This document shows positions 1 to 64,000 of a DNA stretch of 64,000 bases, one piece after another. The stretch is from NCBI RefSeq assembly GCF_900105685.1, contig NZ_LT629781.1, positions 1,550,001-1,614,000 on the forward strand, in the 5' to 3' direction. Source of the stretch: Verrucomicrobium sp. GAS474 (GTDB lineage Bacteria; Verrucomicrobiota; Verrucomicrobiia; Methylacidiphilales; GAS474). A program made the translations under genes and the position numbers. Numbering within the stretch: the first letter of the stretch is position 1; the number at the start of each line of letters is the position of its first letter. The notes beneath the pieces are model-generated. The model saw only the letters and a list, made by a program, of their open reading frames with translations, was not told the origin of the DNA and made no database searches.

Positions 1-1
1 C

Positions 2-1540
2 ATCGCTTCGGGACAGGTTTTGCAGACTTTCAATGTTCCCCTTCCCTCGGTTGTCCTGCCGATCCCGGCCCTCGTCAATGATCCGAGTTTGGTCTCGCCC
101 CCGACGACCGATTTGCCGAATTGGTGGAGCTTCGGGGTGAATTTCCCGAACACCAGCGCCTATCCCTCGATTTTCGGCACCTTCCCGGGGCGGCTCTCTT
201 TCGTCAGCTCAAAGGGCCAAGGCGGAGCGACGACGCCGCAGCTCGGCAATCCCGTGATCGACACGTACGACGTCGTCCGCACCGTCCAGCCGGCCCACGG
301 CGACTTCCGCGTCCTCGCCGGTCTCAACAACGTCCCCGCGTCGACCTACATCATCCATCCCGACTACCGGGATACGACGAAGATGTGGGCCTCGACCCTC
401 ACCGAGGCCTACAGCACGGCCAGCACCCAGGGTCTTTCCCTCGGCAGCTACTTCCCCAGCACGATCACCGCCGCCCAGTACCGGGGCACCCTGGCCGCGC
501 CCGACATCATCCCCTCGGCCACCGGGACGAACACCCCCGAGGGAACCGGCGACTTCGACAGCGGCCTTCCGAACATCCCCGACGGCGCCTACATCAACAA
601 GCCCGACGAGGGCCTCGGGCCGGGGGCCGCCGGGGCGAGTACCTACTTCGACTACCCGTGGACCGCCAATGCGGCGGGGGTGAACTTCTTCTCCCCGAAC
701 CGCCAGATTCCGTCGCCCGGGATGTTCGGCTCCCTGCCTACGGGGGTGAAGGCGGGCGTCCCGTGGCGGACGCTCCTCTTCCACCCCCAGACGAGCCACT
801 TCGGCTCCAGCCATCTGCCCGAGGATCATCTCTTCCTCGACCTCTTCTGGATGCCGGTCGTCGAGCCCTACGCGATCAGCGACCGCTTCTCGACCGCCGG
901 GAAGATCAACATGAATTACCAGATCCTCCCCTTCACCTACATCAACCGGTCGACCGGGCTCAACGCCCTCCTCAAGTCGGAGCGCGTCTACGCGATCCCG
1001 AACGCCGACGTACAGCTCGGCTACAAGGTCGGCCCCCAGGTCCCGGCGGTCGACTACCCCGTCGACGCGACGCAGACCCTCGCCCAGTTCCAGACGAAGT
1101 TCCAGTCGGGCGACGTCTACCGGTCGGCCTCGGAGATCTGCGATCTCCACATCGTCCCCCTCGGCCTCACGGGGGCCTCCGTCGCGACGATGGCGAACAC
1201 CACGACGGGCGGATTCTGGGCCGGGATGCGGCTTACCGGGGAAAACCTGCGGGAGCGGATCTACACGACCCTCTATCCCCGCCTCACGACGAAGTCGAAC
1301 ACCTACACCGTCCACTTCCGCGCCCAGTCGCTGAAGAAGGCGGCGGCCTCGATCCCGAGCGCGTGGCAGGAAGGGGCCGATGTCGTCACCGGGGAATACC
1401 GAGGCTCCGCCACCATCGAGCGTTTCATCGACGCCAACAACACGAGCATCCCCGACTACGGCACGAACCCCGACGCGACGCCGACCCTCGATACCTACTA
1501 CCGCTGGCGCGTCATCCGCAACCGGCAGTTCTCCCCCTAG
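2..1540 (+). CDS. C-terminal part of a large protein, probably Verru_Chthon cassette protein A
   Basis: The reading frame is open from the left edge of the window, so this is the 3' end of a longer gene; about 512 codons are visible. The visible part is rich in Pro, Thr, Asn and Tyr and has no membrane segment. It ends in a block with IYTTLYPRL, TVHFRAQ, GEYRGSATIERFID and a terminal YYRWRVIRNRQFSP, which resembles from memory the C-terminus of Verru_Chthon cassette protein A, a large protein encoded with pilin-like proteins B, C and D in Verrucomicrobia. Its molecular function is unknown. The glycosidase gene starts only 18 bases after its stop, so the two may be cotranscribed. The family call is recognition, not a search result; a different large surface protein is possible. 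Confidence 0.65.
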   Translation: MASGQVLQTFNVPLPSVVLPIPALVNDPSLVSPPTTDLPNWWSFGVNFPNTSAYPSIFGTFPGRLSFVSSKGQGGATTPQLGNPVIDTYDVVRTVQPAHGDFRVLAGLNNVPASTYIIHPDYRDTTKMWASTLTEAYSTASTQGLSLGSYFPSTITAAQYRGTLAAPDIIPSATGTNTPEGTGDFDSGLPNIPDGAYINKPDEGLGPGAAGASTYFDYPWTANAAGVNFFSPNRQIPSPGMFGSLPTGVKAGVPWRTLLFHPQTSHFGSSHLPEDHLFLDLFWMPVVEPYAISDRFSTAGKINMNYQILPFTYINRSTGLNALLKSERVYAIPNADVQLGYKVGPQVPAVDYPVDATQTLAQFQTKFQSGDVYRSASEICDLHIVPLGLTGASVATMANTTTGGFWAGMRLTGENLRERIYTTLYPRLTTKSNTYTVHFRAQSLKKAAASIPSAWQEGADVVTGEYRGSATIERFIDANNTSIPDYGTNPDATPTLDTYYRWRVIRNRQFSP

Positions 1541-1558
1541 AATCTTTCCGATTTTTCC

Positions 1559-3460
1559 ATGAACGAAACGACTAAGCACACGGGCCGCTTCTCCCTCGGC
1601 TGCAATTACTGGGCTTCCCACGCGGGGATCGAGATGTGGTCCGATGCCAACTGGCGGCCCGAGGTCGTCGACGCCGATTTCCGGCTCCTCGCCGAGAGCG
1701 GCCTGCGGACTGTCCGGGTCTTCCCCCTCTGGCCCGAATTCCAGCCGATCAAGCGGCTCTACACCGCGATGGGCCGCGCCTGCGACACCGTCCTTCCCGA
1801 TGACGGCGGCGATCCCGCCCTGCGCCGCGCGGGGGTCTCTCGCGCCGCGCTGGAGAAATTCCAGGTCCTCGCCGACCTCGCCTCGAAGCACGGCCTCGAG
1901 CTCATCGTCGGTCTCGTCACCGGGTGGATGAGCGGCCGCCTCTTCGTCCCGCCGGCGCTCGAGGAGAGGAACATCCTGACCGATCCCGCCGCCCTCATGT
2001 GGCAGGTCCGCTTCGTCCGCGCCTTCGTCTCCCGCTTCCGCACCCACGCGGCGATCGTCTCGTGGGACCTCGGCAACGAGTGCAACTGCCTCGCCGCGCC
2101 CGGTTCCCGCGAGGCGGCCTGGAGCTGGACGGCGCAGATCTCCGACGCGATCCGCGCCGAGGACGCCACCCGCCCCGTCATCTCCGGGATGCACAGCCTC
2201 TCCGCGGGCCGCGACGACACGTGGAGCATCGAGGACCAGGCCGAGCTCACCGACGTCCTCACGATCCATCCCTATCCCCCCTTCACGCCCCATTGCGACC
2301 GCGACCGCCTCGGGACGATCCGCAGCGGCCTCCACGCGACCGCCGAGGGCTGCCTCTACGCCGACGTCGGCGGGAAGCCGTGCCTCGCCGAGGAGGTCGG
2401 CACCCTCGGGCCGATGCTCGGCTCCGAACGGCGGGCCGCCGACTACCTCCGCGGCGCCCTCTTCTCCCTCTGGGCCCACGGCAACGAGGGGCTCCTCTGG
2501 TGGTGCGCCTTCGACCAGGACCACCTCGCCTACGCCCCCTATGAGTGGAGCTCCCCCGAGCGCGAGCTCGGCCTCTTCCGCAACGACCGCGCCCCGAAGC
2601 CGGTCGTTGCCGAGTTCACGGCGTTCGAGGCCTTCCTGAAAACCGCCCCGGTCCTCGCGCCGCGCCGTCGCCGCGCCGTCTGCATCTTGACCGACGATCA
2701 GGATCGTTGGGGCGTGGCCTACGCATCGTTCATCCTATCAAAACAGGCTGGTTTCGAGGTCGAATTCCAGAGCGCCCACCAGCCCCTCCGAGATGCCGAT
2801 CTTTATCTGTTGCCATCGGTCTCCGGCTTCAACGCGATCCCCCGTGCCTTCGGGATCGCATTGAATAAACGGATCGAATCGGGGGCGACGCTCTATCTGT
2901 CGCTCAACGACGGCTTCCTCGCCGACTTCGGACGGGCGTTCGGCATGGAGGTCGAGGCCCGGTGCCAGCGGACGGTCCCCGCCGAGATCGCCTGGGCTGG
3001 GGAGATTCATCGTGTCGCCTCGCCCTACCGCCTCGACCTGAACCGGGGGGGGGCCGAAGTCCTCGCCCGGGAGGCCGACGGCAACCCGGCCTTCGTCCGC
3101 TTCGCGCGAGGAAAGGGGCAGGCCTACTTCCTCAGCGTGCCGATCGAGCTCGATGCCGTGAAGGCCCCGGGCGCCTTCGAGGAGCGGAATCACGCCGCCT
3201 TCTACCGGGAGATCGGCGCGGGAGTCCGGGCGCGGCACGTCGTCCGCAACGGCCTTCCCGGCCTCGGCGTCACCGAGCATCCCGCCGCCGACGGACGCCT
3301 CCACCTCGTCCTCGTCAATTACGGGCGGGAAACCCTCTCCTTCACCCCCGACCTCGCCCCCGGCTGGTCCGTCGCCGAGGTGGTGCGCGGACGGCGCGAG
3401 GGGGCGGCCTTCGTCGTCCCGCCCCAGGACGGCGTCGTCGTCACGCTGAAGCAAGGATAG
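1559..3460 (+). CDS. GH5-like glycoside hydrolase with C-terminal GATase-like domain
   Basis: Predicted (beta/alpha)8 glycosidase of the GH5/cellulase-mannanase type, 633 residues. A catalytic acid-base candidate is E174 in WDLGNEC, HPYP follows near residue 237, and the likely nucleophile is E279 in CLAEEVG, the usual order for clan GH-A. From about residue 355 there is a second alpha/beta domain (ILTDDQDRWGVAYASFIL, then LPSVSGFNAIP) like the beta-galactosidase trimerisation or GATase-like domain, and then a small beta domain. I see no signal peptide, so the enzyme may be cytoplasmic and act on short oligosaccharides; the substrate cannot be read from the sequence, with beta-mannosides or beta-glucosides most likely. 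It lies 18 bases after the preceding surface-protein gene and 25 bases before a PEP-CTERM protein gene. Confidence 0.8.
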   Translation: MNETTKHTGRFSLGCNYWASHAGIEMWSDANWRPEVVDADFRLLAESGLRTVRVFPLWPEFQPIKRLYTAMGRACDTVLPDDGGDPALRRAGVSRAALEKFQVLADLASKHGLELIVGLVTGWMSGRLFVPPALEERNILTDPAALMWQVRFVRAFVSRFRTHAAIVSWDLGNECNCLAAPGSREAAWSWTAQISDAIRAEDATRPVISGMHSLSAGRDDTWSIEDQAELTDVLTIHPYPPFTPHCDRDRLGTIRSGLHATAEGCLYADVGGKPCLAEEVGTLGPMLGSERRAADYLRGALFSLWAHGNEGLLWWCAFDQDHLAYAPYEWSSPERELGLFRNDRAPKPVVAEFTAFEAFLKTAPVLAPRRRRAVCILTDDQDRWGVAYASFILSKQAGFEVEFQSAHQPLRDADLYLLPSVSGFNAIPRAFGIALNKRIESGATLYLSLNDGFLADFGRAFGMEVEARCQRTVPAEIAWAGEIHRVASPYRLDLNRGGAEVLAREADGNPAFVRFARGKGQAYFLSVPIELDAVKAPGAFEERNHAAFYREIGAGVRARHVVRNGLPGLGVTEHPAADGRLHLVLVNYGRETLSFTPDLAPGWSVAEVVRGRREGAAFVVPPQDGVVVTLKQG

Positions 3461-3485
3461 CACCAACCCGGGACCGAAAAACAAT

Positions 3486-5735
3486 ATGGCGCGGCACTGG
3501 CTCTCCCTGGCGGTCGTCTTCCTGGTTTCGGCCCGTCTGCCGGAAGCGGAGGCGCTCACGCTGAGCGACGGCGACGTGGCGGCGAACGACTCGCGCTGGC
3601 AGCCGGGATCGATCACGACCAATTCCCAGAACGTCACGAACCCGGTCCCCAACAGCAACCCGAATTGGGTGGGGGCCGGGTACGATTTCTCCTCGGTCGG
3701 CTGGTCCCTCAGCTACTACAACGGGCGCTCGACGAACCTCACCCTCATCGCCCCCGGGATCGCTGCGACGGCGGCCCACCACGCGATCGACAGCTCCCCC
3801 TTCCCCTCCTCGCCGACGGTCGAGTTCGTCGGGACCCAGAACAATCCCGTCTATGCCACGGTGACCGGGACGATCCAGCTGAAGAACAACGGCTATGCGG
3901 GCGACGTCGCGCTCACGACGCTGAACCGGGCGACGACCGATGCCGACCACGTCACCGTCGCCCGCATGCTCGACATCTCGAGCCGGAACTACGTCGGCCA
4001 GTCGGTCTTCGCCCTGGGCAGCAACGTCATCACTCCCTACGATCCCCCCGCCGCCATCGGCCAGCAGGTCGGGACCGGCGTCGTCAGCGGTATCGGCAAC
4101 GCCGGCAGCGACGGCCTCCTCGTCAGCTACAGCAAGGGAAGCAAGGGGACCTTCCTGAACGCCGACAGCGGCGACTCCGGGAGCCCGGTCTTCATCACCT
4201 ACAAGGGCCAGCTCACCCTCCTCGGCGTCTTCTACTACCCGACCCAGACCAGCAGCCTCGTCCCGATGACCGTCGGGACGACCTCCTACGATCCGGTGAC
4301 GCCGACGAACGCCCAGCTCGCCCCCTACGGCTACGCCCTCCGCTTCACGATCTACGACGTCCCGACCGACACGGCGAACACCGCCAACGTCTGGACCGGC
4401 GGCGGGGGGAGCGGTGCCTTCGGCGCGACCGCGAACTGGTCGAAGGGGAGCGTCCCCGCCGCCCTTCCCGTCGTCTTCGACGGCGCCGCCGCGGGCGGGC
4501 AGACGACGGTCTCCCTTGCGGCGAACCAGGCGGTGCGCGGCATGCTCTTCCGCTCCACGGCGGGCGGCAGCGGCTTCACCTTCACCGGGACGAATACCCT
4601 CGCCGTCGGCACCACCGGCATCCGCAACGAGAGCGCGGCGACGCAGACCTTCAGCGTCCCCGTCACCCTCTCCGGGGCCCAGAACTGGGAGGCCGAGGGA
4701 GGGAACCTCGTCTTCAACGGGACCGTCGCCAACGGCGGGAACCTCCTCGTCGTGCAGGGGGCGAAGGACACGACCCTCAACGGCGTCATCTCCGGCGCGG
4801 GCGGCTTCGCGAAGGACGGCGTCGGCGTCGCCACCCTCAACGCCGCGAACACCTATTCCGGCACCACCTTCATCCACGACGGCACGGTGAGGATGGGGGT
4901 GAACAACGCGATCTCCTCCTCCTCGGTCGTCCAGTTCGACGCGGCGAACCCGACGGCGAACTTCGACCTCAACGGCCACAGCCAATCGATCGGCGGCCTC
5001 CGCTCCTCCCTCCAGGGGACCGGGACGGTGACGATGGGGACGGCGGGGCTGACCACCGGCTCGGCCAACCAGACCGAGACCTACGCGGGCGTCTTCGCGG
5101 GCTCCGGCACCCTCACGAAGACCGGGGGCGGCACGTGGACCCTCACGGGGGACAGCAGCGGGACCTTCAGCGGGAACATCGTCGTCAACCAGGGGGCGCT
5201 CTTCCTCGGTACGACGGCGGGAAGCGCGACCGGGACCGGCACGGTGACCCTCGCGTCGGGGAACTTCGCGACGCTGGGCGGGACGGGCCTGATCGCCGGA
5301 TCGGTGATCCAGCAGGCGGGGACCTATCTCTCTCCGGGCACCGGCGGCATCGGGACCCTCGCCGTCGGCGGGAACTACACCTGGAACGGCGGCTCCACCT
5401 TCATCTTCGAGCTCGGTGCCTCGGGCGCGGGGGACCGCCTCGACCTCGGGAGCGGCTCCCTCATCAAGGGAACGGGAACCGGCTACTCCCTGCGTCTCAC
5501 CGACCTCGGCGGGGCCTCGGGCCTCTACACCCTCGCCACCTTCGGCAGCACCACGTTCACCGCGGCCGATTTCAGCCTCAGCTCCCTCAGCACCGTCCAC
5601 GGCACCTTCATCCTCAACGCCAATTCGCTCCAGTTCCAGCTCGCCGCCGTCCCGGAGCCCGACCCCTGGATCCTCCTCGCCTCCGGCGCCGTCCTCCTCG
5701 CCCTGGCCGCCGCCCGCCGCCGGGCGACGGCCTGA
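3486..5735 (+). CDS. Secreted trypsin-like protease fused to autotransporter-type beta repeats with PEP-CTERM tail
   Basis: A 749-residue exported protein. A signal peptide covers about residues 1-23. Residues 60-300 look like a chymotrypsin-fold protease: H98 in TAAHHA, D140 in YAGDVAL and S231 in GDSGSPVF make a plausible catalytic triad. Residues 300-640 are Gly/Thr/Asn-rich beta-helix sequence with at least two copies of the autotransporter-associated beta-strand repeat, at about 437-470 (GAGGFAKDGVGVATL) and 543-580 (GSGTLTKTGGGTWTLTG). The C-terminus is a PEP-CTERM signal: VPEPDPW, a hydrophobic helix and an Arg cluster (ARRR). It should therefore be sorted to the envelope by the exosortase system and probably anchored or released. 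There is no beta-barrel translocator, so it is not a true type V autotransporter. Protease activity is inferred only from the triad. Confidence 0.82.
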   Translation: MARHWLSLAVVFLVSARLPEAEALTLSDGDVAANDSRWQPGSITTNSQNVTNPVPNSNPNWVGAGYDFSSVGWSLSYYNGRSTNLTLIAPGIAATAAHHAIDSSPFPSSPTVEFVGTQNNPVYATVTGTIQLKNNGYAGDVALTTLNRATTDADHVTVARMLDISSRNYVGQSVFALGSNVITPYDPPAAIGQQVGTGVVSGIGNAGSDGLLVSYSKGSKGTFLNADSGDSGSPVFITYKGQLTLLGVFYYPTQTSSLVPMTVGTTSYDPVTPTNAQLAPYGYALRFTIYDVPTDTANTANVWTGGGGSGAFGATANWSKGSVPAALPVVFDGAAAGGQTTVSLAANQAVRGMLFRSTAGGSGFTFTGTNTLAVGTTGIRNESAATQTFSVPVTLSGAQNWEAEGGNLVFNGTVANGGNLLVVQGAKDTTLNGVISGAGGFAKDGVGVATLNAANTYSGTTFIHDGTVRMGVNNAISSSSVVQFDAANPTANFDLNGHSQSIGGLRSSLQGTGTVTMGTAGLTTGSANQTETYAGVFAGSGTLTKTGGGTWTLTGDSSGTFSGNIVVNQGALFLGTTAGSATGTGTVTLASGNFATLGGTGLIAGSVIQQAGTYLSPGTGGIGTLAVGGNYTWNGGSTFIFELGASGAGDRLDLGSGSLIKGTGTGYSLRLTDLGGASGLYTLATFGSTTFTAADFSLSSLSTVHGTFILNANSLQFQLAAVPEPDPWILLASGAVLLALAAARRRATA

Positions 5736-5802
5736 CGGATCTCCTTGCCCCCCGATTCGGGACGGGCATAGTGGTCGCCTCGCGAGAGCCTTGCGCGGCT
5801 TC

Positions 5803-5877
5803 GGGCGGTTAGCTCAGTGGTAGAGCGGCTCGCTTACACCGAGTTGGTCGGGGGTTCGAATCCCTCACCGCCCACCA
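5803..5877 (+). tRNA. tRNA-Val (UAC)
   Basis: A complete cloverleaf can be folded by hand. The acceptor stem GGGCGGT pairs with ACCGCCC, the D stem is GCTC/GAGC, and the anticodon stem GCTCG/CGAGT encloses the loop CTTACAC, giving anticodon TAC (valine). The T arm carries GGTTCGAATCC. The discriminator is A and the CCA end is encoded. It lies between the PEP-CTERM protein gene and a convergent small gene. No integrase or direct repeat marks it as an integration site. Confidence 0.97.
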
Positions 5878-5893
5878 GGCCCGGCGCGGCCGG

Positions 5894-6247
5894 CTACTTC
5901 TCCTCGGTCAGCTTCTGCAGCTCGCCGATGAGGAGGTCGATCTTCTTCAGGTCCTTGCGGCGGCCTTTGGCGGGCTTCACCTGAAGGGCGTCGATCAGCC
6001 GGATCGCTTTTTCCTGTTTCTTGACCGACTGGCGGTGGAGGCCTTCCTCGGTCTCCTCGATCTCGCGCCGGAGGCGAGAGAGGAAGCGGCGGGAGGTCTC
6101 GTCGAGGATGGTGGCGAGGGCGTTGATCCGCTCGCGCAGGAGGACGTCCCCGGCGGGGGCCAGCGGGACGGGGAGGGAGGCGGGACGGGCCTGCTTCCGG
6201 ACTCGAGGCTGGGTCGGCTTCGCTTTGCGGGGGGACGGCTTTTTCAT
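5894..6247 (-). CDS. Small basic coiled-coil protein of unknown function
   Basis: A 117-residue protein I do not recognise. Residues 1-30 are rich in Lys, Arg and Pro (MKKPSPRKAKPTQPRVRKQA), and residues 38-117 are mostly Arg, Lys, Glu and Leu with heptad spacing, suggesting a helical or coiled-coil segment. There is no signal peptide or Cys. The composition fits a nucleic-acid-binding or structural protein, but that is only inference. The gene lies 17 bases downstream of clpB on the same strand, so it may be the last gene of the clpB transcript. Codon use matches its neighbours. Confidence 0.6.
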   Translation of the reverse strand: MKKPSPRKAKPTQPRVRKQARPASLPVPLAPAGDVLLRERINALATILDETSRRFLSRLRREIEETEEGLHRQSVKKQEKAIRLIDALQVKPAKGRRKDLKKIDLLIGELQKLTEEK

Positions 6248-6264
6248 GGCGATGTGGGGTCAGC

Positions 6265-8895
6265 TTATCCCGCCTGGGTGGTGAAGAGCAACTCTTCCCC
6301 CTTGGCGTCGACTTTCACGGTGCTGCCGTCCTTCACCTCGCCGGAGAGGAGCTTCCGGGAGAGGGCGGTCTCGAGTTCCTTCTGGATGAGCCGCTTCAGC
6401 GGGCGCGCGCCGTAGACGGGGCTGTAGCCGGCCTTGGCGAGGTGGGTCTTCGCCGCCGCCGTCAGGGTGATGGTGATGGCGCGGTCGTCGAGCCGCCGCC
6501 GCAGGGAGCCGATGAGGAGGTCGACGATCTTCGTGATCTCGGCGAGGGTGAGGGGCTTGAAGAGGACGACGTCGTCGATCCGGTTCAGGAACTCGGGACG
6601 GAAATGGGAACGGAGTTCGCCCATGACTTTCTCCCGGGTCTTTTCAGGGATCTCGCCATCCTCCGTGGCCCCTTCGATGAGATACGGGCTCCCGATGTTC
6701 GAGGTCATGATGAGGAGGGTGTTCTTGAAGTCGACGGTGCGGCCCTGGGAGTCGGTGAGGCGGCCGTCGTCGAGGACCTGGAGCATGATGTTGAAAACGT
6801 CGCCGTGGGCCTTCTCGATCTCGTCGAAGAGGATGACGGTGTAGGGGCGGCGCCGGACGGCCTCGGTGAGCTGGCCGCCCTCCTCGTAGCCGACGTAGCC
6901 GGGAGGGGCGCCGACGAGCTTCGCGACGGAGTGCTTCTCCATGTATTCGCTCATGTCGATGCGGACGATGTTGTCCTCGCTGTCGAAGAGGGCCTGGGCG
7001 AGGGCGCGGGCGAGCTCGGTCTTCCCGACGCCGGTGGGGCCGAGGAAGAGGAAGGAGCCGATGGGGCGCTTCGGGTCCTTCAGCCCGGAGCGGGCGCGGA
7101 TGACGGCGTCGGCGACGGCGCTGACGGCCTCGTCCTGGCCGATGACCCGCTCGTGGAGGATGGCGTCGAGGCGGAGGAGCTTGTCCCGTTCCCCCTCGAG
7201 GAGGCGGGCGACGGGGACGCCGGTCCAGCGGGCGACGACCTCGGCGATCTCCTGCTCGGTGACCTCCTCCTGGATGAGGCGGGCCGACTTGTCGGAGCCG
7301 TCGGCCTTCGCGGCGTCGGCCTTTGCCTTTTCCTCGGCGGCGGAGATCTTCCGCTCGAGCTCGGGGAGCTTCCCGTAGCGGAGTTCGGCGACCTTGTTCA
7401 GGTCGTGGTTGCGCTCGGCCTGGTCGATCTCGATGAGGAGCTTTTCCTGCTCGCCCCGGAGGGTCTGGAGGCCGGTGACGCTCGCCTTCTCGGCCTGCCA
7501 CCGGGCCTTCAGGGCGTCGCGGTCGGCGCGGACGTCGGCCAGCTCCTTCTGGAGCGCGGCGAGGCGGGTCTTCGACGAGGCGTCCTTTTCTTTCTTCAGC
7601 GCCTCCTGCTCGATCTCGAGGCGGAGGGTGCGGCGTTCGAGGGTCTCGAGTTCCTCGGGCATGCTCTCGATCTCGGTCTTGAGCTTCGCGGCGGCCTCGT
7701 CGATGAGGTCGATCGCCTTGTCGGGGAGGAAGCGGTCGGCGATGTAGCGGTGGGAGAGGGTGGCGGCGGAGACGAGCGCGCCGTCCTGGATGCGGACGCC
7801 GTGGTGGAGCTCGTAGCGGCGGGCGAGGCCGCGGAGGATCGAGACGGTGTCCTCGACCGTCGGTTCGGCGACGAGGACGGGCTGGAAGCGGCGCTCGAGG
7901 GCGGCGTCCTTCTCGATGTACTTCCGGTACTCGTCGAGGGTCGTCGCGCCGATGCAGTGGAGCTCGCCGCGGGCGAGCATCGGCTTCAGCATGTTCCCGG
8001 CGTCCATCGAGCCCTCGGCCTTCCCCGCGCCGACGACGGTGTGGATCTCGTCGATGAAGAGGATGATCTGCCCCTCGGACTGGGTCACTTCCTGGAGGAC
8101 GGCCTTGAGCCGTTCCTCGAACTCGCCCCGGAACTTCGCCCCCGCGATGAGGGCGCCGAGGTCGAGGGAGACGATCTTCTTGTCCTTCAGGCTCTCCGGC
8201 ACGTCGCGGGCGATGATCCGCTGGGCGAGGCCCTCGACGATCGCCGTCTTGCCGACGCCGGGCTCGCCGATGAGGACGGGGTTGTTCTTCGTCCGGCGGG
8301 AGAGGACCTGGATCGCGCGCCGGATCTCGGCGTCGCGCCCGATGACGGGGTCGAGCTTCCCGGCGGCGGCGGCCTTCGTCAGGTCGCGCCCGTATTTCTC
8401 GAGCGCCTCGTAGGTCGCCTCCGGGTTCGCGGTGGTGACCCGCTGGTTGCCCCGGACCTCGGCCATCGCCTTGAGGAAGGCGTCCTTCTTCGCCCCGAGA
8501 GCCTTGAAGATCCGCCCGACGGGGGTCGACGACGCCTCGTCGAACATGGGGAGGATGAGGTGCTCGACCGAGACGTAGTCGTCCTTCAGCCGCTTCGCCT
8601 CGTCCTGGGCGGAGACGAGGAGCTTGTTCAGCCGCTGCGTGATGTGGACGCCCGCCGACTGCCCCGCGCCGGTGACGGTCGGGAGCTTCGCGAGCTCGTC
8701 CTCGAGCCGATCCTGCAGGACCTCGGCGGGGACGTTCGCGCGGGAGAAGAGGCGGGGGGCGAGGCCCTCGTCCTGCGCCAGGAGGGCGGCGAGGAGATGC
8801 TCGACATCGACGGAGGCGTGGCTGCGGCGGGCGGCCTCGGACTGGGTCTCGGCGATGGCGACTTGGGCCTTTTCGGTGAACTTGTTCGGATCCAT
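6265..8895 (-). CDS. clpB: ATP-dependent disaggregase ClpB
   Basis: Hsp104/ClpB chaperone of 876 residues, close to the family length. In order it has the N-terminal Clp double repeat (1-145), the first AAA+ module with Walker A GEPGVGKT at 210-217, the long coiled-coil M domain (about 405-530, with [11 protein letters not shown]), and the second AAA+ module with GPTGVGKT near 618 and the ClpB signature sequence [16 protein letters not shown]. The M domain marks it as ClpB rather than ClpA or ClpC, and no IGF-type ClpP-binding loop was noticed. It works with DnaK/DnaJ in the cytoplasm to dissolve aggregates after heat stress. I saw no clear CIRCE or heat-shock promoter in the short upstream gap. 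Confidence 0.98.
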
Positions 8896-8975
8896 GGTTT
8901 CGGTTCCCTAAGATACCCCCTTTTCGATCCCATTCCAAGAGGGGGTTCTGCTACTCGATGGGGGAGAGGAAGATT

Positions 8976-9602
8976 TTACGCCGCTTCGAACCGGACGGGG
9001 CGCTGCGCTTCGGCTTCGAGGAGATCTTTCTTCTTCTCCGCCATGGCGCGTTCCTCGTCCCAAGCGCCGCCCGGTTTCGGCGTCACGAGGACGACGATCT
9101 CCGTCGGCGCGATCCGGGCCCGGAGCGTGGCGATCCGTTGGGTGTGGGTCCGGTCGAGGGCGTCGGCGATGCGGAGGAGGCCGCCGAGGACCGAGACGGT
9201 CCGACGGTGGTCGGGGGGAAGAGCGGTGTAGGCGGCGTGATCGGGCCGGGGGACGCTCTTCCGGTGATAGCGGGCGATCTGGGCGACGAGGGCGATCTCC
9301 CCGGGCGGGAGGGTCTTCCATTTCCACTCGCCGATGAGGCGGGCCGATTCCTTGTGGTGGCCCCGCCCGTCGGGGGTCTGGGACCAGCCGATGTCGTGGA
9401 GGAGGGCGGCGGCGCGGAGACGGAGGCGGCAACCCTCGCCCCGCCCGTGCCACGGGGCGAGGGCGAGGAAGAGGGCGTCGGCGAGGGCGGCGACGTGGGT
9501 GACGTGCTCAGGCTCCTCCTCGTAGCGGGCGACGAGGGCGGCGACCTCGGCCTCGGCCTCGACCGCGACCTCTTGGGACGAGGCGGGGAGGGGCGGGGTC
9601 AC
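8976..9602 (-). CDS. HD-domain phosphohydrolase, partner of the adjacent Ppx/GppA protein
   Basis: A 208-residue HD-superfamily protein. Metal ligands are suggested by HVTHVAAL, by LLHDIGWSQ (the HD pair) and by the late Asp in LRIADALDR. Sequence and order match the C-terminal HD region fused to Ppx/GppA in gamma-proteobacteria. The start chosen is a GTG inside the stop codon of the upstream ppx gene (GTGA overlap), which implies translational coupling; upstream codons in this frame overlap ppx and are not expected to be used. It probably acts with the Ppx protein in polyphosphate or (p)ppGpp metabolism. The exact substrate is not visible. Confidence 0.75.
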   Translation of the reverse strand: MTPPLPASSQEVAVEAEAEVAALVARYEEEPEHVTHVAALADALFLALAPWHGRGEGCRLRLRAAALLHDIGWSQTPDGRGHHKESARLIGEWKWKTLPPGEIALVAQIARYHRKSVPRPDHAAYTALPPDHRRTVSVLGGLLRIADALDRTHTQRIATLRARIAPTEIVVLVTPKPGGAWDEERAMAEKKKDLLEAEAQRPVRFEAA

Positions 9603-10600
9603 TTCCCCTCCGTTGCGGAGGAAGCGGGGGCGGCCTCGGCGATCAGGCCGTCGAGGACGCCGTAGCGGAGGCCGCGGACGCTGACGGTGAGGCGGCTCGC
9701 CTCCAGCAGCTTCAGCGTGGCGAGGAAGACGGCGAGGCCGGGGACGAGGATGTCGGCCCGCTTCGGCGGGAGGCCGGTGACGTGGCGGAGGGAATCGGCG
9801 TCGAGCGCGGCGAAGCGGTTCAGCTCGCAGGCGATCGTCTCCCGCGTCAGGACGTGGAGGTGGACCTTCGAGGGATCGTAGTCGGGGAGCTTCAGGGCGA
9901 TGGCGGCGGCGGCGGTGATGGTGCCGCCGGTGCCGACGACGGGGCGGTCCCGGCGCTCCCGCGCGTAGTCGGCGAGGATGGGGGCGAGCTGTTCCTCCAG
10001 GCTCTGCGCCATCGCGTCGAGGGCCCCTTGCGGGACGGGGTAGCCGGGGATGAAGCGTTCCCGCAGCCGGACGCAGCCGAGGGGGAGGCTGACGCGGCGG
10101 GCGATCTTCCCGCCCGCGCCGAGGATCCACTCGGCGCTGCCGCCGCCGACGTCGACGGCGAGGAGGTCGCCCTCCTCGAACGTCGTCCGGTGGCCGCCGG
10201 AGCGGATGCCGCGATAGACTCCCTCGGCTTCCTCCTCCCCGCTGAGGAGGGTGACGGGGAAGCCGAGGGCGACGGCGGCCTCCTTCAGGAAGGCCTTCCG
10301 GTTCCGGCTGTCGCGGACGGCGCTGGTGGCGACGGCGCGGGAGTGGACGGAGCCGGGCGCGTTGGGCGGGACGCCGAGGCGGGCGGCCTTGCCCGCCATT
10401 TCCTTCAGCGAGGCGAGGGTCCGGTCGATCGCTTCCTGCTTCAGCTCGCACGTGGCGATGAGGTCCTCGGCGAGGCGCGTGGTGTGGCTCTCCTCGGCGA
10501 GGACGAGCGGCGGCTGGCCGGCTGCCCGGGCCTCGGCGACGAGGAATTTGACCGAATTGCTTCCGATGTCGTAGACGGCGAAGCGCAGGGGCTCTTTCAT
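9599..10600 (-). CDS. ppx: Exopolyphosphatase / pppGpp phosphohydrolase family (Ppx/GppA)
   Basis: A 333-residue protein of the actin-like ASKHA fold. The phosphate-1 motif is YDIGSNSVKFLV near residues 9-20, the catalytic Glu region is LSGEEEAEGVYRG, and the phosphate-2 motif is VDVGGGSAEWILG. It corresponds to the N-terminal two domains of the longer proteobacterial enzyme; the missing C-terminal HD part is encoded by the next gene, overlapping by four bases. It should hydrolyse polyphosphate ends or pppGpp in the cytoplasm. Which activity dominates cannot be told from sequence. A small exported-protein gene lies just upstream on the same strand. Confidence 0.9.
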   Translation of the reverse strand: MKEPLRFAVYDIGSNSVKFLVAEARAAGQPPLVLAEESHTTRLAEDLIATCELKQEAIDRTLASLKEMAGKAARLGVPPNAPGSVHSRAVATSAVRDSRNRKAFLKEAAVALGFPVTLLSGEEEAEGVYRGIRSGGHRTTFEEGDLLAVDVGGGSAEWILGAGGKIARRVSLPLGCVRLRERFIPGYPVPQGALDAMAQSLEEQLAPILADYARERRDRPVVGTGGTITAAAAIALKLPDYDPSKVHLHVLTRETIACELNRFAALDADSLRHVTGLPPKRADILVPGLAVFLATLKLLEASRLTVSVRGLRYGVLDGLIAEAAPASSATEGK

Positions 10601-10607
10601 CGGTCCC

Positions 10608-11069
10608 CTACTTCGAGCCGATCTTGGAATGGGCGGGGGGCTTGTCGAGGCCGCTTTCCAGCCGCTCCTTTTCCTGCGCGGAGACCGGGTCGATCCAGAG
10701 GTGGACGTCGGGGATCGGGGCGTTCTTCGGCGGATTCTTTTTCCAGACCTCGCGGTAGGCCTGGCGGTAGGCGGCCCGCTGCTTCTTCGGATCGTCGCCG
10801 GAGTAGAGGGCGTTCATCCGCTTGGCGATCTGCCAGTCGGCGACGGCGTTGTCGGGCGTCGAGTGGTAGAACTCGAAGTAGGCCTGGTTGTAGGCCTCCT
10901 CCTGCTTCTTCGGATCGGGGCCGGAGTAGAGCGCCGCGGCCCGCTCGACCACGGCCGGATCGGGCCGCCAGCCGGTGCCGTCCTCGTGGACCTGGGCCGC
11001 TGCGCCCGCGCAAAAAAGAACCCCGACGGCGCACGCCACTAGGAAGAGGGCCGTCGGGGTTCGGTTCAT
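10608..11069 (-). CDS. Small exported protein with a duplicated 41-residue unit
   Basis: A 153-residue protein I do not recognise as a known family. Residues 1-25 form a Sec signal peptide ending AGAAAQ. The mature part holds two related units starting at residues 46 and 87: ALYSGPDPKKQEEAYNQAY and ALYSGDDPKKQRAAYRQAY, each followed by an aromatic-rich stretch. It has no Cys besides the signal peptide and no transmembrane segment, so it is probably periplasmic. It lies 7 bases upstream of ppx on the same strand and 21 bases downstream of a DUF4337-like gene, suggesting an operon. The function is unknown. Confidence 0.7.
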   Translation of the reverse strand: MNRTPTALFLVACAVGVLFCAGAAAQVHEDGTGWRPDPAVVERAAALYSGPDPKKQEEAYNQAYFEFYHSTPDNAVADWQIAKRMNALYSGDDPKKQRAAYRQAYREVWKKNPPKNAPIPDVHLWIDPVSAQEKERLESGLDKPPAHSKIGSK

Positions 11070-11090
11070 CGGTTTTGAATGGCTGGCGGT

Positions 11091-11678
11091 CTAGTGGCCG
11101 CCGTGGCCGCCGAGGTGGGGGCCGAACTGCTGGAGGAGGCCGCAGAGCAGGAAGAGGAGGCCGCCCGCGCCGCCGACCAGGCTGACGATCCAGTAGCGCC
11201 GCCGCTTCGTGAGGACGGAAACGGCACTCACGGCGATCGCGATCTGGAAGAGGATGACGCCCTTGGAGTAGGTCTCGTGGTTGTGGAGGGCGGCGTTCGA
11301 CTCGTGCTCGAACTCGGTCGCCGTCTCCTTGATCTTTTCCTGCTCTTCCTTGTAGCGGGTCTGCTCCTCGCGGTAGTTCTTGATCGATTCCTGCGACTCC
11401 GGGCCGGGCTTCGAGAGGAGGGTGAAGAGGTCGGCGCTCGCCTTCGCGGTGTTGCCCTTGAGGCCCTTCGCCTGGTAGTAGCTCCACTGGTCGGAGGCGA
11501 GCTGGCGGTTGATCAGCGCCTCCGTCTCGTTGAAGCCGCTCAGGAACGCCGAGAGGGCGGCGAGGACGGCGAGGATGACGGTGGAGAGGGCGACCCACGA
11601 GGCCCACTGGGGACCGGAATGGGCGGCGTGGTGGATGTGTTCTTCGGCTTGTTCGGTGAGACCTTCGACTTCTGACAT
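11091..11678 (-). CDS. DUF4337-type inner-membrane protein
   Basis: A 195-residue protein resembling the DUF4337 family. A short cytoplasmic head (MSEVEGLTEQAEEHIHHAA) precedes a transmembrane helix at about 26-48 (WVALSTVILAVLAALSAFL). A charged helical region follows with the segment LASDQWSYYQAKG that I associate with the family, and two further hydrophobic helices at about 140-185. The C-terminus is Gly/His-rich (GPHLGGHGGH), which may bind metal. The start was chosen at the ATG for MSEVEG because upstream codons in the frame run into the divergent gene's territory and lack family-like sequence. The function of DUF4337 is not known. Confidence 0.8.
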   Translation of the reverse strand: MSEVEGLTEQAEEHIHHAAHSGPQWASWVALSTVILAVLAALSAFLSGFNETEALINRQLASDQWSYYQAKGLKGNTAKASADLFTLLSKPGPESQESIKNYREEQTRYKEEQEKIKETATEFEHESNAALHNHETYSKGVILFQIAIAVSAVSVLTKRRRYWIVSLVGGAGGLLFLLCGLLQQFGPHLGGHGGH

Positions 11679-11822
11679 AGGTCTCCGGATGATAGAGAAG
11701 GCTCCCTGGGAAGAAAAGTAACAAATCGGCGACAATCCAGCCAAACCGGACCGGGTCTTGCTCAAAGGGGTGCAATCGCGTAGCATCGTCCCTTTTTGCC
11801 CCCATTCCCGCCCCTTCCTCCT

Positions 11823-13205
11823 ATGTCCTTCGAGATCCCGCCCCTCCCCCCGCACGTCCTGCGGGACACGACGGCGATGCTCCTCCTCATCTTCGCCAAC
11901 GGCTACTTCGTCGCCACCGAGTTCGCGATGGTCCGCGTCCGCGCCACCCAGCTCCGCCCCCTGGTGAAGGCGGGCGACTGGCGCGCCCGGATCGCCTACC
12001 GCGTCACGCAGAACCTCGACCGCTTCATCTCGGCCGTCCAGCTCGGCGTCACCTTCATGAGCCTCGCCCTCGGCTGGCTCGGCGAGCCCCTCGTCGCCTC
12101 CGTCGTCGATCCGTGGCTCGCCCCCATCATCGCCTACATCCCCTTCGTCGGGGACCACGGGGACGTCGTCTACCACGTCCTCTCCTTCCTCGCCGCCTTC
12201 GGCATCACCTCCTCCCTCCACATCGTCCTCGGCGAGCTGGTGCCGAAGACTGTCGCCCTCCACCGGCCCCGCTCCCTGCTGCTCTGGTTCACCCCGCCGC
12301 TCCTCCTCTTCTACTACGTCTTCTTCCCCCTCATCTGGGTGTTGAAGACGATGGCCGGATGGATCCTCCTCCTCCTCGGCGTGAAGTCGTCGAAGGAAGA
12401 GCACGGCTTCAGCCCGGAGGAGCTCCAGGACGTCCTCGCCACGTCGAGCCACGCCCATCCCTCCGACGTCCTCATCAACCAGATCATGATCAAGGCCCTC
12501 CGCCTGAAGGAGACGACCGCCGAGCAGGTCATGGTCCCCCGGGAGAACGTCGCCGTCCTCTGGCGCGACGCCCCGCTGATGGAGAACCTGAACTTCGCCC
12601 AGCGTTCCGGCTACAGCCGCCTCCCCGTCTGCGGATTGGGGAAGGGGGACATCGTCGGCGTCCTCATGGTGAAGGAACTCCTCTGGCAATACACCGTCCT
12701 CGGGAACCAGACCGAGGTCGAGCCCCTCGTCCGCCCCGCCCTCACCTTCCTCCCGAAGACGAAGCTGCCGACGATGCTCGAGCTCTTCCGCAAGTCGCGG
12801 AACCACCTCGCCGTCGTCCTCGACGCGCAGGACCGGATGGTCGGCATCGTCTGCTTCGAGGACGTGCTGGAGGAACTCGTCGGCGACATCCGAGACGAGT
12901 TCGACATCGAGAAGGGCCCCTTCTACGAGCTGAGCGAGAGCGCCGCCCTCGTCGACGCCGGGATGCTGCTCCGCGACCTCGCGAACGAGACGGGCTGGCC
13001 GATCCAGGCGAAGGGCCGCGAGACCGTCCGCGAATGGGCCATCGCCCAGTTCGGCCATCCCCCGTCGAAGCGGGCGCAGACCGACGTGGCCGACCCGAAT
13101 TCGGCCATCGTCCTGCGGCTGATCGCGGAGGAGGTCGGGGCGCAGGGGTTGCGGCGGTTGCGGTTGTTGAAGTTGAAGCCGGCGGAGGAGGCGGGGGAGG
13201 AGTAG
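11823..13205 (+). CDS. CNNM/CorC-family transporter-like protein (hemolysin C homologue)
   Basis: A 460-residue membrane protein of the CNNM/CorC type, linked to Mg2+ or Co2+ homeostasis. The CNNM (DUF21) domain with about four hydrophobic helices covers roughly residues 15-200 (LQLGVTFMSLALGWLGEP and SLHIVLGELVPKTVAL are typical). Two CBS domains follow at about 220-340 (VMVPRENV; LAVVLDAQDRMVGIV, FEDVLEELVGDI), and then a CorC_HlyC domain. The start is set at the ATG for MSFEIPPLPP; a TTG nine codons upstream is possible, and no clear Shine-Dalgarno supports either. The gene is directly followed by one of the intergenic repeat elements. Confidence 0.9.
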   Translation: MSFEIPPLPPHVLRDTTAMLLLIFANGYFVATEFAMVRVRATQLRPLVKAGDWRARIAYRVTQNLDRFISAVQLGVTFMSLALGWLGEPLVASVVDPWLAPIIAYIPFVGDHGDVVYHVLSFLAAFGITSSLHIVLGELVPKTVALHRPRSLLLWFTPPLLLFYYVFFPLIWVLKTMAGWILLLLGVKSSKEEHGFSPEELQDVLATSSHAHPSDVLINQIMIKALRLKETTAEQVMVPRENVAVLWRDAPLMENLNFAQRSGYSRLPVCGLGKGDIVGVLMVKELLWQYTVLGNQTEVEPLVRPALTFLPKTKLPTMLELFRKSRNHLAVVLDAQDRMVGIVCFEDVLEELVGDIRDEFDIEKGPFYELSESAALVDAGMLLRDLANETGWPIQAKGRETVREWAIAQFGHPPSKRAQTDVADPNSAIVLRLIAEEVGAQGLRRLRLLKLKPAEEAGEE

Positions 13206-13240
13206 GGGGGCGGCGCGTTTTTTGCGCTGTTTTGCGGGGT

Positions 13241-13490
13241 GCCCTTTGGGGCTGGCGGGGGCGACCCGGTACAGCTGGAGGCGATCCGTTTTATAGCCCA
13301 AGAGGGGCTTCGCCCCTCCTGGAACCTCCTGTTCTGAGGGCCTGAACTAGGCGGACGCGCTTGGGCGGTGCCTTGTCTCCGAACTGGATAAAAATCCGCT
13401 GCTTCCTGGAGCGCCCGAGGGTACGGATTGCGGGGGGAGACGGGGCCAATACGCCCTGACTCCTATTGGGAGAGGGGCGCTTGGGAGACG
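13241..13490 (+). repeat. Intergenic repeat element, copy 1 (half element)
   Basis: The gap between two convergent genes is almost entirely filled by a repeat also seen near 17.1, 31.8, 35.9 and 40.4 kb. From left to right it has a GCCCTTTGGGGC hairpin, GTACAGCTGGAGGCGATCC, the hairpin GAGGGGCTTCGCCCCTC, ACCTCCTGTTCTGAGGG, and GCCTTGTCTCCGAACTGGA. It ends four bases before the stop codon of the convergent glycosyltransferase gene. It corresponds to one half of the full element. No protein is expected; a rho-independent-like role at the ends of both genes is possible. Confidence 0.85.
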
Positions 13491-13493
13491 TGT

Positions 13494-14414
13494 TTAGGTC
13501 AGGCGGCGGCGGAGTCCGGCTTTCCACTGTTTCCACTTCCGTCCCAGGGGGCCGGGGGGGTGGTCGATTTCTTTGATCCACTTCTCTGTGTGCCGGAGGA
13601 GGGCTTCCTTTTCGGCGGCGGGGCCGTGGTATTCCTTCGTGACGTAGTCGTGGAACCAGGCGAGGTGGCGGCGGCGGACGGCCCCGGCGTCGCTCTTCAT
13701 CGTGGCGCAGTTCGATCCGGGCCACTGCCGGTACCAGACCAGGGGCTCGGGGTTGACGACGATGGGCCACCGGAGGCCGACGTAGGCCCAGAGGAACTGG
13801 TCGTCGGCGAGGATCGAGGCCGCCGAGGTCAGCGCGTCGGCGGCGACGACGCACTCCCGGGCGATGAACGTCGTCGTGTTCCCGGCGCTCGTCTCGTAAT
13901 CGTTGTCGTAGAAGGAATGGAGGATCGAGGGCGGCTCGTGGAGGCCGGGGCTCGGCATCCGCTGGACGAAGCTGCGGAGGTTCTCGATCGGATCGTCCCA
14001 GAAGTAGACCATCGGGCAGTAGACCATCCCGGGACGGTCGCCGAGCGTCGCCTTATAGAGGGCGTACTGGCGTTCGAGGAAGAGGGGGTGCCAGAGGTCG
14101 TCGGAGTCGATGAGGCCGAGGAGCGGCGCCTTCGCCTCGCGGGCGCCCCAGATGCGGGAGGGGTAGACGCCGAGGCGGGCCGGTTCGCCTTCCTTCCGGA
14201 CGTCGGCGTAGCAGAAGGCCCGGATCCGTTCCGGCTCCCGGGCGGCGAGGGCCTTCACCCATTCGACGGTGCCGTCGGTCGAGCCTCCGTCGACGAGGAC
14301 CAGTTCCCAATCGGTGAAGGTCTGCGCCCGGACGCTCTCGACGGCGGCGGGGAGGTGTTTCAGGGAGTTCAGGAAATGGATGACGACGGAAACGCGGGGG
14401 GCGGGGGAGCTCAT
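13494..14414 (-). CDS. Family 2 glycosyltransferase
   Basis: A 306-residue GT-A enzyme. The N-terminus has the GT2 signature VSVVIHFLN, then VRAQTFTDWELVLVDGGSTD (nucleotide-sugar binding) and the metal-binding LIDSDDLWHP, the DXD-like motif, near residues 101-110. The C-terminal third is Arg/Lys/Trp-rich with no membrane helix, so it is a cytoplasmic or peripheral enzyme. It probably adds a sugar to a cell-surface polysaccharide or glycan; donor and acceptor are not readable. It stands alone, convergent with the CNNM gene and divergent from the copper ATPase gene. Confidence 0.9.
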   Translation of the reverse strand: MSSPAPRVSVVIHFLNSLKHLPAAVESVRAQTFTDWELVLVDGGSTDGTVEWVKALAAREPERIRAFCYADVRKEGEPARLGVYPSRIWGAREAKAPLLGLIDSDDLWHPLFLERQYALYKATLGDRPGMVYCPMVYFWDDPIENLRSFVQRMPSPGLHEPPSILHSFYDNDYETSAGNTTTFIARECVVAADALTSAASILADDQFLWAYVGLRWPIVVNPEPLVWYRQWPGSNCATMKSDAGAVRRRHLAWFHDYVTKEYHGPAAEKEALLRHTEKWIKEIDHPPGPLGRKWKQWKAGLRRRLT

Positions 14415-14500
14415 GGTGCGATCGGTGCGGGAGTGAGGGTCTCAGGGTGGCATATCGCCGCGTTGCGCTCCAGCTATTCTCCCTTACTATTCATAGGCGT

Positions 14501-16843
14501 ATGGAAACGATCCTCGATGTCGAAGGGATGACCTGCTCCGGCTGCGCCCGGAACGTGCGGGAAGCCCTGGCCGGGGTCGAGGGGGTCGAGCTCGCCGAGG
14601 TCGACCTCGAGGGGAAGAACGCCGTCGTCACCTGGGCCGAGCAGCCGGAGGCCCCCGTGGTGGGGCGCGGCGGGGAGATCGAGGGCCGGGCCAAGGCGCG
14701 GCGGAAGGCCGAGGAACGGGAGCGGGCGGCCCTCCTCGTCCGCGCGGTGAAGCAGGCGGGCTACGGCGCGAAGCCCCGCCGGGAGCGGGAGCCGGGGGAG
14801 CCGGGCCGCGTCGACCTCGAACCGGCGGAGCGGACCGGGAGCCTCTGGAGCGCCCCGCTCTTCTTCCTCGGCATCCCTGTCACCGTCACCCTCATGGTCG
14901 CCGAATGGGGTTTCGACGCGAACAACGGGAACGCCGGGGGCGGCTACGGCTGGCTCGCCTTCGCCCTCGCCCTTCCGGTCCAGATCGGCCTCGGCTTCCC
15001 CTTTTACCGGAACGCCTGGCGGCAGCTCTTCCGCAACCGCCTCACGATGGACACCCTTGTCTCCCTCGGCAGCACGGCGGCCTTCGGGCTGAGCCTCTAC
15101 GAGCTGGTCGGGTTCGTCGCCGGGGGCTCGACCGGCCACCTCCACGTCTCGTTCCTCGAATCGTCGTCGATCCTCACCCTCGTCGGCGCGGGGCATTGGC
15201 TGGAGGGGCGGCTGGCGACCCGCTCGGGGGCGGCGCTCCGGGCCCTGCTCCGTTCCGTGCCGCAGAGCGTCCTCCGCTTCCCCGGCAGGGGCGGGGCGGG
15301 GGGCCCGGGCGAGGCGGTCGAGGTTCCCCTCGCCAGCCTCGCGAAGGGCGACCTCGTCCTCGTGAAGCCGGGGGACCGCATCCCGATCGACGGCGAGATC
15401 GTCGAGGGCTACGGCGCGATCGACGAGAGCCTCCTCACCGGGGAATCGCTCCCGGCCGAGAAGGGGCCGGGGTTCCCCGTCCGCGCCGGGACCTTCAACA
15501 CCGACGGCCGCCTCGTCGTCCGCGTCGACGGCCTCGGGTCGGAGACCGCCCTGGCCGGGATCGTCCGCGCCGTCGAGCGGGCGCAGAGCAGCCGCGCCGA
15601 GATCGAGCGCCTCGTCGACCGCGTCAGCCGCTACTTCGTCCTCGTCGTCATCACCCTCGCCATCCTCACGTTCTTCGGCTGGGGCTTCCTCAGCGCGATC
15701 GGCTGGGAGGCCTCCCTCCTCCGGGCCGTCGCCGTCCTCGTCGTCGCCTGCCCCTGCGCGATGGGCCTCGCCACCCCCGCCGCGCTGATGGCGGCGGCGA
15801 ACGCGGCCTCGCGGCGGGGCATCCTCTTCCGCGACGCCTCGGCCATTGAGAAGACGGGGAAGATCGACACCGTCCTCTTCGACAAGACCGGAACTTTGAC
15901 GGGGGAATTGACGGTGAAGGCGGTCGAGTTCCCGCCCCGGGCGAAGGGCGAGGCGCCCGTCCTGCCCCCCTCCCTCTTCCCCTCTCTCGTCCGCGCCCTC
16001 GCCGCGCCGAGCCACCATCCGCTCTGCCGCGCCCTCGTCCACCACTACCCGAAGGCGGCCCCGCTCGCCGTCGAGGGCTGGCGGGAGGAGCGGGGCGCGG
16101 GCGTCGTCGGCCGGTGCGAGGGGCGGACCGCCCGCCTCGGCTCCCCGGCGTGGCTGATCGCCTCGGGCGTCGTCTTTCCCGACGCCTTCCTCCCCCGCCT
16201 CGGCGGTGGTCCCCTCGCTCTCGCGATCGGGGAGGAGGTGGCTGCCCTCATCACGTTCGTGAAGCCGGTGCGGCGCGAGGCGGCAGCGGTGATCCGCGGG
16301 TTGGAGAAGGACGGCTACGCCGTCTACATGGTGACGGGGGACGAGGAAAGCCCCGCCCTCGCCGTGGCCCAGGAGGTCGGCATCAAGGGGACGCGGGTCT
16401 ACTTCGGCATCCGTCCGGAGGAGAAGGCCGACCTCGTCGTCCGCATGCGGGCGGTGGGCGAGGGGAGGAAGGAGAAGCGCGTCGCCTTCGTCGGCGACGG
16501 GATCAACGACGGCCCGGCCCTCGCCGCCGCCGACCTCGGCATCGCCGTCCTCGGCGCCTCCGACGTCGCGCGCGAGGCATCCGACATGGTGCTGTTGACG
16601 CGCGATCTGGAGGCCGTCCCCGAGGCGCTCCGCCTCAGCGCGGCGACCCTCCGCGTCATCCGGGAAAACCTCTTCTGGGCCTTTTTCTACAACGCCGCGA
16701 TGGTCCCCTTGGCGATGATCGGAATGGTCCCGGCCGTGGCCTGCGCGCTCGCGATGGGGCTTTCCGACCTCTGCGTGATGGGGAATGCGATGCGGCTGCT
16801 GCGCTACGGGCGGAAGGTGCGGGTGAAGGAAGTGCGGTCGTAG
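14501..16843 (+). CDS. copA: Copper-translocating P1B-type ATPase (CopA-like)
   Basis: A heavy-metal ATPase of 780 residues. It has one N-terminal HMA domain with GMTCSGCA (residues 8-15), interrupted by a charged insertion at about 50-75. The transmembrane ion-site motif is CPCAMGLATP near 416, the phosphorylation motif DKTGTLTG near 460, and the hinge motif GDGINDGPAL near 665. CPC and the GMTCxGC domain point to Cu(I) efflux from the cytoplasm. An in-frame start 18 codons upstream exists, but METILDVEGMTC fits the family start. No CueR-like or CsoR gene is adjacent, so the regulator is elsewhere. One of the repeat elements follows directly. Confidence 0.93.
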   Translation: METILDVEGMTCSGCARNVREALAGVEGVELAEVDLEGKNAVVTWAEQPEAPVVGRGGEIEGRAKARRKAEERERAALLVRAVKQAGYGAKPRREREPGEPGRVDLEPAERTGSLWSAPLFFLGIPVTVTLMVAEWGFDANNGNAGGGYGWLAFALALPVQIGLGFPFYRNAWRQLFRNRLTMDTLVSLGSTAAFGLSLYELVGFVAGGSTGHLHVSFLESSSILTLVGAGHWLEGRLATRSGAALRALLRSVPQSVLRFPGRGGAGGPGEAVEVPLASLAKGDLVLVKPGDRIPIDGEIVEGYGAIDESLLTGESLPAEKGPGFPVRAGTFNTDGRLVVRVDGLGSETALAGIVRAVERAQSSRAEIERLVDRVSRYFVLVVITLAILTFFGWGFLSAIGWEASLLRAVAVLVVACPCAMGLATPAALMAAANAASRRGILFRDASAIEKTGKIDTVLFDKTGTLTGELTVKAVEFPPRAKGEAPVLPPSLFPSLVRALAAPSHHPLCRALVHHYPKAAPLAVEGWREERGAGVVGRCEGRTARLGSPAWLIASGVVFPDAFLPRLGGGPLALAIGEEVAALITFVKPVRREAAAVIRGLEKDGYAVYMVTGDEESPALAVAQEVGIKGTRVYFGIRPEEKADLVVRMRAVGEGRKEKRVAFVGDGINDGPALAAADLGIAVLGASDVAREASDMVLLTRDLEAVPEALRLSAATLRVIRENLFWAFFYNAAMVPLAMIGMVPAVACALAMGLSDLCVMGNAMRLLRYGRKVRVKEVRS

Positions 16844-16849
16844 GGGGGC

Positions 16850-17121
16850 GCTTGGGGACGCGGGGTTCATCCCAAGCGTTTTCTCTCCGATGGGAGTCTG
16901 GGCGTATTGGCCCGTCTCTCCTTATAGCTCGTACCCTCGGGCGCTCCGGGAAACAGCGGATTTTAAAACAGTTAAGAGACAAGGCGCCGCCCAAGCGCGT
17001 CCGCCAAGTTCAGGCCCTCCGAAGGGGAGGTTCGAGGAGGGGCGAAGCCCCTCTTGGGCTATAAAACGGATCGCCTCCAGCTGTACAGGGTTGACCGCGC
17101 AAGCCCCGAAGGGCTGCCCCG
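16850..17121 (-). repeat. Intergenic repeat element, copy 2a (half element, inverted)
   Basis: This is the copy-1 half element in the opposite orientation. GGGAGTCTGGGCGTATTGG, GATTTTAAAACAGTTAAGAGA, the hairpin GAGGGGCGAAGCCCCTC, GGATCGCCTCCAGCTGTAC and a terminal GCCCCGAAGGGC hairpin can be followed in order. It begins about 10 bases after the stop of the copper ATPase gene. About 80 bases of unrelated sequence separate it from copy 2b. Together they fill the 588-base gap between convergent genes, in which I see no gene. Confidence 0.85.
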
Positions 17122-17202
17122 CTCCCTTGCCTTCCAAGGAAGAGGCCGCATCGAAGCAGCATCCATGGAAGAGATACGCACGGGGGAAATGGATCGCGGC
17201 GG

Positions 17203-17425
17203 AGGGGCAGCCCTTCGGAACCGGGTACATCTCCCTGTACAACTGGAGGCAACCCGCGCGTCTAAAGATGCAAGAGGGGCTGCGCCCCTCCTGCACCGCC
17301 CCCTCTGATGGGCCTTGGTGTAGATAGGGCGTGATCCAAGAGGCCTTATCTCCCATAAGCCCACTCTACTCCGCTGGATCTAACCTCGATGAGGGCCGAG
17401 GCCTGGGAGGAGCATCCCGAGGCAC
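17203..17425 (+). repeat. Intergenic repeat element, copy 2b (other half element)
   Basis: This half starts with GGCAGCCCTTCGGAACCGG and GTACATCTCCCTGTAC, then the hairpin GAGGGGCTGCGCCCCTC, and then a block shared almost word for word with copies 5 and 6: GGGCCTTGGTGTAGAT, CTATCTCCCATA-like sequence, CTCTACTCCGCTGGATC and GAGGGCCGAG. It ends a few bases before the stop codon of the convergent arginase-fold gene. The two halves here are in an order not seen in copies 3 and 5, which implies a rearrangement or two separate partial copies. Confidence 0.85.
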
Positions 17426-17431
17426 CCCCCT

Positions 17432-18355
17432 CTACCCCGTGGCCATCAACAGCGGCAGCAATCGTGCCGCCGCCCGCTCGTTCATCACCCGGCCCTCTTC
17501 CCGTTCCTCCTCCGTCCGGGTCGGCAGGGCGGGATGATCGAGCCGCGCGAGGAATCGCTGCACCGGGCGCTCATACAACTCGCCTTCGCCCCTACCCGAC
17601 GTCGCGCCGCACAGGTCGCCGCCCGCGAGGCGTCCGGCCTGCCGCACCTGCGCCACGGCCCAGGCCACGTCGTCGAGGGTGAAGAGGCCGTTTTCCCAAT
17701 CGGTCTGGGCTTCCTGCGGGCGGAGGCAGTCGAGGTCGACGGTGATGTAGAAGCGGCGGCCCTGGCGGGCCTTGAGGAAGTCGAGGAAGGCCTTCCGCCA
17801 CGTCGCCCGCTCCAGCCACGGCCAGGCGTCGGGGGCGAGGGCGGGGAAGCGTTCCCGCCACGGGAAGAGCCGGAGCCGTCCCTTCCGGACGGCGCGGCGG
17901 TTCCCCAGCAGGCGGACGGGCCAGTTCAGCTCCATGTTGCCGCAGCCCCAGACGGCGGCCTCGGCGACGAGGGGGAGGTCGAGCGCCCGGTTGATCCATC
18001 CGCCGCAGGCCCAGCGCGGCGGCGTCCAAGCCCAGTCGGGATGGTTGTCGAAGGAGAGAAGGACGAGCGGCTCGGCCTCCGGGTGACGGGCGGCGGTCGA
18101 AATCCGCTGCAGCCAGACTGCGGCGAGGTGGTGGAAATCGCCCGATCCGTAGAGGATCGGGAGGCCCCGGTATTCGGGAAGACAGAGGGTCGGGAAGAGC
18201 TCGTCCCGGAGGGCGGCGAGGGACGAGGCGGGGGCGCAGAAGCGGAGGGCCGGGCCCCATTGCCGGAGGGGGATCGTCGGCAGGGCGGTGGAGCCGATCT
18301 CGGCGGCCAGGGGGCTCCAGGCCCCGTCGAGGTCGATGTGAAGGGCGACAGGCAC
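17432..18355 (-). CDS. Arginase/ureohydrolase-fold protein
   Basis: A 307-residue protein with the metal-binding motifs of the arginase-agmatinase-deacetylase fold: GSGDFHHL at 70-77, FDNHPD at 102-107 (a DxHxD triad) and TVDLDC at 205-210 (DxD). These match in order GGDHS, DAHAD and SxDxD of arginases, so a binuclear Mn centre is likely. The rest differs from true arginases and agmatinases, and the final residues are an Arg/Glu-rich tail. A C-N hydrolase on a guanidino or related substrate is possible, but the substrate is unknown. It starts 13 bases after the stop of the upstream beta-barrel gene, suggesting cotranscription. Confidence 0.75.
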   Translation of the reverse strand: MPVALHIDLDGAWSPLAAEIGSTALPTIPLRQWGPALRFCAPASSLAALRDELFPTLCLPEYRGLPILYGSGDFHHLAAVWLQRISTAARHPEAEPLVLLSFDNHPDWAWTPPRWACGGWINRALDLPLVAEAAVWGCGNMELNWPVRLLGNRRAVRKGRLRLFPWRERFPALAPDAWPWLERATWRKAFLDFLKARQGRRFYITVDLDCLRPQEAQTDWENGLFTLDDVAWAVAQVRQAGRLAGGDLCGATSGRGEGELYERPVQRFLARLDHPALPTRTEEEREEGRVMNERAAARLLPLLMATG

Positions 18356-18368
18356 GCCTGACCACCCC

Positions 18369-19505
18369 TTAAAAGTGGTACATCGTCGAGGCCCCGATGT
18401 AGTGGCGGCCCGTCTTGTCGACGCCGACGCGGGTTTCCTTGAAGGAATCGGCGTCGTAACCGTAGGTGAGGCCGACGCTGATGTTCTTGCTCAGCGCCTG
18501 CCCGAGGGTGAGGTCGCCGACGACGAAGGAGGGGCTGTTCCCCGACTGGCCGAAGCGGGCGTAGATCAGCTTCGGCCCGAAGTTCGCCTCGAGGGAGCCG
18601 CCGGGCCAGATGTTCTGGCTGCCGTGGAAGTGGGGGTAGAGATGGCCCTGGCTGCGGGTGCCGTCGGTCTCGCCGAGGTAGACGCGGTCCGGGTTGGCGA
18701 CGATCTCGCCCTCGATGACGATGCCGAGGTTGCCGCTGATCCACGGCTGCCAGAGCTGCTCTCCGAGGCCGCCGACGCCGTAGGTCGTCTCGTTGCTCGT
18801 CTTGAAGGCGGTGCTCCGGTCGTAGACGCCCGAGTCGCGCTCGCGGACGAAGGTGTAGACGCCGGTGTAGAAGCCGGAATCGCGGACCTCGGGCCGGGGG
18901 TCCATCCGGCGCAGGTCGACGTCGACGAGGAGGCGGCTCTCGGTCTCGAGGTAATCCTTCGGCTTGAAGGGGGCGCTGATGGCGTGGTCGTTCCCCTCGT
19001 GGAAATGGTTTTCGGTGAGCCGTTCCGAGAGCTCGATGCCGACCGCGTGCGTCGCCTGGTAGCGGGTGAAGACGTAGGGCCCGAGCGTCGTGATGTCGTA
19101 GCCGGGAACGAAGTTCGACGAGGCGGGGATGACGGGGTTCCCCTTGCTCCCGCGCTCCCGGATGCTGGCGATGTTGTAGTCGAGGCCGAGGCCCGCCGAC
19201 CAGGCCGAGCCTTCGATGTTCCGCAGGGAGAACTGGAGGCTCCGGCCGAAGTCGAACTCGATCGGCGTATTGAAGACCTCCCAGTCGAAGAGCTGCTTCG
19301 CGCCGAAGTAGAACATCGGCGTCGCGTTCGCGTCGATCTTCTGGAAGTTCTTCCCGGCATAGGCCCCGCCCATGACGCCGACCATCCCCTGGATCGGATA
19401 GTCCTTCTCGATCATCCGGCTGAGGGGATCGGGATTCTCGGCCAGCACGTCGCCCAGGGGGAGGAGCGGCGCGGCGAGGAGGAGGAGGGAGAGCCGCTTT
19501 TTCAT
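18369..19505 (-). CDS. Outer-membrane beta-barrel protein of unknown function
   Basis: A 378-residue exported protein. A signal peptide (MKKRLSLLLLAAPLLPLGDV) is followed by alternating polar and aromatic stretches typical of beta strands, and the chain ends in STMYHF, a C-terminal Phe suitable for BAM recognition. I recognise no specific porin or receptor family. The start ATG overlaps the stop of the upstream gene by four bases (ATGA), so translation is probably coupled with the DUF4136-like protein. An outer-membrane channel or structural role is likely; specificity cannot be inferred. Confidence 0.75.
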   Translation of the reverse strand: MKKRLSLLLLAAPLLPLGDVLAENPDPLSRMIEKDYPIQGMVGVMGGAYAGKNFQKIDANATPMFYFGAKQLFDWEVFNTPIEFDFGRSLQFSLRNIEGSAWSAGLGLDYNIASIRERGSKGNPVIPASSNFVPGYDITTLGPYVFTRYQATHAVGIELSERLTENHFHEGNDHAISAPFKPKDYLETESRLLVDVDLRRMDPRPEVRDSGFYTGVYTFVRERDSGVYDRSTAFKTSNETTYGVGGLGEQLWQPWISGNLGIVIEGEIVANPDRVYLGETDGTRSQGHLYPHFHGSQNIWPGGSLEANFGPKLIYARFGQSGNSPSFVVGDLTLGQALSKNISVGLTYGYDADSFKETRVGVDKTGRHYIGASTMYHF

Positions 19506-20041
19506 CGGGCGGAGGCGGGCATGAATTCGGCCGCGGCGGAGACGGGCGCGGCAGAGGACTCTGCGGTGGGCCCGGTGCGGAGGGGGATCTGTTTCCCGAG
19601 GAGGGGGACGATCCCGGCGAGAGTCGCCGGGGTGTAGGGGCCGTCGACCATCGCGCCGCCCGACCACTTCGTGAGGTCGAACATCCGGAGGCCCGTGCGG
19701 AATTTCACGAAGAGGCCGGTGACGGGATGGGCCGCATCGATCGGCGGGAAGGCCCCGTAGGAGAGCTGGAGCTGGCCCCCCTTCTCGACGTGGCGGTAGC
19801 CGTGGGCCGCCATCTCGGCGACGAAGGCGGCGCGGACCTGCGCCCAATCGGCGTCGCTCAGGCCGTTGTAGTCGGCCTCCCCTTCGAGGGGCTCGAAGGA
19901 GAAGGTCTCGTAGCGGGAGAGGGAAAAGCCGTGGGCGCAAAAGACATCGCGCGTTGTCCCGCCGATGACGGCGCGAGCGGGGGAAGGGGGGAGGGTCGCC
20001 AGGGTAAGCACGGCGAGGCTCAGACCGACGAGGCCCGACAT
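19502..20041 (-). CDS. Exported DUF4136-like protein
   Basis: A 179-residue protein with a signal peptide of about 24 residues (MSGLVGLSLAVLTLATLPPS, then PARA). The middle region, with RYETFSFEPL followed by WAQVRAAFVAEMAAHGYRHV and LQLSYGAF, resembles DUF4136, a family of small envelope proteins in which a 'y.tf.w' start and an 'aaleaeLaakGy' helix recur. There is no lipobox Cys, so it is periplasmic or secreted rather than a lipoprotein. The chosen ATG has a strong GGAAGGG site six bases upstream; a GTG 17 codons earlier is less convincing. It overlaps the beta-barrel gene by four bases. Confidence 0.7.
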   Translation of the reverse strand: MSGLVGLSLAVLTLATLPPSPARAVIGGTTRDVFCAHGFSLSRYETFSFEPLEGEADYNGLSDADWAQVRAAFVAEMAAHGYRHVEKGGQLQLSYGAFPPIDAAHPVTGLFVKFRTGLRMFDLTKWSGGAMVDGPYTPATLAGIVPLLGKQIPLRTGPTAESSAAPVSAAAEFMPASAR

Positions 20042-20179
20042 CTTTCCCTTCCGGCCCCTTGAAAACGGGTTCCATCCCGCAATCGTTTTCACGGGCGGGA
20101 GTTTTTCAGAAGGAGTTATAAAAACAAGTACAACTCGCTCAAGCGGACTGAAATGAGTGATTTTCCCGAGGGAGGCGGA

Positions 20180-20701
20180 CTACCCCTCGACGACGGCCTT
20201 CAACTGCGCGAGGCCTTTCTCGAACTGGTCGCCGCAGAGCTTGTCGCAGTTCAGGAAAAGGCCGACGACCTTCATGACGAAGGGGCTCGTCCCCGTCATC
20301 GTCCAGCGGACCTCGGTTCCCGCATTCGTGGGCTGGAAGGCGAACTCGGCGAGGTTCGTTCCCTTGAACGGCTTCTCGAAGTCGAGGCGGAAGGCGACCC
20401 GGGACGGAGCCTCGCTCGCGACGACGGTCATCCGGCCGACGCCCATCTTGTTGTTCCCCGACCACGCCATCGAGGCGCCGGTCCCGGCGGGGATCTCGTT
20501 GAAGACGACCTGGGCGTCGGGGTCGAGCTTCGCCCACGGGGACCACGGGTGCCAGCGGCGGAGTTCGTTCACCTCGGGGAAGATTTTCTCCGGGGGGGCG
20601 GCCATGACGAGGGAGCGGGTGACGCGGAATTCCGAGGGCCGCCGGGCGGCGACGGCGAGGACGATCGCGACGAAAAACAGGACGGCGGCGACGAAAATCA
20701 T
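20180..20701 (-). CDS. Membrane-anchored SRPBCC (polyketide cyclase-like) protein
   Basis: A 173-residue protein with one N-terminal transmembrane helix (MIFVAAVLFFVAIVLAVAA) followed by a START/SRPBCC domain: VTRSLVMAAPPEKIFPEVNE, HPWSPWAKLDP, TEVRWTMTG and a C-terminal helix ending QLKAVVEG. SRPBCC proteins hold hydrophobic ligands in a deep cavity; the ligand here is unknown. The start was set at the ATG just before the hydrophobic helix. It lies 61 bases downstream of a glycosyltransferase gene on the same strand. Confidence 0.85.
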   Translation of the reverse strand: MIFVAAVLFFVAIVLAVAARRPSEFRVTRSLVMAAPPEKIFPEVNELRRWHPWSPWAKLDPDAQVVFNEIPAGTGASMAWSGNNKMGVGRMTVVASEAPSRVAFRLDFEKPFKGTNLAEFAFQPTNAGTEVRWTMTGTSPFVMKVVGLFLNCDKLCGDQFEKGLAQLKAVVEG

Positions 20702-20762
20702 GGGAACAATTTCACCCTGTTCCGGTCCCGGGGTCGAGCCCGATTGCCGGGCCGGCCGCACG

Positions 20763-21818
20763 TCACCCGCCGAGCGGGCGATCGTAGGCCTCGACGTCGG
20801 CCTCCCGGAGCCGCTCCTCGGAGAGGGCGTAGAGATAGCGAGGGCCGTGCGGCAGGAGGCGGCGGTGGAGGTGGGGCGGGACGATGCGGAGGCTTTCCCA
20901 GGCGGCGGGCGCGTCGCAGCCGAAGAGGCCGGGGGGAGGCGTGCGGTGGGGGAAGTTCAGGCTGTCGAGGTGGTCGAAGGGGAGGCTCCGGAATTCGTTT
21001 TCGACGAGGGCGTAGAACTGGTCGGCCAGCGGTTGGGAACGGGTCGCGGCATGGAGGGCGCGGTTCTCTTCCTCGTAGGGGGGAAGCTGCATCGCCCGGG
21101 CCTGTTCCAGCCGCGCCATCGCGACCTCGCGGAGCGGGGCGGGGAGATGGAAGGGGGAGGGCTTGTTCCCGTAGCCCGCCCAGTGCCAGATGCGGATGCG
21201 GGCGTCGCCCTTGAAGGCCGCGTCGCCCTCGCGCCGCCACGGATGGAGGGACTCGTCGAGGTCGAGGTAGCCGATGTTGTGGTATTCCCCCTCCTCGCGG
21301 TCGGGGACGATGAGGTGGGGGAAGGCGTTCTGGAGGGCGAGGAGGCGGAGGGTGAATTGGTCGAAGAAATTCCCGACGAGGCGGGGGGCGCTGGAATAGA
21401 TCGTCATCGCCCAGATGAGCCAGAAATCGGGGTTCGACGAGGCGACGATGCCCGAGTTCACCGAGGGGAGGCCCGCGTTGCCGTAGTTGAAGCTCGCCTT
21501 GTCCCGGGTGAGGAGGACGGCCGGTTCCCCGGCGCGCGCTTCAAGGAGGCGCGGGATCGGGGCGAGGATCAGGACGTCGGCGTCGAAGTAGACGACGCGG
21601 TCGAAGCAGAGGCCGAGGAAGTGGCCGACGAGGGTCCGCAGCGCCGAGATCTCCCCCGTGTGGGCGGCCCGCGGCTGGCGGGCGAAGAAGGGCCAGAATG
21701 ATTCGTCGACGACGAAGAGGGGGATCTCGGGATGGGAGACCTTGAAGGTCGCCCGCAGGAGGCGGGCCTGGGTGACGGCCTCCTTGCCGTAGGCGATGGT
21801 GAAGGCGGCGACGTTCAC
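20763..21818 (-). CDS. GT-A fold glycosyltransferase (GT8-like)
   Basis: A 351-residue enzyme. The N-terminus (NVAAFTIAYGKEAVTQARLL) and the metal-binding motif in RVVYFDADVLILAPI near residues 75-89 are typical of GT8-like GT-A enzymes. SVNSGIVASSNPDFW and a late HWAGYGNKPSPF supply further donor and metal contacts (a His near the C-terminal core). It is cytoplasmic, with no signal or membrane helix. It lies 34 bases after the pyruvate dehydrogenase E2 gene on the same strand, which may be chance. Sugar donor and acceptor are unknown. Confidence 0.8.
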   Translation of the reverse strand: MNVAAFTIAYGKEAVTQARLLRATFKVSHPEIPLFVVDESFWPFFARQPRAAHTGEISALRTLVGHFLGLCFDRVVYFDADVLILAPIPRLLEARAGEPAVLLTRDKASFNYGNAGLPSVNSGIVASSNPDFWLIWAMTIYSSAPRLVGNFFDQFTLRLLALQNAFPHLIVPDREEGEYHNIGYLDLDESLHPWRREGDAAFKGDARIRIWHWAGYGNKPSPFHLPAPLREVAMARLEQARAMQLPPYEEENRALHAATRSQPLADQFYALVENEFRSLPFDHLDSLNFPHRTPPPGLFGCDAPAAWESLRIVPPHLHRRLLPHGPRYLYALSEERLREADVEAYDRPLGG

Positions 21819-21852
21819 TGGCGTTGGCCTCTTCCCCCGCCCGCCCTTTCCG

Positions 21853-23460
21853 CTAGATCAGCAGGAGGGAGGGGTTCTCGACGAGCGTGCGGAGTTCCTG
21901 GAGGAACTTCGCCCCGACGGCCCCGTCGACGACGCGGTGGTCGCACGAGAGGGTGAGGCTCTGGCGGCGTCCGACGACGATCTGGCCGTTCTTCACGACC
22001 GGCTTCTCGACGATGTTGCCGACGGCGAGGATCGCGGCCTGGGGCGGGTTGACGATCGCGGAGAAGCGGTCGATGCCGAACATGCCGAGGTTCGAGATGG
22101 TGAAGGTGCCGGTGGTGTACTCGGCGGGGGTCAGCTTCCCGTCCTTCGCCTTCACGGCGAGGCTCTTCGCCTCGTCGCTGATCGCCTTCAGGGTCTTGTC
22201 CTGCGCGTTGGCGATGACCGGGGTGATGAGGCCCTGCGGGATCGCGACGGCGAAGGCGAGCATGACGTTGGAATACTGGATGATCGAGTCGCCCGCGAAG
22301 GAGGCGTTGATCGCGGGGACGCGGCGGATCGCCTCGGCGGAGGCCTTCAGGATGAAGTCGTTCAGCGAGAGCTTGAAGGGCTTCGGAAGCTTCTCGAATC
22401 CGGCGTTGAGCGAGGTGCGGAGGTCAACGATCGGTCCGGCGTCGACTTCGATCTCGAGGTAGAAGTGGGGGATCGTCGTCTTGCTCTCCAGCAGGCGGCG
22501 GGCGATGGTCTGCCGCATGTTCGAGAGGGGGATCTTCTCCTCCTTGGCGATGGGGCCCGAGGGGAAGACGTCCCAGCCGCCGCTGCCGCCCTGGGGCGCG
22601 TTGACGACGTCGCGCTTCACGATGCGGCCGTCGGGGCCGGTGCCGGTGAGGCGGTTCAGGGTGACGCCGAGTTCGGCGGCGATCTTCTTGGCGAGGGGGG
22701 AGGCCTTCACGCGGCCCGTGGGGGCGTAGGCGGCGGCGGGCGCCGCGGCTGCCTTGGCCGCCGGAGCGGGCGACGCGGCGGGTGCGGGGGCGCTGGCGGC
22801 GGCAGGAGCCGCGGCCGTCGCCGGAGCCTTGGCGAGATGGGCGGCGTCGACCTTCTCGTCCTTCGTCGCGCCGATGAGGGCGATGCGGGTGTCGAGGGGG
22901 ACCTTGTCGCCGGGAGCGGCGATGATCTTCACGAGGAAGCCGGTGTGGAACGACTCGAGCGGCATCGTCGCCTTGTCGGTCTCGACCTCGGCGATCGCCT
23001 CGCCTTCCTTGACGGCGTCGCCTTCCTTCTTCAGCCACTTGGCGAGGGTCCCCTCGGTCATCGAGGGGGAGAGGAGGGGCATCGTCACTTCCTTCAGCGT
23101 GGCGGGGAGGGCGACGGCCTTGGCGGGAGCGGCTTCGGCTTTCGCTTCGGCCTTGGCTTCGACTTTGGGGGCATCGGCCTTGGCGGGGGCGGATGCGGGG
23201 GCGTCGGAGACTTTCTCGTCCTTCGCCTTGCCGATGTAGCCGATGATGCCGTTGACGGCGACCTTCGCGCCCGGTTCGGCGGTGATCTTCACGAGGAAGC
23301 CGGAATCGAAGGCTTCGAGCGGCATCGTCGCCTTGTCGGTCTCGACCTCGGCGATCGCCTCGCCCTCCTTGACGGCGTCGCCTTCCTTCTTCAGCCATTT
23401 GACCAGCGTGCCCTCGGTCATCGAGGGGCTCAGGGAGGGCATCGTCACTTCTTTAGCCAT
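21853..23460 (-). CDS. pdhC: Pyruvate dehydrogenase E2 component, dihydrolipoamide acetyltransferase
   Basis: A 535-residue E2 with two tandem lipoyl domains. The lipoylated lysines should be K43 and K163, each in TDKATMPLE. Pro/Ala/Lys-rich linkers follow each domain. The E3-binding domain at about 240-280 contains KASPLAKKIAAELGV, and the catalytic domain ends with the acyltransferase motif SCDHRVVDG. It transfers the acetyl group to CoA in the pyruvate dehydrogenase complex. E1 genes lie directly upstream; the E3 (lpd) gene is not in this window. The two lipoyl domains are unusually alike at DNA level. Confidence 0.96.
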   Translation of the reverse strand: MAKEVTMPSLSPSMTEGTLVKWLKKEGDAVKEGEAIAEVETDKATMPLEAFDSGFLVKITAEPGAKVAVNGIIGYIGKAKDEKVSDAPASAPAKADAPKVEAKAEAKAEAAPAKAVALPATLKEVTMPLLSPSMTEGTLAKWLKKEGDAVKEGEAIAEVETDKATMPLESFHTGFLVKIIAAPGDKVPLDTRIALIGATKDEKVDAAHLAKAPATAAAPAAASAPAPAASPAPAAKAAAAPAAAYAPTGRVKASPLAKKIAAELGVTLNRLTGTGPDGRIVKRDVVNAPQGGSGGWDVFPSGPIAKEEKIPLSNMRQTIARRLLESKTTIPHFYLEIEVDAGPIVDLRTSLNAGFEKLPKPFKLSLNDFILKASAEAIRRVPAINASFAGDSIIQYSNVMLAFAVAIPQGLITPVIANAQDKTLKAISDEAKSLAVKAKDGKLTPAEYTTGTFTISNLGMFGIDRFSAIVNPPQAAILAVGNIVEKPVVKNGQIVVGRRQSLTLSCDHRVVDGAVGAKFLQELRTLVENPSLLLI

Positions 23461-23537
23461 AAATCAAAAACAGGTGGAGGGATCGGAATCGGGGAACGGG
23501 GAACGGGCGGAAAGGGGGAAACCGGAGAGGGCTCCGG

Positions 23538-24518
23538 TTATTTCATGACGTCGCGGACGGCGGCGAGGACGCGGGCCTCGTTCGGCATCACCTCGGCTTC
23601 GAGGCGTCCGTTGTAGGGCTGCGGGACGTTGAGGCCGGTGACGCGGGTGATCGGGGCGTCGAGCTCGTCGAAGAGCTGGCGCTGGACGTCGTAGGTGACC
23701 TGGGCGCCCCAGCCGCAGAACGGCTTGTTCTCCTCGACGATGACGAGGCGGTGGGTCTTGGAGACCGAGTTCGCGATCAGCTCGAAGTCGTAGGGCTTGA
23801 TCGTGCGGAGGTCGATGACCTCGGCCTCGATGCCCTCTTTCGCCAGCGTCTCGGCGGCGGCGAGGGCGAGGTGGGTCGAGGCGCTGTTGGCGACGAGGGT
23901 GATGTCGCCGCCCGCGCGGCGGATCTTCCCCTTGCCGATGGGGACGAGGGTGTCGGTCTCGGCGTCGGGGACCTCGCCCTTGAAGCCGTAGAGCTTCTCG
24001 TTCTCGATGAAGCAGACGGGGTTGTTCGAGCGGATCGCGGCCTTCAGGAGGCCCTTCGCGTCGTCGGGGAAGGCGGGGGTGATGACGGTGAGCGCGGGGA
24101 CGCTGCCGTACCAGTTCTCCGGGGTGTGGGAGTGGGTGGCCCCGACCTGGAGGCCGCCGCCCGAGGAGCCGCGGAAGACGATGGGGACGGAGAACTGGCC
24201 GCCCGACATGTAGCGGATCTGCCCGGCGTTGTTCACGATCTGGTCGTAGGCGACGAGGGAGAAGCTCCACGTCATGTACTCGACGATGGGGCGGAGGCCG
24301 AGGGTGGCCGCGCCGATGGCGAGGCCGGTGAAGCCCGCCTCGCTGATCGGGGTGTCGATGATCCGCTTCGGGCCGAATTTCTTCAGGAGGCCCTGGCTGA
24401 CCTTGTAGGCGCCGTCGTATTCGGCGACTTCCTCGCCCATGAGGAGGACCCGCTCGTCGCGGGCCATTTCTTCGGCCATCGCCTGGTTGAGCGCCTCGCG
24501 CACAGTGATCGTTTGCAT
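23538..24518 (-). CDS. pdhB: Pyruvate dehydrogenase E1 component, beta subunit
   Basis: A 326-residue transketolase-like protein. It has the E1beta features REALNQAMAEEMARDERVLL, MGEEVAEYDGAYKVSQGL, DTPISEAGFTGLAIGAA and VIDLRTIKPYD. It forms a heterotetramer with the alpha subunit and contributes the pyrimidine side of thiamin diphosphate binding, including a conserved Glu in the MGEEVAEY segment. The gene lies 18 bases after the alpha gene and about 77 bases before E2, so the three form one operon read on the minus strand. Confidence 0.97.
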   Translation of the reverse strand: MQTITVREALNQAMAEEMARDERVLLMGEEVAEYDGAYKVSQGLLKKFGPKRIIDTPISEAGFTGLAIGAATLGLRPIVEYMTWSFSLVAYDQIVNNAGQIRYMSGGQFSVPIVFRGSSGGGLQVGATHSHTPENWYGSVPALTVITPAFPDDAKGLLKAAIRSNNPVCFIENEKLYGFKGEVPDAETDTLVPIGKGKIRRAGGDITLVANSASTHLALAAAETLAKEGIEAEVIDLRTIKPYDFELIANSVSKTHRLVIVEENKPFCGWGAQVTYDVQRQLFDELDAPITRVTGLNVPQPYNGRLEAEVMPNEARVLAAVRDVMK

Positions 24519-24536
24519 CGGAAGGAAGGGGAAGGC

Positions 24537-25601
24537 TTAGAAGTGATTGTAGTTCACCCGGGGGATCTCGGGGATCTGGTCCTCGGGGGCGAGGACGTCC
24601 TCGTAGAGGGTGTGGAGCTCGGGCTCCGGGCTCGCCTCGGCGAAGTCGTAGGAGGCCTGGACCTCGGCGCGGATCTTCTCGTCGAGGGCCTCGAACCACG
24701 CCTCGTCGGCGACCTTCTGCGCGATGAGCTTCGTTTTGTAGATGTGGATCGGGTCGTTCGCGAGGTGCTTCTCGAGCTCCTCCTTCGTCCGGTACTTGCC
24801 GGGGTCGGACATCGAGTGGCCGCGGTAGCGGTAGGTCTTGATCTCCATCAGGGTCGGCTGGCTCTCGGAGCGGGCGAGGGCGACGGCCTCGGCGGTCTTC
24901 GCGCGGACGTCGTCGATGTCCATGCCGTCCGCCGTGATCCCGGCCATGTCGTAGCCGTGGGCGCGGTTCACGAGGGGGAGGCCGGCCGAGGAACGGGCGA
25001 GGCTCGTCCCCATCGACCATTCGTTGTTCTCGATGATGTAGATGACGGGGAGCTTCCAGAGGGCGGCGAGGTTCAGCGCCTCGTGGAAGGGGCCCTGGTT
25101 CACCGCGCCGTCACCGAGGTAGCAGAGGGTGACGCCGCCGGTGCCCTGGTACTTCTGGGCGAAGGCGATGCCCGCGCCGAGGGGCGTCTGGCCGCCGACG
25201 ATGCCGTGGCCGCCGTAGAAGTTCTTTTCCTTCGAGAAGAAGTGCATCGAGCCGCCCTTGCCGCGGGAGCAGCCGGTGGCCTTGCCGAAGAGCTCGGCCA
25301 TGAGGGGGTTGATTTCCATGCCGCGCGCGATGGCGTGGCCGTGGTCGCGGTAGGCCGTGATGACGGCGTCGCGGGGTTCGAGGACCGAGATGGTGCCGAC
25401 GCCGACGGCCTCCTGGCCGATGTAGAGGTGGCAGAAGCCCTTGACCTTCGACTGGGTGAAGGCCTGGCCCGCCTTCTCCTCGAAGCGACGGATGAGGAGC
25501 ATCTGTCGGTAGAGATCGAGCTTCCCTTCAGGGGGGAGATCGAGCGATACGGGTTGCGCTACGGAGGGTGTTTTTACGCTTTTGGTTCCGGCGGCAGGCA
25601 T
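24537..25601 (-). CDS. pdhA: Pyruvate dehydrogenase E1 component, alpha subunit
   Basis: A 354-residue thiamin diphosphate enzyme subunit. The ThDP motif starts at LGDGAVNQGPFHEALNLAAL (GDG ... N) near residue 160, and the chain carries YRYRGHSMSDPGKYRT, whose Ser residues are phosphorylated in eukaryotic homologues. The N-terminal 25 residues are a short extension. It is the first gene of the pdh operon; the 143-base gap to the divergent aminotransferase gene should hold both promoters, though no clear consensus site stands out. Confidence 0.97.
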   Translation of the reverse strand: MPAAGTKSVKTPSVAQPVSLDLPPEGKLDLYRQMLLIRRFEEKAGQAFTQSKVKGFCHLYIGQEAVGVGTISVLEPRDAVITAYRDHGHAIARGMEINPLMAELFGKATGCSRGKGGSMHFFSKEKNFYGGHGIVGGQTPLGAGIAFAQKYQGTGGVTLCYLGDGAVNQGPFHEALNLAALWKLPVIYIIENNEWSMGTSLARSSAGLPLVNRAHGYDMAGITADGMDIDDVRAKTAEAVALARSESQPTLMEIKTYRYRGHSMSDPGKYRTKEELEKHLANDPIHIYKTKLIAQKVADEAWFEALDEKIRAEVQASYDFAEASPEPELHTLYEDVLAPEDQIPEIPRVNYNHF

Positions 25602-25744
25602 AACGGAGCGACTATGGGGAAGTACCTGGGGCTTTTCAAGTACCTCCCGATCTCGGGATCATTTTTTCAGAAATTTACCGTCTTTCCACGGGGCGGCCGG
25701 TCCGGCATCGTGGCTACCGTCCTTTTTTCGCCGTAGCCCATTCC

Positions 25745-27055
25745 ATGCTCCCCCTCCTCAAAACCGTCGTTCCCGGCCCTGAATCGCGCCGTTTGGCTGC
25801 CGAATTGGCTCAAAACGAGTCCCGGAACGTCACTTTCCTCTCGCCGGGATTTCCCGTCTTTTGGGACCGGGCCGAAGGGGCTTCCGTCTGGGACGCCGAC
25901 GGGAACCGCTTCCTCGACCTCACCTCGGGCTTCGGCGTCGCCGGGCTCGGCTACGGGGAGAAGAGCCTCGTCGCCGCCGTCGCCGACCAGGCCGCGAAAC
26001 TCCTTCACGGCATGGGCGACGTCCACCCGACGGCCCTCAAGGCCTGCCTCTGCGCCGAGCTTTCCCGCCTCACCTTCGAGGCGTGGGGCGCCGGTCCCGG
26101 CAAGGTCATCCTCGGCTGCACCGGGGCCGAGGCCGTCGAGGCGGCGTTGAAGACGGCGGCGCTGGCGACCGGGAAGCGGGGCGTCCTCGCCTTCCGCAAC
26201 GGCTACCACGGCCTCGGCTACGGCGCGCTGACCGTCACCGGCTCCGACTTCTTCCGCGCCCCCTTCGCCGCCCAGCTCGCCGACTTCGCCCGCTTCGCCC
26301 CCTATCCCGGCCATGAGTTCGACGCGGTGACCTACGCGGCTTCCCTGGAAGAGGCGTTGACGCAGGCGGACCACCCCGTCGGCGCGATCCTCGTCGAGCC
26401 GATCCAGGGCCGGGGCGGGCAGAACATCCCGCCGAACTGGTTCCTGCCGCTCCTCCGGCGGCTCGCCGACCGGACGGGGGCGCTCCTGATCTTCGACGAG
26501 ATCTTCACCGGCTGGTACCGGACCGGCCAGCGATTCGCCTGCGATTACGCGATGACCGTCCCCGACCTCGTCTGCCTCGGCAAGGCCCTTACCGGCGGCT
26601 TCCCCCTCTCCGCCTGCGTCGGCAAGGCGGCGGTGATCGACGCGTGGCCCCTCTCGACCGGCGAGGCGATCCACACCAGCACCTTCCTCGGCAACCCCCT
26701 CGGCTGCCGGATGGCCCTCGAATCGCTCCGCCTGCTCGAGGCCCCCGGCCTCGGCGACCTCGTCATGCGGAAGGGCGAAATCCTCCTTGCCGCCCTGCGC
26801 GACCTGGAGGCGAAAGACCTCGGCTTCGTCCGCGCCCGGGGCCGGGGCCTCATGGCCGGGATCGACGTCGTCGACCGGGCGGGCCGTCCCGATCCCGCCC
26901 GCGCCGGGGCGATCGTCGAGGGGATGCTGGCCGAAGGGGTGATCCTCCTTTCCGACGGGCCGGATCGGAACACCGTGGCGTTCACCCCGCCCTTCGTGAT
27001 CGGCGAGGAGGCGTTGCGCTGGGCGGTGGGGCGGTTGGAGCGGTGGGGGGCGTAG
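25745..27055 (+). CDS. Class III PLP-dependent aminotransferase
   Basis: A 436-residue fold-type I aminotransferase. It shows VWDADGNRFLDLTSGFGVAG near the N-terminus, the cofactor-binding GCTGAEAVEAALKTAA, ILVEPIQGRGGQNIPP, the Asp in LLIFDEIFTGWYRTG, and the PLP lysine in CLGKALTGGFPLSA. This set fits omega-amino acid:pyruvate, acetylornithine or 4-aminobutyrate transaminases; the RTGQRFACDY segment resembles the last two. The substrate is undetermined. It is convergent with a COG0523 gene with a 20-base gap and divergent from pdhA. It stands outside any amino-acid biosynthetic operon here. Confidence 0.92.
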   Translation: MLPLLKTVVPGPESRRLAAELAQNESRNVTFLSPGFPVFWDRAEGASVWDADGNRFLDLTSGFGVAGLGYGEKSLVAAVADQAAKLLHGMGDVHPTALKACLCAELSRLTFEAWGAGPGKVILGCTGAEAVEAALKTAALATGKRGVLAFRNGYHGLGYGALTVTGSDFFRAPFAAQLADFARFAPYPGHEFDAVTYAASLEEALTQADHPVGAILVEPIQGRGGQNIPPNWFLPLLRRLADRTGALLIFDEIFTGWYRTGQRFACDYAMTVPDLVCLGKALTGGFPLSACVGKAAVIDAWPLSTGEAIHTSTFLGNPLGCRMALESLRLLEAPGLGDLVMRKGEILLAALRDLEAKDLGFVRARGRGLMAGIDVVDRAGRPDPARAGAIVEGMLAEGVILLSDGPDRNTVAFTPPFVIGEEALRWAVGRLERWGA

Positions 27056-27075
27056 GGGATCGCGGGGGGAATCCC

Positions 27076-28104
27076 TTATCCCAACGCCGCGAAGTGCGCG
27101 CGCATCGCCGGGGCGTCGATCTCCCGGCCCAGCAGCACGAGGCCGCGCGACGGGACCTCGATCTTGCCTGCCTTCCACACGATCGTCTCGGCCTGCTCGC
27201 CCGCTTTCTGGAAGAGCGCGACCTCTTCGGGCGCGTCGTCGAATGCGAGGAATCCTTTGGCGCGATAGATCTCCCCCGGAGCCGAGGCGAGGAGGGCGTC
27301 GAGTTTTTCCCGAGCGACGGGGGCGGGGAGGGGGAGGAAGAGGGTCGCCCCCGGGTGGCCCTGGACGGGGGGCGTGTGGCCGTGGGGATGATCGGGCTCG
27401 TGGCTGTGGTCGTGGCCGCAGCCGCAGAGGTGGAGCGCGCCGGGCGTAGGGGTCGGCGCGGGCCGGTGGGAGAGGGGTTCCTCGGGGAGGGTGATCGCGC
27501 CCCGCACGGCGTCGATCCGGGGGGCGGTCCGGTTCAGCCGGGCGATGTCCTCGTCGATCTTGGCGAGGGCCTTCGGGTTGGCGCGGTCGGCTTTGTTGAC
27601 GACGAGGAGGGTGGCCCAGCGGAGCTGCTCGCGGGCGAGGGTCCGGTTCGTCCACCAGCCGGGATAGGCCGAGGCGTCGAGGACGTGGACGATGCGGCCG
27701 ACCTCGATGCGGGCGACGAGGCGGGGGTCGGTGAGGCGGTCGAGGAGGTCGTCGGTCTCGGCCATCCCGGAGGCTTCGAGCCAGGCCTGGTCAAGGCCGG
27801 GATCGTCGGCGAGGTCGAGGAGGGTCTGCCCGAGCTGGGGGGAGCTGGTGCAGCAGACGCACCCGGCGGAGAGTTCCGCGAGGCGGGCGATTTTGGAGGT
27901 CGGCTCGCCTTCCGTTTCGGTGCGGGCCGCGGCATGGGAGAGGAGGGCGGCGTCGACGTTCACCTCGCCGAAATCGTTCACCACGATCGCCGTCCGGGCC
28001 CTCGGGAAGCCGGGGGCGGAGAGGAGGTGGCTGAGGACCGTCGTCTTGCCTCCGCCGAGGAAGCCGGTGAGGAGATGGACGACGAGGCGGCGGGCGGGCG
28101 GCAT
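27076..28104 (-). CDS. COG0523 (CobW/P47K-type) metal-chaperone GTPase, first copy
   Basis: A 342-residue G3E-family GTPase. Walker A is GFLGGGKTT at 14-22, the metal site is GCVCCT at 81-86 (CxCC), and NKAD gives base specificity. A His-rich segment (CGCGHDHSHEPDHPHGH) lies near 225-245, and the C-terminal CobW_C domain follows. COG0523 proteins insert or traffic Zn, Co or Fe; CxCC plus a His-rich loop is most often linked to zinc. No target gene is adjacent, so the metal is not assigned. This copy differs from the second copy near 34 kb (GCLCC there, longer His-rich loop). Confidence 0.92.
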   Translation of the reverse strand: MPPARRLVVHLLTGFLGGGKTTVLSHLLSAPGFPRARTAIVVNDFGEVNVDAALLSHAAARTETEGEPTSKIARLAELSAGCVCCTSSPQLGQTLLDLADDPGLDQAWLEASGMAETDDLLDRLTDPRLVARIEVGRIVHVLDASAYPGWWTNRTLAREQLRWATLLVVNKADRANPKALAKIDEDIARLNRTAPRIDAVRGAITLPEEPLSHRPAPTPTPGALHLCGCGHDHSHEPDHPHGHTPPVQGHPGATLFLPLPAPVAREKLDALLASAPGEIYRAKGFLAFDDAPEEVALFQKAGEQAETIVWKAGKIEVPSRGLVLLGREIDAPAMRAHFAALG

Positions 28105-28178
28105 GCGGAGAGGATACCACCCCGCCGCCGTGATTCAATCACGGGCGGCGGGCACCGCCTGGGCAGGAGGGACGGGGA

Positions 28179-28562
28179 CTAGGCCTTGCTGCCCGCGAGG
28201 CTGCGGCGGGAGGAACCGGCGATCGTGCCGCCGAAGCCGAGGGCCTGGGCGAGGCTCTGGGCGCAGGTGTATTCGACGATGGCCTGGTGCTCGGCCCGGA
28301 GGGACTGGAGGAGGCGCATCAGGCCGATGCTGAGCTGGCCCTTGCCGGACGCCGACTTCTTCTTCAGCGAGGTATACTGCTTCTTCAGGAGGACGGCGTT
28401 TTCGAGGCTCTGCTCGCGCTGGGCGAGGAAACCCTTGCGGAGCTCGGCATCGGCGGCGTTCTTGGCGAGGGTGGCCAAGGTCTCGGCCAATTGGCACTCG
28501 GCGAGGTAGAGGTCGTGGAGTTGGGCGATGTGGACTTTCGGGAGGGTGGCGGTGTGGCTCAT
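28179..28562 (-). CDS. DUF892/YciF-like ferritin-fold protein
   Basis: A 127-residue helical protein. IAQLHDLYLAECQLAETLA followed by ELRKGFLAQREQSLENAVLL resembles the first two helices of the DUF892 (YciF/YciE) family, which adopts a ferritin-like four-helix bundle and is often stress-induced. A third helix has HQAIVEYTCAQSL. The usual Glu/His metal ligands are only partly obvious, so iron binding is uncertain. It lies on the same strand as the COG0523 gene downstream with a 74-base gap. Confidence 0.7.
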   Translation of the reverse strand: MSHTATLPKVHIAQLHDLYLAECQLAETLATLAKNAADAELRKGFLAQREQSLENAVLLKKQYTSLKKKSASGKGQLSIGLMRLLQSLRAEHQAIVEYTCAQSLAQALGFGGTIAGSSRRSLAGSKA

Positions 28563-28719
28563 GGGCTAAGAGACGCAGTCCCGATGCCAGCTTGCCAAAT
28601 TAACTCTAACGGGCTGGTACCAAGCGGGTTAAGTTTTCACGTTCTCCCGCGGAATCCGTGCGAATTGCATGACGCCCGATGGGGTGGCTGCATTTTGCAT
28701 GGAATTTCGGGGGGGAAAC

Positions 28720-28763
28720 AAAAAACCCCTTCCGACGCCGGCGATGCCGGCGGGGAAGGGGTT
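28720..28763 (-). terminator. Rho-independent terminator after the TonB receptor gene
   Basis: Read on the minus strand, AAACCCCTTCC pairs with GGAAGGGGTTT around an inner GCCGGC/GCCGGC stem, and the hairpin is followed by a run of T (TTTTTTG). It lies 18 bases beyond the stop codon of the receptor gene and separates it from the DUF892-like gene. Confidence 0.9.
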
Positions 28764-28781
28764 TGGCGGGAGGGACGGTCT

Positions 28782-30701
28782 TTAGTAGGTCAGCTTGAAC
28801 CCCGCATAGAAGGCCTGGCTGAGGGTCGGGTAGCCGGGGATTTCCTCGTAGTGGTTGTTGAGGAGGTTCTCGATCCGGCCGAAGACGGAGACGTTCGAGG
28901 TGATCTTCCACGTCGCGGCGAAGCGGGTGGAGAAGATGTTCTTCGGGTTGAACGTGGCGAAGGTCGCGGCGTCGGTGTCCTGCATCCCGTTGAGCCAGCT
29001 GCCGCCGAGGGCCAGGGTGACGTTCTCGGCGGGACGGCCCGTGACGTCGAACGAGGTCTCGTTGCGGGGGCGGCGCACCAGCCGGGCCATCGTGTCGGTG
29101 TTGATGGCGTCGAGGTAGGTGTAGGCGGCGGTGATGTCGAGTTCCTTGATCGGATGGATTCCGGTCGTGACCTCGACGCCCTGCGTCCGCGTGTGGCGGA
29201 GGTTGAGCGGGGTGGCGACGGGGGTGTAGATCAGGTTGTCGATCGAGTTCTCGAAGAACGTGCCGCCGACGGTCCACTTGCCGCCGAAGAAGGGCTGCTC
29301 CGCGCCCGCCTCCCAGCCGCGCGTCTGTTCGGGCTTCAGGTTGAAGTTCGGGATCTGGAAGCCGCCGTAGGTCAGGAAGTTCTGGTCCGAGGGGGCCGTC
29401 GTCGAGGTGCCGTAGGAACCGAGGAACTTCGTCTTCGTGGCGGGGACGACGTAGCTCGTCGCCGCGCGCCAGTTGAAGAAGTCGCCGTAGTCGGAGTAGC
29501 CGTCGAGGCTGACGCTCGGGACGAGGTGCCAGCCGGGGAGGGCCTCCCAGTCGACGCCGGTGTGGACGTTCTTGTTCGTCTGGTGGTTGTTGTAGGTGAG
29601 CGAGCGGAGCGAGTCGTCGTACTGCCACGTGGTCTTGTCCTCGAACTGGCCGCCCGCCGCGATGGAGAGGGTCTCGATCGGGGTGATCGTGTGGTTCCAG
29701 TCGACCTCGTTCGAGTTCACCTGCTGGCGGTTGTTGGCCGAGGGCTCGTTGTCGTTGGCCATCCGCTGCTGGCTGTGCTGGAAGGAGAGGGACTGGCTCC
29801 AGGCCTCGGTCGTCTTCCAGTCGAGCGTCGGGCTGACGCTCCAGGTCTCCCACTGCTGCCATTTCTTCAGGCTGGAGGAGGGGACCGATCCGGGGTTCTG
29901 GACGGTGGTGACGCGGTAGGCCGAGGCGAGGGAGAGGCGGACGTCGTCATAGGCCTGGTAGCCGAGGTTCGCCGTCGCGTTCTCGCGGTCGTAGTCGTTG
30001 TTCCGGCGCTGGTTCGAGGTCAGGAGGGAGGAGTAGGCGGCGCTGTAGTCGAACTTCCCCTGTGCGCCCCGGGCGGAGACGGTCTCGTGGAAGGTGTTGA
30101 AGCTCCCCGCCTCGACGGTGACGGCGTACTCGGGCTTCTTCATGCCCTGGCCGCTCTTCGTGATGATGTTGATGACGCCGCCGGCGGCGCTGTTCCCCTG
30201 GACGGCGGAAAGGGGGCCGCGGGCCACCTCGATCCGCTCGACGTTGTCGAGGGGGAGGTCGGTGATGTCGTACGCGCCGTCGAAGCCCTGGGGCAGGCGC
30301 TTCCCGTCGATCAGGACGAGGGTCTGGTTCGAGTTCATCCCGCGGATGAAGACGCCGGTGACCTGGCCGGGGGTGCCGGGGGTGGCGGTGCGGAGGCCGG
30401 GGACGTTCTGGAGGGCCTGGACGACGTTCTGGTAGCCGTTGTCCTCGATCTCCTTCGCCGAGATGACGGTGACGCTGGAGGAGGTCTGGCTGAGGGGCTC
30501 GGGAATCCGCGTCGCGGTGACGATGACGGGGTCGAGGTCGAGGTCGGTGGTGTCATCCGTCGCCGACGAGGCCGGGGCGGAGGAGGTGGCGGAAGTCGAG
30601 GACGAGGTCTTCGACGACGTGGAGGCGGCCTGGAGGGAGCCGAGGCCGGGGAGGGCGAGGGCGATGGCGAAGGCCAGCCCGCGAACGGAGATGCGCTGCA
30701 T
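28782..30701 (-). CDS. btuB: TonB-dependent outer-membrane receptor, BtuB-like
   Basis: A 639-residue receptor. A signal peptide (about 26 residues) is followed by a Ser/Thr-rich linker, a TonB box-like stretch (DPVIVTATRIPEP), the plug domain (about 60-170, with NVERIEVARGPLSAVQGNSA), and a 22-strand barrel ending in AFYAGFKLTY. Vitamin B12 is proposed as ligand because a cobalamin riboswitch precedes the gene and the size fits BtuB. A good ribosome site (AAGGAAAGG) lies before the ATG. No BtuCDF transporter or corrinoid biosynthesis gene is in the window. Other ligands such as nickel-corrinoid precursors remain possible. Confidence 0.88.
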   Translation of the reverse strand: MQRISVRGLAFAIALALPGLGSLQAASTSSKTSSSTSATSSAPASSATDDTTDLDLDPVIVTATRIPEPLSQTSSSVTVISAKEIEDNGYQNVVQALQNVPGLRTATPGTPGQVTGVFIRGMNSNQTLVLIDGKRLPQGFDGAYDITDLPLDNVERIEVARGPLSAVQGNSAAGGVINIITKSGQGMKKPEYAVTVEAGSFNTFHETVSARGAQGKFDYSAAYSSLLTSNQRRNNDYDRENATANLGYQAYDDVRLSLASAYRVTTVQNPGSVPSSSLKKWQQWETWSVSPTLDWKTTEAWSQSLSFQHSQQRMANDNEPSANNRQQVNSNEVDWNHTITPIETLSIAAGGQFEDKTTWQYDDSLRSLTYNNHQTNKNVHTGVDWEALPGWHLVPSVSLDGYSDYGDFFNWRAATSYVVPATKTKFLGSYGTSTTAPSDQNFLTYGGFQIPNFNLKPEQTRGWEAGAEQPFFGGKWTVGGTFFENSIDNLIYTPVATPLNLRHTRTQGVEVTTGIHPIKELDITAAYTYLDAINTDTMARLVRRPRNETSFDVTGRPAENVTLALGGSWLNGMQDTDAATFATFNPKNIFSTRFAATWKITSNVSVFGRIENLLNNHYEEIPGYPTLSQAFYAGFKLTY

Positions 30702-30754
30702 TGGGGATCCTTTCCTTGCTGGTGCGGCAAGAGATGAGGGTTGCGGAAACGGGT

Positions 30755-30968
30755 TCCCGGATCGGTCAGATGTTCGGACTCCGAGCTTCGGCGGGAGGAT
30801 TCTCCCGTTGCCCGTTCCCCGGCCTTCACCAAGGCGCCTGAAATGGCAGGCGCCCCGATTGGCGATGTTCTCCCGGCCCGAAGAGGGGGCGGGGAGATGG
30901 GGGACAGGACTGGCTCGTTACCGCAGCGTCCACTGTGGCCGGTTTTCACGGCCTTCCCTGAATCGATG
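30755..30968 (-). promoter_or_regulatory. Cobalamin riboswitch upstream of the BtuB-like receptor gene
   Basis: Read on the minus strand, the leader carries the class elements in order: GGGAAGGCCGTGAAAACCGG, then GACGCTGCGGTAACGAGCC, then GCGCCTGCCATTTCAGGCGC (the CTGCCA core box), and finally TCCGAACATCTGACCGATCC near the 3' end. These match, block by block, my memory of the E. coli btuB leader. The 3' end lies about 55 bases before the start codon, so translational control by hiding the ribosome site is possible. The 150 bases upstream, to the start of the next gene on the other strand, should hold its promoter; I see no certain -35/-10 pair there. Confidence 0.93.
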
Positions 30969-31117
30969 GGATGAAAGACTCTTCGCGGAAAGGGTTACAT
31001 AGGCGGGAGGGCTGGAAGGGGGGGTTAAAGGGGAGGGACGATGCCGGAACGGGGGGGCGGGAGTCAATCCCCGCTTCGGGCTTTATCCGCCGGGGCCGGG
31101 GAGGCATTCTTTCGGCC

Positions 31118-31579
31118 ATGCGCCTCGGCCTTCCTCTCGCCGCCCCGTTTCTCCTCGTCGTCGGGATCGTGTGGTGCGTTGCCGCCGTCGCGGTCGGCTC
31201 CCCGGTCCGGCCCGCCGTGGCGGTCGCGTGCTTCGCGGGGTTGCTGTTTCGGGAGCGATGGGTGCCGGGCCTTGCCTTCGCGATCCTGGCTGCCAATCAG
31301 GCGTGGGCGATCTCCCGCGCCGTCGATCCGGGGGTCTCTTTCCTCATGGAATGGGGCGATTTGGCGTGCGTTCTCCTCGCGGTTTTCCTGGGCCGCCATC
31401 TCCGGCGGGAGCCGTCATGGTGGAAGATCGTCGGCGGGATTGCGCTGCTGAGCGTGGTGCCGGGGGGGGAGTGGAGGCCGGTCTGCTGGGGGTCGGTCGG
31501 TGCCGATATGGCCTATACGATCTTGGCGTTGATTTTTCTGGCCTTTGCGCTTCGGGCTGGGAAGCGGGCTGTAGGGTGA
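31118..31579 (+). CDS. Small integral membrane protein of unknown function
   Basis: A 153-residue hydrophobic protein with about five transmembrane helices (for example PLAAPFLLVVGIVWCVAAVA and YTILALIFLAFALRAGKRAV). The start was placed at the ATG for MRLGLPLAAPFL, because the 49 in-frame codons upstream encode Gly/Arg-rich sequence unlike a protein and overlap the presumed receptor promoter region. I recognise no family. It is divergent from the receptor gene and stops 17 bases before an intergenic repeat. Confidence 0.6.
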   Translation: MRLGLPLAAPFLLVVGIVWCVAAVAVGSPVRPAVAVACFAGLLFRERWVPGLAFAILAANQAWAISRAVDPGVSFLMEWGDLACVLLAVFLGRHLRREPSWWKIVGGIALLSVVPGGEWRPVCWGSVGADMAYTILALIFLAFALRAGKRAVG

Positions 31580-31595
31580 AGGGAGCGCGGGGGAG

Positions 31596-31955
31596 GGGCA
31601 GCCCTTCGGGACCGGGTACATCTCCCTGTACAGCTGGACGAGCCATGGGAAGGAGCATCCAAGGATGCAGGCCCATCTCCTCGGTGCTGAACCCCTGAAG
31701 ATATCTCTCCCATACGTTTCCCTCCCGCTGGGAGTCTGGGCGTATGGGTACCGCTTCCCCTTCAGTACGTACCCTCGGACGCTCGGGAAGCAGCCGATTT
31801 TAATCCAGTTCGGAGACGAGGCGCCGCCCAAACGCGTCCGCCTAGCTCAGGCCCTCCGAAGGGGAGGTTCGAGGAGGGGCGGAGCCCCTCTTGGGCTATA
31901 AAGCGGATCGCCTCCAGCTGTACAGCGTCGACCCCGCCAGCCCCAAAGGGCGCTC
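31596..31955 (-). repeat. Intergenic repeat element, copy 3
   Basis: A 360-base copy lacking much of one half. It begins with GGCAGCCCTTCGGGACCGGG and GTACATCTCCCTGTACAGCT, then GCCATGGGAAGGAGCATCC. In the centre are the stem CCATACG/CGTATGG enclosing CTCCCGCTGGGAG, then CGATTTTAATCCAG. Near the right end are GAGGGGCGGAGCCCCTC, GGATCGCCTCCAGCTGTAC and a terminal GCCCCAAAGGGC hairpin. It fills the whole gap between convergent genes, which contains no gene. Confidence 0.87.
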
Positions 31956-31964
31956 CCCAACCCC

Positions 31965-33020
31965 CTACCCAATCTTAAACACCACCACCCCACCATCCTC
32001 GCACCCCGCCGCGAGGAGTGATCCATCCGGCTTCCACGCGAGCGTGGATGCAGGGCTCTCCGGCAGGGCGCGGATGCCCGCCGGGTTCTCGTCGCCGATG
32101 CGCCAGAGGAAGAGGAGGTGTTCCTTGCCGACGGAGGCGATGCGGTTCGGATCGGTCGGGTGGGCGGCGATGGCGGTGACGTTTTCGGAGTGGCCCATCC
32201 ACTCGATCGGGGCGCTCCCCTCGGGGCCTTCCCCGTCGAAGCTCCAGCAGACGACGTTGGGGCCGCCGCCGGTGCTCAGGTGCTTGCCGTCGGCGTGCCA
32301 GGCCAGTTCGCGGACCTTGCCGGGGTAGCCGCCCATGCGGAGGGTGTGCTCGGTGCCGACGCGCCAGACCTGCATCGAGCCGTCGCCCGTTCCGGCGGCG
32401 ATCCACTCGCCGTGGAGGTCCCAGGCGGCGGCGAGGACGGAGGTCGACCATTCGGCCCCGGTGACGGCTTCGTCGTTGCCCGGTTCCCAGACCTGGACGC
32501 CGCCGTAGCCGGCGACGAGGAGGCGGTGGGCGTCGAGGTCGGGCTCCCAGGCGATCGAGGCGACGGTCGCCTTGCCCTCGCCGGTCTTGCCCTTGGCCTC
32601 GCCCGCGGCGTTCCAGAAGGTGACGCTCTTCCCGGCGGCGACGGCGAGGTAGGCGCCGTCGAACGACCACGCGCCCTGCTCGACCCATTTTTTCTTCGGA
32701 TCGGGGGTCCACTCGCGGAGGGGCGACCCCTTCGCCGCGTCCCAGAGGCGGACGACGCCGTCCTGGCCGCCGGTGGCGAGGATCGGGTCGCGCGGGTGCC
32801 AGGCGAGCCAGAGGATGCTGTCGCTGTGGGCGGCGGGCTTGTGCCAGCGGGGTTTCCCGGTGACGCCGTCGAGGACGACGAGTTCCCCGCCGAGGGTGGC
32901 GGCGGCGACGGTGTGGCCGTGGGGGGCCCAGGCGAGGGCGTGGATGAATTCGCCGCCCTGCCACTTCCAGAAGGGAGGGCGGGCCTTGGCGAGCTTGACG
33001 AGGGCGGCGGAGGGTTCCAT
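31965..33020 (-). CDS. WD40 beta-propeller protein paired with a COG0523 GTPase
   Basis: A 351-residue protein made of about six or seven WD40 repeats; clear ones are LAWHPRDPILATGGQDGVVR with LWDAAKG, AAAWDLHGEWIAAGTGDGSM with QVWRVG, and AIAAHPTDPNRIASVGKEH with LLFLWRIG. It has no signal peptide, so it is cytoplasmic. It starts 20 bases after the stop of the COG0523 gene on the same strand, so the two are very probably cotranscribed. From memory, zinc-linked COG0523 genes in some bacteria have a WD40 neighbour; a shared role in metal supply is inferred, not shown. Confidence 0.9.
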   Translation of the reverse strand: MEPSAALVKLAKARPPFWKWQGGEFIHALAWAPHGHTVAAATLGGELVVLDGVTGKPRWHKPAAHSDSILWLAWHPRDPILATGGQDGVVRLWDAAKGSPLREWTPDPKKKWVEQGAWSFDGAYLAVAAGKSVTFWNAAGEAKGKTGEGKATVASIAWEPDLDAHRLLVAGYGGVQVWEPGNDEAVTGAEWSTSVLAAAWDLHGEWIAAGTGDGSMQVWRVGTEHTLRMGGYPGKVRELAWHADGKHLSTGGGPNVVCWSFDGEGPEGSAPIEWMGHSENVTAIAAHPTDPNRIASVGKEHLLFLWRIGDENPAGIRALPESPASTLAWKPDGSLLAAGCEDGGVVVFKIG

Positions 33021-33040
33021 GGCGCGGGGTCGCGGGGGAA

Positions 33041-34480
33041 TTAGGCGGCGCAGGCGCGGACGCCCGCGTTCAGCGCGGCGCGGTCGAGGTTCTTCCCGAT
33101 GAAGACGAGGCGGCTGCGCCGCTCCTTGTCGCCCCACGGGCGTCCGGGCCGTCCGTCGAGGAGCATGTGGACGCCCTGGAAGACGAATTCCTTCTCCTGC
33201 CCGACGAGGGCGACGATCCCCTTGAAGCGGTACAGATCGGCCCCCTTGTTCTTCAGGAGGTCGCCGATCCATTTCTCGAACGGCTCGAGCTTCAGCTCGC
33301 CCGGGAGGTCGATGCCGACGGAGGAGACGCCTTCCTCGTGCTCGTGGCCCATCTCGCCGTGGCCGGTGCCGGGGGCGTGCGTATGGCTGTGTCCGTGCTC
33401 GTCGCAATCGGCACCCCCGCCGAAGCCGTGGCCTTCGGAATGGGGGATAACCTTCCCCTTCTTTTCCAGGCGAAAGCCGGTTTCGTCCGGCGTGAATTCG
33501 GTGAAGAGGGCGTAGCCGCCCATGTCGGGAATCTTCACGGAGAAGACGACTTCGCCCTCGCCATCGCCTGAAAGATCGAGCCGGAGCGGGACCTCGGCGG
33601 GCGTGATCGGGGCCTTGCCGCCGGGGGCGACGTTGCGAGAGGCTTTGCCGAAGATCTCTTCCGCCGTGTGCTCGGCGATGTGGAGGCCCTTGTGGCTGAC
33701 GTGGGCGTTGGGGAAGAGGGCGACGGTCTGCGCGGCCTTCGTTCCCGCCTTGAAATGGAGCGTGTACTCGCCCGAGTCGAGCCGCCAGAGGCCGCCCCAG
33801 GTGAAGGGGGCCTTCTCCTCGGGCAGGAGACGGGGATCGACGTCGAGGGCCTTGTCGAGGTCGAACGCGCCGACGCCGATCACCTTGTCGATGGCGATGT
33901 CGGAGTTCTGGGTCCGGTGGATCACGGCGAGGCGGTTGATGAGGCGGATCCGCTTTTCGACCTCGTCGGCCTCGGCGGGGGTGACGAGGTCGATCTTGTT
34001 GAGCAGGACGATGTCGGCGAAGGCGATCTGCTTCCGGCATTCCTCGCTCGAGTCGATGTGGAGGAGGAGGTGCTTCGCGTCGACGACGGTGACGACGGCG
34101 TCGACCCGGAGCTGGGATTTCATTTCGTCGTCCATGAAGAAGGTCTGGATCACCGGGCCGGGATCGGCGAGGCCGGTCGTCTCGATGAGGACCGAGTCGA
34201 ACTTCTGCTTCCGCTTCAGGAGGGTGCCGAGGACCCGGATGAGGTCGCCCCGGACGGTGCAGCAGAGGCAGCCGTTGTTCATCTCGAAGACCTCCTCGTC
34301 GCTCTGGACGACGAGGTCGTGGTCGATCCCGATCTCGCCGTACTCGTTCTCGATCACGGCGATCTTCTTCCCGTGGTTCTCGGTGAGGATCCGGTTGAGA
34401 AGGGTCGTCTTCCCGGAGCCGAGGAATCCGGTGATCAGGGTGACGGGAATGGCGGGAGGGGGGACGGGAGCCTGCGACAT
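33041..34480 (-). CDS. COG0523 (CobW/YeiR-type) metal-chaperone GTPase, second copy
   Basis: A 479-residue G3E GTPase. Walker A is GFLGSGKTT at 18-26, the switch segment is ENEYGEIGIDHDL, the metal motif is CLCC at 71-74, and the base motif is NKID. A long His-rich region (DEHGHSHTHAPGTGHGEMGH) precedes the C-terminal CobW_C domain, which ends with GVHMLLDGRPGRPWG. The start is the ATG for MSQAPVPPP; an upstream ATG 12 codons earlier is possible. This canonical GCLCC form is often induced under zinc limitation. It heads a two-gene operon with the WD40 protein. Confidence 0.94.
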   Translation of the reverse strand: MSQAPVPPPAIPVTLITGFLGSGKTTLLNRILTENHGKKIAVIENEYGEIGIDHDLVVQSDEEVFEMNNGCLCCTVRGDLIRVLGTLLKRKQKFDSVLIETTGLADPGPVIQTFFMDDEMKSQLRVDAVVTVVDAKHLLLHIDSSEECRKQIAFADIVLLNKIDLVTPAEADEVEKRIRLINRLAVIHRTQNSDIAIDKVIGVGAFDLDKALDVDPRLLPEEKAPFTWGGLWRLDSGEYTLHFKAGTKAAQTVALFPNAHVSHKGLHIAEHTAEEIFGKASRNVAPGGKAPITPAEVPLRLDLSGDGEGEVVFSVKIPDMGGYALFTEFTPDETGFRLEKKGKVIPHSEGHGFGGGADCDEHGHSHTHAPGTGHGEMGHEHEEGVSSVGIDLPGELKLEPFEKWIGDLLKNKGADLYRFKGIVALVGQEKEFVFQGVHMLLDGRPGRPWGDKERRSRLVFIGKNLDRAALNAGVRACAA

Positions 34481-34553
34481 AGGGAGAGGAAGATAAGCGC
34501 AATCGGTTTGCGCCACAAGCCCGACCGGGTTCCCTGGAGTGAGCGCATCAGAA

Positions 34554-34570
34554 GTTACTTATTTATTAAC
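34554..34570. promoter_or_regulatory. AT-rich imperfect inverted repeat upstream of the second COG0523 gene
   Basis: GTTACTTATTTATTAAC is a 17-base sequence with GTTA/TAAC arms, standing out as AT-rich in a GC-rich genome and lying about 75 bases upstream of the COG0523 start codon. Its shape is like operators of Fur-family metalloregulators (Zur sites often contain GTTA...TAAC), but the centre is not symmetric. The intergenic region is shared with the divergent receptor-like gene, so it could serve either. Confidence 0.35.
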
Positions 34571-34679
34571 CAGTTAGAACCAAAATGAGCGGGGCAAAAA
34601 CGCTTTGCGTTCAACTGAATGGCATGCATTGTGCTTCGCTTCAAATTGAAACAAACCAGAAACACGATTCATAAACCCC

Positions 34680-35801
34680 ATGAGCTATTCCGCCACCTTG
34701 GATGAGCAGAAAACCGGTTCCTCCGGCTCCCGCCAGGAACAGATCGTCGAACTCTCCCGCCGCGTCGCCGACATCGCCGACAAGAAGATCGGCTCGATCA
34801 ACAAAGTGACGCAGGAAACGAAGATCCTCGCCCTCAACGCCCTCATCGAGGCCGCCCGCGCCGGACAGGCCGGGAAGGGCTTCGCCGTCGTCGCCGACCA
34901 GGTGCAGAAGGTCTCCGAGCGGGTCGCGAAGCTCGCCTCGGAACTCTCCATCGAGCTCGCCGGGTCGATCGGGAACATGACGGTCTTCGGCGAGCAGATG
35001 ATCGAGGCGATCCAGCTCGCGAAGGGCGAGCGGGCCGTCGACCTCGCGCTGAACGCCATCGAGATCATCGACCGCAACCTTTACGAACGCTCCTGCGACG
35101 TCCGCTGGTGGGCGACCGACGCCGCCGCCGTCGACGTCCTCCAGGCCGACCACCCGACCGATCCCGAACGCCGCCGCGGCGCGGCCCACAACGAGACCCT
35201 CTCCGCCCACGCCACGAAGCGCCTCCGCGTCATCCTGAACAGCTACACGGTCTACATGGACCTCTGGATCGCGAACACCCACGGCGTCGTCATCGCCAAC
35301 GGGCGGCCGGACCTCTATCCCGGCGTCGTCGGGACGAACGTGGCCCACACCGAATGGTTCCGCGCCGGGATGGCGACGAAATCGGGCGACGACTTCGCCG
35401 CCGTCGACATCGCCGCGGAGCCCCTCCTCGGCGGCAAGACGAGCGCCGTCTACTGCACCGCCGTCCGCGAGGGGGGCATCTCCAACGCCAAGGCCATCGG
35501 CGTCCTCGGCATCTTCTTCGACTGGGGCCCCCAGGCCGACGCCGTCGTGAAGGGCATCCGCCTCACCGAGGACGAGAAGCCCCGCACCCGCTGCCTCCTC
35601 CTCAACGCGAAGGGCCGCGTGATCGCCTCCTCCGACGGCAAGGGCGTCCTCACCGAGACCTTCCCGCTGAAGCCCGACGGCCAGGACAAGGGCTTTTACT
35701 CCCTCTCCGACGGGACCCTCGTCGCGTTCTCGAAGACGCCGGGGTATGAGACTTACAAGGGGATGGGGTGGTACGGGGTTGTGGTGCAGCGGTCGGAATA
35801 G
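34680..35801 (+). CDS. Soluble chemoreceptor-like protein: short signalling hairpin followed by a Cache-type sensor domain
   Basis: A 373-residue protein without membrane helices. Residues 20-110 are a compact MCP-type hairpin with the CheA/CheW-contact tip (ETKILALNALIEAARAGQAG and GFAVVADQV at 46-74). Residues 120-373 look like a double Cache sensor fold (NSYTVYMDLWIANTHGVVIA, SDGTLVAFSKTPGYETY). In normal receptors the sensor comes first and the hairpin last; here the order is reversed and the hairpin is much shorter than usual. Similar cytosolic proteins exist, from memory, in some proteobacteria. It may plug into a receptor array or act in a non-chemotactic pathway. No che genes are nearby. 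Confidence 0.8.
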   Translation: MSYSATLDEQKTGSSGSRQEQIVELSRRVADIADKKIGSINKVTQETKILALNALIEAARAGQAGKGFAVVADQVQKVSERVAKLASELSIELAGSIGNMTVFGEQMIEAIQLAKGERAVDLALNAIEIIDRNLYERSCDVRWWATDAAAVDVLQADHPTDPERRRGAAHNETLSAHATKRLRVILNSYTVYMDLWIANTHGVVIANGRPDLYPGVVGTNVAHTEWFRAGMATKSGDDFAAVDIAAEPLLGGKTSAVYCTAVREGGISNAKAIGVLGIFFDWGPQADAVVKGIRLTEDEKPRTRCLLLNAKGRVIASSDGKGVLTETFPLKPDGQDKGFYSLSDGTLVAFSKTPGYETYKGMGWYGVVVQRSE

Positions 35802-35807
35802 GGGGGG

Positions 35808-36092
35808 CGGCCCTTCGGGGCTGGCGGGGTCGACCCTGTACAGCTGGAGGCGATCCGCTTTATAGCCCAAGAGGGGCTTCGCCCCTCCTGGAACCTCCTG
35901 TTCTGAGGGCCTGAACTAGGCGGATGCGCTTTGGCGGCGCCTTGTCTCCGAACTGGATTAAAATCGGATGGTTCCCTGAGCGTCCGAGGGTACGGAGTGT
36001 GGGGGGAGACGGGGCCAAGACGCCTAGACTCCTATTGGGAGATAGGCCTTTTGGGTCGCGCTTTATCTACGGCTATGGGGCTGCCCCTCCCC
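35808..36092 (+). repeat. Intergenic repeat element, copy 4
   Basis: Same orientation as copy 1 and very like it: GCGGCCCTTCGGGGCTGG, GTACAGCTGGAGGCGATCC, GAGGGGCTTCGCCCCTC, ACCTCCTGTTCTGAGGG, GCCTTGTCTCCGAACTGGA. It then continues past the point where copy 1 stops, into TATTGGGAGATAGGCC and CTTTATCTACGGC, which is a degraded inverted version of the other half. It starts 7 bases after the receptor-like gene's stop. Unlike copies 1, 2, 3 and 5, the next gene (36135) reads in the same direction. Confidence 0.87.
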
Positions 36093-36134
36093 TCGGACTT
36101 TCCAAAGGGCATGAACAGGCTCTAGCCTTGATGC

Positions 36135-36422
36135 ATGAGTCTGTGGCGTTTCGATCAAGTCCCCAATGCGGCAACCCTCACGACCCGGCAGGTCCTGGAG
36201 GAGAAGAAGCCGATCCTCGTCGCCGTCCATTACGCGAGCGACCATAGCTGGGCGTTCCTCTGCGGCACGACGGACGACGAAAAGGATGCCCGCGTGATCC
36301 GCCTGGGGGAGGCCCATCTCCTCGACCCGACGATCGCCGGGATCTCGACCCTCCCGCCCGGCCACCGCGCCTACCGCTCCCTCGTCGGGGGGCCGTGGAC
36401 GAAGGAAAAGATCGAGGACTAA
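36135..36422 (+). CDS. Small conserved protein of unknown function
   Basis: A 95-residue protein with no signal or membrane helix. The pattern MSLWRFDQVPNAATLTTRQV, then HYASDHSWAFLCG, LGEAHLLDPTIAGISTLPPG and a final RSLVGGPWTKEK matches small hypothetical proteins I recall from many Gram-negative genomes, sometimes found as lone genes. The function is unknown. The 44 bases upstream contain the block CTTTCCAAAGGGCATGAACA, also present upstream of mfd, which may be its promoter region. Confidence 0.75.
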   Translation: MSLWRFDQVPNAATLTTRQVLEEKKPILVAVHYASDHSWAFLCGTTDDEKDARVIRLGEAHLLDPTIAGISTLPPGHRAYRSLVGGPWTKEKIED

Positions 36423-36458
36423 GGGGCCAGGGAGTCGGAAGGACGCCGCTTCGGCTCC

Positions 36459-36866
36459 TCAAATCCAATACGACCGCAGCGTATCGAGCACCTCGCCCTC
36501 CTTCAGCCCGAGGAAGCGGGCCTCGGTTGCGAAGTGTTCGGCCTCGTTGCTGAGGAAGGCGCTGCGGAGCATCGGGGAGGAGGGGGGGACGCCCTTGATC
36601 GTCGTCCCCATTCCTTCCTGGATTTCGAGGATCCCCTCGGCCATCAGCGAGGAGATGACCTGGAAGGCGATCTTCGCCGGGATGTGGAGCTCCTCGCTGA
36701 GCTGGTGGACGGTGGGGAACGCCTCGCCCGACCGGATCTTCCCGGCCAGCAACGCTTTCTTGATCTCGAGGATGATCTTCTTCCCGAAGACGCCTTTCGA
36801 CGTCCCTTTCTCGGCAAAGAAGCCGAAACGGATCGCCTCGATCAAATCGGTCGATGATTCGCTCAT
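36459..36866 (-). CDS. GntR-like winged-helix regulator without effector domain
   Basis: A 135-residue protein. Residues 24-90 form a winged helix with GntR-type features: LEIKKALLAGKIRSGEAFPT, VHQLSEELHI and IAFQVISSLMAEGILEIQEG. The remaining 45 residues are too short for a ligand domain (YtrA-like proteins are similar). It is convergent with the small conserved gene at 36135 and divergent from cysE, so cysE is a candidate target by position only. No operator-like repeat was identified in the 159-base divergent gap. Confidence 0.75.
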   Translation of the reverse strand: MSESSTDLIEAIRFGFFAEKGTSKGVFGKKIILEIKKALLAGKIRSGEAFPTVHQLSEELHIPAKIAFQVISSLMAEGILEIQEGMGTTIKGVPPSSPMLRSAFLSNEAEHFATEARFLGLKEGEVLDTLRSYWI

Positions 36867-37025
36867 GGAGCGTGGGGTGGGGCGGTCCCCCCCGGGCCGG
36901 CCTCCGGCCTGAGCGTAGCCCTCTCCGGTGCCGAAGGCGAGAAAACGTTCGGGTTTCGGACGATTCGGCGGGATGGGGGGAGGCTTGTCCTTTGGGCGGG
37001 ACGGGGATAGATTGTCACTCTTTTC

Positions 37026-37931
37026 ATGCACGCGCCCGACCCCCTTCCCGGCCTCACCGACGCCCTCCTCGACTCGTATGCCGAGTGCGGCGGGATCAAC
37101 CATATCGACGGGATCAACCTCCCGTCGAAGGACGCCGTCGCCGCGCTGACCGAGGAATTCCTCCACCTCCTCTTCCCGGGCTTCTACGCGGGCCGCCCGA
37201 TCTGCGGGAAGGAGATGCCCGGCCTCGTCCTGGAGACGTTGCAGGAACTCCGCCCGAAGCTGATCGACGAGATCGCCAAGAGCCTCGACTTCGCTCCCGT
37301 CCCCGGGCTGGAGCAGTCGGCCCAGGCCGTGGCCGACGAGTTCCTCTCCGCCCTCGTCCCGATCCGCAACATCCTCCAGACCGACGTCGAGGCCGCCCAT
37401 GCGGGCGATCCGGCGGCGGCGGGGACCGAGGAGGTCATCCTCTCCTATCCCGGCATCGAGGCGATCGCCGTCTACCGGCTCGCCCATTTCCTCTACCGGA
37501 AGAAGATCGCCCTCCTCCCCCGGATGATGACGGAATGGGCGCACTCCCGCACCGGGATCGACATCCATCCGGGCGCGACGATCGGCTCCCATTTCTTCAT
37601 CGATCACGGCACCGGCGTCGTCATCGGGGAGACCTGCACCATCGGCCGGAACGTGAAGATCTACCATGGCGTCACCCTCGGGGCCCGCTCCACCTACGGC
37701 GGGCAGAGCCTGCGCGGGCAGAAGCGCCACCCGACGATCGAGGACGACGTCACCCTCTATCCGGGCGCGACGATCCTCGGCGGGACGACGGTGATCGGTG
37801 CCCGCGCCGTGATCGGGGGCAACGTCTGGCTGCTGAACTCGGTCCCGCCCGATTGCACTGTCACGATGGAGGAGCAGCAGGTCCAGATCCGCTCCCGCAT
37901 CAAGAGCGAGACGGCCAACTGGGAAATCTAG
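37026..37931 (+). CDS. cysE: Serine O-acetyltransferase
   Basis: A 301-residue enzyme of the first step of cysteine synthesis, transferring acetyl from acetyl-CoA to L-serine. The C-terminal left-handed beta-helix of hexapeptide repeats starts near 175: HSRTGIDIHPGATIGSHFFI, then IDHGTGVVIGETCTIGRNV and KIYHGVTLGARS, containing the catalytic His/Asp region. The N-terminal 170 residues are the helical domain, longer than in compact bacterial enzymes. nifS starts 14 bases later, joining cysteine production with its use as a sulfur source. The start ATG follows a TTTTC stretch without a strong ribosome site. Confidence 0.93.
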   Translation: MHAPDPLPGLTDALLDSYAECGGINHIDGINLPSKDAVAALTEEFLHLLFPGFYAGRPICGKEMPGLVLETLQELRPKLIDEIAKSLDFAPVPGLEQSAQAVADEFLSALVPIRNILQTDVEAAHAGDPAAAGTEEVILSYPGIEAIAVYRLAHFLYRKKIALLPRMMTEWAHSRTGIDIHPGATIGSHFFIDHGTGVVIGETCTIGRNVKIYHGVTLGARSTYGGQSLRGQKRHPTIEDDVTLYPGATILGGTTVIGARAVIGGNVWLLNSVPPDCTVTMEEQQVQIRSRIKSETANWEI

Positions 37932-37945
37932 CGAAGGGCGCGGTC

Positions 37946-39121
37946 ATGGCCCCCTCTCGCATCTACCTTGATCACAACGCGACGACGTCGCTCGATCCCG
38001 CCGTCCGCGCGGCGATGGAGCCGTGGCTTGGCGGCGGGGGGAATCCGTCCGCGATCCACGCGGAGGGCCGCCGCGCCCGTGCCGCCCTCGATACCGCGCG
38101 GGATCGCGCCGCCGCCCTGCTGAAGGCGAAGCCGGGGGAGATCGTCTTCACCTCGGGCGGGACCGAGGGGAACAACCTCGCCCTGCGCGGCCTCGCCCGC
38201 GCCCGCGTTTCCCAGAGCGGGCGCGGGGCCCCCGTGCCGCGCCGGATCGTGACGGCGGCGACCGAGCATCACGCCGTCCTGGAAACCTGCACGGCGCTCC
38301 GCGACGAGGAGGGCTTCGCCCTGGAGATCGTCCCCGTCGAGGCCTCGGGCCGCCTCGATCCGGCCCGCCTCGCCGAGGCGCTGAAGCCCGGTGCCGCCCT
38401 CGTCACCGCGATGACGGCGAACAACGAGACCGGCGTCCTCCACCCCGTCGCCGAGATCGCGGCCCTCGCCCGGGCGCAAGGCATCCCCTTCCATACCGAT
38501 GCCGTCCAGAGCGCGGGCAAGGAGCCCCTCCCGACCGAGCTCGGCCTCCCGGTCGCGACGATGGCCCTCGCGGCTCACAAGTTCTACGGCCCCCTCGGCG
38601 CGGGGCTCCTCTATATCGAACTCGGCCTCCCCCTCGTCCCCTTCCTGCGAGGCGGGACGCAGGAAAACCAGCGCCGCCCGGGGACGGAGAACGTCGCCGC
38701 CGCCGTCGGTCTCGTCGAGGCCTTGGCTCTCGCCCACGAGCGGCGCGAGGCGGAGCACGCCCGGGAGGCGGCCCTCGTCGCCCGGCTCTGGGAGGCCCTC
38801 CGCGCCCTGCCCGGCATCCGGCGGAACGGGGCGGGGAAGGCGACCCTCGCCAACACGCTCAACGTCAGCTTCTCGGGGGGTTTGGACGGGGAGAATCTCC
38901 TCATCTCGCTCGACCTGGAGGGGCTCGCCCTCTCGAGCGGGTCGGCCTGCATGGTCGGTGCGGTGAAGCCCTCCCACGTCCTCCTCGCCATGGGCCTCCC
39001 CGAGGCCGAGGCCCGGGCCGTCCTCCGCTTCTCCCTCGGGCGCGGCACCACCGAGGCCGAGATCGACGAGGCCGCCCGCCGCGTCGTTGCTGTCGTCGCC
39101 CGTCAGTTGAAAGGGCGATAA
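37946..39121 (+). CDS. nifS: Cysteine desulfurase (NifS/IscS family)
   Basis: A 391-residue PLP enzyme. The N-terminus IYLDHNATTSLDPAVRAAM is the family hallmark. TSGGTEGNNLALRG, HAVLETC and HTDAVQSAGK contact PLP, and the Schiff-base Lys is in LAAHKFYGPLGAG. The catalytic Cys is in LSSGSACMVG near residue 330, on a group I-type loop with RPGTEN earlier. It moves sulfur from cysteine to Fe-S or thio-cofactor assembly. An earlier in-frame region exists upstream, overlapping cysE, but the MAPSRIYLDHNAT start fits. No iscU or iscA follows. Confidence 0.94.
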   Translation: MAPSRIYLDHNATTSLDPAVRAAMEPWLGGGGNPSAIHAEGRRARAALDTARDRAAALLKAKPGEIVFTSGGTEGNNLALRGLARARVSQSGRGAPVPRRIVTAATEHHAVLETCTALRDEEGFALEIVPVEASGRLDPARLAEALKPGAALVTAMTANNETGVLHPVAEIAALARAQGIPFHTDAVQSAGKEPLPTELGLPVATMALAAHKFYGPLGAGLLYIELGLPLVPFLRGGTQENQRRPGTENVAAAVGLVEALALAHERREAEHAREAALVARLWEALRALPGIRRNGAGKATLANTLNVSFSGGLDGENLLISLDLEGLALSSGSACMVGAVKPSHVLLAMGLPEAEARAVLRFSLGRGTTEAEIDEAARRVVAVVARQLKGR

Positions 39122-39229
39122 ATGCGTCTCTAAAAGGGGATATTTCGCTTAACAAAGTTTCCTCGGAAATTAAGTAATTTCCCCCCCTCACGGGAAAGCG
39201 GCAGGGGTGCTACACTCGGAGCTTTCTTT

Positions 39230-40114
39230 ATGTCTCTTAGCGATGCCTCCCTTTCCTCCGTCGCCGACGCCGTCAGCGTCCCTTCGGTTCCCGTATTGAC
39301 GATCCTCGTCGCCGACGACAGCCGGATCGACCGCCGTATCGCCGCCTCGATCCTCGAAGGACGGGGCCATCGTGTCGTCGTCGCCGCTGACGGGACGGCC
39401 GCCCTCGCCGCCTTCAGCGAGGGGGAGAGGAGCGGCACGCTCTTCGACGCCGCCGTGATCGATTTCCAGATGCCCGGCCTCGGCGGGGAGGAACTCGCCC
39501 TCGCCCTCCGGGAAGAGGGCAAGGCCCGCGACGGCGTCCGCCGCCGCCCGCTTCGCATCGTCCTCCTGAGCGGCGCCGCCGACGGGCAGGCCGCCTGGAA
39601 GGGGATCGACGTCGCCCTCCTGAAGCCCCTCGACCCCACCTCCCTCACCGAGGCGATCGAGACGGAAGGACGGGCCAATGCCGCCGCGCCCGCCCCCGCC
39701 CCGGCCACGCCGCCCGAGAAGCCGACCCTCCTCGCCGCCGTCTCCGGGGAGCAGCACGAGCTGGGCCGCGTCGTCTTCGATCTCGGCGAGGCCCTCTCCC
39801 GGGCGCGGGGCAAGCGGGCGCTCCTCATCGAGCTGGTGAAGATCTTCATGGAAGATTCGGAGACCTACATCGTCACCCTCCGGAAGGCCGTCGCCGAGGG
39901 GAACCTCGAGGTGGTCGAAAAAGCGGCCCACCGGATCAAGGGCTCCTCGGCCAACGTCAGCGCCCAGCTCGCCTCCGACGCGGCCGCGACCATCGAGAAG
40001 ACGATCCGCGCGACGCCCGTCCTCCCCGATGCGGCGCTCTTCGATACCCTCTATGAAGAAGTGACGAAGGCGCGGAAGGCGCTGGCGGGGTTCCTGGCGC
40101 AGAATCAGGTTTAG
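39230..40114 (+). CDS. Receiver-Hpt phosphorelay protein
   Basis: A 294-residue cytoplasmic protein with two phosphotransfer domains. The receiver covers about 22-147: acidic pair DD29-30, phosphoryl Asp D78 in VIDFQMPG, and K132 in LLKPLDP. After an Ala/Pro linker (148-165) an Hpt domain spans about 180-294, with H234 in AAHRIKGSSANVSA as the phosphorylated His. There is no DNA-binding or kinase domain. It may take phosphate from a hybrid kinase elsewhere and pass it on. No kinase gene is adjacent; the next gene is convergent across a repeat. Confidence 0.88.
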   Translation: MSLSDASLSSVADAVSVPSVPVLTILVADDSRIDRRIAASILEGRGHRVVVAADGTAALAAFSEGERSGTLFDAAVIDFQMPGLGGEELALALREEGKARDGVRRRPLRIVLLSGAADGQAAWKGIDVALLKPLDPTSLTEAIETEGRANAAAPAPAPATPPEKPTLLAAVSGEQHELGRVVFDLGEALSRARGKRALLIELVKIFMEDSETYIVTLRKAVAEGNLEVVEKAAHRIKGSSANVSAQLASDAAATIEKTIRATPVLPDAALFDTLYEEVTKARKALAGFLAQNQV

Positions 40115-40136
40115 GGGGAAAGGGGTCGCGGGGGGA

Positions 40137-40645
40137 GGGGCAGCCCTTCGGGACCGGGTACATCTCCCTGTACAGGTGGATGCCGGACGCGCGTTTGAAC
40201 GAACGGAGGGGCACGCCCCTCCGGACCCTCCTGTCTGATGGGCCTTGGTGTAGATGGGGCGTAATCCTAAAGGCCTATCTCCCATACGCCCGCTCTACTC
40301 CGCTGGATCTAACCTCCTTGAGGGCCGAGCCATGGGAAGGAGCATCCAAGGATGCAGGCTTATCTCCTCGGTGCTGAACCCCTGAAGATATCTCTTCCAT
40401 ACGCTTCCCTCCCGATAGGAATCTGGGCGTATGGGTACTGCTACCCCTTCAGTACGTACCCTCGGGCGTACTGGAACCATCCGATTTTAATCCAGTGAGG
40501 AGACAAGGCGCAGGGGGAACGCGTCCGCCTAGTTAAGGCTCTCAGAACAGGAGGTCACGGAGGGGCGAAGCCCCTCTGTGGCGTTAAAGCGGATCGCCTC
40601 CAGCTGTACCGGGTCGACCGCGCAAGTCCCGAAGGGCCCCCCAAC
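40137..40645 (-). repeat. Intergenic repeat element, copy 5 (most complete copy)
   Basis: About 510 bases between convergent genes. The left end (GGCAGCCCTTCGGGACCGGG, GTACATCTCCCTGTACAGGT, GGAGGGGCACGCCCCTCC) and the reverse complement of the right end (GGGCCCTTCGGGAC, GTACAGCTGGAGGCGATCC, GAGGGGCTTCGCCCCTC, ACCTCCTGTTCTGA) are imperfect inverted copies of each other. Internal stems include GGGCGTA/TACGCCC, CTCCTT/AAGGAG, CCATACGC/GCGTATGG and CAGTACG/CGTACTG. No open frame in it has coding character. It is delimited by the stop codons of the two flanking genes within about 25 bases on each side. Confidence 0.9.
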
Positions 40646-40657
40646 CCGCGCCCCCCC

Positions 40658-41335
40658 CTACAACTCCTGCCAAGCCCGATACCCCGCGTTCCCCAGCAGC
40701 CGCGAGACGGCCTCGACCGGCAACCCCACCACGTTCGAGAACGATCCCCGAATCCCCCGGACGAGTTCCTCGCCGCGTTCCTGGATGGCGTAGCTCCCCG
40801 CCTTGTCGCTCACGTCGACGGCGTCGAGGTAGCGGGCGATGGCGGCGGGGGTGAGGCGGTGGAAGGTGACTTCGGTTTTCTCGACGTCGCCGGTGAAGCG
40901 GGGGCGCTCGCCTTCGGGGGTCGGGAAGACGAGGACGTAGGCGGTCTGGACGAGGTGGGTGCGGCCGGAGAGGGCGCGGAGGGCCGCCTCGGCCTCGCGG
41001 CGGTCGGCCGGTTTTCCGAGGACGCGGGCGTCGAGGCTGACGACGGTGTCGGCGGTGAGGATCGTTCGGAGGGGATGGAGGCGGGCGGCGGTCAGCGCCT
41101 TGCCGAGGGCGTTGTACCAGGCGAGCTCGCCGGGGGAGAGGGCGACGTTGTCGCGCTCGGCCCGCTCGGTGAAGGGAATGCCCCCGGCGACCTCGAAGGG
41201 GACGCCGAGGGAGGCGATGATTTCCCGCCGCCGCGGCGAGGAGGAGGCGAGCAACAGGGGCTGCGGCCCCGGCGGCTGGGAGGCCGACGAGACGCCGGAG
41301 GGCGGAAGCGTCGTGGCTTGCCCCCCGGTATTCAT
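40658..41335 (-). CDS. maf: Maf-family nucleoside triphosphate pyrophosphatase
   Basis: A 225-residue protein with the Maf signature LLASSSPRRREI at about 27-38, the catalytic Asp in TADTVVSLD, LGKPADRREAEAALRALSGR and YAIQERGEELVRGIRGSFSN with VVGLP near the end. Maf proteins hydrolyse dTTP, UTP or modified nucleotides as house-cleaning enzymes, and were first linked to septum inhibition. The N-terminal 25 residues are Pro/Ser-rich and poorly conserved; an internal start is possible. The gene follows hpf on the same strand with 18 bases between. Confidence 0.94.
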   Translation of the reverse strand: MNTGGQATTLPPSGVSSASQPPGPQPLLLASSSPRRREIIASLGVPFEVAGGIPFTERAERDNVALSPGELAWYNALGKALTAARLHPLRTILTADTVVSLDARVLGKPADRREAEAALRALSGRTHLVQTAYVLVFPTPEGERPRFTGDVEKTEVTFHRLTPAAIARYLDAVDVSDKAGSYAIQERGEELVRGIRGSFSNVVGLPVEAVSRLLGNAGYRAWQEL

Positions 41336-41353
41336 CGGTTTGACGGGTTGAGA

Positions 41354-41707
41354 CTAGACTCCGGCGGCGATGCGCTTGGCCTTGGCTTTCCGAGCGGCGG
41401 AGACGGAGGTCTTCGTCTTGAGGGAGTGCTTCTTGCGGAGCTGGGTGTCGAGCTTCGCGACGACGGCGTCGATGGCGTGGTAAAGTTCGTGGCCGTGGTC
41501 CTCGGCGTGGAGGTCGGGGCCGGGGACGGCGAGGTGGACCTTCACGACGAAGGCATGCTTGTTCGCGCGGGACTGATCGTGGTAGATCGCGACGTGGGCA
41601 CCGATGAGGCCCTCAGCGAGGCTCTCCAGGCTTTCGAGTTTTTCCGCGACGTAACCATGAAGCGCCGCGGTGAGCTTGACGCCCCGCGGGCTGATGTGGA
41701 TTTGCAT
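41354..41707 (-). CDS. hpf: Ribosome hibernation-promoting factor (short HPF/YfiA type)
   Basis: A 117-residue protein matching the short HPF/RaiA family: MQIHISPRGVKLTAALHGYV at the start, EKLESLESLAEGLIGAHVAI next, and VKVHLAVPGPDLHAEDHGHE with LYHAIDAVVAKLDTQLRKKH. A basic C-terminus (KTSVSAARKAKAKRIAAGV) follows. It binds the 30S decoding region of idle ribosomes. The long form with a C-terminal dimerisation domain is not present. It precedes maf, so a small operon is likely. Confidence 0.93.
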   Translation of the reverse strand: MQIHISPRGVKLTAALHGYVAEKLESLESLAEGLIGAHVAIYHDQSRANKHAFVVKVHLAVPGPDLHAEDHGHELYHAIDAVVAKLDTQLRKKHSLKTKTSVSAARKAKAKRIAAGV

Positions 41708-41812
41708 GATTCTACGATGCCACCGAACGGGCCCGATGTCCAGCCGACGGGCGCTTTACCGGGGGTACTTTCGCCGATTGCATCGCGCCGTCGGCGCGCC
41801 TCGGCGGGAGCG

Positions 41813-43057
41813 CTACGAGACGTAGGTCGAGAACTTGATGATGCCGAAGAGGGAGAAGAAATTCCCGGCCGTGAACCATCCCCATGCCTGCGGTGATTTG
41901 TCGCGGAGGGAGGGAAGGAGGAGGAGGTTGAAGGCGACGGTCAGCGGCAGCAGGGCGCGGGCGACGGCGAGGTAGCCGCTCCAGACGGCGGGGCCGAGGA
42001 ACCAGATCAGCAGGGCGAAGGGGAGGGCCATCCGCCAGAGCGCCTCCTGCGGGCGGCGATGGAGGAGGAGGTAGAGGGCCTGGAGGTGGAGGCCGAGGAG
42101 GGTCCAGAGGGCGAAGGTTTCCTGCCCGAAGAGGGGCGTCGCCGGGCGGGAAAGCTCGTGGCAGGCGGCGGCGGCCCGGGCGAGGGCGGCGGCGAGGGGG
42201 AAGGCGAAGTTGTCGTGGGCGCCGCTCCCCTGCCCGACCGAGCCGGGGAAGACGTGGGCGACGTAGGCGGCCCAGGCCAGCACGGGGAGGGCGGCCAGGG
42301 CGATCGCCCCGGCCCAGCGGAGGAAGAGGGCGCGGCGGGAGGGGCTTTCCTTCGCCGTGATCCATTCCCCGACGGGGAGGAGGAGGAAGCCCGCCGCCGC
42401 CGCCGCCGTGTCCCGCGCCAATCCGGCGAGGGCGCCGAGGAGGCCCGCCCAGAGGGGCTTCGGCCGGTCGGCCATGACGAGGAGGGCGGCGGCGAGGAGG
42501 AGGGTGGCGGCGGGGAGATCAGTCAGCGCGAGGCGGATCGACTCGACCGCGCCGCCGGAGAGGGCGACCGCGGTGACGCAGGCCATCGCCGGGAGCGAGA
42601 GGGGGCGGCAGGCCCGCAGCAGGAGGGCGACGAGGGCGAGCCAGAAGAGGGGGTTGAGGAGGGCGTAGGCGTCGAGGGTCCGCGCCGGGCTGCCGAGGCC
42701 GAGGGCGGCGGCGAGGGCGGGCATCAGGACGCGCCGGGCGCGGTAGGCGGGGGCGTCGAGCGCCTTCTGGAGGGCGACGGGATCGCGGAGGGCGGGATCG
42801 AGGGCGAGCTGGGCGTAGAACTGGCCGTCGTAGCCCGAGGGGCGGACGTGGTGGGGCGTCTCCCGGAGCGCGGGAAGGGTGCGCGGGGTGAATTCCTCCG
42901 AGAACTGGATGAGGGCGGTGAAGCCCTCCCCCGGCAGATGGCGGGCGGTGACGAGGCCGCCGACGAGGACGATGAGCGCCGCCGTCCAGAGGGCGACGAG
43001 CGAGGGGGGAAGAGAACGGGGCAGGCCCTCCTTTCGACTATTGCCCGCGCCAGACAT
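41813..43057 (-). CDS. Polytopic membrane protein, AZOBR_p60025-type cell-surface glycopolymer formation family
   Basis: A 414-residue protein with about ten transmembrane helices. Following the first helix, the loop contains SGYDGQFYAQLALDP and later YRARRVLMPALAAALGLG, a pattern I associate with the AZOBR_p60025 family and related to GT-C glycosyltransferases (an acidic motif in the first external loop, here YDGQ). A lipid-linked sugar polymerisation or transfer role at the inner membrane is likely. Its start lies 20 bases inside the end of the upstream permease gene, so the two are translationally linked. Substrate unknown. Confidence 0.7.
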   Translation of the reverse strand: MSGAGNSRKEGLPRSLPPSLVALWTAALIVLVGGLVTARHLPGEGFTALIQFSEEFTPRTLPALRETPHHVRPSGYDGQFYAQLALDPALRDPVALQKALDAPAYRARRVLMPALAAALGLGSPARTLDAYALLNPLFWLALVALLLRACRPLSLPAMACVTAVALSGGAVESIRLALTDLPAATLLLAAALLVMADRPKPLWAGLLGALAGLARDTAAAAAGFLLLPVGEWITAKESPSRRALFLRWAGAIALAALPVLAWAAYVAHVFPGSVGQGSGAHDNFAFPLAAALARAAAACHELSRPATPLFGQETFALWTLLGLHLQALYLLLHRRPQEALWRMALPFALLIWFLGPAVWSGYLAVARALLPLTVAFNLLLLPSLRDKSPQAWGWFTAGNFFSLFGIIKFSTYVS

Positions 43058-44381
43058 AATGGAGAAGGAGGAGCGCGGCGAGGCCGCCGAGGACGGGGGA
43101 GACTTCCCGCACCCGTCCGGCGGCGATCCGCAGCGCGACGTGGAAGACGAGGCCCGCCGAGATCCCCTCGGCGATGCTGAAGGTGAGCGGCATCACGACG
43201 ACGATGAGGCAGGCCGGGAGGGCGAGGGTCCAGTCGTCGAAGTCGATCCGGGCGGAGGAGCGCATCATCCCGAGGCCGACGAGGATCAGGACCGGCGCGG
43301 TGGCCGCGGGCGGGATGGCGAGGAAGAGGGGGGCGGCGAAGAGGGCGAGGAGGAAGCAGGCCGCCGTCGCCAGCGCCGTCACGCCGGTCCGCCCGCCCTG
43401 CTCGATCCCGGCGGCCGACTCGATGTAGGGCGTCACCGTCGAGGTGCCGAGGAGGGCGCAGCCCGCCGCCCCGAGGGCGTCGGCGCGGAGGGCGCGGTCG
43501 ATGGGGAGGGCGGCGCTTCCCTTCAGCCGTTCGCCGAGGCCGAGGAGGGTGCCGAGGCCGTCGAAGAGGTCGACGAAGAAGAGGGCGAAGAGCGCCGGGA
43601 GGCACTTCCCGAGGTGGGTCCAGAAATAACCGAAATCGACCTGCCCGAGCACCGGCAGGATCGAGGGAGGGAAAGCGCCCCAGCCTCCCTCGGGCGTCGC
43701 CGTCAGCGGCCTCCCGTGGCCGCCGGGGACGAGGAGGCCGAGGAGCGTGATGAGGAGGATGACGAAGAGGAAGCCGCCCGGCTTCCGCCGCCCCACGCAC
43801 CACGCGCCGAGCAGGAGGCCGAGGGCGACGAGGCCGACGCCGGGGGCGGAGAGCTTCCCGACCGTGACGAGCGTTACCGGATGGGCGACGACGAGGCCGC
43901 CCTTCTGGAGGCCGATGAAGGCGATGAAGAGGCCGATGCCGCACGCCACGGCGGCGCGGAGGGAGGGCGGGATCGCCGCGATGATCCGGCTGCGGAGCCC
44001 CGTCACCGTGACGAGGAAGAAGAGGAGGCCGCTGTAGAAGACGAGGCCGAGGGCGCCGCGCCACGGCACCCCGCTGCCGAGGCAGAGGGTGAAGGCGAAG
44101 AAGGCGTTGATCCCCATCCCCGGCGCGGCGGCGACGGGGAGGTTCGCCGCGAGGGCCATCACGACGGTGAAGAGGGCCGAGGCGAGGGCCGTCGCCGTCA
44201 GGACCGCCCCCTTGTCCATCCCCGTCGCGCCGAGGATGGCCGGATTGACGGCGAGGATGTAGGCCATCGCCGCGAAGGTCGTCGCCCCCGCGACCAGCTC
44301 GGTCCGCACCGAGGAGCCCCGCTCCCGGATCAGGAAGGGATCGGCACGGTTCTCGAAGGCGGCGAGGAAGGGCATGGGCAA
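43038..44381 (-). CDS. NCS2-family purine permease (AzgA-like)
   Basis: A 447-residue 14-helix transporter. The sequence NRADPFLIRERGSSVRTELV and GATTFAAMAYILAVNPAILG at the start, then AAPGMGINAFFAFTLCLGSG and LFFVDLFDGLGTLLGLGERL, are typical of the AzgA/GhxP branch of NCS2, which imports adenine, guanine or hypoxanthine with protons. Which base cannot be told. It is 13 bases downstream of a hydrolase gene and overlaps the glycopolymer gene by 20 bases. No purine riboswitch is seen upstream. Confidence 0.92.
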   Translation of the reverse strand: MPMPFLAAFENRADPFLIRERGSSVRTELVAGATTFAAMAYILAVNPAILGATGMDKGAVLTATALASALFTVVMALAANLPVAAAPGMGINAFFAFTLCLGSGVPWRGALGLVFYSGLLFFLVTVTGLRSRIIAAIPPSLRAAVACGIGLFIAFIGLQKGGLVVAHPVTLVTVGKLSAPGVGLVALGLLLGAWCVGRRKPGGFLFVILLITLLGLLVPGGHGRPLTATPEGGWGAFPPSILPVLGQVDFGYFWTHLGKCLPALFALFFVDLFDGLGTLLGLGERLKGSAALPIDRALRADALGAAGCALLGTSTVTPYIESAAGIEQGGRTGVTALATAACFLLALFAAPLFLAIPPAATAPVLILVGLGMMRSSARIDFDDWTLALPACLIVVVMPLTFSIAEGISAGLVFHVALRIAAGRVREVSPVLGGLAALLLLHYVWRGQ

Positions 44382-44394
44382 GGTCGCTTGGTTT

Positions 44395-45138
44395 TTACTT
44401 CAGCTCTTTCTTCACCCACTTCACGCTCTCGTCGATCACCTGCTTGCGGTGCTTCCACGTGGTGAAGACGTGGTCGGCTCCGGGGATGACGAGGTGGCGG
44501 ACGCGCGGGTCGTTCTTCGGGCAGTAGGCGGCAAAGCGTTCGCGGAATTCGGGGATGTCCTGGTCGCCCTGGATCTGGAAGCGGGGCAGGGTGAGGGCGA
44601 CGTAGGCCTCGGGGACGTCGATCTTCGGGCGGTCGGTGAAGAAGCGCTTGCCGACGTTGAGGGGGTTCGCGGCGCCGGGGGCGGGGTCCTTCGGCGGGAC
44701 GCTGTTCCACCAGCGGAGGCTCGGGACCGAGGACCAGGTGAGGAGGACGTCGGGCTTCTGCTTCCCCTTCGCCTGGTGGGTGGCGCAGATCGAGGTCGCC
44801 CCGCCGAAGCTCAGCCCGAGGAGGGCGACCCGGTCGTAGCGGCGGCGGCCCCAGGCGAGGACGGCCAGGGCGTCGCGGATCTGGGTGTTCGGCGTCATCT
44901 CGTTGAATTCCCCGTCGCTGTCGCCGGAGCCGAAGAAATCGAACCGCAGCGCGCTGATCCCCGCCTTCTGGAAGGCGCGGGCCGTCTGGACGAAGAGGCG
45001 GTTGTGCTCGGCCTTCGTCCCGGTGAAGCCGTGGCAGAGGATCACCAGTTTCTTCCCCGGCGCGGCGTGGAGGACGGCGGCGAGGTTGGCGGCGGGGGTC
45101 TTCAGCGTGAGAGGGGTGAAGGGAGGGGCGGCTTTCAT
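44395..45138 (-). CDS. Alpha/beta hydrolase
   Basis: A 247-residue serine hydrolase. LVILCHGFTGTKAEHNRLFV forms the oxyanion strand and loop, the nucleophile Ser is in LLGLSFGGAT near 103, an Asp in IQGDQDIPEF and a His in GADHVFTTW complete the triad. There is no signal peptide. It resembles cytoplasmic esterases or acyl-transferases of the BD-FAE/YqkD kind; natural substrate unknown. It starts 54 bases after the amidase gene and precedes the NCS2 gene by 13 bases, forming a likely operon. Confidence 0.88.
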   Translation of the reverse strand: MKAAPPFTPLTLKTPAANLAAVLHAAPGKKLVILCHGFTGTKAEHNRLFVQTARAFQKAGISALRFDFFGSGDSDGEFNEMTPNTQIRDALAVLAWGRRRYDRVALLGLSFGGATSICATHQAKGKQKPDVLLTWSSVPSLRWWNSVPPKDPAPGAANPLNVGKRFFTDRPKIDVPEAYVALTLPRFQIQGDQDIPEFRERFAAYCPKNDPRVRHLVIPGADHVFTTWKHRKQVIDESVKWVKKELK

Positions 45139-45192
45139 GGGCTTTTTGTATGGAGAACGGGAGGAATAGGCGATACCGATTATTGCGGGGGA

Positions 45193-46038
45193 TCAATCGA
45201 AGATCTTGTGGAACGCCGCGAGGGGGAAGAGCTTCCCGGGGCATTCGGTCGGGCGCGGGTTGATCTCCTTGTGGCCCTTGAAGAGGATATCGGGGCCGCC
45301 GCAGCGTTGGCGGAGATAGGTCACCAGCTCGATGGCGGCGGCGATCTGGCGCTTCGTGGGACGCGTCGTGTTGAAGTCGCCGACGAAGCAGACGCCGAGG
45401 GCGATCATGTTCAGCTCGTCGCTGTGGAGGTGGCCGCCCTGGAGCTGCTTCGTCCACCGTCCGCCGACCTCGATCTCCCCGTCGCCGGAGCCGTGGCCGT
45501 TCCCGATCACGAAGTGGTAGGCGAGGCCGTTCTCCATGCCGCGCACGTTCCGGTGGAAGTAGTCGAAGGCCTTCGCGTTGCCGCTGGAGGTGCCGCTGTG
45601 GTGGAAGACGATGTAGCGCCAGCGGCCCTGGCGGACGGGGGCGTCGTCGATGGCGGCCTTGAGCTTGCCGACGATGAAGAGGTACTTCGGCGGGGGATCG
45701 TCCCGGTCCTCCTTGCCGTTGTCTTCGGCGGCGGGCGGCGGGGGTGTCGTCGCCGTCGCGGCTGTTGAAGGCGCGGGGACGGCAGCGCGGGTCGGCGCGG
45801 GGCGGGAGGCGGTTTTCCCGGGGACGGCGAGCTTCTGCCCGACGCGGAGGGAGGCTCCCGGGGGGAGGTGGTTCGCCGCGGCGAGGGCCGCCGGGGTCGT
45901 GCCGTATTCCTTCGCGATGGCGTAGAGGGTCTCCCCCTTCTTCACGCGGTGGACGGCATGGAGATCGGCAGCCTGCGCGGGGGAGGCGAGGAGAACTCCC
46001 CCCCAGATGAGACAAATCAGTAACGCGGCCCGGAACAC
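45193..46038 (-). CDS. LysM-containing N-acetylmuramoyl-L-alanine amidase
   Basis: A 281-residue exported peptidoglycan enzyme. With the chosen GTG start the signal peptide is about 24 residues (VFRAALLICLIWGGVLLAS); an ATG 27 codons upstream also keeps the frame, but it lies in a stretch that resembles a promoter region. A LysM domain (HRVKKGETLYAIAKEYGTTP) follows, then a Pro/Thr linker, and an amidase_2/PGRP domain with zinc ligands in IVFHHSGTSSG, in LNMIALGVCF and in FKGHKEINPRPTECPG. It should cut the lactyl-peptide bond of muropeptides in the periplasm. Confidence 0.88.
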   Translation of the reverse strand: MFRAALLICLIWGGVLLASPAQAADLHAVHRVKKGETLYAIAKEYGTTPAALAAANHLPPGASLRVGQKLAVPGKTASRPAPTRAAVPAPSTAATATTPPPPAAEDNGKEDRDDPPPKYLFIVGKLKAAIDDAPVRQGRWRYIVFHHSGTSSGNAKAFDYFHRNVRGMENGLAYHFVIGNGHGSGDGEIEVGGRWTKQLQGGHLHSDELNMIALGVCFVGDFNTTRPTKRQIAAAIELVTYLRQRCGGPDILFKGHKEINPRPTECPGKLFPLAAFHKIFD

Positions 46039-46121
46039 AGGAAACCCTTTGTGGCATAAACCCCGGGAAACGGCGAGAGTTGCGTTTGGGCGATTTCCCG
46101 GTAGCCTGAATCCCCCCACTC

Positions 46122-46979
46122 ATGACTGCCTCCGCCGCCTCCATCCCCGATCGCCAGGGCGAACGGGACACCCGCAACATCCCGATCGACCGCGTCGGCG
46201 TCAAGGGCCTCCGCTATCCGATCGAGGTGAAGGACCGCGCCCACGCGACCCAGTCGACGGTGGCGACCTTCGCCATGACGGTCGACCTCCCCCACCAGTT
46301 CAAGGGGACCCACATGAGCCGTTTCGTCGAGATCCTCAATGCCCACGGGCGGCTGATCCACGTGGAGAACGTCGAGAAGATGCTCCGCGCCCTCCAGAAG
46401 CGGCTCCACGCGGAGCGGGCCCACATCGAGATGGAGTTCCCCTATTTCATCGGCAAGAAGGCCCCGGCGACCGGGGCCGTCGGGCTGGTCGACTACGTCG
46501 TGAAGTTCGAGACGACGGTCGACGGGCCGAAGCGCGACTTCGTCCTCACCGTCATCGTCCCGGTGACGACGCTCTGCCCCTGCTCCAAGGCGATCAGCGC
46601 CTACGGGGCGCACAACCAGCGCGGCTACGTCTCCCTGGCGGTGCGATTCGAGAAGACGGTCTGGATCGAGGAATTGATCGCGTTGATCGAGGCCTCGGCG
46701 AGCAGCGAGATTTTCTCCCTCCTGAAGCGGCCCGACGAGAAGGCTGTGACCGAGCGGGCCTACGACAATCCGGTCTTCGTCGAGGACCTGGTGCGGAACG
46801 TCGCCCTCCGCGTCAACGCCCATCCGCAGGTGACGTGGTACAAGGTCGAGGCCGAGAATATGGAGAGCATCCACAATCACGCGGCCTACGCACTGATCGA
46901 GAAGCGGAAGGACGCGCCGAAGCGGAAACCGGCGGCGAAGAAGGCGGCCTTGAAAAAGGCCGCCATGAAGAGGAAGTAA
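46122..46979 (+). CDS. folE2: GTP cyclohydrolase FolE2 (type IB)
   Basis: A 285-residue enzyme of folate/queuosine entry, converting GTP to dihydroneopterin triphosphate. The family blocks are IDRVGVKGLRYPIEVKDR, DLPHQFKGTHMSRFVEIL, and the metal and catalytic Cys region LCPCSKAISAYGAHNQRG near 149-167, followed by FVEDLVRNVALRVN. The final 20 residues form a basic tail rich in Lys and Ala (PAAKKAALKKAAMKRK) not typical of the family. FolE2 can use metals other than zinc and often takes over from FolE when zinc is scarce; no FolE is in this window. Confidence 0.95.
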   Translation: MTASAASIPDRQGERDTRNIPIDRVGVKGLRYPIEVKDRAHATQSTVATFAMTVDLPHQFKGTHMSRFVEILNAHGRLIHVENVEKMLRALQKRLHAERAHIEMEFPYFIGKKAPATGAVGLVDYVVKFETTVDGPKRDFVLTVIVPVTTLCPCSKAISAYGAHNQRGYVSLAVRFEKTVWIEELIALIEASASSEIFSLLKRPDEKAVTERAYDNPVFVEDLVRNVALRVNAHPQVTWYKVEAENMESIHNHAAYALIEKRKDAPKRKPAAKKAALKKAAMKRK

Positions 46980-46989
46980 CCCGGACGGG

Positions 46990-47352
46990 TTACTTCACGA
47001 CCGGCGCGTCGCGCCAGAGGCCTTCGAGGTTGTACTTGGGCCGGGTCGTCTTGTGGAAGATGTGGACCATCACGTCGCCGTAGTCGGCGACGATCCATTG
47101 GCTGACGGGGTAGCCGTCGACGGCGAGGGGGCGGACGTCGTGGTCGTCCTTCAGCATCTTCTCGAGGCCGTTGCCGATCGCCTTCAGCTGGGGTTCGGAG
47201 TCGGCGGAGCAGATCACGAAGAAGTCGGCCACGGAGGAGATTTCCCGCAGATCGAGGATGATCGGATCGATGGCTTTCTTCTCCTCCGCGAAGGCGCGGC
47301 AGAGCTTGGCCAGTTTCAGACCTTCAGGATTTTTAACGGGTTTGGCGGGCAT
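46990..47352 (-). CDS. rsfS: Ribosomal silencing factor RsfS
   Basis: A 120-residue protein of the RsfS/DUF143 family: KAIDPIILDLREISSVADFF followed by VICSADSEPQLKAIGNGLEK, and PLAVDGYPVSQWIVADYGDV before MVHIFHKTTRPKYNLEGLW. It binds uL14 and blocks subunit joining in poor conditions. It is convergent with folE2 with a 10-base gap, and lies 48 bases downstream of nadD in the common nadD-rsfS arrangement. Confidence 0.96.
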   Translation of the reverse strand: MPAKPVKNPEGLKLAKLCRAFAEEKKAIDPIILDLREISSVADFFVICSADSEPQLKAIGNGLEKMLKDDHDVRPLAVDGYPVSQWIVADYGDVMVHIFHKTTRPKYNLEGLWRDAPVVK

Positions 47353-47400
47353 AGTCTTGGACTTGGATCTTGGGGGACGTGATGGAGTCGGCCGGCCAGA

Positions 47401-48027
47401 CTATCGGTAGAGCCCCCTTTTGGCAATAGAAGTGGCGACGGCCCGCGGGACGAGGTGATCGACGGGCAAACCGGCCCGGACGCGGCGGCGGATCTCGGTC
47501 GCCGAAATCGTGACGATCCGGGGCGAGGGCAGGGCGGCGACCCGGGCCGGAAGCTTCCGCTGTTTCCCTTTTTTGCCTCCGGCATCGTCCGTCCGTTCCA
47601 GGAGGAGGAAGGTGACGAGGCGGCGGAGCGCGGCGGCTTCCTTCCACGTCCCGAGCTTCGGGAGCTGGTCGGCCCCGATCAGCCAGAAGAGGGCGGCGTC
47701 GGGGAAGGCGTCGCGGAAGGCGCGGACGGTGTCGATGGTGTAGGAAGGGGAAAGGGGCTGGCGCCGGGCCCGGGCGATCTCGAGCTGCGAGATGAGGAAC
47801 CGGGGCTCCCCGAGGGAGGAGAGGGCCCGCTCCAGGAGGGCGAGGCGGTCGGCGTCGGAGGTGAGCGGCGGGCCCGCCTTGTGGGGGGAGCGGGCGCAGG
47901 GAATCCAGACGAGGAGGTCGAGGGAGGCCTGTTCCAGCGCGTCCCGGGCACCGATCAGGTGGCCGTGGTGGACGGGATCGAAGGTGCCGCCGTAGAGGCC
48001 GATGCGGAGAGGGCGGGAAGGGGGCAT
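47401..48027 (-). CDS. nadD: Nicotinate-nucleotide adenylyltransferase
   Basis: A 208-residue enzyme of NAD synthesis. The nucleotidyltransferase motif is IGLYGGTFDPVHHGHLIGAR at 8-27, SPHKAGPPLTSDADRLALLE follows, FWLIGADQLPKLGTW lies in the middle and ISATEIRRRV near the C-terminus forms the second ATP-binding motif. It makes deamido-NAD from nicotinate mononucleotide and ATP. rsfS follows at 48 bases, the usual bacterial order. About 120 bases separate it from the divergent tRNA-Pro gene. Confidence 0.96.
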   Translation of the reverse strand: MPPSRPLRIGLYGGTFDPVHHGHLIGARDALEQASLDLLVWIPCARSPHKAGPPLTSDADRLALLERALSSLGEPRFLISQLEIARARRQPLSPSYTIDTVRAFRDAFPDAALFWLIGADQLPKLGTWKEAAALRRLVTFLLLERTDDAGGKKGKQRKLPARVAALPSPRIVTISATEIRRRVRAGLPVDHLVPRAVATSIAKRGLYR

Positions 48028-48145
48028 GCGGGCGTCTTTCTAAGGGGCTACTTTTAATTAGAGAGAAACACTTGTCGATCCGGGAAAAATCCTTTAGCGT
48101 CACCCCTCCTTATCGGGTTCGCCCGATTCGGGGTACGAAACGTAA

Positions 48146-48219
<74 letters not shown>

Positions 48220-48252
48220 CGTTTCGTTTTTCTTCTTCCGGCGGGGAACCGC

Positions 48253-48585
48253 TCAGGAGCATCGCGTCTTCACGCGCTTCCGGTCCTTTTGCAGCTGCTT
48301 GTCGGCGTCCCAGACTTCGCAGAGGGCGTCGAGGGCCTTCAGCCATGCCTTGGGCAGCTTTTCGGCCAGCCGGTAGTGCATCCACGTTCCCTCGCGCCAG
48401 CCCTCGACGAGCCCGGCCTGGCGGAGGATGCCGAGGTGGCGGGAGATGGCGTATTGGGGGAGCTCCAGCGCCGATTCGATCTCGCAGACGCAGAGGGATT
48501 GCTCCTTCAGGAGGCGGATGATCCGCAGGCGCGAGGGATCTCCCAGGGCCTTGTGCTGGCGGGCGAACGAGGCGAGGTCGGGCAT
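48253..48585 (-). CDS. arsR: ArsR-family arsenic-responsive repressor
   Basis: A 110-residue winged-helix repressor. It has the As(III)-sensing motif LCVCEIESAL with C32 and C34, and the recognition helix follows in ELPQYAISRHLGILRQAGLV with the wing GWREGTWMHYRLA. A further C-terminal Cys (TRCS) is near the end. The start at MPDLAS follows GTGGGGGC; upstream codons in the frame run through the operator and are not likely to be translated. It is divergent from arsC-DUF6428-aquaporin, with one operator between, so it should autoregulate and control both transcripts. Confidence 0.94.
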   Translation of the reverse strand: MPDLASFARQHKALGDPSRLRIIRLLKEQSLCVCEIESALELPQYAISRHLGILRQAGLVEGWREGTWMHYRLAEKLPKAWLKALDALCEVWDADKQLQKDRKRVKTRCS

Positions 48586-48639
48586 GCCCCCACGATTCCC
48601 CTCCTTTCCCTCCAAGTCAATTCCACAGGCGGGAACGGG

Positions 48640-48669
48640 TTGACATATATGCTTAAAATTGCATATATG
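48640..48669 (+). promoter_or_regulatory. arsC promoter overlapping an ArsR-type operator
   Basis: CATATATGC and GCATATATG form a perfect 9-base inverted repeat around TTAAAATT. The -35 box TTGACA overlaps its left arm, and a -10 TATATG 18 bases later lies in the right arm. Bound ArsR would therefore cover the whole promoter. The -10 box ends 11 bases before the arsC ATG, so the message would have a leader of only about 0-6 bases, which suggests leaderless initiation. Confidence 0.85.
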
Positions 48670-48680
48670 CATCTATTCCC

Positions 48681-49112
48681 ATGAAAAAGGTCCTCATCCT
48701 CTGCACGGGCAATTCGTGCCGCAGCCACCTCGCCGAGGGGTTTCTCCGCCATCGCGCGGGGGATCTCTTCGAGGTGCACAGCGCCGGGTCGAAGCCGACC
48801 GGATACGTCCACCCGAAGGCGATCGCGGTGATGCGGGAGATCGGCATCGACCTCTCCCGTCACGCTTCCAAGAACATGGCGGAGTTCCTCGACCGGCGCA
48901 TCGACATCGTGATCACGGTCTGCGGGAACGCCGATCAGGCGTGCCCGGTGTTCCCCGGCCAGGTTGGCCGCCACCACTACGGCTTCGACGATCCGGCCCA
49001 GGCGGAGGGAACCGAGGAGGAAGTCCTCGCCGTCTTCCGCCGCGTCCGCGACGAGATCGGCCGGGTCTTCGAGGCTTACGCCGACGGATGGCGCGATGCC
49101 CTGAAGGATTGA
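48681..49112 (+). CDS. arsC: Arsenate reductase, thioredoxin-coupled LMW-PTP type
   Basis: A 143-residue enzyme. The P-loop is [17 protein letters not shown], with nucleophile C8, C13 and R14. C81 and C88 in [13 protein letters not shown] match the C82/C89 redox pair of the pI258-type ArsC, so electrons come from thioredoxin. Arsenate is reduced to arsenite, which then must leave the cell. It is the first gene of a three-gene operon with DUF6428 and an aquaporin. The start is the first ATG after the overlapping promoter. Confidence 0.95.
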
Positions 49113-49137
49113 AAGTCTGAACCGCCCCCCAACCCCT

Positions 49138-49635
49138 ATGCAAACCTCCGCATTCCTCAAGCTCATCGAATCGCATCCGACGAAGTTCCTCCGCTTCCTC
49201 GATCACCGGAAAGTCGTGGTCCACCCTTCCTATCACGTTTCCGAGGTGAAGACGGCGACCTTCGCGACGGTCGATTGCGGGGGCATGGCCCATCATTGGA
49301 AGGAAACCATCTTTCAGCTTTGGCTCTCGGACGATCCCGACTCGGAACGGGCCATGGCGGCGGGGAAGGTGACGGGCATTCTGGAGGAGGTCTCCAGGCT
49401 CATCGCGGTCGACCCCGATACCGAATTGCGGATCGAGTACGGCAACGATGTCTTTCCCCCGGTCGTCTTCCACATCGACAAGGTCGAGGTGAAGGCCGAG
49501 GCGGTCGAGGTCTTCCTCCGTCTCCCGGTCCTGCAATGCAAGCTGGAGGAACGCGGGAAATCGTGCGCCCGTCCCGCAGAAACCGGGGCGGCGGCGGCGG
49601 ACGGGTCTTGTTGCTCCGGCCCCGGTTGCTGCTAA
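49138..49635 (+). CDS. DUF6428-family protein with Cys-rich tail
   Basis: A 165-residue cytoplasmic protein. MQTSAFLKLIESHPTKFLRF, HPSYHVSEVKTATFATVDCG, and WKETIFQLWL are recognised DUF6428 features as I recall them; the family is often found in arsenic loci. The last residues are SCARPAETGAAAADGSCCSG and PGCC, so two CC pairs with a further Cys. Such clusters could bind As(III) or another soft metal. It lies between arsC and the aquaporin with gaps of 25 and 4 bases. The function is unproven; a chaperone passing arsenite to the channel is an inference. Confidence 0.85.
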   Translation: MQTSAFLKLIESHPTKFLRFLDHRKVVVHPSYHVSEVKTATFATVDCGGMAHHWKETIFQLWLSDDPDSERAMAAGKVTGILEEVSRLIAVDPDTELRIEYGNDVFPPVVFHIDKVEVKAEAVEVFLRLPVLQCKLEERGKSCARPAETGAAAADGSCCSGPGCC

Positions 49636-49639
49636 GGCC

Positions 49640-50419
49640 ATGAAGGGGGAGGTCGTTCCAATCGGCATCGTGCCGCGATGGCTGGTCGGGGAGTTTGTCG
49701 GGACGTTTCTCCTGGTCTGGTTCGGGTGCGGCAGTCTCTGCGTCGCGGTGGCGGGCGGGGTGGGGATGGGGCGCTTCGGGGTTCCGCTCGTCTGGGGACT
49801 CGGCGTCGCGGCGGCGATCCGGCTGACGGCGGCGTGGAGCGGGGCCCACCTGAACCCGGCGGTGACGCTCAGCGCGGCGGTCTGGAACGGCTTTCCGTGG
49901 CGGCGGGTGCCGGGCTATTGGGCGGCGCAGCTGGCCGGGGCGATGGCGGCCTCGGCTCTCCTTTACCTGATTTTCGCGGGGAAGCTGGCCGATTTCGAGA
50001 CGGCGCAGGGGATCGTCCGGGGCCTGCCGGGGAGCGAGGCGAGCGCGAGGGTCTTCGGGGAGTACTTTTCGATCGCGGAGGGGGCGGCCTTTGCCGTCGA
50101 GGTCGCCGGGACGGCGGTCCTGCTGCTGGTGATCGGCGGGGTGAGCGAGGGGACGGGCGGTCGACGCCCCCTCTTGGCGGCGGCGCTCATCGGCCTTGCG
50201 GTGGCGGTGCTGATCGCCCTCCTGGGGCCGTTGACGATGGCCTGCTTCAATCCGGCCCGCGATCTGGGGCCGCGGCTGGTCTCGTCTTGGGCGGGATGGG
50301 GCGGGATCCCGTTTCGGGTGAATGGCTGGGGCTGGCTGACGGTCTACCTGATTGCCCCCCTCCTCGGGGCTCTTCTGGGAGGGGGGACCTATAAGGGCCT
50401 TAAGGTCTTTCTAAGGTGA
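49640..50419 (+). CDS. aqpS: Aquaporin/aquaglyceroporin, probable arsenite channel (AqpS-like)
   Basis: A 259-residue MIP-family channel with six helices. The two half-helix motifs are HLNPAVTLS (N72-P73-A74) and CFNPARDLG (N204-P205-A206). In several ars operons, notably Sinorhizobium, an aquaporin replaces ArsB or Acr3 and lets arsenite leave down its gradient after ArsC has made it. The position as third gene of this arsC operon and the lack of any arsB or acr3 supports that role. Pore-lining residues would have to be modelled to tell glycerol or As(III) from water specificity. Confidence 0.9.
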   Translation: MKGEVVPIGIVPRWLVGEFVGTFLLVWFGCGSLCVAVAGGVGMGRFGVPLVWGLGVAAAIRLTAAWSGAHLNPAVTLSAAVWNGFPWRRVPGYWAAQLAGAMAASALLYLIFAGKLADFETAQGIVRGLPGSEASARVFGEYFSIAEGAAFAVEVAGTAVLLLVIGGVSEGTGGRRPLLAAALIGLAVAVLIALLGPLTMACFNPARDLGPRLVSSWAGWGGIPFRVNGWGWLTVYLIAPLLGALLGGGTYKGLKVFLR

Positions 50420-50536
50420 AATAAGCTTAAGTGATATTACTTGTAATACGAATTTGTCTTTATCTCTGGCATTGAAGGCGACAATGTGGCGATGTTTGCC
50501 GATCGTAGAAATCGTTTTTCGGGGAGTCCATTTTTT

Positions 50537-52105
50537 ATGAAAAAGCTTAGTCTCAAAGCCAAAATCGCCCTCAACGCCGTCATCGGGCTCGTCGCGATCG
50601 CGGCGTTCGTGGTGTTGCTGAATGTCAGCCTCTATACCCTCGGGAAGATCCAGGACCGCGGCTTTGACGCCGTCCACAAGGCGCTCCTGATCGGGCGGCT
50701 CGAGGCGATGCCCGCAAAGACCTACACCGTCATCGGCGATCTGGTGATCAATCAGGAATTCGACCAGAACCGGAAGGATTGGACCGAGGTGAACAAGGAG
50801 TTCCAGAGCCTCCTCGCCGACCTCGCGACGAAGGCCGATACCGATGCGGAGAAGTCCGCCGCGGCCCGGGTGAAGGCGAAGGTCGACGGCTTTGACGCGG
50901 TCTACGAGAAGATGGCATCGCTGGTGAAGGCGAACAATTTCCCCGAACTCCAAAAGATCGACGGTGATTTCGACAAGGTCCGCGACGGGATCGAGGACGA
51001 TCTGGGCTCCCTTTCCAAAGATGCCTTGGCCGAGGCGGAAAAGAGCGACGCCGCCTTCGACGGGCAGCGCGAGCATACGCAGGTGATCGCGGCCGTCCTC
51101 TCGGTCCTCGCGCTGGTCGGGTTCGTGGCGGCGGGGATCTACACCTACCGGAGCCTCTCGGTCTCGCTTCATCGCGTGATCTCGACGATCTCGACGGCCT
51201 CGGAGCAGACGGCGGCATCGGCGGCGCAGCTCGCCCAGTCGAGCCAGCAGATCGCCGAGGGGGCGAGCGGGCAGGCCGCCTCGCTGGAGGAGACGAGCGC
51301 CTCGATGGAGGAGATCTCGAGTATCGTGAAGGGGACGTCGGACAACGCCGCCCTCTCCAAGGCGCTGGCGGGCGAGGCTCGGGCCTCGGCCGAGGCGAGC
51401 GTCCAGCGGATGGGCGAACTGACCCACGGCGTCCACGACGTCCAGGACGCCTCGCGGAAGATGACCGCCTCGATGGACGAGATCAAGGCCTCCAGCGATT
51501 CCATTTCCAAGATCATCAAGACGATCGACGAGATCGCCTTCCAGACGAACATCCTCGCGCTGAACGCCGCCGTCGAGGCGGCCCGCGCGGGCGAGGCCGG
51601 GGCCGGGTTCGCCGTCGTCGCGGAGGAGGTCCGCTCCCTCGCGCAGCGGAGCGCCGAGGCGGCGAAGGAGACCTCGGCGATCATCGAGGACTCGATCCAG
51701 CGGAGCGTCACCGGCGTCGCGATCAACCAGCAGGTCGGCCGGAAGCTCGAGGAGATCGGCCGGAAGGCCGGGGAGGTCGATGTGACCCTGAAGGCGATCT
51801 TCGAGAAGATCGTCAAGGCCGACGGCGCGATGGGCGAGATCGTCAGCCAGTGCAAGGAAGAGGCCGAAGGCATCCAGCAGATCAACACGGCCGTCTCCGA
51901 CGTCGACCGCGCGACCCAGTCGAACGCCGCCGCCGCCGAGGAGGCTTCCGGGATGGCCCGCGAGCTGCAGAACCAGTCCGATATCCTCAACGCCTCGATT
52001 GCCGACCTGGTGGCGGTCGTCGAGGGGGGCGGGGAGGGGCGGTCCGGGCACGCCCCGGCGGCGCGGGCCGTGCGGGTGGATGCGGGGCAGATGCGGCTGG
52101 GGTGA
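50537..52105 (+). CDS. Methyl-accepting chemotaxis protein lacking a HAMP domain
   Basis: A 522-residue receptor. TM1 is about 10-31 and TM2 about 182-203, around a roughly 150-residue periplasmic helical sensor (four-helix-bundle type). Only about ten residues ([12 protein letters not shown]) separate TM2 from the signalling coil ([20 protein letters not shown]), so the HAMP domain is missing. The tip contains [20 protein letters not shown] and [16 protein letters not shown] near 330-360. No CheR-tether pentapeptide is seen at the C-terminus. An in-frame start 17 codons upstream is less likely. No che genes are in the window. Confidence 0.9.
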
Positions 52106-52185
52106 GGGGGAGGGGCGGCCCTTCGGGGCTGGGTACATCCCCCGTACAGGTGAATGTAACCCGCGCGTTTGAACGAACGGAGGGG

Positions 52186-52248
52186 TTGCCTCCCGGCCCT
52201 GCAAGTTAGTCTCCCCTGAGGAACGAGTGTGCTAGCGCGACGGCAGTC
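52186..52248 (+). repeat. 63-base insertion inside repeat copy 6 (first)
   Basis: Compared with copy 5, the loop of the GGAGGGG/GCCCCTCC hairpin is replaced by a 63-base segment beginning TTGCCTCCCGGCCCTGC and ending CGGCAGTC. It is homologous over its whole length to the second insertion 14 bases later. It is too short to encode a protein. Confidence 0.8.
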
Positions 52249-52261
52249 GCCCCTCCGGACC

Positions 52262-52325
52262 TTGTCTCCCGACCCTGCTAATTAATTGCCCCTTTACGAG
52301 GTGTTGCGCTATCGCGCAGGCAGTC
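52262..52325 (+). repeat. 64-base insertion inside repeat copy 6 (second)
   Basis: Begins TTGTCTCCCGACCCTGC and ends AGGCAGTC, aligning with the first insertion along its length. It contains a TGCGC-TATC-GCGCA hairpin. Relative to copy 5 it sits between GGACC and CTGTCTGAT, replacing at most a few bases. Two related inserts side by side suggest a very small mobile palindromic unit. Confidence 0.8.
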
Positions 52326-52510
52326 CTGTCTGATAGGCCGTGGTGTAGATAGGGCGCTACCCTAAAGGCCTGTCTCCCATAAGCCCACTCTACTCCGCTG
52401 GATCGAACCTCCTTGAGGGCCGAGCCATGGGAAGGAGCATCCACAAGCAAAGCTGTGTGTTCCCTTTCCAAAGGGCGTGACAGGGTTTAGAGTTGCCTCT
52501 GCTTCATCGC

Positions 52511-55500
52511 ATGGCCTCTTCCCGTCGCTCTTCGTCTGTCTCCCTTCCGCCTGCGCCGGTCTTCGATGCGGAGGCCTGGTTTTCCCATAAGGAACTGGCC
52601 GCGGCGCGGAAGGAGATCCTCAAGGCCAAGGGGAAAACGCCCTGCTTTTCCCTCGCCGCGATTCCGGCGGCGGCCCAGGGCTTCGTCGTGGCCGGATTGA
52701 TGGCGGGGCTCGGGCGCCCCGTCCTGGTGCTGGCGCCGGGGCCCCGGACGCAGGAGGAATTCGCCGGGGACTTCGAGGCGTGGACTCCCTCCCCGGATGG
52801 TCCCGGCCTCCTTCTCCTCCCCGAAGCCGAGCCCCTCGTCGGCGAGGCCCTTCCCGATCCGAACGTGGCGGCGGAGCGCCTCGGCGTCGCCCGTCGCGTG
52901 CAGCGGGAGGCAGGCGGTTCCGGCACTCCCCTCGTCGTCGCGACGCGGGCGGGGCTCGACCAGCCGCTGCCGCTGCCGCAGTCGCTGGCGCGGGAGGTCG
53001 TCCTCCTGGCCGTTGGCGGGACCCTGTCCCGCGAGTCGTGGCTGGAGCGGCTGGAGGAGGCCGGATACCAGCGCGAGGGGGAGGTCCAGATCCACGGCCA
53101 GTTCAGCGTCCGGGGGGCGGTGGTCGATGTCTTTTCGTGGGCCTCGATGCTTCCCGTCCGCAGCGAGTGGGACGGCGACGAGGTCGCCTCGCTCCGCGAG
53201 TTCGATCCGGTGACGCAGCGGTCCGTCGCCTCGCTCGACGAGGCCGAGGTGAGCCTGATCCGGGTCGCGCCGCCGACCTCGGAAAAAGAGGGGGAAAAGG
53301 GGAGGAAGGTCATCGCCTTCGGCCTCGGCGGGGCGACGCTCCGCGAATACCTTCCCGAAGGGACGGTCACCTTCTGCCTCGACGACCGCGACGCCGGGGC
53401 CGAGGAGGCGGCCGAGCTGCCCGGGCTCGAATTCTTCGCCCACGATTTCCTCCACTCGAGGAACAGCGCCGATTGGACGGTCCAGGAGCACCGGCGCGAT
53501 CTCTTCCTCGACCACCTCCGGGGCTGGCTCGGCGACGGATGGGAAGTCGTCGTCGCCTCGAACAACGAGGGGGAGGAGAAGCGGCTGCGGGAGATCCTCG
53601 CCGAGCAGAAGGTCGCCCCGAACGCGGTCGCCTTCATCCAGCGGCGGCTCCTGCGCGGCTTCGTCTGGCCCGCGGCGAAGCGGGCGATGCTGAGCGACGC
53701 GGAGATCTTCGGCCGCTACCAGACCCTTCGCGCCCTCCGCATGAAAGGGAGGCAGGCGCGCAACCCCGCCAAGCCGGGCCTCTCCCCGACGGGCGGCGCG
53801 GGGGGCGTGGGCGGGATCATGGGCGGCGGGCGGGACGCGGGGGCCTTCGCCGAATGGGGCGACGGCGATTTCGTCGTCCACCTCCACCACGGCATCGCCC
53901 GCTACATGGGGATGAAGGCGCTCCCCTCGCCGGCCGAGGGGGAGGGCGAGACCGAGGCCCTCGTCCTCCAGTTCGCCGACCAGGCGCGGCTCTACGTCCC
54001 CCTCGAGGACGCCTACCTCGTCTCCCGCTACATGGGGGCGACGAAGAAGGCGCCGAAGCTCGACCAGCTTGGCGGCCCCCGCTGGGACAAGGCGAAGGCC
54101 CAGGCGCGGAAGGCGGTCGCCGAATACGCGATGAAGCTGATCGCGACCCAGGCGGAGCGGGAGACCCTCGGCGGCTTCGCCTACCCGCCCGACGAGGAGA
54201 CGCCGTGGCAGGCCGAGTTCGAGGAGGCCTTCGTCTACGACGAGACGCCCGACCAGCTCCGCGCCATCGCCGACACGAAGCGGGACATGGAATCGCCCCG
54301 CCCGATGGACCGCCTGATCTGCGGCGACGTCGGCTTCGGCAAGACCGAGGTGGCGATCCGCGCCCTCTTCAAGGCCGCCACCGGAGGGAAGCAGGCCGCC
54401 TTCCTCGCGCCGACGACGGTGCTGGCGCAGCAACATTTCGAGAACCTCCGGGAACGCTTCGCCGACTATCCCGTCCGCGTCGAGCTGCTGAGCCGCTACC
54501 GGAAGCCGGAGGAGCAGAAGCGGGTCCTCCAGGGCCTCGCCGAGGGGGGCGTCGACGTCGTCGTCGGGACCCACCGGCTCCTCTCGAAGGATGTCGCCTT
54601 CAAGGACCTCGGCCTCGTCGTGATCGACGAGGAGCAGCGGTTCGGCGTCGTCCAGAAGGAGCGGTTCAAGCAGCTGTTCCGCCTCCTCGACGTGCTGACC
54701 CTCTCGGCGACGCCGATCCCGCGCACGCTCTACATGGCGATGACCGGGGCGCGGGACATGAGCACGCTCGAGACCGCCCCGGCGAACCGCCAGTCGGTCG
54801 AGACGGTCATCAGCCCCTACGACGAGCGGGTGATCCGCTCCGCCATCGAGCGGGAGCTGGCGCGCCAGGGCCAGGTCTATTTCCTCTACAACCGCGTCCA
54901 GACGATCGAGCGGGTCGCCGCGCGGCTCCGGGAGCTGGTCCCGGGTGCCCGCGTCGAGATCGGCCACGGGCAGATGGACAAGCACGAGCTCGAGGAGGTG
55001 ATGCACCGCTTCGTCGCCGGGGAGACCGACGTCCTCCTCGCCACGACGATCATCGAGAGCGGCCTCGACATCCCGAACGCGAACACGATCCTCATCGACC
55101 GCGCCGACCGCTTCGGCCTCGCCGACCTCTACCAGCTCCGGGGCCGCGTCGGGCGCTCGACGGCGAAGGCCTACGCCTACCTCTTCCTGCCGCGCGAGGG
55201 GGGGACGACGGGCGTCGGCGGGGGCGCGGGCAACGCGCGGAAGCGGCTCGGCGCGATGCGGCAGTACGCCCAGCTCGGCTCCGGCTTCAAGCTGGCGATG
55301 CGCGACCTCGAGATCCGCGGCGCGGGGAACCTCCTCGGCACCGCGCAGAGCGGCCACATCACGGCGATCGGCTTCGATCTCTATTGCCACCTGCTGAAGA
55401 AGGCCGTCTCCCGGATCAAGGGCGGGAAGCTGGCGACCGATCCCGCGGAGTGCCGCGTCCAGCTCGACTTCGTCGCCCTCCACCGCTCCGAGGCGACCGA

Positions 55501-55858
55501 CGTCCGCCCCCCGGCCCTCCTCCCCACGGTCTACCTGAAGGAGAGCCGGTGGCGGATCGACGGCTACCGGCGGGTCGTCGAGGCCTCCACGCTCGACGAC
55601 CTCGAGGCGGTCCGGCGGGAGTGGCTCGACCGGCACGGCAAGTGGCCCCTCCCGGTCGAACGGCTCCTCGCCGTCACCGAATTGCGAATTTTGGGGGCCC
55701 AACGGGGCCTTTCCCTGATCGAAACCCAGGGTGAAAAGCTGATTTTGAAGCGCAACGGCGACTTTGTCATGATCGGGGGTAAGTTTCCCCGCTTGACGGG
55801 GGGGACGCCGGAAAATAAGTTCGCCGAGATACGCCGATGGCTTCTTTCCTTCGTTTAA
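52511..55858 (+). CDS. mfd: Transcription-repair coupling factor Mfd
   Basis: A 1115-residue translocase. Its N-terminal UvrB-like part spans about 1-340, the RNA polymerase-interacting region is marked by FVVHLHHGIARYMGM, and the SF2 motor has GDVGFGKTEVAIRALF near 604-619 and DEEQRFGV near 705, then TTIIESGLDIPNANTILID and QLRGRVGRS. The C-terminal TRCF domain follows. Mfd displaces RNA polymerase stalled at lesions and recruits UvrA. An upstream TTG start is possible, but the ATG for MASSRRSS is preferred. The next gene overlaps by 22 bases. Confidence 0.97.
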   Translation: MASSRRSSSVSLPPAPVFDAEAWFSHKELAAARKEILKAKGKTPCFSLAAIPAAAQGFVVAGLMAGLGRPVLVLAPGPRTQEEFAGDFEAWTPSPDGPGLLLLPEAEPLVGEALPDPNVAAERLGVARRVQREAGGSGTPLVVATRAGLDQPLPLPQSLAREVVLLAVGGTLSRESWLERLEEAGYQREGEVQIHGQFSVRGAVVDVFSWASMLPVRSEWDGDEVASLREFDPVTQRSVASLDEAEVSLIRVAPPTSEKEGEKGRKVIAFGLGGATLREYLPEGTVTFCLDDRDAGAEEAAELPGLEFFAHDFLHSRNSADWTVQEHRRDLFLDHLRGWLGDGWEVVVASNNEGEEKRLREILAEQKVAPNAVAFIQRRLLRGFVWPAAKRAMLSDAEIFGRYQTLRALRMKGRQARNPAKPGLSPTGGAGGVGGIMGGGRDAGAFAEWGDGDFVVHLHHGIARYMGMKALPSPAEGEGETEALVLQFADQARLYVPLEDAYLVSRYMGATKKAPKLDQLGGPRWDKAKAQARKAVAEYAMKLIATQAERETLGGFAYPPDEETPWQAEFEEAFVYDETPDQLRAIADTKRDMESPRPMDRLICGDVGFGKTEVAIRALFKAATGGKQAAFLAPTTVLAQQHFENLRERFADYPVRVELLSRYRKPEEQKRVLQGLAEGGVDVVVGTHRLLSKDVAFKDLGLVVIDEEQRFGVVQKERFKQLFRLLDVLTLSATPIPRTLYMAMTGARDMSTLETAPANRQSVETVISPYDERVIRSAIERELARQGQVYFLYNRVQTIERVAARLRELVPGARVEIGHGQMDKHELEEVMHRFVAGETDVLLATTIIESGLDIPNANTILIDRADRFGLADLYQLRGRVGRSTAKAYAYLFLPREGGTTGVGGGAGNARKRLGAMRQYAQLGSGFKLAMRDLEIRGAGNLLGTAQSGHITAIGFDLYCHLLKKAVSRIKGGKLATDPAECRVQLDFVALHRSEATDVRPPALLPTVYLKESRWRIDGYRRVVEASTLDDLEAVRREWLDRHGKWPLPVERLLAVTELRILGAQRGLSLIETQGEKLILKRNGDFVMIGGKFPRLTGGTPENKFAEIRRWLLSFV

Positions 55859-56835
55859 CTGGGCTCTCCGGGGCTTTTTTCGTCTTCGCGTCCCTTTTCT
55901 CGGCCCTTTTCCTCTCGGCGAGCCTCCCCCTCCGCGCGCAGATGGCCGACGGCATCATCGCGATCGTGAATGACTCGGTCATTCCCTTCAGCGAAGTCCA
56001 GAAGCAGGTCGATGACACCGAGCGCTCCCTCCGCGAGACCTACGACGGCCCCGTCCTCGTCGAGAAGATCAAGGAGGCCCGCCTCAACACCCTCCGCGCC
56101 CTCATCGAGCGGGAGCTCATCATCCAGGACGCGAAGGAGCAGGGCCTCTTCATCCCCGACAGCTTCATCGAGGCCCGGATCAAGGCGATGATCCAGAACC
56201 AGTACGAGGGGGACCGCACCGCCTTCATCCGCACGATCCAGTCGAACGGCATGTCCCTCTCCGAGGTGAAGAAGAACTTCCGGGACAACGCCGCCATCGG
56301 CTACATGCGCCGCCACAACATCCCCGACAACATCGTCGTCTCCCCCTACCGCGTGGAGCAGTATTACCAGGACAACGTCGCCCAGTTCACCCAGGAGGAG
56401 CAGGCGAAGGTCAGCATCATCTTCCTCCGCAAGGCGACCGATCCCGCCCGCGCCGACCAGGTGAAGGGCCTCGCCGACGAGATCCTGCTGAAGCTCGACT
56501 CCGGCGCCGATTTCGCCGAGATCGCCCGCTCCTATTCCGAGGGGCCCCGCCGCGCCGACGGCGGCGACCTCGGCTGGGTGCGGCGCGGCGATCTCCGGGC
56601 CGAGCTGGTGAAGGTCGCCTTCGGGCTCCAGCCCGGGCAGACCAGCCGCGTCGTCCCCTCCGACGACGGCTTCTACATCGTCCGCGTCGAGGACACGAAG
56701 CGGCCCCGCGTCTCCTCGATGACCGAGGTCCGCGCCTCGATCGAGCGGACCCTCCTCCAGGAGGAGCGCCAGCGGCTCCAGCAGAAGTGGATCGACGGCC
56801 TCCGGGGCAAGGCCTTCATCAAAACCAATTTCTAA
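55837..56835 (+). CDS. surA: SurA-like periplasmic peptidyl-prolyl isomerase
   Basis: A 332-residue exported chaperone. A signal peptide (MASFLRLTGLSGAFFVFASL and about 15 more) is followed by a SurA N-terminal domain (IIAIVNDSVIPFSEVQKQVD, ALIERELIIQDAKEQGLFIP) and one parvulin (PPIC) domain at about 178-275 (RYSEGPRRADGGDLGWVRRG-like core, with DLGWVRRGDLRAELV). It is shorter than E. coli SurA, with one parvulin domain. It should help outer-membrane proteins fold. It overlaps mfd by 22 bases and is followed directly by pdxA. Confidence 0.9.
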   Translation: MASFLRLTGLSGAFFVFASLFSALFLSASLPLRAQMADGIIAIVNDSVIPFSEVQKQVDDTERSLRETYDGPVLVEKIKEARLNTLRALIERELIIQDAKEQGLFIPDSFIEARIKAMIQNQYEGDRTAFIRTIQSNGMSLSEVKKNFRDNAAIGYMRRHNIPDNIVVSPYRVEQYYQDNVAQFTQEEQAKVSIIFLRKATDPARADQVKGLADEILLKLDSGADFAEIARSYSEGPRRADGGDLGWVRRGDLRAELVKVAFGLQPGQTSRVVPSDDGFYIVRVEDTKRPRVSSMTEVRASIERTLLQEERQRLQQKWIDGLRGKAFIKTNF

Positions 56836-57765
56836 ATGGCCAAGACGGGAGCCCGGGCTCTCCTCCCCACCCTCGCGATCACCCTCGGGGAACCGGCGGG
56901 GATCGGCCCCGAAGTCGTCGCCGCCGCCCTCCGCTCCCCCCGGCTCCCGAAGGGGTTCCGCTACGAGGTCCTCGGCTCCGCCGAAGGGGTCGCGCCCGGG
57001 AGGCCGACGGCCCGCTCCGCCGGGATCGCGTTGAAGGCCCTGGAGGCCGCCGCCGCCGGATGGAAGGCGGGCCGCTACGCCGCCGTCGTCACCGGGCCGG
57101 TCCAGAAGGAGACCCTCATCCGCGCCAGCAAGGGGCTGAGCTTTCCCTATCCGGGACAGACCGAGTTCTTCGCCGCCCGCTGCGGCGTCCCGGAGGACGA
57201 CGTCGTCATGGCGATGGCCTCGCCCCGCCTCGTCGTCGCCCTCCTCTCGACCCACCTCAGCCTCCGCCGGGCGCTCGGGAAAATCACGCGGGAGAAGATC
57301 CTCCGCGTCGTCGTCGAGACGGCGGCCTTCCTCCAGGCGAAGGGGGTCCGCGCCCCGCGCATCGCCCTCGCCGGGGTCAACCCCCACGCGGGGGAGAACG
57401 GCCTCTTCGGCGACGAGGAGGGGCGGATCCTCGTCCCCGCCCTCGCCGCGGCGCGGGAGGCCTTCCCCGGCCTCGCCCTCACCGGCCCCCACTCCCCCGA
57501 CACCGTCTTCTGGCGGGCGAGGAACGGGGAGTTCGACGCCGTCGTCTGCGCCTACCACGACCAGGGGCTGATCCCGTTCAAGCTCCTCGCCTTCCACGAC
57601 GGCGTGAACGTCTCCCTCGGCCTCCCGCTCATCCGCACCTCGCCCGACCACGGCACCGCCCTCGACCTCGCGGGGAAGGGGAAGGCCGACCCCCGCAGCA
57701 TGATCGCGGCGATCGTGCTGGCGGCCCGCTTGGTAAAGTCTCGCCAAGCGTCAAATCGGCGTTAA
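56836..57765 (+). CDS. pdxA: 4-hydroxythreonine-4-phosphate dehydrogenase
   Basis: A 309-residue enzyme of pyridoxal 5'-phosphate synthesis (DXP-dependent route). The start is ITLGEPAGIGPEVVAAAL, with PYPGQTEFFA next. The metal-binding His residues are in LLSTHLSLRRAL, in GVNPHAGENGLFGDEE and in YHDQGLIPFKLL (near 136, 187 and 243). GLPLIRTSPDHGTALDL is the NAD-binding part. The ATG follows directly on the stop codon of surA (TAAATG). It needs PdxJ, which is not in this window. Confidence 0.96.
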   Translation: MAKTGARALLPTLAITLGEPAGIGPEVVAAALRSPRLPKGFRYEVLGSAEGVAPGRPTARSAGIALKALEAAAAGWKAGRYAAVVTGPVQKETLIRASKGLSFPYPGQTEFFAARCGVPEDDVVMAMASPRLVVALLSTHLSLRRALGKITREKILRVVVETAAFLQAKGVRAPRIALAGVNPHAGENGLFGDEEGRILVPALAAAREAFPGLALTGPHSPDTVFWRARNGEFDAVVCAYHDQGLIPFKLLAFHDGVNVSLGLPLIRTSPDHGTALDLAGKGKADPRSMIAAIVLAARLVKSRQASNRR

Positions 57766-57784
57766 TCGTACCTTACTCGTCATC

Positions 57785-59074
57785 ATGAATGTTTCCGACC
57801 TGCGCGGCATCCTGACCTACGTCCCCCAATTCCGGGAAAAGGTCTTCGTCATCGCCATCGACGGCGCGATCGCCGCGCACGAGAATTTCCCGAACATCCT
57901 CCTCGACATCGCCGTCCTGCGGAGCCTGAACATCCGGGTCGTCATCGTCCACGGCATCGCGAAGCAGATGGAAGACCTCGCCGCCTCCTCCGGCGTCGCC
58001 CTCTCCAACATCGACGGCACCGGGACCACCGACGAGGCGACCCTCGCCGTCGCCCTCACCGCCGCGAACCGGGTGACCCACGAGATCATGGAGGGCCTCG
58101 CCGCGAACGACCTTCGGGCCTGCTACTCCAACGCCGTCATCGCCCATCCCTTCGGGATCATCGGCGGCGTCGACCGGCAGTTCACCGGCCGGGTGGAGCG
58201 GCTCGACACGGCGTTCCTCAACGAGCTCCTCGACCGGGGCATCATCCCCGTCGTCCCGCCGCTCGGCTTCGACGGCGAGGGGCGGACCTACCGGGTCAAT
58301 TCCGACGGCGTCGCGCAGACGATCGCCGAGGAGCTGCGGGCCGGGAAGCTGATCTATCTTTCGCCGCAGCCCGGCCTCCTCCGGGGCGAGGGGCTCATCA
58401 GCCAGATGTCGGTCCTCGAGGCCGAGGAATTCTTCAAGAAGTCGCGCAACGAGATCGACGAGGGCCTCCGGTCGAAGGTCGAGCACGGCATCCGGGCGTG
58501 CAAGAACGGCGTCGGCCGGTCCCACATCCTCGACGGGCGGCGGGACGAGGCGATCCTCGGGGAGGTCTTCTCCAAGGTCGGCATCGGCACGATGATCTAC
58601 GCCAACGAATACACCGCGATCCGGCGGGCGCTGAAGAAGGACGTCTCGCGGATCCTGGCGCTCACCGAGGAATCGGTCCAGACCCAGGGCCTCGTGAAGC
58701 GGACCCGGGCGGGCATCCTCGCGCAGCTTTCCGACTACTACGTCTTCGAGATCGACCGGAGCATCGCCGGGTGCGTCGCCCTCCACGTCCATCCCGAGGA
58801 GAAGAAGGCCGAGATGGCCTGCCTCCACGTCAGCCACGCCCACGAGAACCAGGGGATCGGCCGGAAGCTGATGCTCTTCGTCGAGGACCTGGCGAAGGAA
58901 AAGGGGGCGGCCGAGCTCTTTGCCCTCTCGACCCAGGCCTTCAATTTCTTCCAGCAGAAGGGCGGCTTCCGCGAGGTGGCCCCCGACTTCCTCCCCGCCG
59001 AGCGGCGGGAGAAGTACGAGAACAGCGGGCGGAACTCGAAGATCCTGGCGAAGCACCTGACGGCGGGGGGATAG
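57785..59074 (+). CDS. argA: Amino-acid N-acetyltransferase (N-acetylglutamate synthase, ArgA type)
   Basis: A 429-residue fusion of an amino-acid-kinase domain (about 18-285, with KVFVIAIDGAIAAHENFPNI and VVIVHGIAKQMEDLAASS) and a GNAT domain (about 290-420, with VSHAHENQGIGRKLMLFVED for acetyl-CoA binding). This is the architecture of ArgA, first step of arginine synthesis; the kinase domain is an arginine-binding site rather than a catalyst. The key kinase residues of ArgB are absent or altered (IDGAIA for the Gly-rich strand). It starts 19 bases after pdxA in the same direction. Confidence 0.93.
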   Translation: MNVSDLRGILTYVPQFREKVFVIAIDGAIAAHENFPNILLDIAVLRSLNIRVVIVHGIAKQMEDLAASSGVALSNIDGTGTTDEATLAVALTAANRVTHEIMEGLAANDLRACYSNAVIAHPFGIIGGVDRQFTGRVERLDTAFLNELLDRGIIPVVPPLGFDGEGRTYRVNSDGVAQTIAEELRAGKLIYLSPQPGLLRGEGLISQMSVLEAEEFFKKSRNEIDEGLRSKVEHGIRACKNGVGRSHILDGRRDEAILGEVFSKVGIGTMIYANEYTAIRRALKKDVSRILALTEESVQTQGLVKRTRAGILAQLSDYYVFEIDRSIAGCVALHVHPEEKKAEMACLHVSHAHENQGIGRKLMLFVEDLAKEKGAAELFALSTQAFNFFQQKGGFREVAPDFLPAERREKYENSGRNSKILAKHLTAGG

Positions 59075-59120
59075 GCCCCCTCCGAACGCGGAAAACGGAA
59101 GCACCGAAACCCCGGGAACG

Positions 59121-59891
59121 ATGTCGACCCTTTCCCTCGTCCTCAGCCTGGTCCGTTACGGGGGGCTCCGCTCCCTTCCCGGTCTGGCCGCCTTCCTCGC
59201 CTGCAAGGCGGCGGGGGTGAAGGCGGGCTTCGTCCTCCGCCTCGGGCCGCATCGCTGGCTGGCCCGCTCCGACCGTCCCTCGGGCCTCCGGTTCTTCCAC
59301 GAGGTGGTGGTGCGGCGGAGCTACGAGGCCCTGGCCGCGGAGCTGCGGCGGTTCCCCGCGCCGGTCATTTTCGACGTCGGCGCGAACTGCGGGGCCTTCG
59401 CGCTCTGGGCCCTCTCCGTCAATCCGCGCGCCCGGGTCCGCTCCTTCGAGCCGGGCAGCTGCTTCGACATCCTCGACGCCAATCGCGAGCTCTACATGAA
59501 GGCGCGGGAGGAGGGCCGGGAGGGCGACTGGCGCGTCGAGCACTGCGGCATCTCGTCCTCCGACGGCTTCGTCTGCTTCGAGGAGGACGCCGATTCGAGC
59601 ATGGTGATCCTCTCGGCGAAGGGAACCCGCCGCTTCCCCGTCCGCACGCTGGACGGTTTTTCCCCCGCGCCGGAGATCGTCAAGATCGACATCGAGGGGC
59701 ACGAGCTCGAGGCGTTGAAGGGGGCGGAGCAGACCCTGCGGACGGCCCGCGTCGTCTTCCTCGAATACCACGGGATCGAGATGCGCGTCCAATGCGCGGC
59801 CTTCCTCCGGGAGCGGGGCTTCGAGGTGCGGGACGTCCCGGGCACCGAGTTGCTGCTCGCGCTGAAGGGGGCGCAGGTCGCCGCGAGTTGA
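59121..59891 (+). CDS. FkbM-family methyltransferase
   Basis: A 256-residue SAM-dependent methyltransferase. The SAM-binding motif is VIFDVGANCGAFALWALSVN near 83-102, followed by VRSFEPGSCFDILDANREL, and the later IVKIDIEGHELEALKGAEQT is characteristic of FkbM proteins. The N-terminal 60 residues are variable. Family members often O-methylate sugars in surface glycans or natural products, which suits the glycosyltransferases just downstream. The acceptor is unknown. Confidence 0.9.
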   Translation: MSTLSLVLSLVRYGGLRSLPGLAAFLACKAAGVKAGFVLRLGPHRWLARSDRPSGLRFFHEVVVRRSYEALAAELRRFPAPVIFDVGANCGAFALWALSVNPRARVRSFEPGSCFDILDANRELYMKAREEGREGDWRVEHCGISSSDGFVCFEEDADSSMVILSAKGTRRFPVRTLDGFSPAPEIVKIDIEGHELEALKGAEQTLRTARVVFLEYHGIEMRVQCAAFLRERGFEVRDVPGTELLLALKGAQVAAS

Positions 59892-59922
59892 GCGCAGCGC
59901 GCGGGAGGCGGGGCCGGACGGA

Positions 59923-60417
59923 TCAGGGCGAGTCGTCGCCGATGATCTTGATCACCCAGCGGCCGCTGTCCTCGTCCCGCGCCCAGCGGACGAAGCTGAT
60001 GACGCCCTCGCTCCGGGGGATGGTGAAGGAGTGGGTCTCGTCCTTCGTCCAGACGCGGAGGGGATGGTCGGCGATCCGGTCCCGGTAGCGGTAGGCGTCG
60101 GTCCCGCCGAAGAAGGCCGACCAGAGGCCGCCCTCGCGCGCCATTTCCTTCGCGGTCTCCTCGTAGTTCATGCTGGTGTTCCGCACGGTGGCGTGGGTCT
60201 TCGCCCGGTAGGAGATGAAGCGCCAGTTGCTGCTGCGGGAGAAGCAGTTCAGGAAGGCCGATTTGTCCCCGGTGAGGATGGCGTTCATGTAGGTCTGCAT
60301 CGCCTCGTCGAGGCCGTCGGTCGATTGGTTCGCGCCGCTGCCGGGGGCCAGGGCGGCGAGGCCGACGATGAGGATCGCAGCGAGCCCGGCCAGGGAGTAG
60401 ATTAAGGCGCGATTCAT
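59923..60417 (-). CDS. Exported protein of unknown function
   Basis: A 164-residue protein with a hydrophobic N-terminus (MNRALIYSLAGLAAILIVGL) that is a signal peptide or anchor, followed by about 130 residues without Cys. The mature part includes LDEAMQTYMNAILTGDKSAF and LNCFSRSSNWRFISY, a layout like the NTF2-like/SnoaL-type small alpha+beta domains with an SxxxxF loop, but that is weak. It is convergent with the FkbM gene and upstream of nothing obvious. Function unknown. Confidence 0.65.
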   Translation of the reverse strand: MNRALIYSLAGLAAILIVGLAALAPGSGANQSTDGLDEAMQTYMNAILTGDKSAFLNCFSRSSNWRFISYRAKTHATVRNTSMNYEETAKEMAREGGLWSAFFGGTDAYRYRDRIADHPLRVWTKDETHSFTIPRSEGVISFVRWARDEDSGRWVIKIIGDDSP

Positions 60418-60511
60418 CCGGTAGGGGATATTACTCAGGCATAGCGGCTGTTTTATCGGGAAACAAGAGAAGCCTTGAGGGAAACCTCTCTTTTTGCACG
60501 ATTCGTCCGCT

Positions 60512-60907
60512 TTATTGGATTACGCCGCCGACGGGATAGCCCAGCTGGCGCAGCGCCTCGGCGACGGCGGCGGGGCGATCTCCCTGGATGACGATTTCAA
60601 AACCGCTCGTACCCGCTTCGACGGTGCCGCCGCAGCCGAGGGCCTTGCGGACGGCGCGGACGGTCCCGTCGGCCTCGGCCTCGTTCGGGAAGCCCGAGGC
60701 GACGACGACGGTCTTGCCGCCCCGGTCCTTCTTCTCCCGCCGCAGGAGAAGGCGTCCCTTCTTCGCCGCCTTTTCGGGCGAGGAAGGCGCTACCCCGTCG
60801 TGGCCGGGGGGGAGGGCCGAGGTGTCGAGGGCGCCGAGGGCGGCGAAGGGATCGGCGGCGAGGGGGGAGGCGGCGGCGGAGAGGTCGATTTTCTTCGGTT
60901 TGGACAT
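60512..60907 (-). CDS. SUI1/eIF1-like translation factor (YciH type)
   Basis: A 131-residue protein. Residues 50-131 match bacterial YciH/SUI1: RREKKDRGGKTVVVASGFPN, RAVRKALGCGGTVEAGTSGF and EIVIQGDRPAAVAEALRQLG followed by YPVGGVIQ. The N-terminal 45 residues are an Ala/Pro-rich extension. YciH copies the role of eIF1 by weakening poor initiation complexes on the 30S subunit. It is divergent from the TPR-glycosyltransferase gene with 60 bases between. Confidence 0.92.
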   Translation of the reverse strand: MSKPKKIDLSAAASPLAADPFAALGALDTSALPPGHDGVAPSSPEKAAKKGRLLLRREKKDRGGKTVVVASGFPNEAEADGTVRAVRKALGCGGTVEAGTSGFEIVIQGDRPAAVAEALRQLGYPVGGVIQ

Positions 60908-60967
60908 GGGGTTCCGTTGCTTTTTTGGGGGAGAGGGATAGTCTTTTTATACCCCTCCCCGCCGCGC

Positions 60968-62617
60968 ATGGAAAACCCCCTTTTCACCAAGGCTCTCCGG
61001 TATTACGAGGCGGGGAATCTCGACAAGGCGGCCCCCCTCTTCGCCTCGTGCCGGACGCAGTTCCCGCAGGAGCCCGGCCCCGCGAACTTCCTCGGCCTGA
61101 TCGCGCTCCAACGGGGGGAGGTCCCCGAGGCGGCGAAGGCCTTCGAGGAGGGCCTCCGCCTCGATCCGAAGAACGCCGAGATGTGGAACAACTACGGCCT
61201 CGCCCTCCTCGCGTGGAAGAAGGGGCCGCTGGCGGAACGGTGCTTCCGCACGGCGCTGGAACTCGCCCCCCGGCTGGAGCCCGCCCAGTTCAACCTCACC
61301 CGCGCCCTGCTGGCCCAGTCCCGCTTCGCCGAGACGGTGGCGGGCCTCGCCCCGCTGGCCGCCCGCTACGGGAGCGATCCGGGGGCGGAGGTCGAGTACC
61401 GGTTCCTCCTCGGCACCGCGCTCTACCGCCTCGGGCGGCTCGACGAGGCCGAACCGGAGCTGGCGCGGGCGACGCAGCTCCGGCCCGACCTCGTCGAGGC
61501 GCTGAACAACTACGGCGCCTGCCTCCGCTCGCAGGGCCGGATCGACGAGGCGATCGCCGTCTTCGAGAAGGCCCTCGCGCGGAAGCCCGACCACGCCGAG
61601 ACCCATATCAACCGGGCGACGGTCCGCCTCCTCCAGGGGGACTTCGCCGAGGGGTGGAAGGAATTCGAGTGGCGCTTCCGCTCCTACCGGCTCCTGTGGG
61701 AGATCGATTCCAACGCGCCCCGCTGGCTCGGGGAGCCGTTCCCCGGGCAGACCCTCCTCCTCCTGGCCGAGCAGGGCCTCGGGGACACGCTCCAGTTCAT
61801 CCGCTACGCGCGGCAGGTGAAGGAGCGGGGCGGCGAGGGGTGCTCCGTCGTGATCGAGTGCCAGCCGGAGGTCGCCCGCGTCCTGCGCGGCGTCCCGGGC
61901 CTCGACCGGGTGATCCTCCGCGGGATGCCCCGGCCGCCGTTCGCCTACTACGCGCCGCTCCTCTCGCTCCCGGGAATCTTCAGCCCGACGCTCGACGCGA
62001 TCCCGGCCGAGGTCCCCTACCTCGCCTCGACCGACGACGCGGCGGGGAAGGAAAAGAGGGAGGATGGCCCCCTCCGCGTCGGCATCGTCTGGGCCGGAAG
62101 CGCCGCCCATGTCGAGGACCGGAGCCGGTCGTGCCCCGTCGAGGCGCTCGTGCCGTTGACGCGGGTCGAGGGGGTCGAGTTCGTCGGCCTCCAGAAGTTC
62201 GAGCCGGGGAAGGGCGGGAACTATCCCTTCCCGAACGCGGTGGCCGAGTGCCGCGACTTCCTCGACACGGCGCGGGTCGTCGCGGGGCTCGACCTCGTGA
62301 TCTCGGTCGACACCTCGGTCGCCCACCTCGCGGGCGGGATGGGGAAGCCGCTCTGGCTCCTCCTGCCGTGCCATGCGGAATGGCGGTGGCTCCTCGACCG
62401 GGAGACCTCGCCCTGGTATCCGACGGCCCGCCTCTTCCGCCAGCCCCGGCCCGGGGACTGGGAGGGATTGGCCGAGCGCCTCGCCGGGGAGCTCGCGATT
62501 TTGGCGGAAGAAAAAAAAGAACGAAGGGAAGGTCGCGCCATCGGGGCCGGGCCTGCCGCCGCGTTGATTTCGGAAGGGGGAGTCGCAACCGTCCACCATG
62601 GGACCCCAGGCCCATGA
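60968..62617 (+). CDS. TPR-repeat protein with C-terminal GT-B glycosyltransferase-like domain, first copy
   Basis: A 549-residue protein. Residues 1-230 hold about six TPR repeats (for example KALRYYEAGNLDKAAPLFAS, EMWNNYGLALLAWKKGPLAE and EALNNYGACLRSQGRIDEAI). The C-terminal part has DSNAPRWLGEPFPGQTLLLL, QGLGDTLQFIRYARQV and GLDLVISVDTSVAHLAGGMG, the layout of GT41/ADP-heptose-type TPR glycosyltransferases. It could glycosylate proteins or surface polymers. No signal peptide. The last 45 residues are unusual (KKERREGRAIGAGPAAALIS). A homologous gene begins 10 bases later. Confidence 0.85.
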   Translation: MENPLFTKALRYYEAGNLDKAAPLFASCRTQFPQEPGPANFLGLIALQRGEVPEAAKAFEEGLRLDPKNAEMWNNYGLALLAWKKGPLAERCFRTALELAPRLEPAQFNLTRALLAQSRFAETVAGLAPLAARYGSDPGAEVEYRFLLGTALYRLGRLDEAEPELARATQLRPDLVEALNNYGACLRSQGRIDEAIAVFEKALARKPDHAETHINRATVRLLQGDFAEGWKEFEWRFRSYRLLWEIDSNAPRWLGEPFPGQTLLLLAEQGLGDTLQFIRYARQVKERGGEGCSVVIECQPEVARVLRGVPGLDRVILRGMPRPPFAYYAPLLSLPGIFSPTLDAIPAEVPYLASTDDAAGKEKREDGPLRVGIVWAGSAAHVEDRSRSCPVEALVPLTRVEGVEFVGLQKFEPGKGGNYPFPNAVAECRDFLDTARVVAGLDLVISVDTSVAHLAGGMGKPLWLLLPCHAEWRWLLDRETSPWYPTARLFRQPRPGDWEGLAERLAGELAILAEEKKERREGRAIGAGPAAALISEGGVATVHHGTPGP

Positions 62618-62627
62618 TCCTCCTCCC

Positions 62628-64000
62628 ATGAGTGCCCCCTCCTTTGAAGAAGCCGCCGCGATGGCGCAGGAAGCCCTCCAGCTCCAATCGGCCGGCGATC
62701 CGGCGATGGCGATCGAGATCTACCGGAAGACCCTGCCGACCCTCGACGCGGTCCCCGAGATCCACAACAACCTCGCCGTCTGCCACTTCAACCTCGGCGA
62801 CCTCGAGGAGGCCGAGCGGGAACTCCGCATGGCGCTCCGCCTCCGGCCGACCTACGCCGAGGCCCACAGCAACCTCGGCAACACGCTGAAGGGCGTCGGC
62901 AAGGTGCGGGAGGCCGTCAGCCATTACCGCGAGGCGCTCCGCCTCTCCCCCCATTACGCCTGGGCCCACTTCAACCTCGGCACCTGCCTGCTGGAGGAAC
63001 ACCAGCCCGCCGCGGCCGAGGCCGAGCTGCGGGAGGCGCTCCTCCAGCTTCCGAAGGCGGCGAAGGTCTGGCGCAATTTCTCCCTCGCCCAGCTCGAGCA
63101 GGGGAACGTCGCGGGGGCGCTCGAGGCGATCGACCGGGCCTTCGCCCTCGATCCCGACGACGCCGAGGTCCGCTGCAACCGGGCCCTCGCCCGCCTCCTC
63201 TGCGGCGACTTCAAGGTCGGCTGGGAGGAATACGAGTGGCGGTGGCGGCTCCCCGATAACGCGCCCCTCCGCTACCCGATGCCCCGCTGGAAGGGGGAGG
63301 ACCTGCGGAACAAGCGGATCCTGCTCTGGACCGAGCAGGGCGCGGGGACGGCGATCCAGTTCATCCGCTACGCGCCGCTGCTGGCGGAACGGGGGGCCGA
63401 GGTCGTCGTCGCCTGCCCGGAAAGCCTCCGCCGTCTCTTCGTCTCGGCGCGGGGCGTCTCCGAGGTCGTCAGCCGGGAGGGGGGGGCGGGGAAGGGTTCG
63501 GGATCGCCGACCGTTCCGCCGTGCGATTACGAGCTGCCGATGATCTCCGCCGCGCTCCGCTTCGGGACGACGGAGGGGACGGTCCCGCCGCCGGAACGGT
63601 TCTTCCTCCCCGACGAGGCGGGGATCGAGGACGACGAGGAGATCGCGGCGAAGCCTCCCGGGCGGAAGCCCTTGTTGAAGGTCGCCCTCGTCTGGGCGGG
63701 CAATCCGGCCCACGCCAACGACCGCCTCCGCTCGATCCCCCTTTCGATCTTCCATCCCCTCGCCTCGATCCCGGGCATCGAGTGGATCAGCTTCCAGAAG
63801 GGCGATCCCGCCCTCGTCGCGAAGGCGGTGGCGGGCTGGCCCGCCGGACCGGAGGGGCGGGGTTTGCGCGATGCGGGGAGCGGCTTCGCCGACTTCTACG
63901 ACACGGCGATGGCGCTGGAGGAGGTCGACCTCGTGATCTCGGTCGACACCGCCGTGGCCCATCTCGCGGGGAGCCTCGGGAAGCCGACGGCGCTCTTCCT
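62628..64000 (+). CDS. TPR-repeat glycosyltransferase-like protein, second copy (cut off by the window end)
   Basis: The start is the ATG for MSAPSFEEAAAMAQ; about 457 codons are visible and the frame stays open to the right edge. The first 190 residues are TPR repeats (EIHNNLAVCHFNLGDLEEAE, EAHSNLGNTLKGVGKVREAV and WAHFNLGTCLLEEHQ). The C-terminal GT-B-like part shows LLWTEQGAGTAIQFIRYAPL, LVWAGNPAHANDRLRSIPLS and VDLVISVDTAVAHLAGSLG. Domain order and spacing match the preceding gene, so they are tandem paralogues, probably both in envelope or flagellar-type protein glycosylation. Confidence 0.85.
   Translation, partial: MSAPSFEEAAAMAQEALQLQSAGDPAMAIEIYRKTLPTLDAVPEIHNNLAVCHFNLGDLEEAERELRMALRLRPTYAEAHSNLGNTLKGVGKVREAVSHYREALRLSPHYAWAHFNLGTCLLEEHQPAAAEAELREALLQLPKAAKVWRNFSLAQLEQGNVAGALEAIDRAFALDPDDAEVRCNRALARLLCGDFKVGWEEYEWRWRLPDNAPLRYPMPRWKGEDLRNKRILLWTEQGAGTAIQFIRYAPLLAERGAEVVVACPESLRRLFVSARGVSEVVSREGGAGKGSGSPTVPPCDYELPMISAALRFGTTEGTVPPPERFFLPDEAGIEDDEEIAAKPPGRKPLLKVALVWAGNPAHANDRLRSIPLSIFHPLASIPGIEWISFQKGDPALVAKAVAGWPAGPEGRGLRDAGSGFADFYDTAMALEEVDLVISVDTAVAHLAGSLGKPTALF

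Follow-up and report, generated by a model that had tools for sequence, protein, structure and literature searches.

A modular family of intergenic repeats at gene ends in Verrucomicrobium sp. GAS474, with likenesses to BIMEs and MITEs

Introduction

Several kinds of short, multicopy repeat have been described in bacteria, and the family reported here resembles each of them in part. Like BIMEs, the repeats of Verrucomicrobium sp. GAS474 are mosaics of repeated palindromic units that alternate in orientation, lie in intergenic DNA with recurring types of spacer and exceed 100 copies per genome. Head-to-head and tail-to-tail layouts have been described for REP dimers and BIMEs (PMC3733652, PMC2817692). 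Such dimers, together with a presumed mobilisation in trans and sequence families restricted to a genus, also recall REPINs and the GTAG- or CGTC-tagged REPs. With MITEs such as the Correia elements and RUP, the GAS474 family shares short, non-coding, intergenic units and, in one composite form, inverted ends. The BOX elements of Streptococcus pneumoniae are likewise modular, with an internal module of variable number and about 100 copies; they are reduced or absent in relatives (PMC3049150).

The family also departs from all four. Its unit is about 250 nt long and joins a common head to interchangeable tails, whereas a REP of a BIME measures 20-40 nt, and GAS474 has no RAYT gene. REPINs and tagged REPs differ from it in unit size, and it has neither a GTAG- or CGTC-tagged short palindrome nor a Y1 transposase; CGTC REPs are likewise without a known transposase (PMC3733652). 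Unlike MITEs, the family is GC-rich, most of its copies have no inverted ends, and it comes with no detected cognate transposase or clear target duplication. Its sequence is unrelated to that of BOX, and its modules are a head, alternative tails and a 63-nt unit borne in hairpin loops. The announcement of the GAS474 genome (PMC5786674) does not mention repeats. We conclude that this repeat family is real, large, modular and, as far as the literature searched shows, undescribed, and that it is most like a BIME or MITE population.

Results

The window, by which we mean the whole 64,000-nt stretch that was analysed, is C1:1550001-1614000 of the single-contig complete genome (3,763,444 bp). An earlier note on this DNA had placed six copies of one hairpin-rich element in it, at 13.24, 16.85 plus 17.20, 31.60, 35.81, 40.14 and 52.11 kb. 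Searches with nhmmer profiles found family members at all six sites. Profiles built from the copies separate three types of unit (R, L and S), each about 250 nt long. The family is broader than six copies of one element, with at least three tail types on a common head. The features of the window are as follows (window coordinates).

40131..40382, + strand: L unit of the L-R composite, on the left with its head outward (nhmmer L profile, 267 bits; C1:1590131-1590382)
40393..40642, + strand: R unit of the L-R composite, tail to the left and head outward on the right (nhmmer R profile, 272 bits; 1590393-1590642)
40112..40117, + strand: TAG stop codon of the left gene, then the G run at the head-side boundary
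40205..40222, + strand: L-head hairpin GGAGGGGC/GCCCCTCC, one of the two loops that hold X in other copies
40556..40580, + strand: equivalent hairpin in the R head, CACGGAGGGGC-GAA-GCCCCTCTGTG
13236..13488, - strand: R unit (nhmmer, 249 bits)
16870..17120, + strand: R unit (nhmmer, 251 bits)
17199..17441, + strand: L unit, head towards the preceding R head (nhmmer, 236 bits)
31589..31695, + strand: L remnant, its head end (31589-31639) joined to its tail end (31637-31695) without the middle
31706..31957, + strand: R unit that forms a deleted L-R composite together with the preceding L remnant (nhmmer, 256 bits)
35804..36052, - strand: R unit, accompanied at 36035-36070 by a short fragment of an L tail (nhmmer, 255 bits)
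52106..52461, + strand: L unit split by two X units (nhmmer pieces 52106-52199 and 52323-52461)
52186..52248, + strand: X unit (63 nt) within the GAGGGGC hairpin loop
52262..52325, + strand: second X unit, in the GAAC..GTTC-type loop position

The head, about 110 nt, is common to R, L and S units, and the tails differ. Its parts are, in order, CCCTTCGGGAC, GTACAGSTGGA, the GAGGGGC hairpin and CCTCCTGTTCTGA. At least one further tail variant exists (genome positions 166474 and 1096053). The copy at 40.13 kb, about 510 bp long, is an L-R composite in which the tails are joined and the heads point outward. Its two ends carry the same ordered parts, just as the earlier note had described, and their inverted similarity extends to within a short distance of the stop codons of the genes on both sides.

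Counts across the genome rest on exact patterns with reversed controls. A 24-nt R core with at most 3 mismatches gave 109 matches (reversed control, 0), and the head pattern gave 179 (80 forward and 99 reverse, a balanced division between the strands; control, 0), 8 of them within the 64-kb window against 0.00 expected. A 516-bp query (40130-40645) drew 77 BLAST matches from the genome, with E values down to 1e-271. The stretches taken around copies hold about 107 R, 28 L and 21 S units (156 in total), which together cover 36 kb (about 1% of the genome). Overall, the family comprises about 160 to 180 copies and about 1% of the chromosome. Further copies, on whose presence the note's reading had depended, are therefore plentiful, and their ends are fairly well defined. 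The near-identical blocks that it had reported did not hold up: the copies are related only, with a mean pairwise divergence of 18% among R units, which form subtypes with exchange of blocks, and 3.5-14% between nearest neighbours. Since even nearest-neighbour R copies are at least 3.5% apart, there are no very young, near-identical copies, and current activity of the family is not demonstrated.

The units are combined in a few recurrent ways. L-R composites number about 13 in the genome, all with the same tail-to-tail junction and at unrelated sites; single R units are far more numerous. R units also lie head to head across a spacer in eight clusters. In the two clusters tested with TRF, this spacer is a 47-nt tandem array of 3.2-3.3 copies, whose words include CTCCCAAGCG and CCCATACGC. 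Mosaic arrays of alternating orientation are thus found in intergenic regions, as in BIMEs. Terminal inverted repeats of the kind that mark MITEs occur in the L-R composites only and not in single R, L or S units.

A smaller unit, X (63 nt, 27 copies), lies within the heads. The first 21 copies to be inspected all lie at one of the two head hairpin loop positions. In copies without X the loop is uninterrupted, and such copies therefore provide internal empty sites for X. One X-like sequence (C1:1389594-1389664), found with contig C222:3470-3537 of a related metagenome-derived genome (the MAG described below), may lie outside a head.

The copies are intergenic, and their position relative to genes is far from even. 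Genes were called with a simple script that relies on codon usage learnt from the window, so the following gene-context counts are approximate. Convergent gaps account for 55 of the 115 that are occupied, tandem gaps for 50 and divergent gaps for 10; the 47 junctions of the window, taken for comparison, comprise 7, 33 and 7, respectively (binomial 7e-17 for the convergent excess and 0.07 for divergent gaps). On either side, the distance from the end of a unit to a stop codon has a median of 22 nt. Where a stop codon adjoins the head, it is TAG in 48 of 67 cases, compared with 38% elsewhere (Fisher 3e-6), and G makes up 64-82%, as against 20-35%, at the next five bases. The word TAGGGG was present in 48 of 139 flanks on the head side, compared with 11 of 139 on the tail side (p = 6e-8). 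The TAG comes largely from the stop codons of genes; the G run may be either the end of the element or part of its target. Orientation with respect to genes in tandem gaps is random (15 co-directional, 18 opposite), a pattern more in keeping with insertion than with a signal tied to one strand. Ordinary housekeeping genes make up the neighbourhood, and no family recurs among 99 flanking proteins. As a separate observation, R units are strongly depleted in the 1 Mb of C1:2250000-3250000 (4 of 104 located units; binomial 2e-9), a stretch that lies near the replication terminus by rough GC-skew values taken from the stretches around copies.

The description of the copies as hairpin-rich applies to the composite and not to its constituents. 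The L-R composite folds strongly on both strands (z = -5.4 and -6.5) because its heads are inverted, whereas single R, L and S units fold like shuffled or control sequence, R with a slight excess on one strand. An Rfam scan of the window returned only two tRNAs, neither relevant to the repeats. The covariation term of RNAalifold was about nil, and only 5 column pairs rose above a tree-based null, all of them within local subtype blocks and most not pairing. Columns 168/191 of R do co-vary in a pairing-compatible manner, and all of their pairs are standard. No canonical intrinsic terminator (a GC-rich stem with a T run) was found in any of 129 element intervals. Nor do R units have a conserved reading frame: no frame holds an open stretch of at least 70 aa in more than about a quarter of the copies.

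The GAS474 genome and 39 relatives were searched for PF01797 (Y1_Tnp/RAYT). There was no match in GAS474, and the same search found the domain in 5 control genomes. The second congeneric genome (G001) has no Y1_Tnp. The MAG has two Y1_Tnp genes (contigs C392 and C251), of about 151 aa and about 71% identical in DNA. These are flanked by inverted repeats of their own with an accaccgg/ccggtggt motif, a RAYT- or TIRtron-like arrangement unrelated to the family studied here, and no L, R, S or X profile matched within about 1.2 kb of them, even at E 10. No GTAG- or CGTC-tagged short (20-40-nt) palindrome was seen; the unit is about 250 nt, though inverted pairs of this large unit do occur. No transposase family recurs among the 99 flanking proteins. 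Across 77 isolated units, the mean longest word common to the two flanks was 5.56, as against 5.32 in re-paired flanks (p = 0.04); by this test no clear target-site duplication stands out, and there was no empty site close enough to align.

At the sensitivity used, and with the records of GAS474 itself excluded, the head pattern was found among 84,980 species only in the MAG of an uncultured congeneric Verrucomicrobium, CAISZB01 bin-317, which carries relatives of L, S, R and X. No match to the family came from viral contigs, phages or plasmids at that sensitivity. Among the genomes searched, the family is confined to the genus. Within the genus, the second genome has no copy at the BLAST threshold and the MAG has many, which implies that the family was gained or lost there. 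Many contigs of the MAG end inside a unit, and the repeats thereby explain breaks in its assembly.

Individual sites differ as well. The composite at 40.13 kb is missing in the MAG between the same two genes, which are separated there by about 90 nt. At the 35.8-kb site the MAG has a plain terminator instead of a unit, at the 16.85-kb site no unit accompanies the preceding gene, and in the 13.2-kb gap the MAG carries another type of unit. Conversely, GAS474 lacks a counterpart of two MAG units, at 1733 and 6694 on contig C222. All five clear orthologous sites therefore differ between these distant species, and no insertion is common to them. This comparison supports gain and loss of units between the two genomes, although absence in the MAG could partly reflect loss or decay, because the genes differ by about 10-25% and intergenic sequence is not alignable; at such divergence the site differences do not establish recent movement.

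Discussion

These observations are probably best explained if the family consists of non-coding, non-autonomous, interspersed mosaic repeats that have spread by the copying of DNA units into intergenic space. Mobility would be conferred in trans by a head-recognising enzyme. Purifying selection would remove those insertions that fall in promoters or genes, and the mosaics may have been made through recombination between copies. Position is perhaps also shaped by a target consisting of TAG and a G run, and any host function, whether as a terminator, an mRNA end or a determinant of chromosome structure, would be secondary. A more specific proposal is that one mobilisation head with interchangeable tails is moved by an enzyme other than Y1/RAYT that prefers TAG-G-run sites at gene ends, with X parasitising the hairpin loops. 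We offer this proposal tentatively, as in all its parts together it is rather doubtful.

The earlier interpretation of the family as MITE- or REPIN-like is only partly supported. The inverted-end layout of the L-R composites, the high copy number, the fairly defined ends and the unrelated insertion sites in a congeneric genome stand, and membership in the REPs or REPINs is rejected, as GAS474 has no Y1/RAYT and the Y1 genes of the MAG carry unrelated repeats. A RAYT-driven system, in which the units and their composites would be REPs moved by a Y1 tyrosine transposase, could account for the high copy number, the intergenic location, the head-to-head and tail-to-tail dimers and the palindromic hairpin in each head, and the presence of two Y1_Tnp genes in the related MAG lends it some appeal. 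Against this weigh the absence of Y1_Tnp from GAS474, the different repeat beside the MAG genes and a unit of about 250 nt, rather than 20-40 nt, without a GTAG-tagged short palindrome; we consider such a system very improbable. The family could instead be the MITE of a DDE-type (or other) IS, present or past, with the L-R composite as the MITE proper and the single units as its derivatives. Terminal inverted repeats in some 13 composites of about 510 bp, high copy number, lack of coding capacity and the different sites in the relative all agree with this idea. But inverted ends are lacking from most copies, which are single head-tail units, the composites are not an obvious parent because R singles far outnumber them, no transposase family recurs among the 99 flanking proteins, and target duplications, which the note had named as support beside many copies with defined ends, are not convincing. 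MITE membership is thus unproven, and on this evidence we judge a MITE origin unlikely, though not negligible.

Two further accounts were considered. An element maintained by selection at 3' ends, as a terminator, an RNA-processing site or a barrier between convergent genes, is suggested by the excess of convergent gaps (55 of 115 occupied gaps as against 7 of 47 window junctions), by the median of 22 nt to stop codons and by the ordinary terminator that the MAG has at the 35.8-kb site. The same convergent bias, however, would result from purifying selection against insertion into promoters. Further, none of the 129 element intervals holds a canonical intrinsic terminator, orientation is unbiased, single units fold like shuffled sequence, and units are not conserved at orthologous sites; selective maintenance is accordingly an improbable explanation. 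A multicopy family of structured RNA genes seems the least probable of all. The conserved head hairpin and the co-varying R columns 168/191 speak for it, but there is no Rfam match, fold z-scores are at control level, the 5 column pairs above the tree-based null are mostly non-pairing local subtype blocks, and the RNAalifold term is about nil. On RNAalifold, the tree-based null and the z-scores, it was rejected as the main reading.

An undescribed modular repeat family occupies about 1% of this chromosome; it marks the ends of genes, and its sites shift from one species of the genus to another in the absence of the usual RAYT engine. If the family is mobile, it points to another route for the spread of bacterial intergenic repeats. 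The head can serve as a concrete bait in a search for the protein that would move the units. One locus departs from the general anatomy: at C1:3350981-3351340, the middle of the unit is replaced by a small AT-rich ORF of about 80 codons (MKKLFLITGGVLVVGAGYG...), possibly a captured gene, with an S-like head on one side and the S-like end of a tail on the other.

Follow-up and report, generated by a model that had tools for sequence, protein, structure and literature searches.

The Cys-rich tail of a protein at an arsenic-resistance locus is a standard part of DUF6428, an uncharacterised family usually found among bacterial arsenic-resistance genes

Introduction

Few metalloid defences have been studied as well as arsenic resistance, and the DUF6428 family is an uncharacterised component of it, usually found among bacterial arsenic-resistance (ars) genes. 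A search of open-access literature, outside whose scope most subscription papers lie, yielded no paper on the family under the names DUF6428, PF20001 or IPR045534. In addition, the accessible parts of three sources on unknown ars-operon genes (PMC4435449, PMC7965956, PMC3834237) contained nothing that could be tied to DUF6428.

Two kinds of described system come closest. In the available part of PMC4562236, the ArsD of R773 is described with C-terminal Cys pairs at Cys112-113 and Cys119-120 that are not found in every ArsD; the C-terminal pairs are tied there to regulation and the three N-terminal Cys to chaperone work, and three-thiolate As(III) sites are given as Cys12, 13 and 18 of ArsD and Cys32, 34 and 37 of ArsR. 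As far as the accessible text of PMC6205960 goes, arsN has been reported fused to arsC or arsD, As(III) from ArsC leaves by a channel in the AqpS-ArsC system of Sinorhizobium meliloti, and an AqpS-ArsC fusion is known in Salinispora.

Results

DUF6428 lies between an ArsC-type gene and an aquaporin gene

The window, that is, the whole stretch of 64,000 nucleotides analysed here, comprises bases 1550001-1614000 of a genome that forms a single contig of 3.76 Mb. As the original prediction had stated, the DUF6428 gene was found between a reductase gene and a channel gene, in the following arrangement.

48253..48672, minus strand: ArsR-type repressor, divergent; PF01022 E 1.2e-16, NF033788 over its cut-off, CVC motif in the translation
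48681..49112, plus strand: ArsC-type reductase, 25 bases upstream of DUF6428; PF01451 E 1.4e-21
49138..49635, plus strand: DUF6428 gene, 165 amino acids plus the stop TAA (49633-49635); Pfam PF20001
49640..50419, plus strand: aquaporin (MIP), 4 bases downstream of DUF6428; PF00230 E 8e-40, NPA motifs in the translation

In a Pfam scan, the ORF at 49138-49635 matched PF20001 with an E value of 7.2e-31 and 107.6 bits against a cut-off of 28.7, over positions 1-155 of the 155 in the profile. Since this match runs through the Cys tail to the last residue, the tail is part of the described DUF6428 family. The ArsC-type neighbour has the low-molecular-weight phosphatase fold, and its best NCBIfam match is thioredoxin-class ArsC (TIGR02691); because the score of 139.2 bits lies under the cut-off of 174.3 for membership, we name it "ArsC-type" only. 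The aquaporin is the presumed exit for As(III). ArsR, ArsC and MIP genes stand together at the locus, the gene set by which an AqpS-type operon is recognised. The ArsR ORF as listed begins 9 bases from the ArsC start; its real start may be an internal Met, in which case a shared operator would have about 95 bases of room.

The Cys tail is a standard part of the DUF6428 family

The window protein contains seven Cys, at positions 47, 134, 143, 158, 159, 164 and 165, and its C-terminus reads GSCCSGPGCC, with four Cys among the last eight residues. The Cys-rich tail with GSCCSG and PGCC that had been described beforehand is present at the very C-terminal end of the ORF, and it is shorter than the "final third" of the protein to which it had been assigned, the part after Cys143 comprising only the last 22 residues. 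The positions of interest are as follows.

49276..49278, plus strand: Cys47 in the DCGG motif, identical in 132/132 homologues
49537..49539, plus strand: Cys134, followed by Lys here (CK) and by Leu (CL) in 115/116 of the other subfamily; the Cys identical in 132/132
49564..49566, plus strand: Cys143, the second Cys before the tail; Cys in 124/132, and in 8/16 of the window's own subfamily
49567..49608, plus strand: variable linker ahead of the Cys pairs, with low model confidence (about 50)
49609..49632, plus strand: terminal CCSGPGCC with the vicinal pairs 158-159 and 164-165, read from the sequence

At the Cys frequency of 0.72% measured over 43 greedily chosen window ORFs, a rough set, the binomial chance of four Cys in ten residues is about 5e-7, and every one of the 43 has at most two Cys among its ten C-terminal residues; the DUF6428 ORF is itself absent from this control set because a longer overlapping frame displaced it.

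Genome searches, genome contigs and plasmid records gave 144 loci encoding 132 distinct DUF6428 proteins, and 128 intact unfused homologues remained after removal of the three that are fused to ArsC and of one truncated at a contig end. At least two Cys were found within the last 20 residues of 123 of the 128, and a CC within two residues of the C-terminus in 107. The homologues lacking two such Cys are L058, L098, L108, L110 and L111, with a CC further in for L058 and L110. L098 and L110 lie in ars loci beside ArsC and have no Cys at all in the last 20 residues, indicating that members of the larger of the two subfamilies described below can do without the tail. In the window's own subfamily all 16 proteins have at least two Cys there, so that the tail is steadier than Cys143.

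The original prediction had asked whether the tail is confined to ars loci, and it is not. Among homologues at loci with at least 2 kb on each flank, the 20 C-terminal residues included two or more Cys in 66/68 of those with an ars enzyme or transporter gene within 3 kb, in 7/8 of those with ArsR only and in 8/9 of those with neither. The counts of 123/128 and 8/9 rule out a tail peculiar to the window gene or to ars loci; the tail belongs to the standard make-up of the DUF6428 family and is not unusual. Since it is standard in a family located mostly in ars loci, its presence directs attention to an unstudied arsenic-resistance protein and not to an odd tail.

DUF6428 genes are strongly linked to ars genes

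Gene context was counted at the 88 loci whose flanks both reach 2 kb or more, 44 of the 132 having a flank under 2 kb. Matches to ArsR, ArsC, ACR3, ArsB, ArsK, ArsH, ArsO and ArsN2 were taken as ars hits, and an aquaporin or ArsJ alone was excluded. The named loci are the best 80 of 579 confirmed, and the sample therefore leans to Verrucomicrobiota; because 11 annotated plasmid loci, together with the window, supplied the search seeds, the ars match of those loci is by construction.

The first kb on either side of DUF6428 held 144 ars hits (0.82 per kb) and the second kb 34, against densities of 0.008 per kb at 5-6 kb and 0 at 6-8 kb, which serve as an internal control for chance. By thresholds of our own choice, an ars enzyme or transporter gene was found within 3 kb at 68/88 loci, ArsR only at eight (one with an aquaporin and two with an ArsJ-like gene within the same distance) and neither at 12, a class that includes three DUF6428-ArsC fusions and may conceal an unrecognised gene. 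Without the 11 seed loci the corresponding figures were 58/77, 7 and 12. ArsR was the commonest neighbour within 3 kb (71/88 loci), and thioredoxin-class ArsC was found at 60/88. Neighbours within 1.5 kb lay mostly on the strand of DUF6428: thioredoxin-class ArsC in 95/96 cases, aquaporin in 37/38, ACR3 in 41/44, ArsR in 97/108 and glutaredoxin-class ArsC in 1/2. The exit routes alternate: within 3 kb, 34 of the 88 loci had a pump (ACR3, ArsB or ArsK), 25 an aquaporin, 29 neither and none both, and no pump and aquaporin occurred together within 8 kb at any of the 132 loci, as far as their flanks reach.

Annotated plasmid loci from Deinococcota, Bacteroidota and Alphaproteobacteria had ArsR within about 2 kb in 13/13 cases, and further ars genes were annotated in the stretch at 12 of them, the exception being L119 from Thermus. 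Records with DUF6428 in an ars locus carried the labels Verrucomicrobiota, Planctomycetota, Armatimonadota, Bacteroidota, Deinococcota and Alphaproteobacteria. ACR3 (E up to 0.001) was present in 26/40 genomes with DUF6428 versus 174/387 overall (Fisher p = 0.011, uncorrected for relatedness). The neighbour counts establish a strong linkage of the DUF6428 family to ars genes. In a first scan, the single window protein as query gave no match among the genome contigs. In the phylum sampled for L071, DUF6428 was found in 1/294 genomes, namely that of L071 itself. The record titles of L088, L076 and L080 name Klebsiella or Kuenenia, whereas the DUF6428 protein from L088 clusters with Verrucomicrobiota sequences and those from L076 and L080 fall among Gemmata- and Pirellula-type sequences; because of this conflict, the titles of these metagenome-assembled genomes (MAGs) may be wrong or the contigs misbinned.

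Two core Cys are invariant in two deep subfamilies

In the alignment, H33, E36, D46, C47, G48 and C134 were identical in 132/132 DUF6428 proteins, and residue 60 was Q in 129 and E in three. Only C47 and C134 never vary among the Cys, suggesting that a metalloid site, if there is one, may lie in the core or be shared with it. Cys143 is Cys in only 8/16 of the window's subfamily, by an alignment that is less certain close to the tail, and a three-Cys core site thus cannot be general.

The tree separated two subfamilies of 116 and 16 proteins with a split support of 100/100, and the residue after Cys134 follows this division, with CL in 115/116 of the larger and CK in the smaller, divergent one, to which the window protein belongs. 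The smaller subfamily comprises the pair from the window's genome, plasmid copies from Deinococcus, Thermus, alphaproteobacteria and Mucilaginibacter, and three copies from genomes that share a family within the window's class. Both have the Cys tail and a mostly ars context, so that both traits are probably older than the split.

AlphaFold models had a mean pLDDT of 82 for the window protein and 89 for a typical member. Both show a helix, three strands, a helix and three strands, and in both the final 15-20 residues have a pLDDT near 50 or lower. Cys134 stands at the edge of the well-modelled core; residues 131-140, which contain it, average 55 in the window model and 84 for the matching stretch of the typical member. 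Foldseek comparison of both models with the PDB gave no match with E under 0.001, VIA-align gave best Z scores of 3.3 (rmsd 3.8, 76 aligned) and 3.4 (rmsd 4.2, 85 aligned), which offer no usable fold identification, and a sequence search of solved structures returned 0 matches.

DUF6428 is fused to arsenic enzymes and occurs at both ars loci of the genome

In three planctomycete MAGs (L065, L071 and L107), a single ORF joins DUF6428 to an ArsC-type LMWPc domain, with a CC pair kept in the linker and the ArsC P-loop reached within about 15 residues. The placing of L107 relative to L065 and L071 is unsettled in the tree, and this fusion may therefore have arisen twice. Furthermore, ArsN2 (a GNAT domain) is fused to DUF6428 on plasmids of Deinococcus aetherius and D. 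ficus (L117:4524-5534 and L145:4524-5513). Both kinds of fusion tie DUF6428 physically to arsenic enzymes. The two plasmid genes are annotated arsN2, which hides the DUF6428 half. ArsR-DUF6428 fusions were also suspected in L035 and L038, but there the long ORF proved to be an overlapping frame, and they were rejected.

A second DUF6428 locus of the window's genome (L138, 760957-763737) consists of an LMWPc gene, ArsC, DUF6428 and ACR3. Both ars loci of the genome thus contain DUF6428, the window's with an aquaporin and the other with ACR3. The two proteins are 80% identical and keep all seven Cys, while the linker before the tail differs.

Some copies have no ars neighbours

The lone loci include L047 (with amidohydrolase and sulfatase neighbours), L049 and L076 (DUF1501 neighbours), L072, L137 and L127-L129. 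Eight MAGs with lone or contig-edge loci, which may be incomplete, had ACR3 elsewhere in two cases and none in six; the ArsC profile matched clearly in that of L085 (2.6e-38), more weakly in five (1e-19 to 8e-6) and not in those of L047 and L072. In the part of the neighbouring ORFs that was scanned, no other metal system or common partner was found near lone copies. L137 has both TonB and phytase-like neighbours, the Thermus gene a phytase-like one, and L128 and L129 a TonB gene alone; the idea of a phytase-like or TonB partner was discarded, phytase-like proteins not recurring elsewhere save for a weak match in L088. Three of the lone copies (L127:5896-6525, L128:5974-6522 and L129:5866-6468), all from a single family within the window's class, have a longer tail with three Cys-rich groups. 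No ars gene was found within about 6 kb on each side of them, and they may serve another metal.

Discussion

We tentatively propose, with somewhat less than even confidence, that DUF6428 is a soluble As(III) carrier next to ArsC, with the Cys tail as a flexible thiol arm. An alpha-beta domain with the invariant H33, E36, D46 and C47, and with C134 at its edge, would be followed by a flexible arm of vicinal Cys pairs. DUF6428 would take up As(III) upon its release from ArsC, hold it by thiolates of the core Cys, of the arm Cys or of one handing to the other, and pass it to the exit of its own locus, an ACR3 pump or an aquaporin. The third thiolate beside Cys47 and Cys134 could be Cys143 where present, or one from the tail. 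Such holding and hand-off would keep free As(III) low.

The proposed carrier role is supported by the ars linkage with its internal control, the same-strand neighbours, both kinds of fusion and the plasmid loci, as well as by the ars context and tail of both subfamilies and by the seven Cys kept at both loci of the genome. Against it stand the tail retained in 8/9 ars-less homologues, three of them (L127-L129) having longer Cys tails, its loss of Cys in the ars-located L098 and L110, and the occurrence of Cys143 in only half of the window's subfamily. In addition, the ArsA acceptor is missing, and an aquaporin has no need of a carrier. Of the chaperone or buffer for As(III) that the original prediction had suggested, the part that stands is that DUF6428 is an arsenic-operon protein, as its linkage, fusions and ArsD-like tail indicate; the part that falls is the restriction of the tail to ars loci. 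We consider it unlikely, taken as one joint claim, that DUF6428 constitutes across several phyla a second class of As(III) carrier, unrelated to ArsD and serving ArsC directly with either pump or channel, and that its site consists of Cys47, Cys134 and Cys143 or a tail thiol, the tail being a fishing arm that fusion to ArsC can replace.

The main rival is that DUF6428 is a thiol-redox partner of ArsC, whose CC arm would reduce the ArsC disulphide or accept an arsenic-thiol intermediate. Here the arm would exchange thiols with ArsC, so that its Cys would carry electrons and not stored As(III). Fusion to ArsC-type domains and the near-constant same-strand orientation of neighbouring ArsC genes fit this, as do two invariant Cys and a flexible arm suited to thiol exchange; however, ArsC of this class is named thioredoxin-dependent in NCBIfam, ArsC is missing from the 3 kb around some loci, and the arm Cys are absent from L098 and L110 beside ArsC. 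On balance we regard a redox partner as rather unlikely. That DUF6428 is an enzyme for arsenic or thiol-arsenic chemistry, with H33, E36, D46, C47 and C134, and perhaps Q60 and E100, in its active site and a tail that only captures substrate, seems improbable. The invariant H, E, D and Cys set could fit an active site equally well, and together with G48 it varies less than the tail does across the larger subfamily; the core model is confident and has no clear PDB match, and the fusions are to enzymes. Nevertheless, no fold or family match indicates an activity, and no recognised cofactor motif was seen.

The persistence of the tail in homologues without ars neighbours, and the extra Cys pairs of L127-L129, would be expected if DUF6428 handled another soft metal or general thiol stress, with arsenic as one use among several. 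Most loci are nevertheless ars loci, and the scanned neighbours of lone copies included no other metal system or common partner, which leaves this broader role a distinctly low probability. A regulatory co-sensor that sets operon expression with ArsR, as thought for the C-terminal Cys pairs of ArsD (tied to regulation in the available part of PMC4562236), appears very improbable: ArsR is indeed the commonest neighbour, and eight loci have it without a counted ars enzyme or transporter, but the Pfam scan found no DNA-binding domain, and all five fusions examined are to enzymes, the suspected ones to ArsR having been rejected.

A role of DUF6428 as As(III) carrier, if true, would explain how channel loci without a pump nearby shield the cytosol from toxic As(III) until it has leaked away. 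The fusion proteins can be tested directly, and the family is worth a bench test.

Comparison with known systems

Within Pfam DUF6428 (PF20001), the window protein is a full-length member, tail included, from the smaller divergent subfamily (16/132). The likeness to mercuric reductase is one of form: in that enzyme a flexible C-terminal vicinal Cys pair hands a soft metal to the active site, and no sequence relation to DUF6428 is claimed.

Like DUF6428, ArsD is a small ars-operon protein with vicinal Cys pairs. In R773 ArsD, going by the accessible part of PMC4562236, the pairs 112-113 and 119-120 are spaced much like 158-159 and 164-165 here, and the arsN fusions to arsC or arsD in the accessible text of PMC6205960 have counterparts in the ArsN2-DUF6428 and DUF6428-ArsC fusions. 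On the other hand, the N-terminal Cys12/13/18 of ArsD are absent from the window protein, whose first Cys is residue 47; a Pfam scan with E up to 1 matched it to DUF6428 only and not to ArsD (PF06953), and the window's genome gave no ArsD match at E up to 0.001. All 40 DUF6428 genomes had only weak partial matches to ArsA (PF02374), the best reaching 35.4 bits and the longest spanning 124/305 columns, most under 55; the window's genome has no such match within 200 kb of either DUF6428 gene and no full-length ArsA. The known acceptor of an As(III) chaperone is thus missing from these 40 genomes. Replacement of ArsD by DUF6428 was considered and dropped, the two profiles sharing 1/387 genomes versus 3.6 expected (P = 0.10, not significant). 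The sole ArsD match among the 40 genomes (G310:C15:19079-19279) has three stops and looks decayed. With no profile match, Cys triad or ArsA, DUF6428 perhaps works like ArsD but is no ArsD.

The S. meliloti aqpS operon resembles the window locus in bringing ArsR, ArsC and an aquaporin together. It differs in that the available text of PMC6205960 mentions no DUF6428-like gene, and passage of As(III) through the window aquaporin is putative. Judged by its gene content, the window locus appears to be of the AqpS-ArsC kind, with DUF6428 as an added gene.
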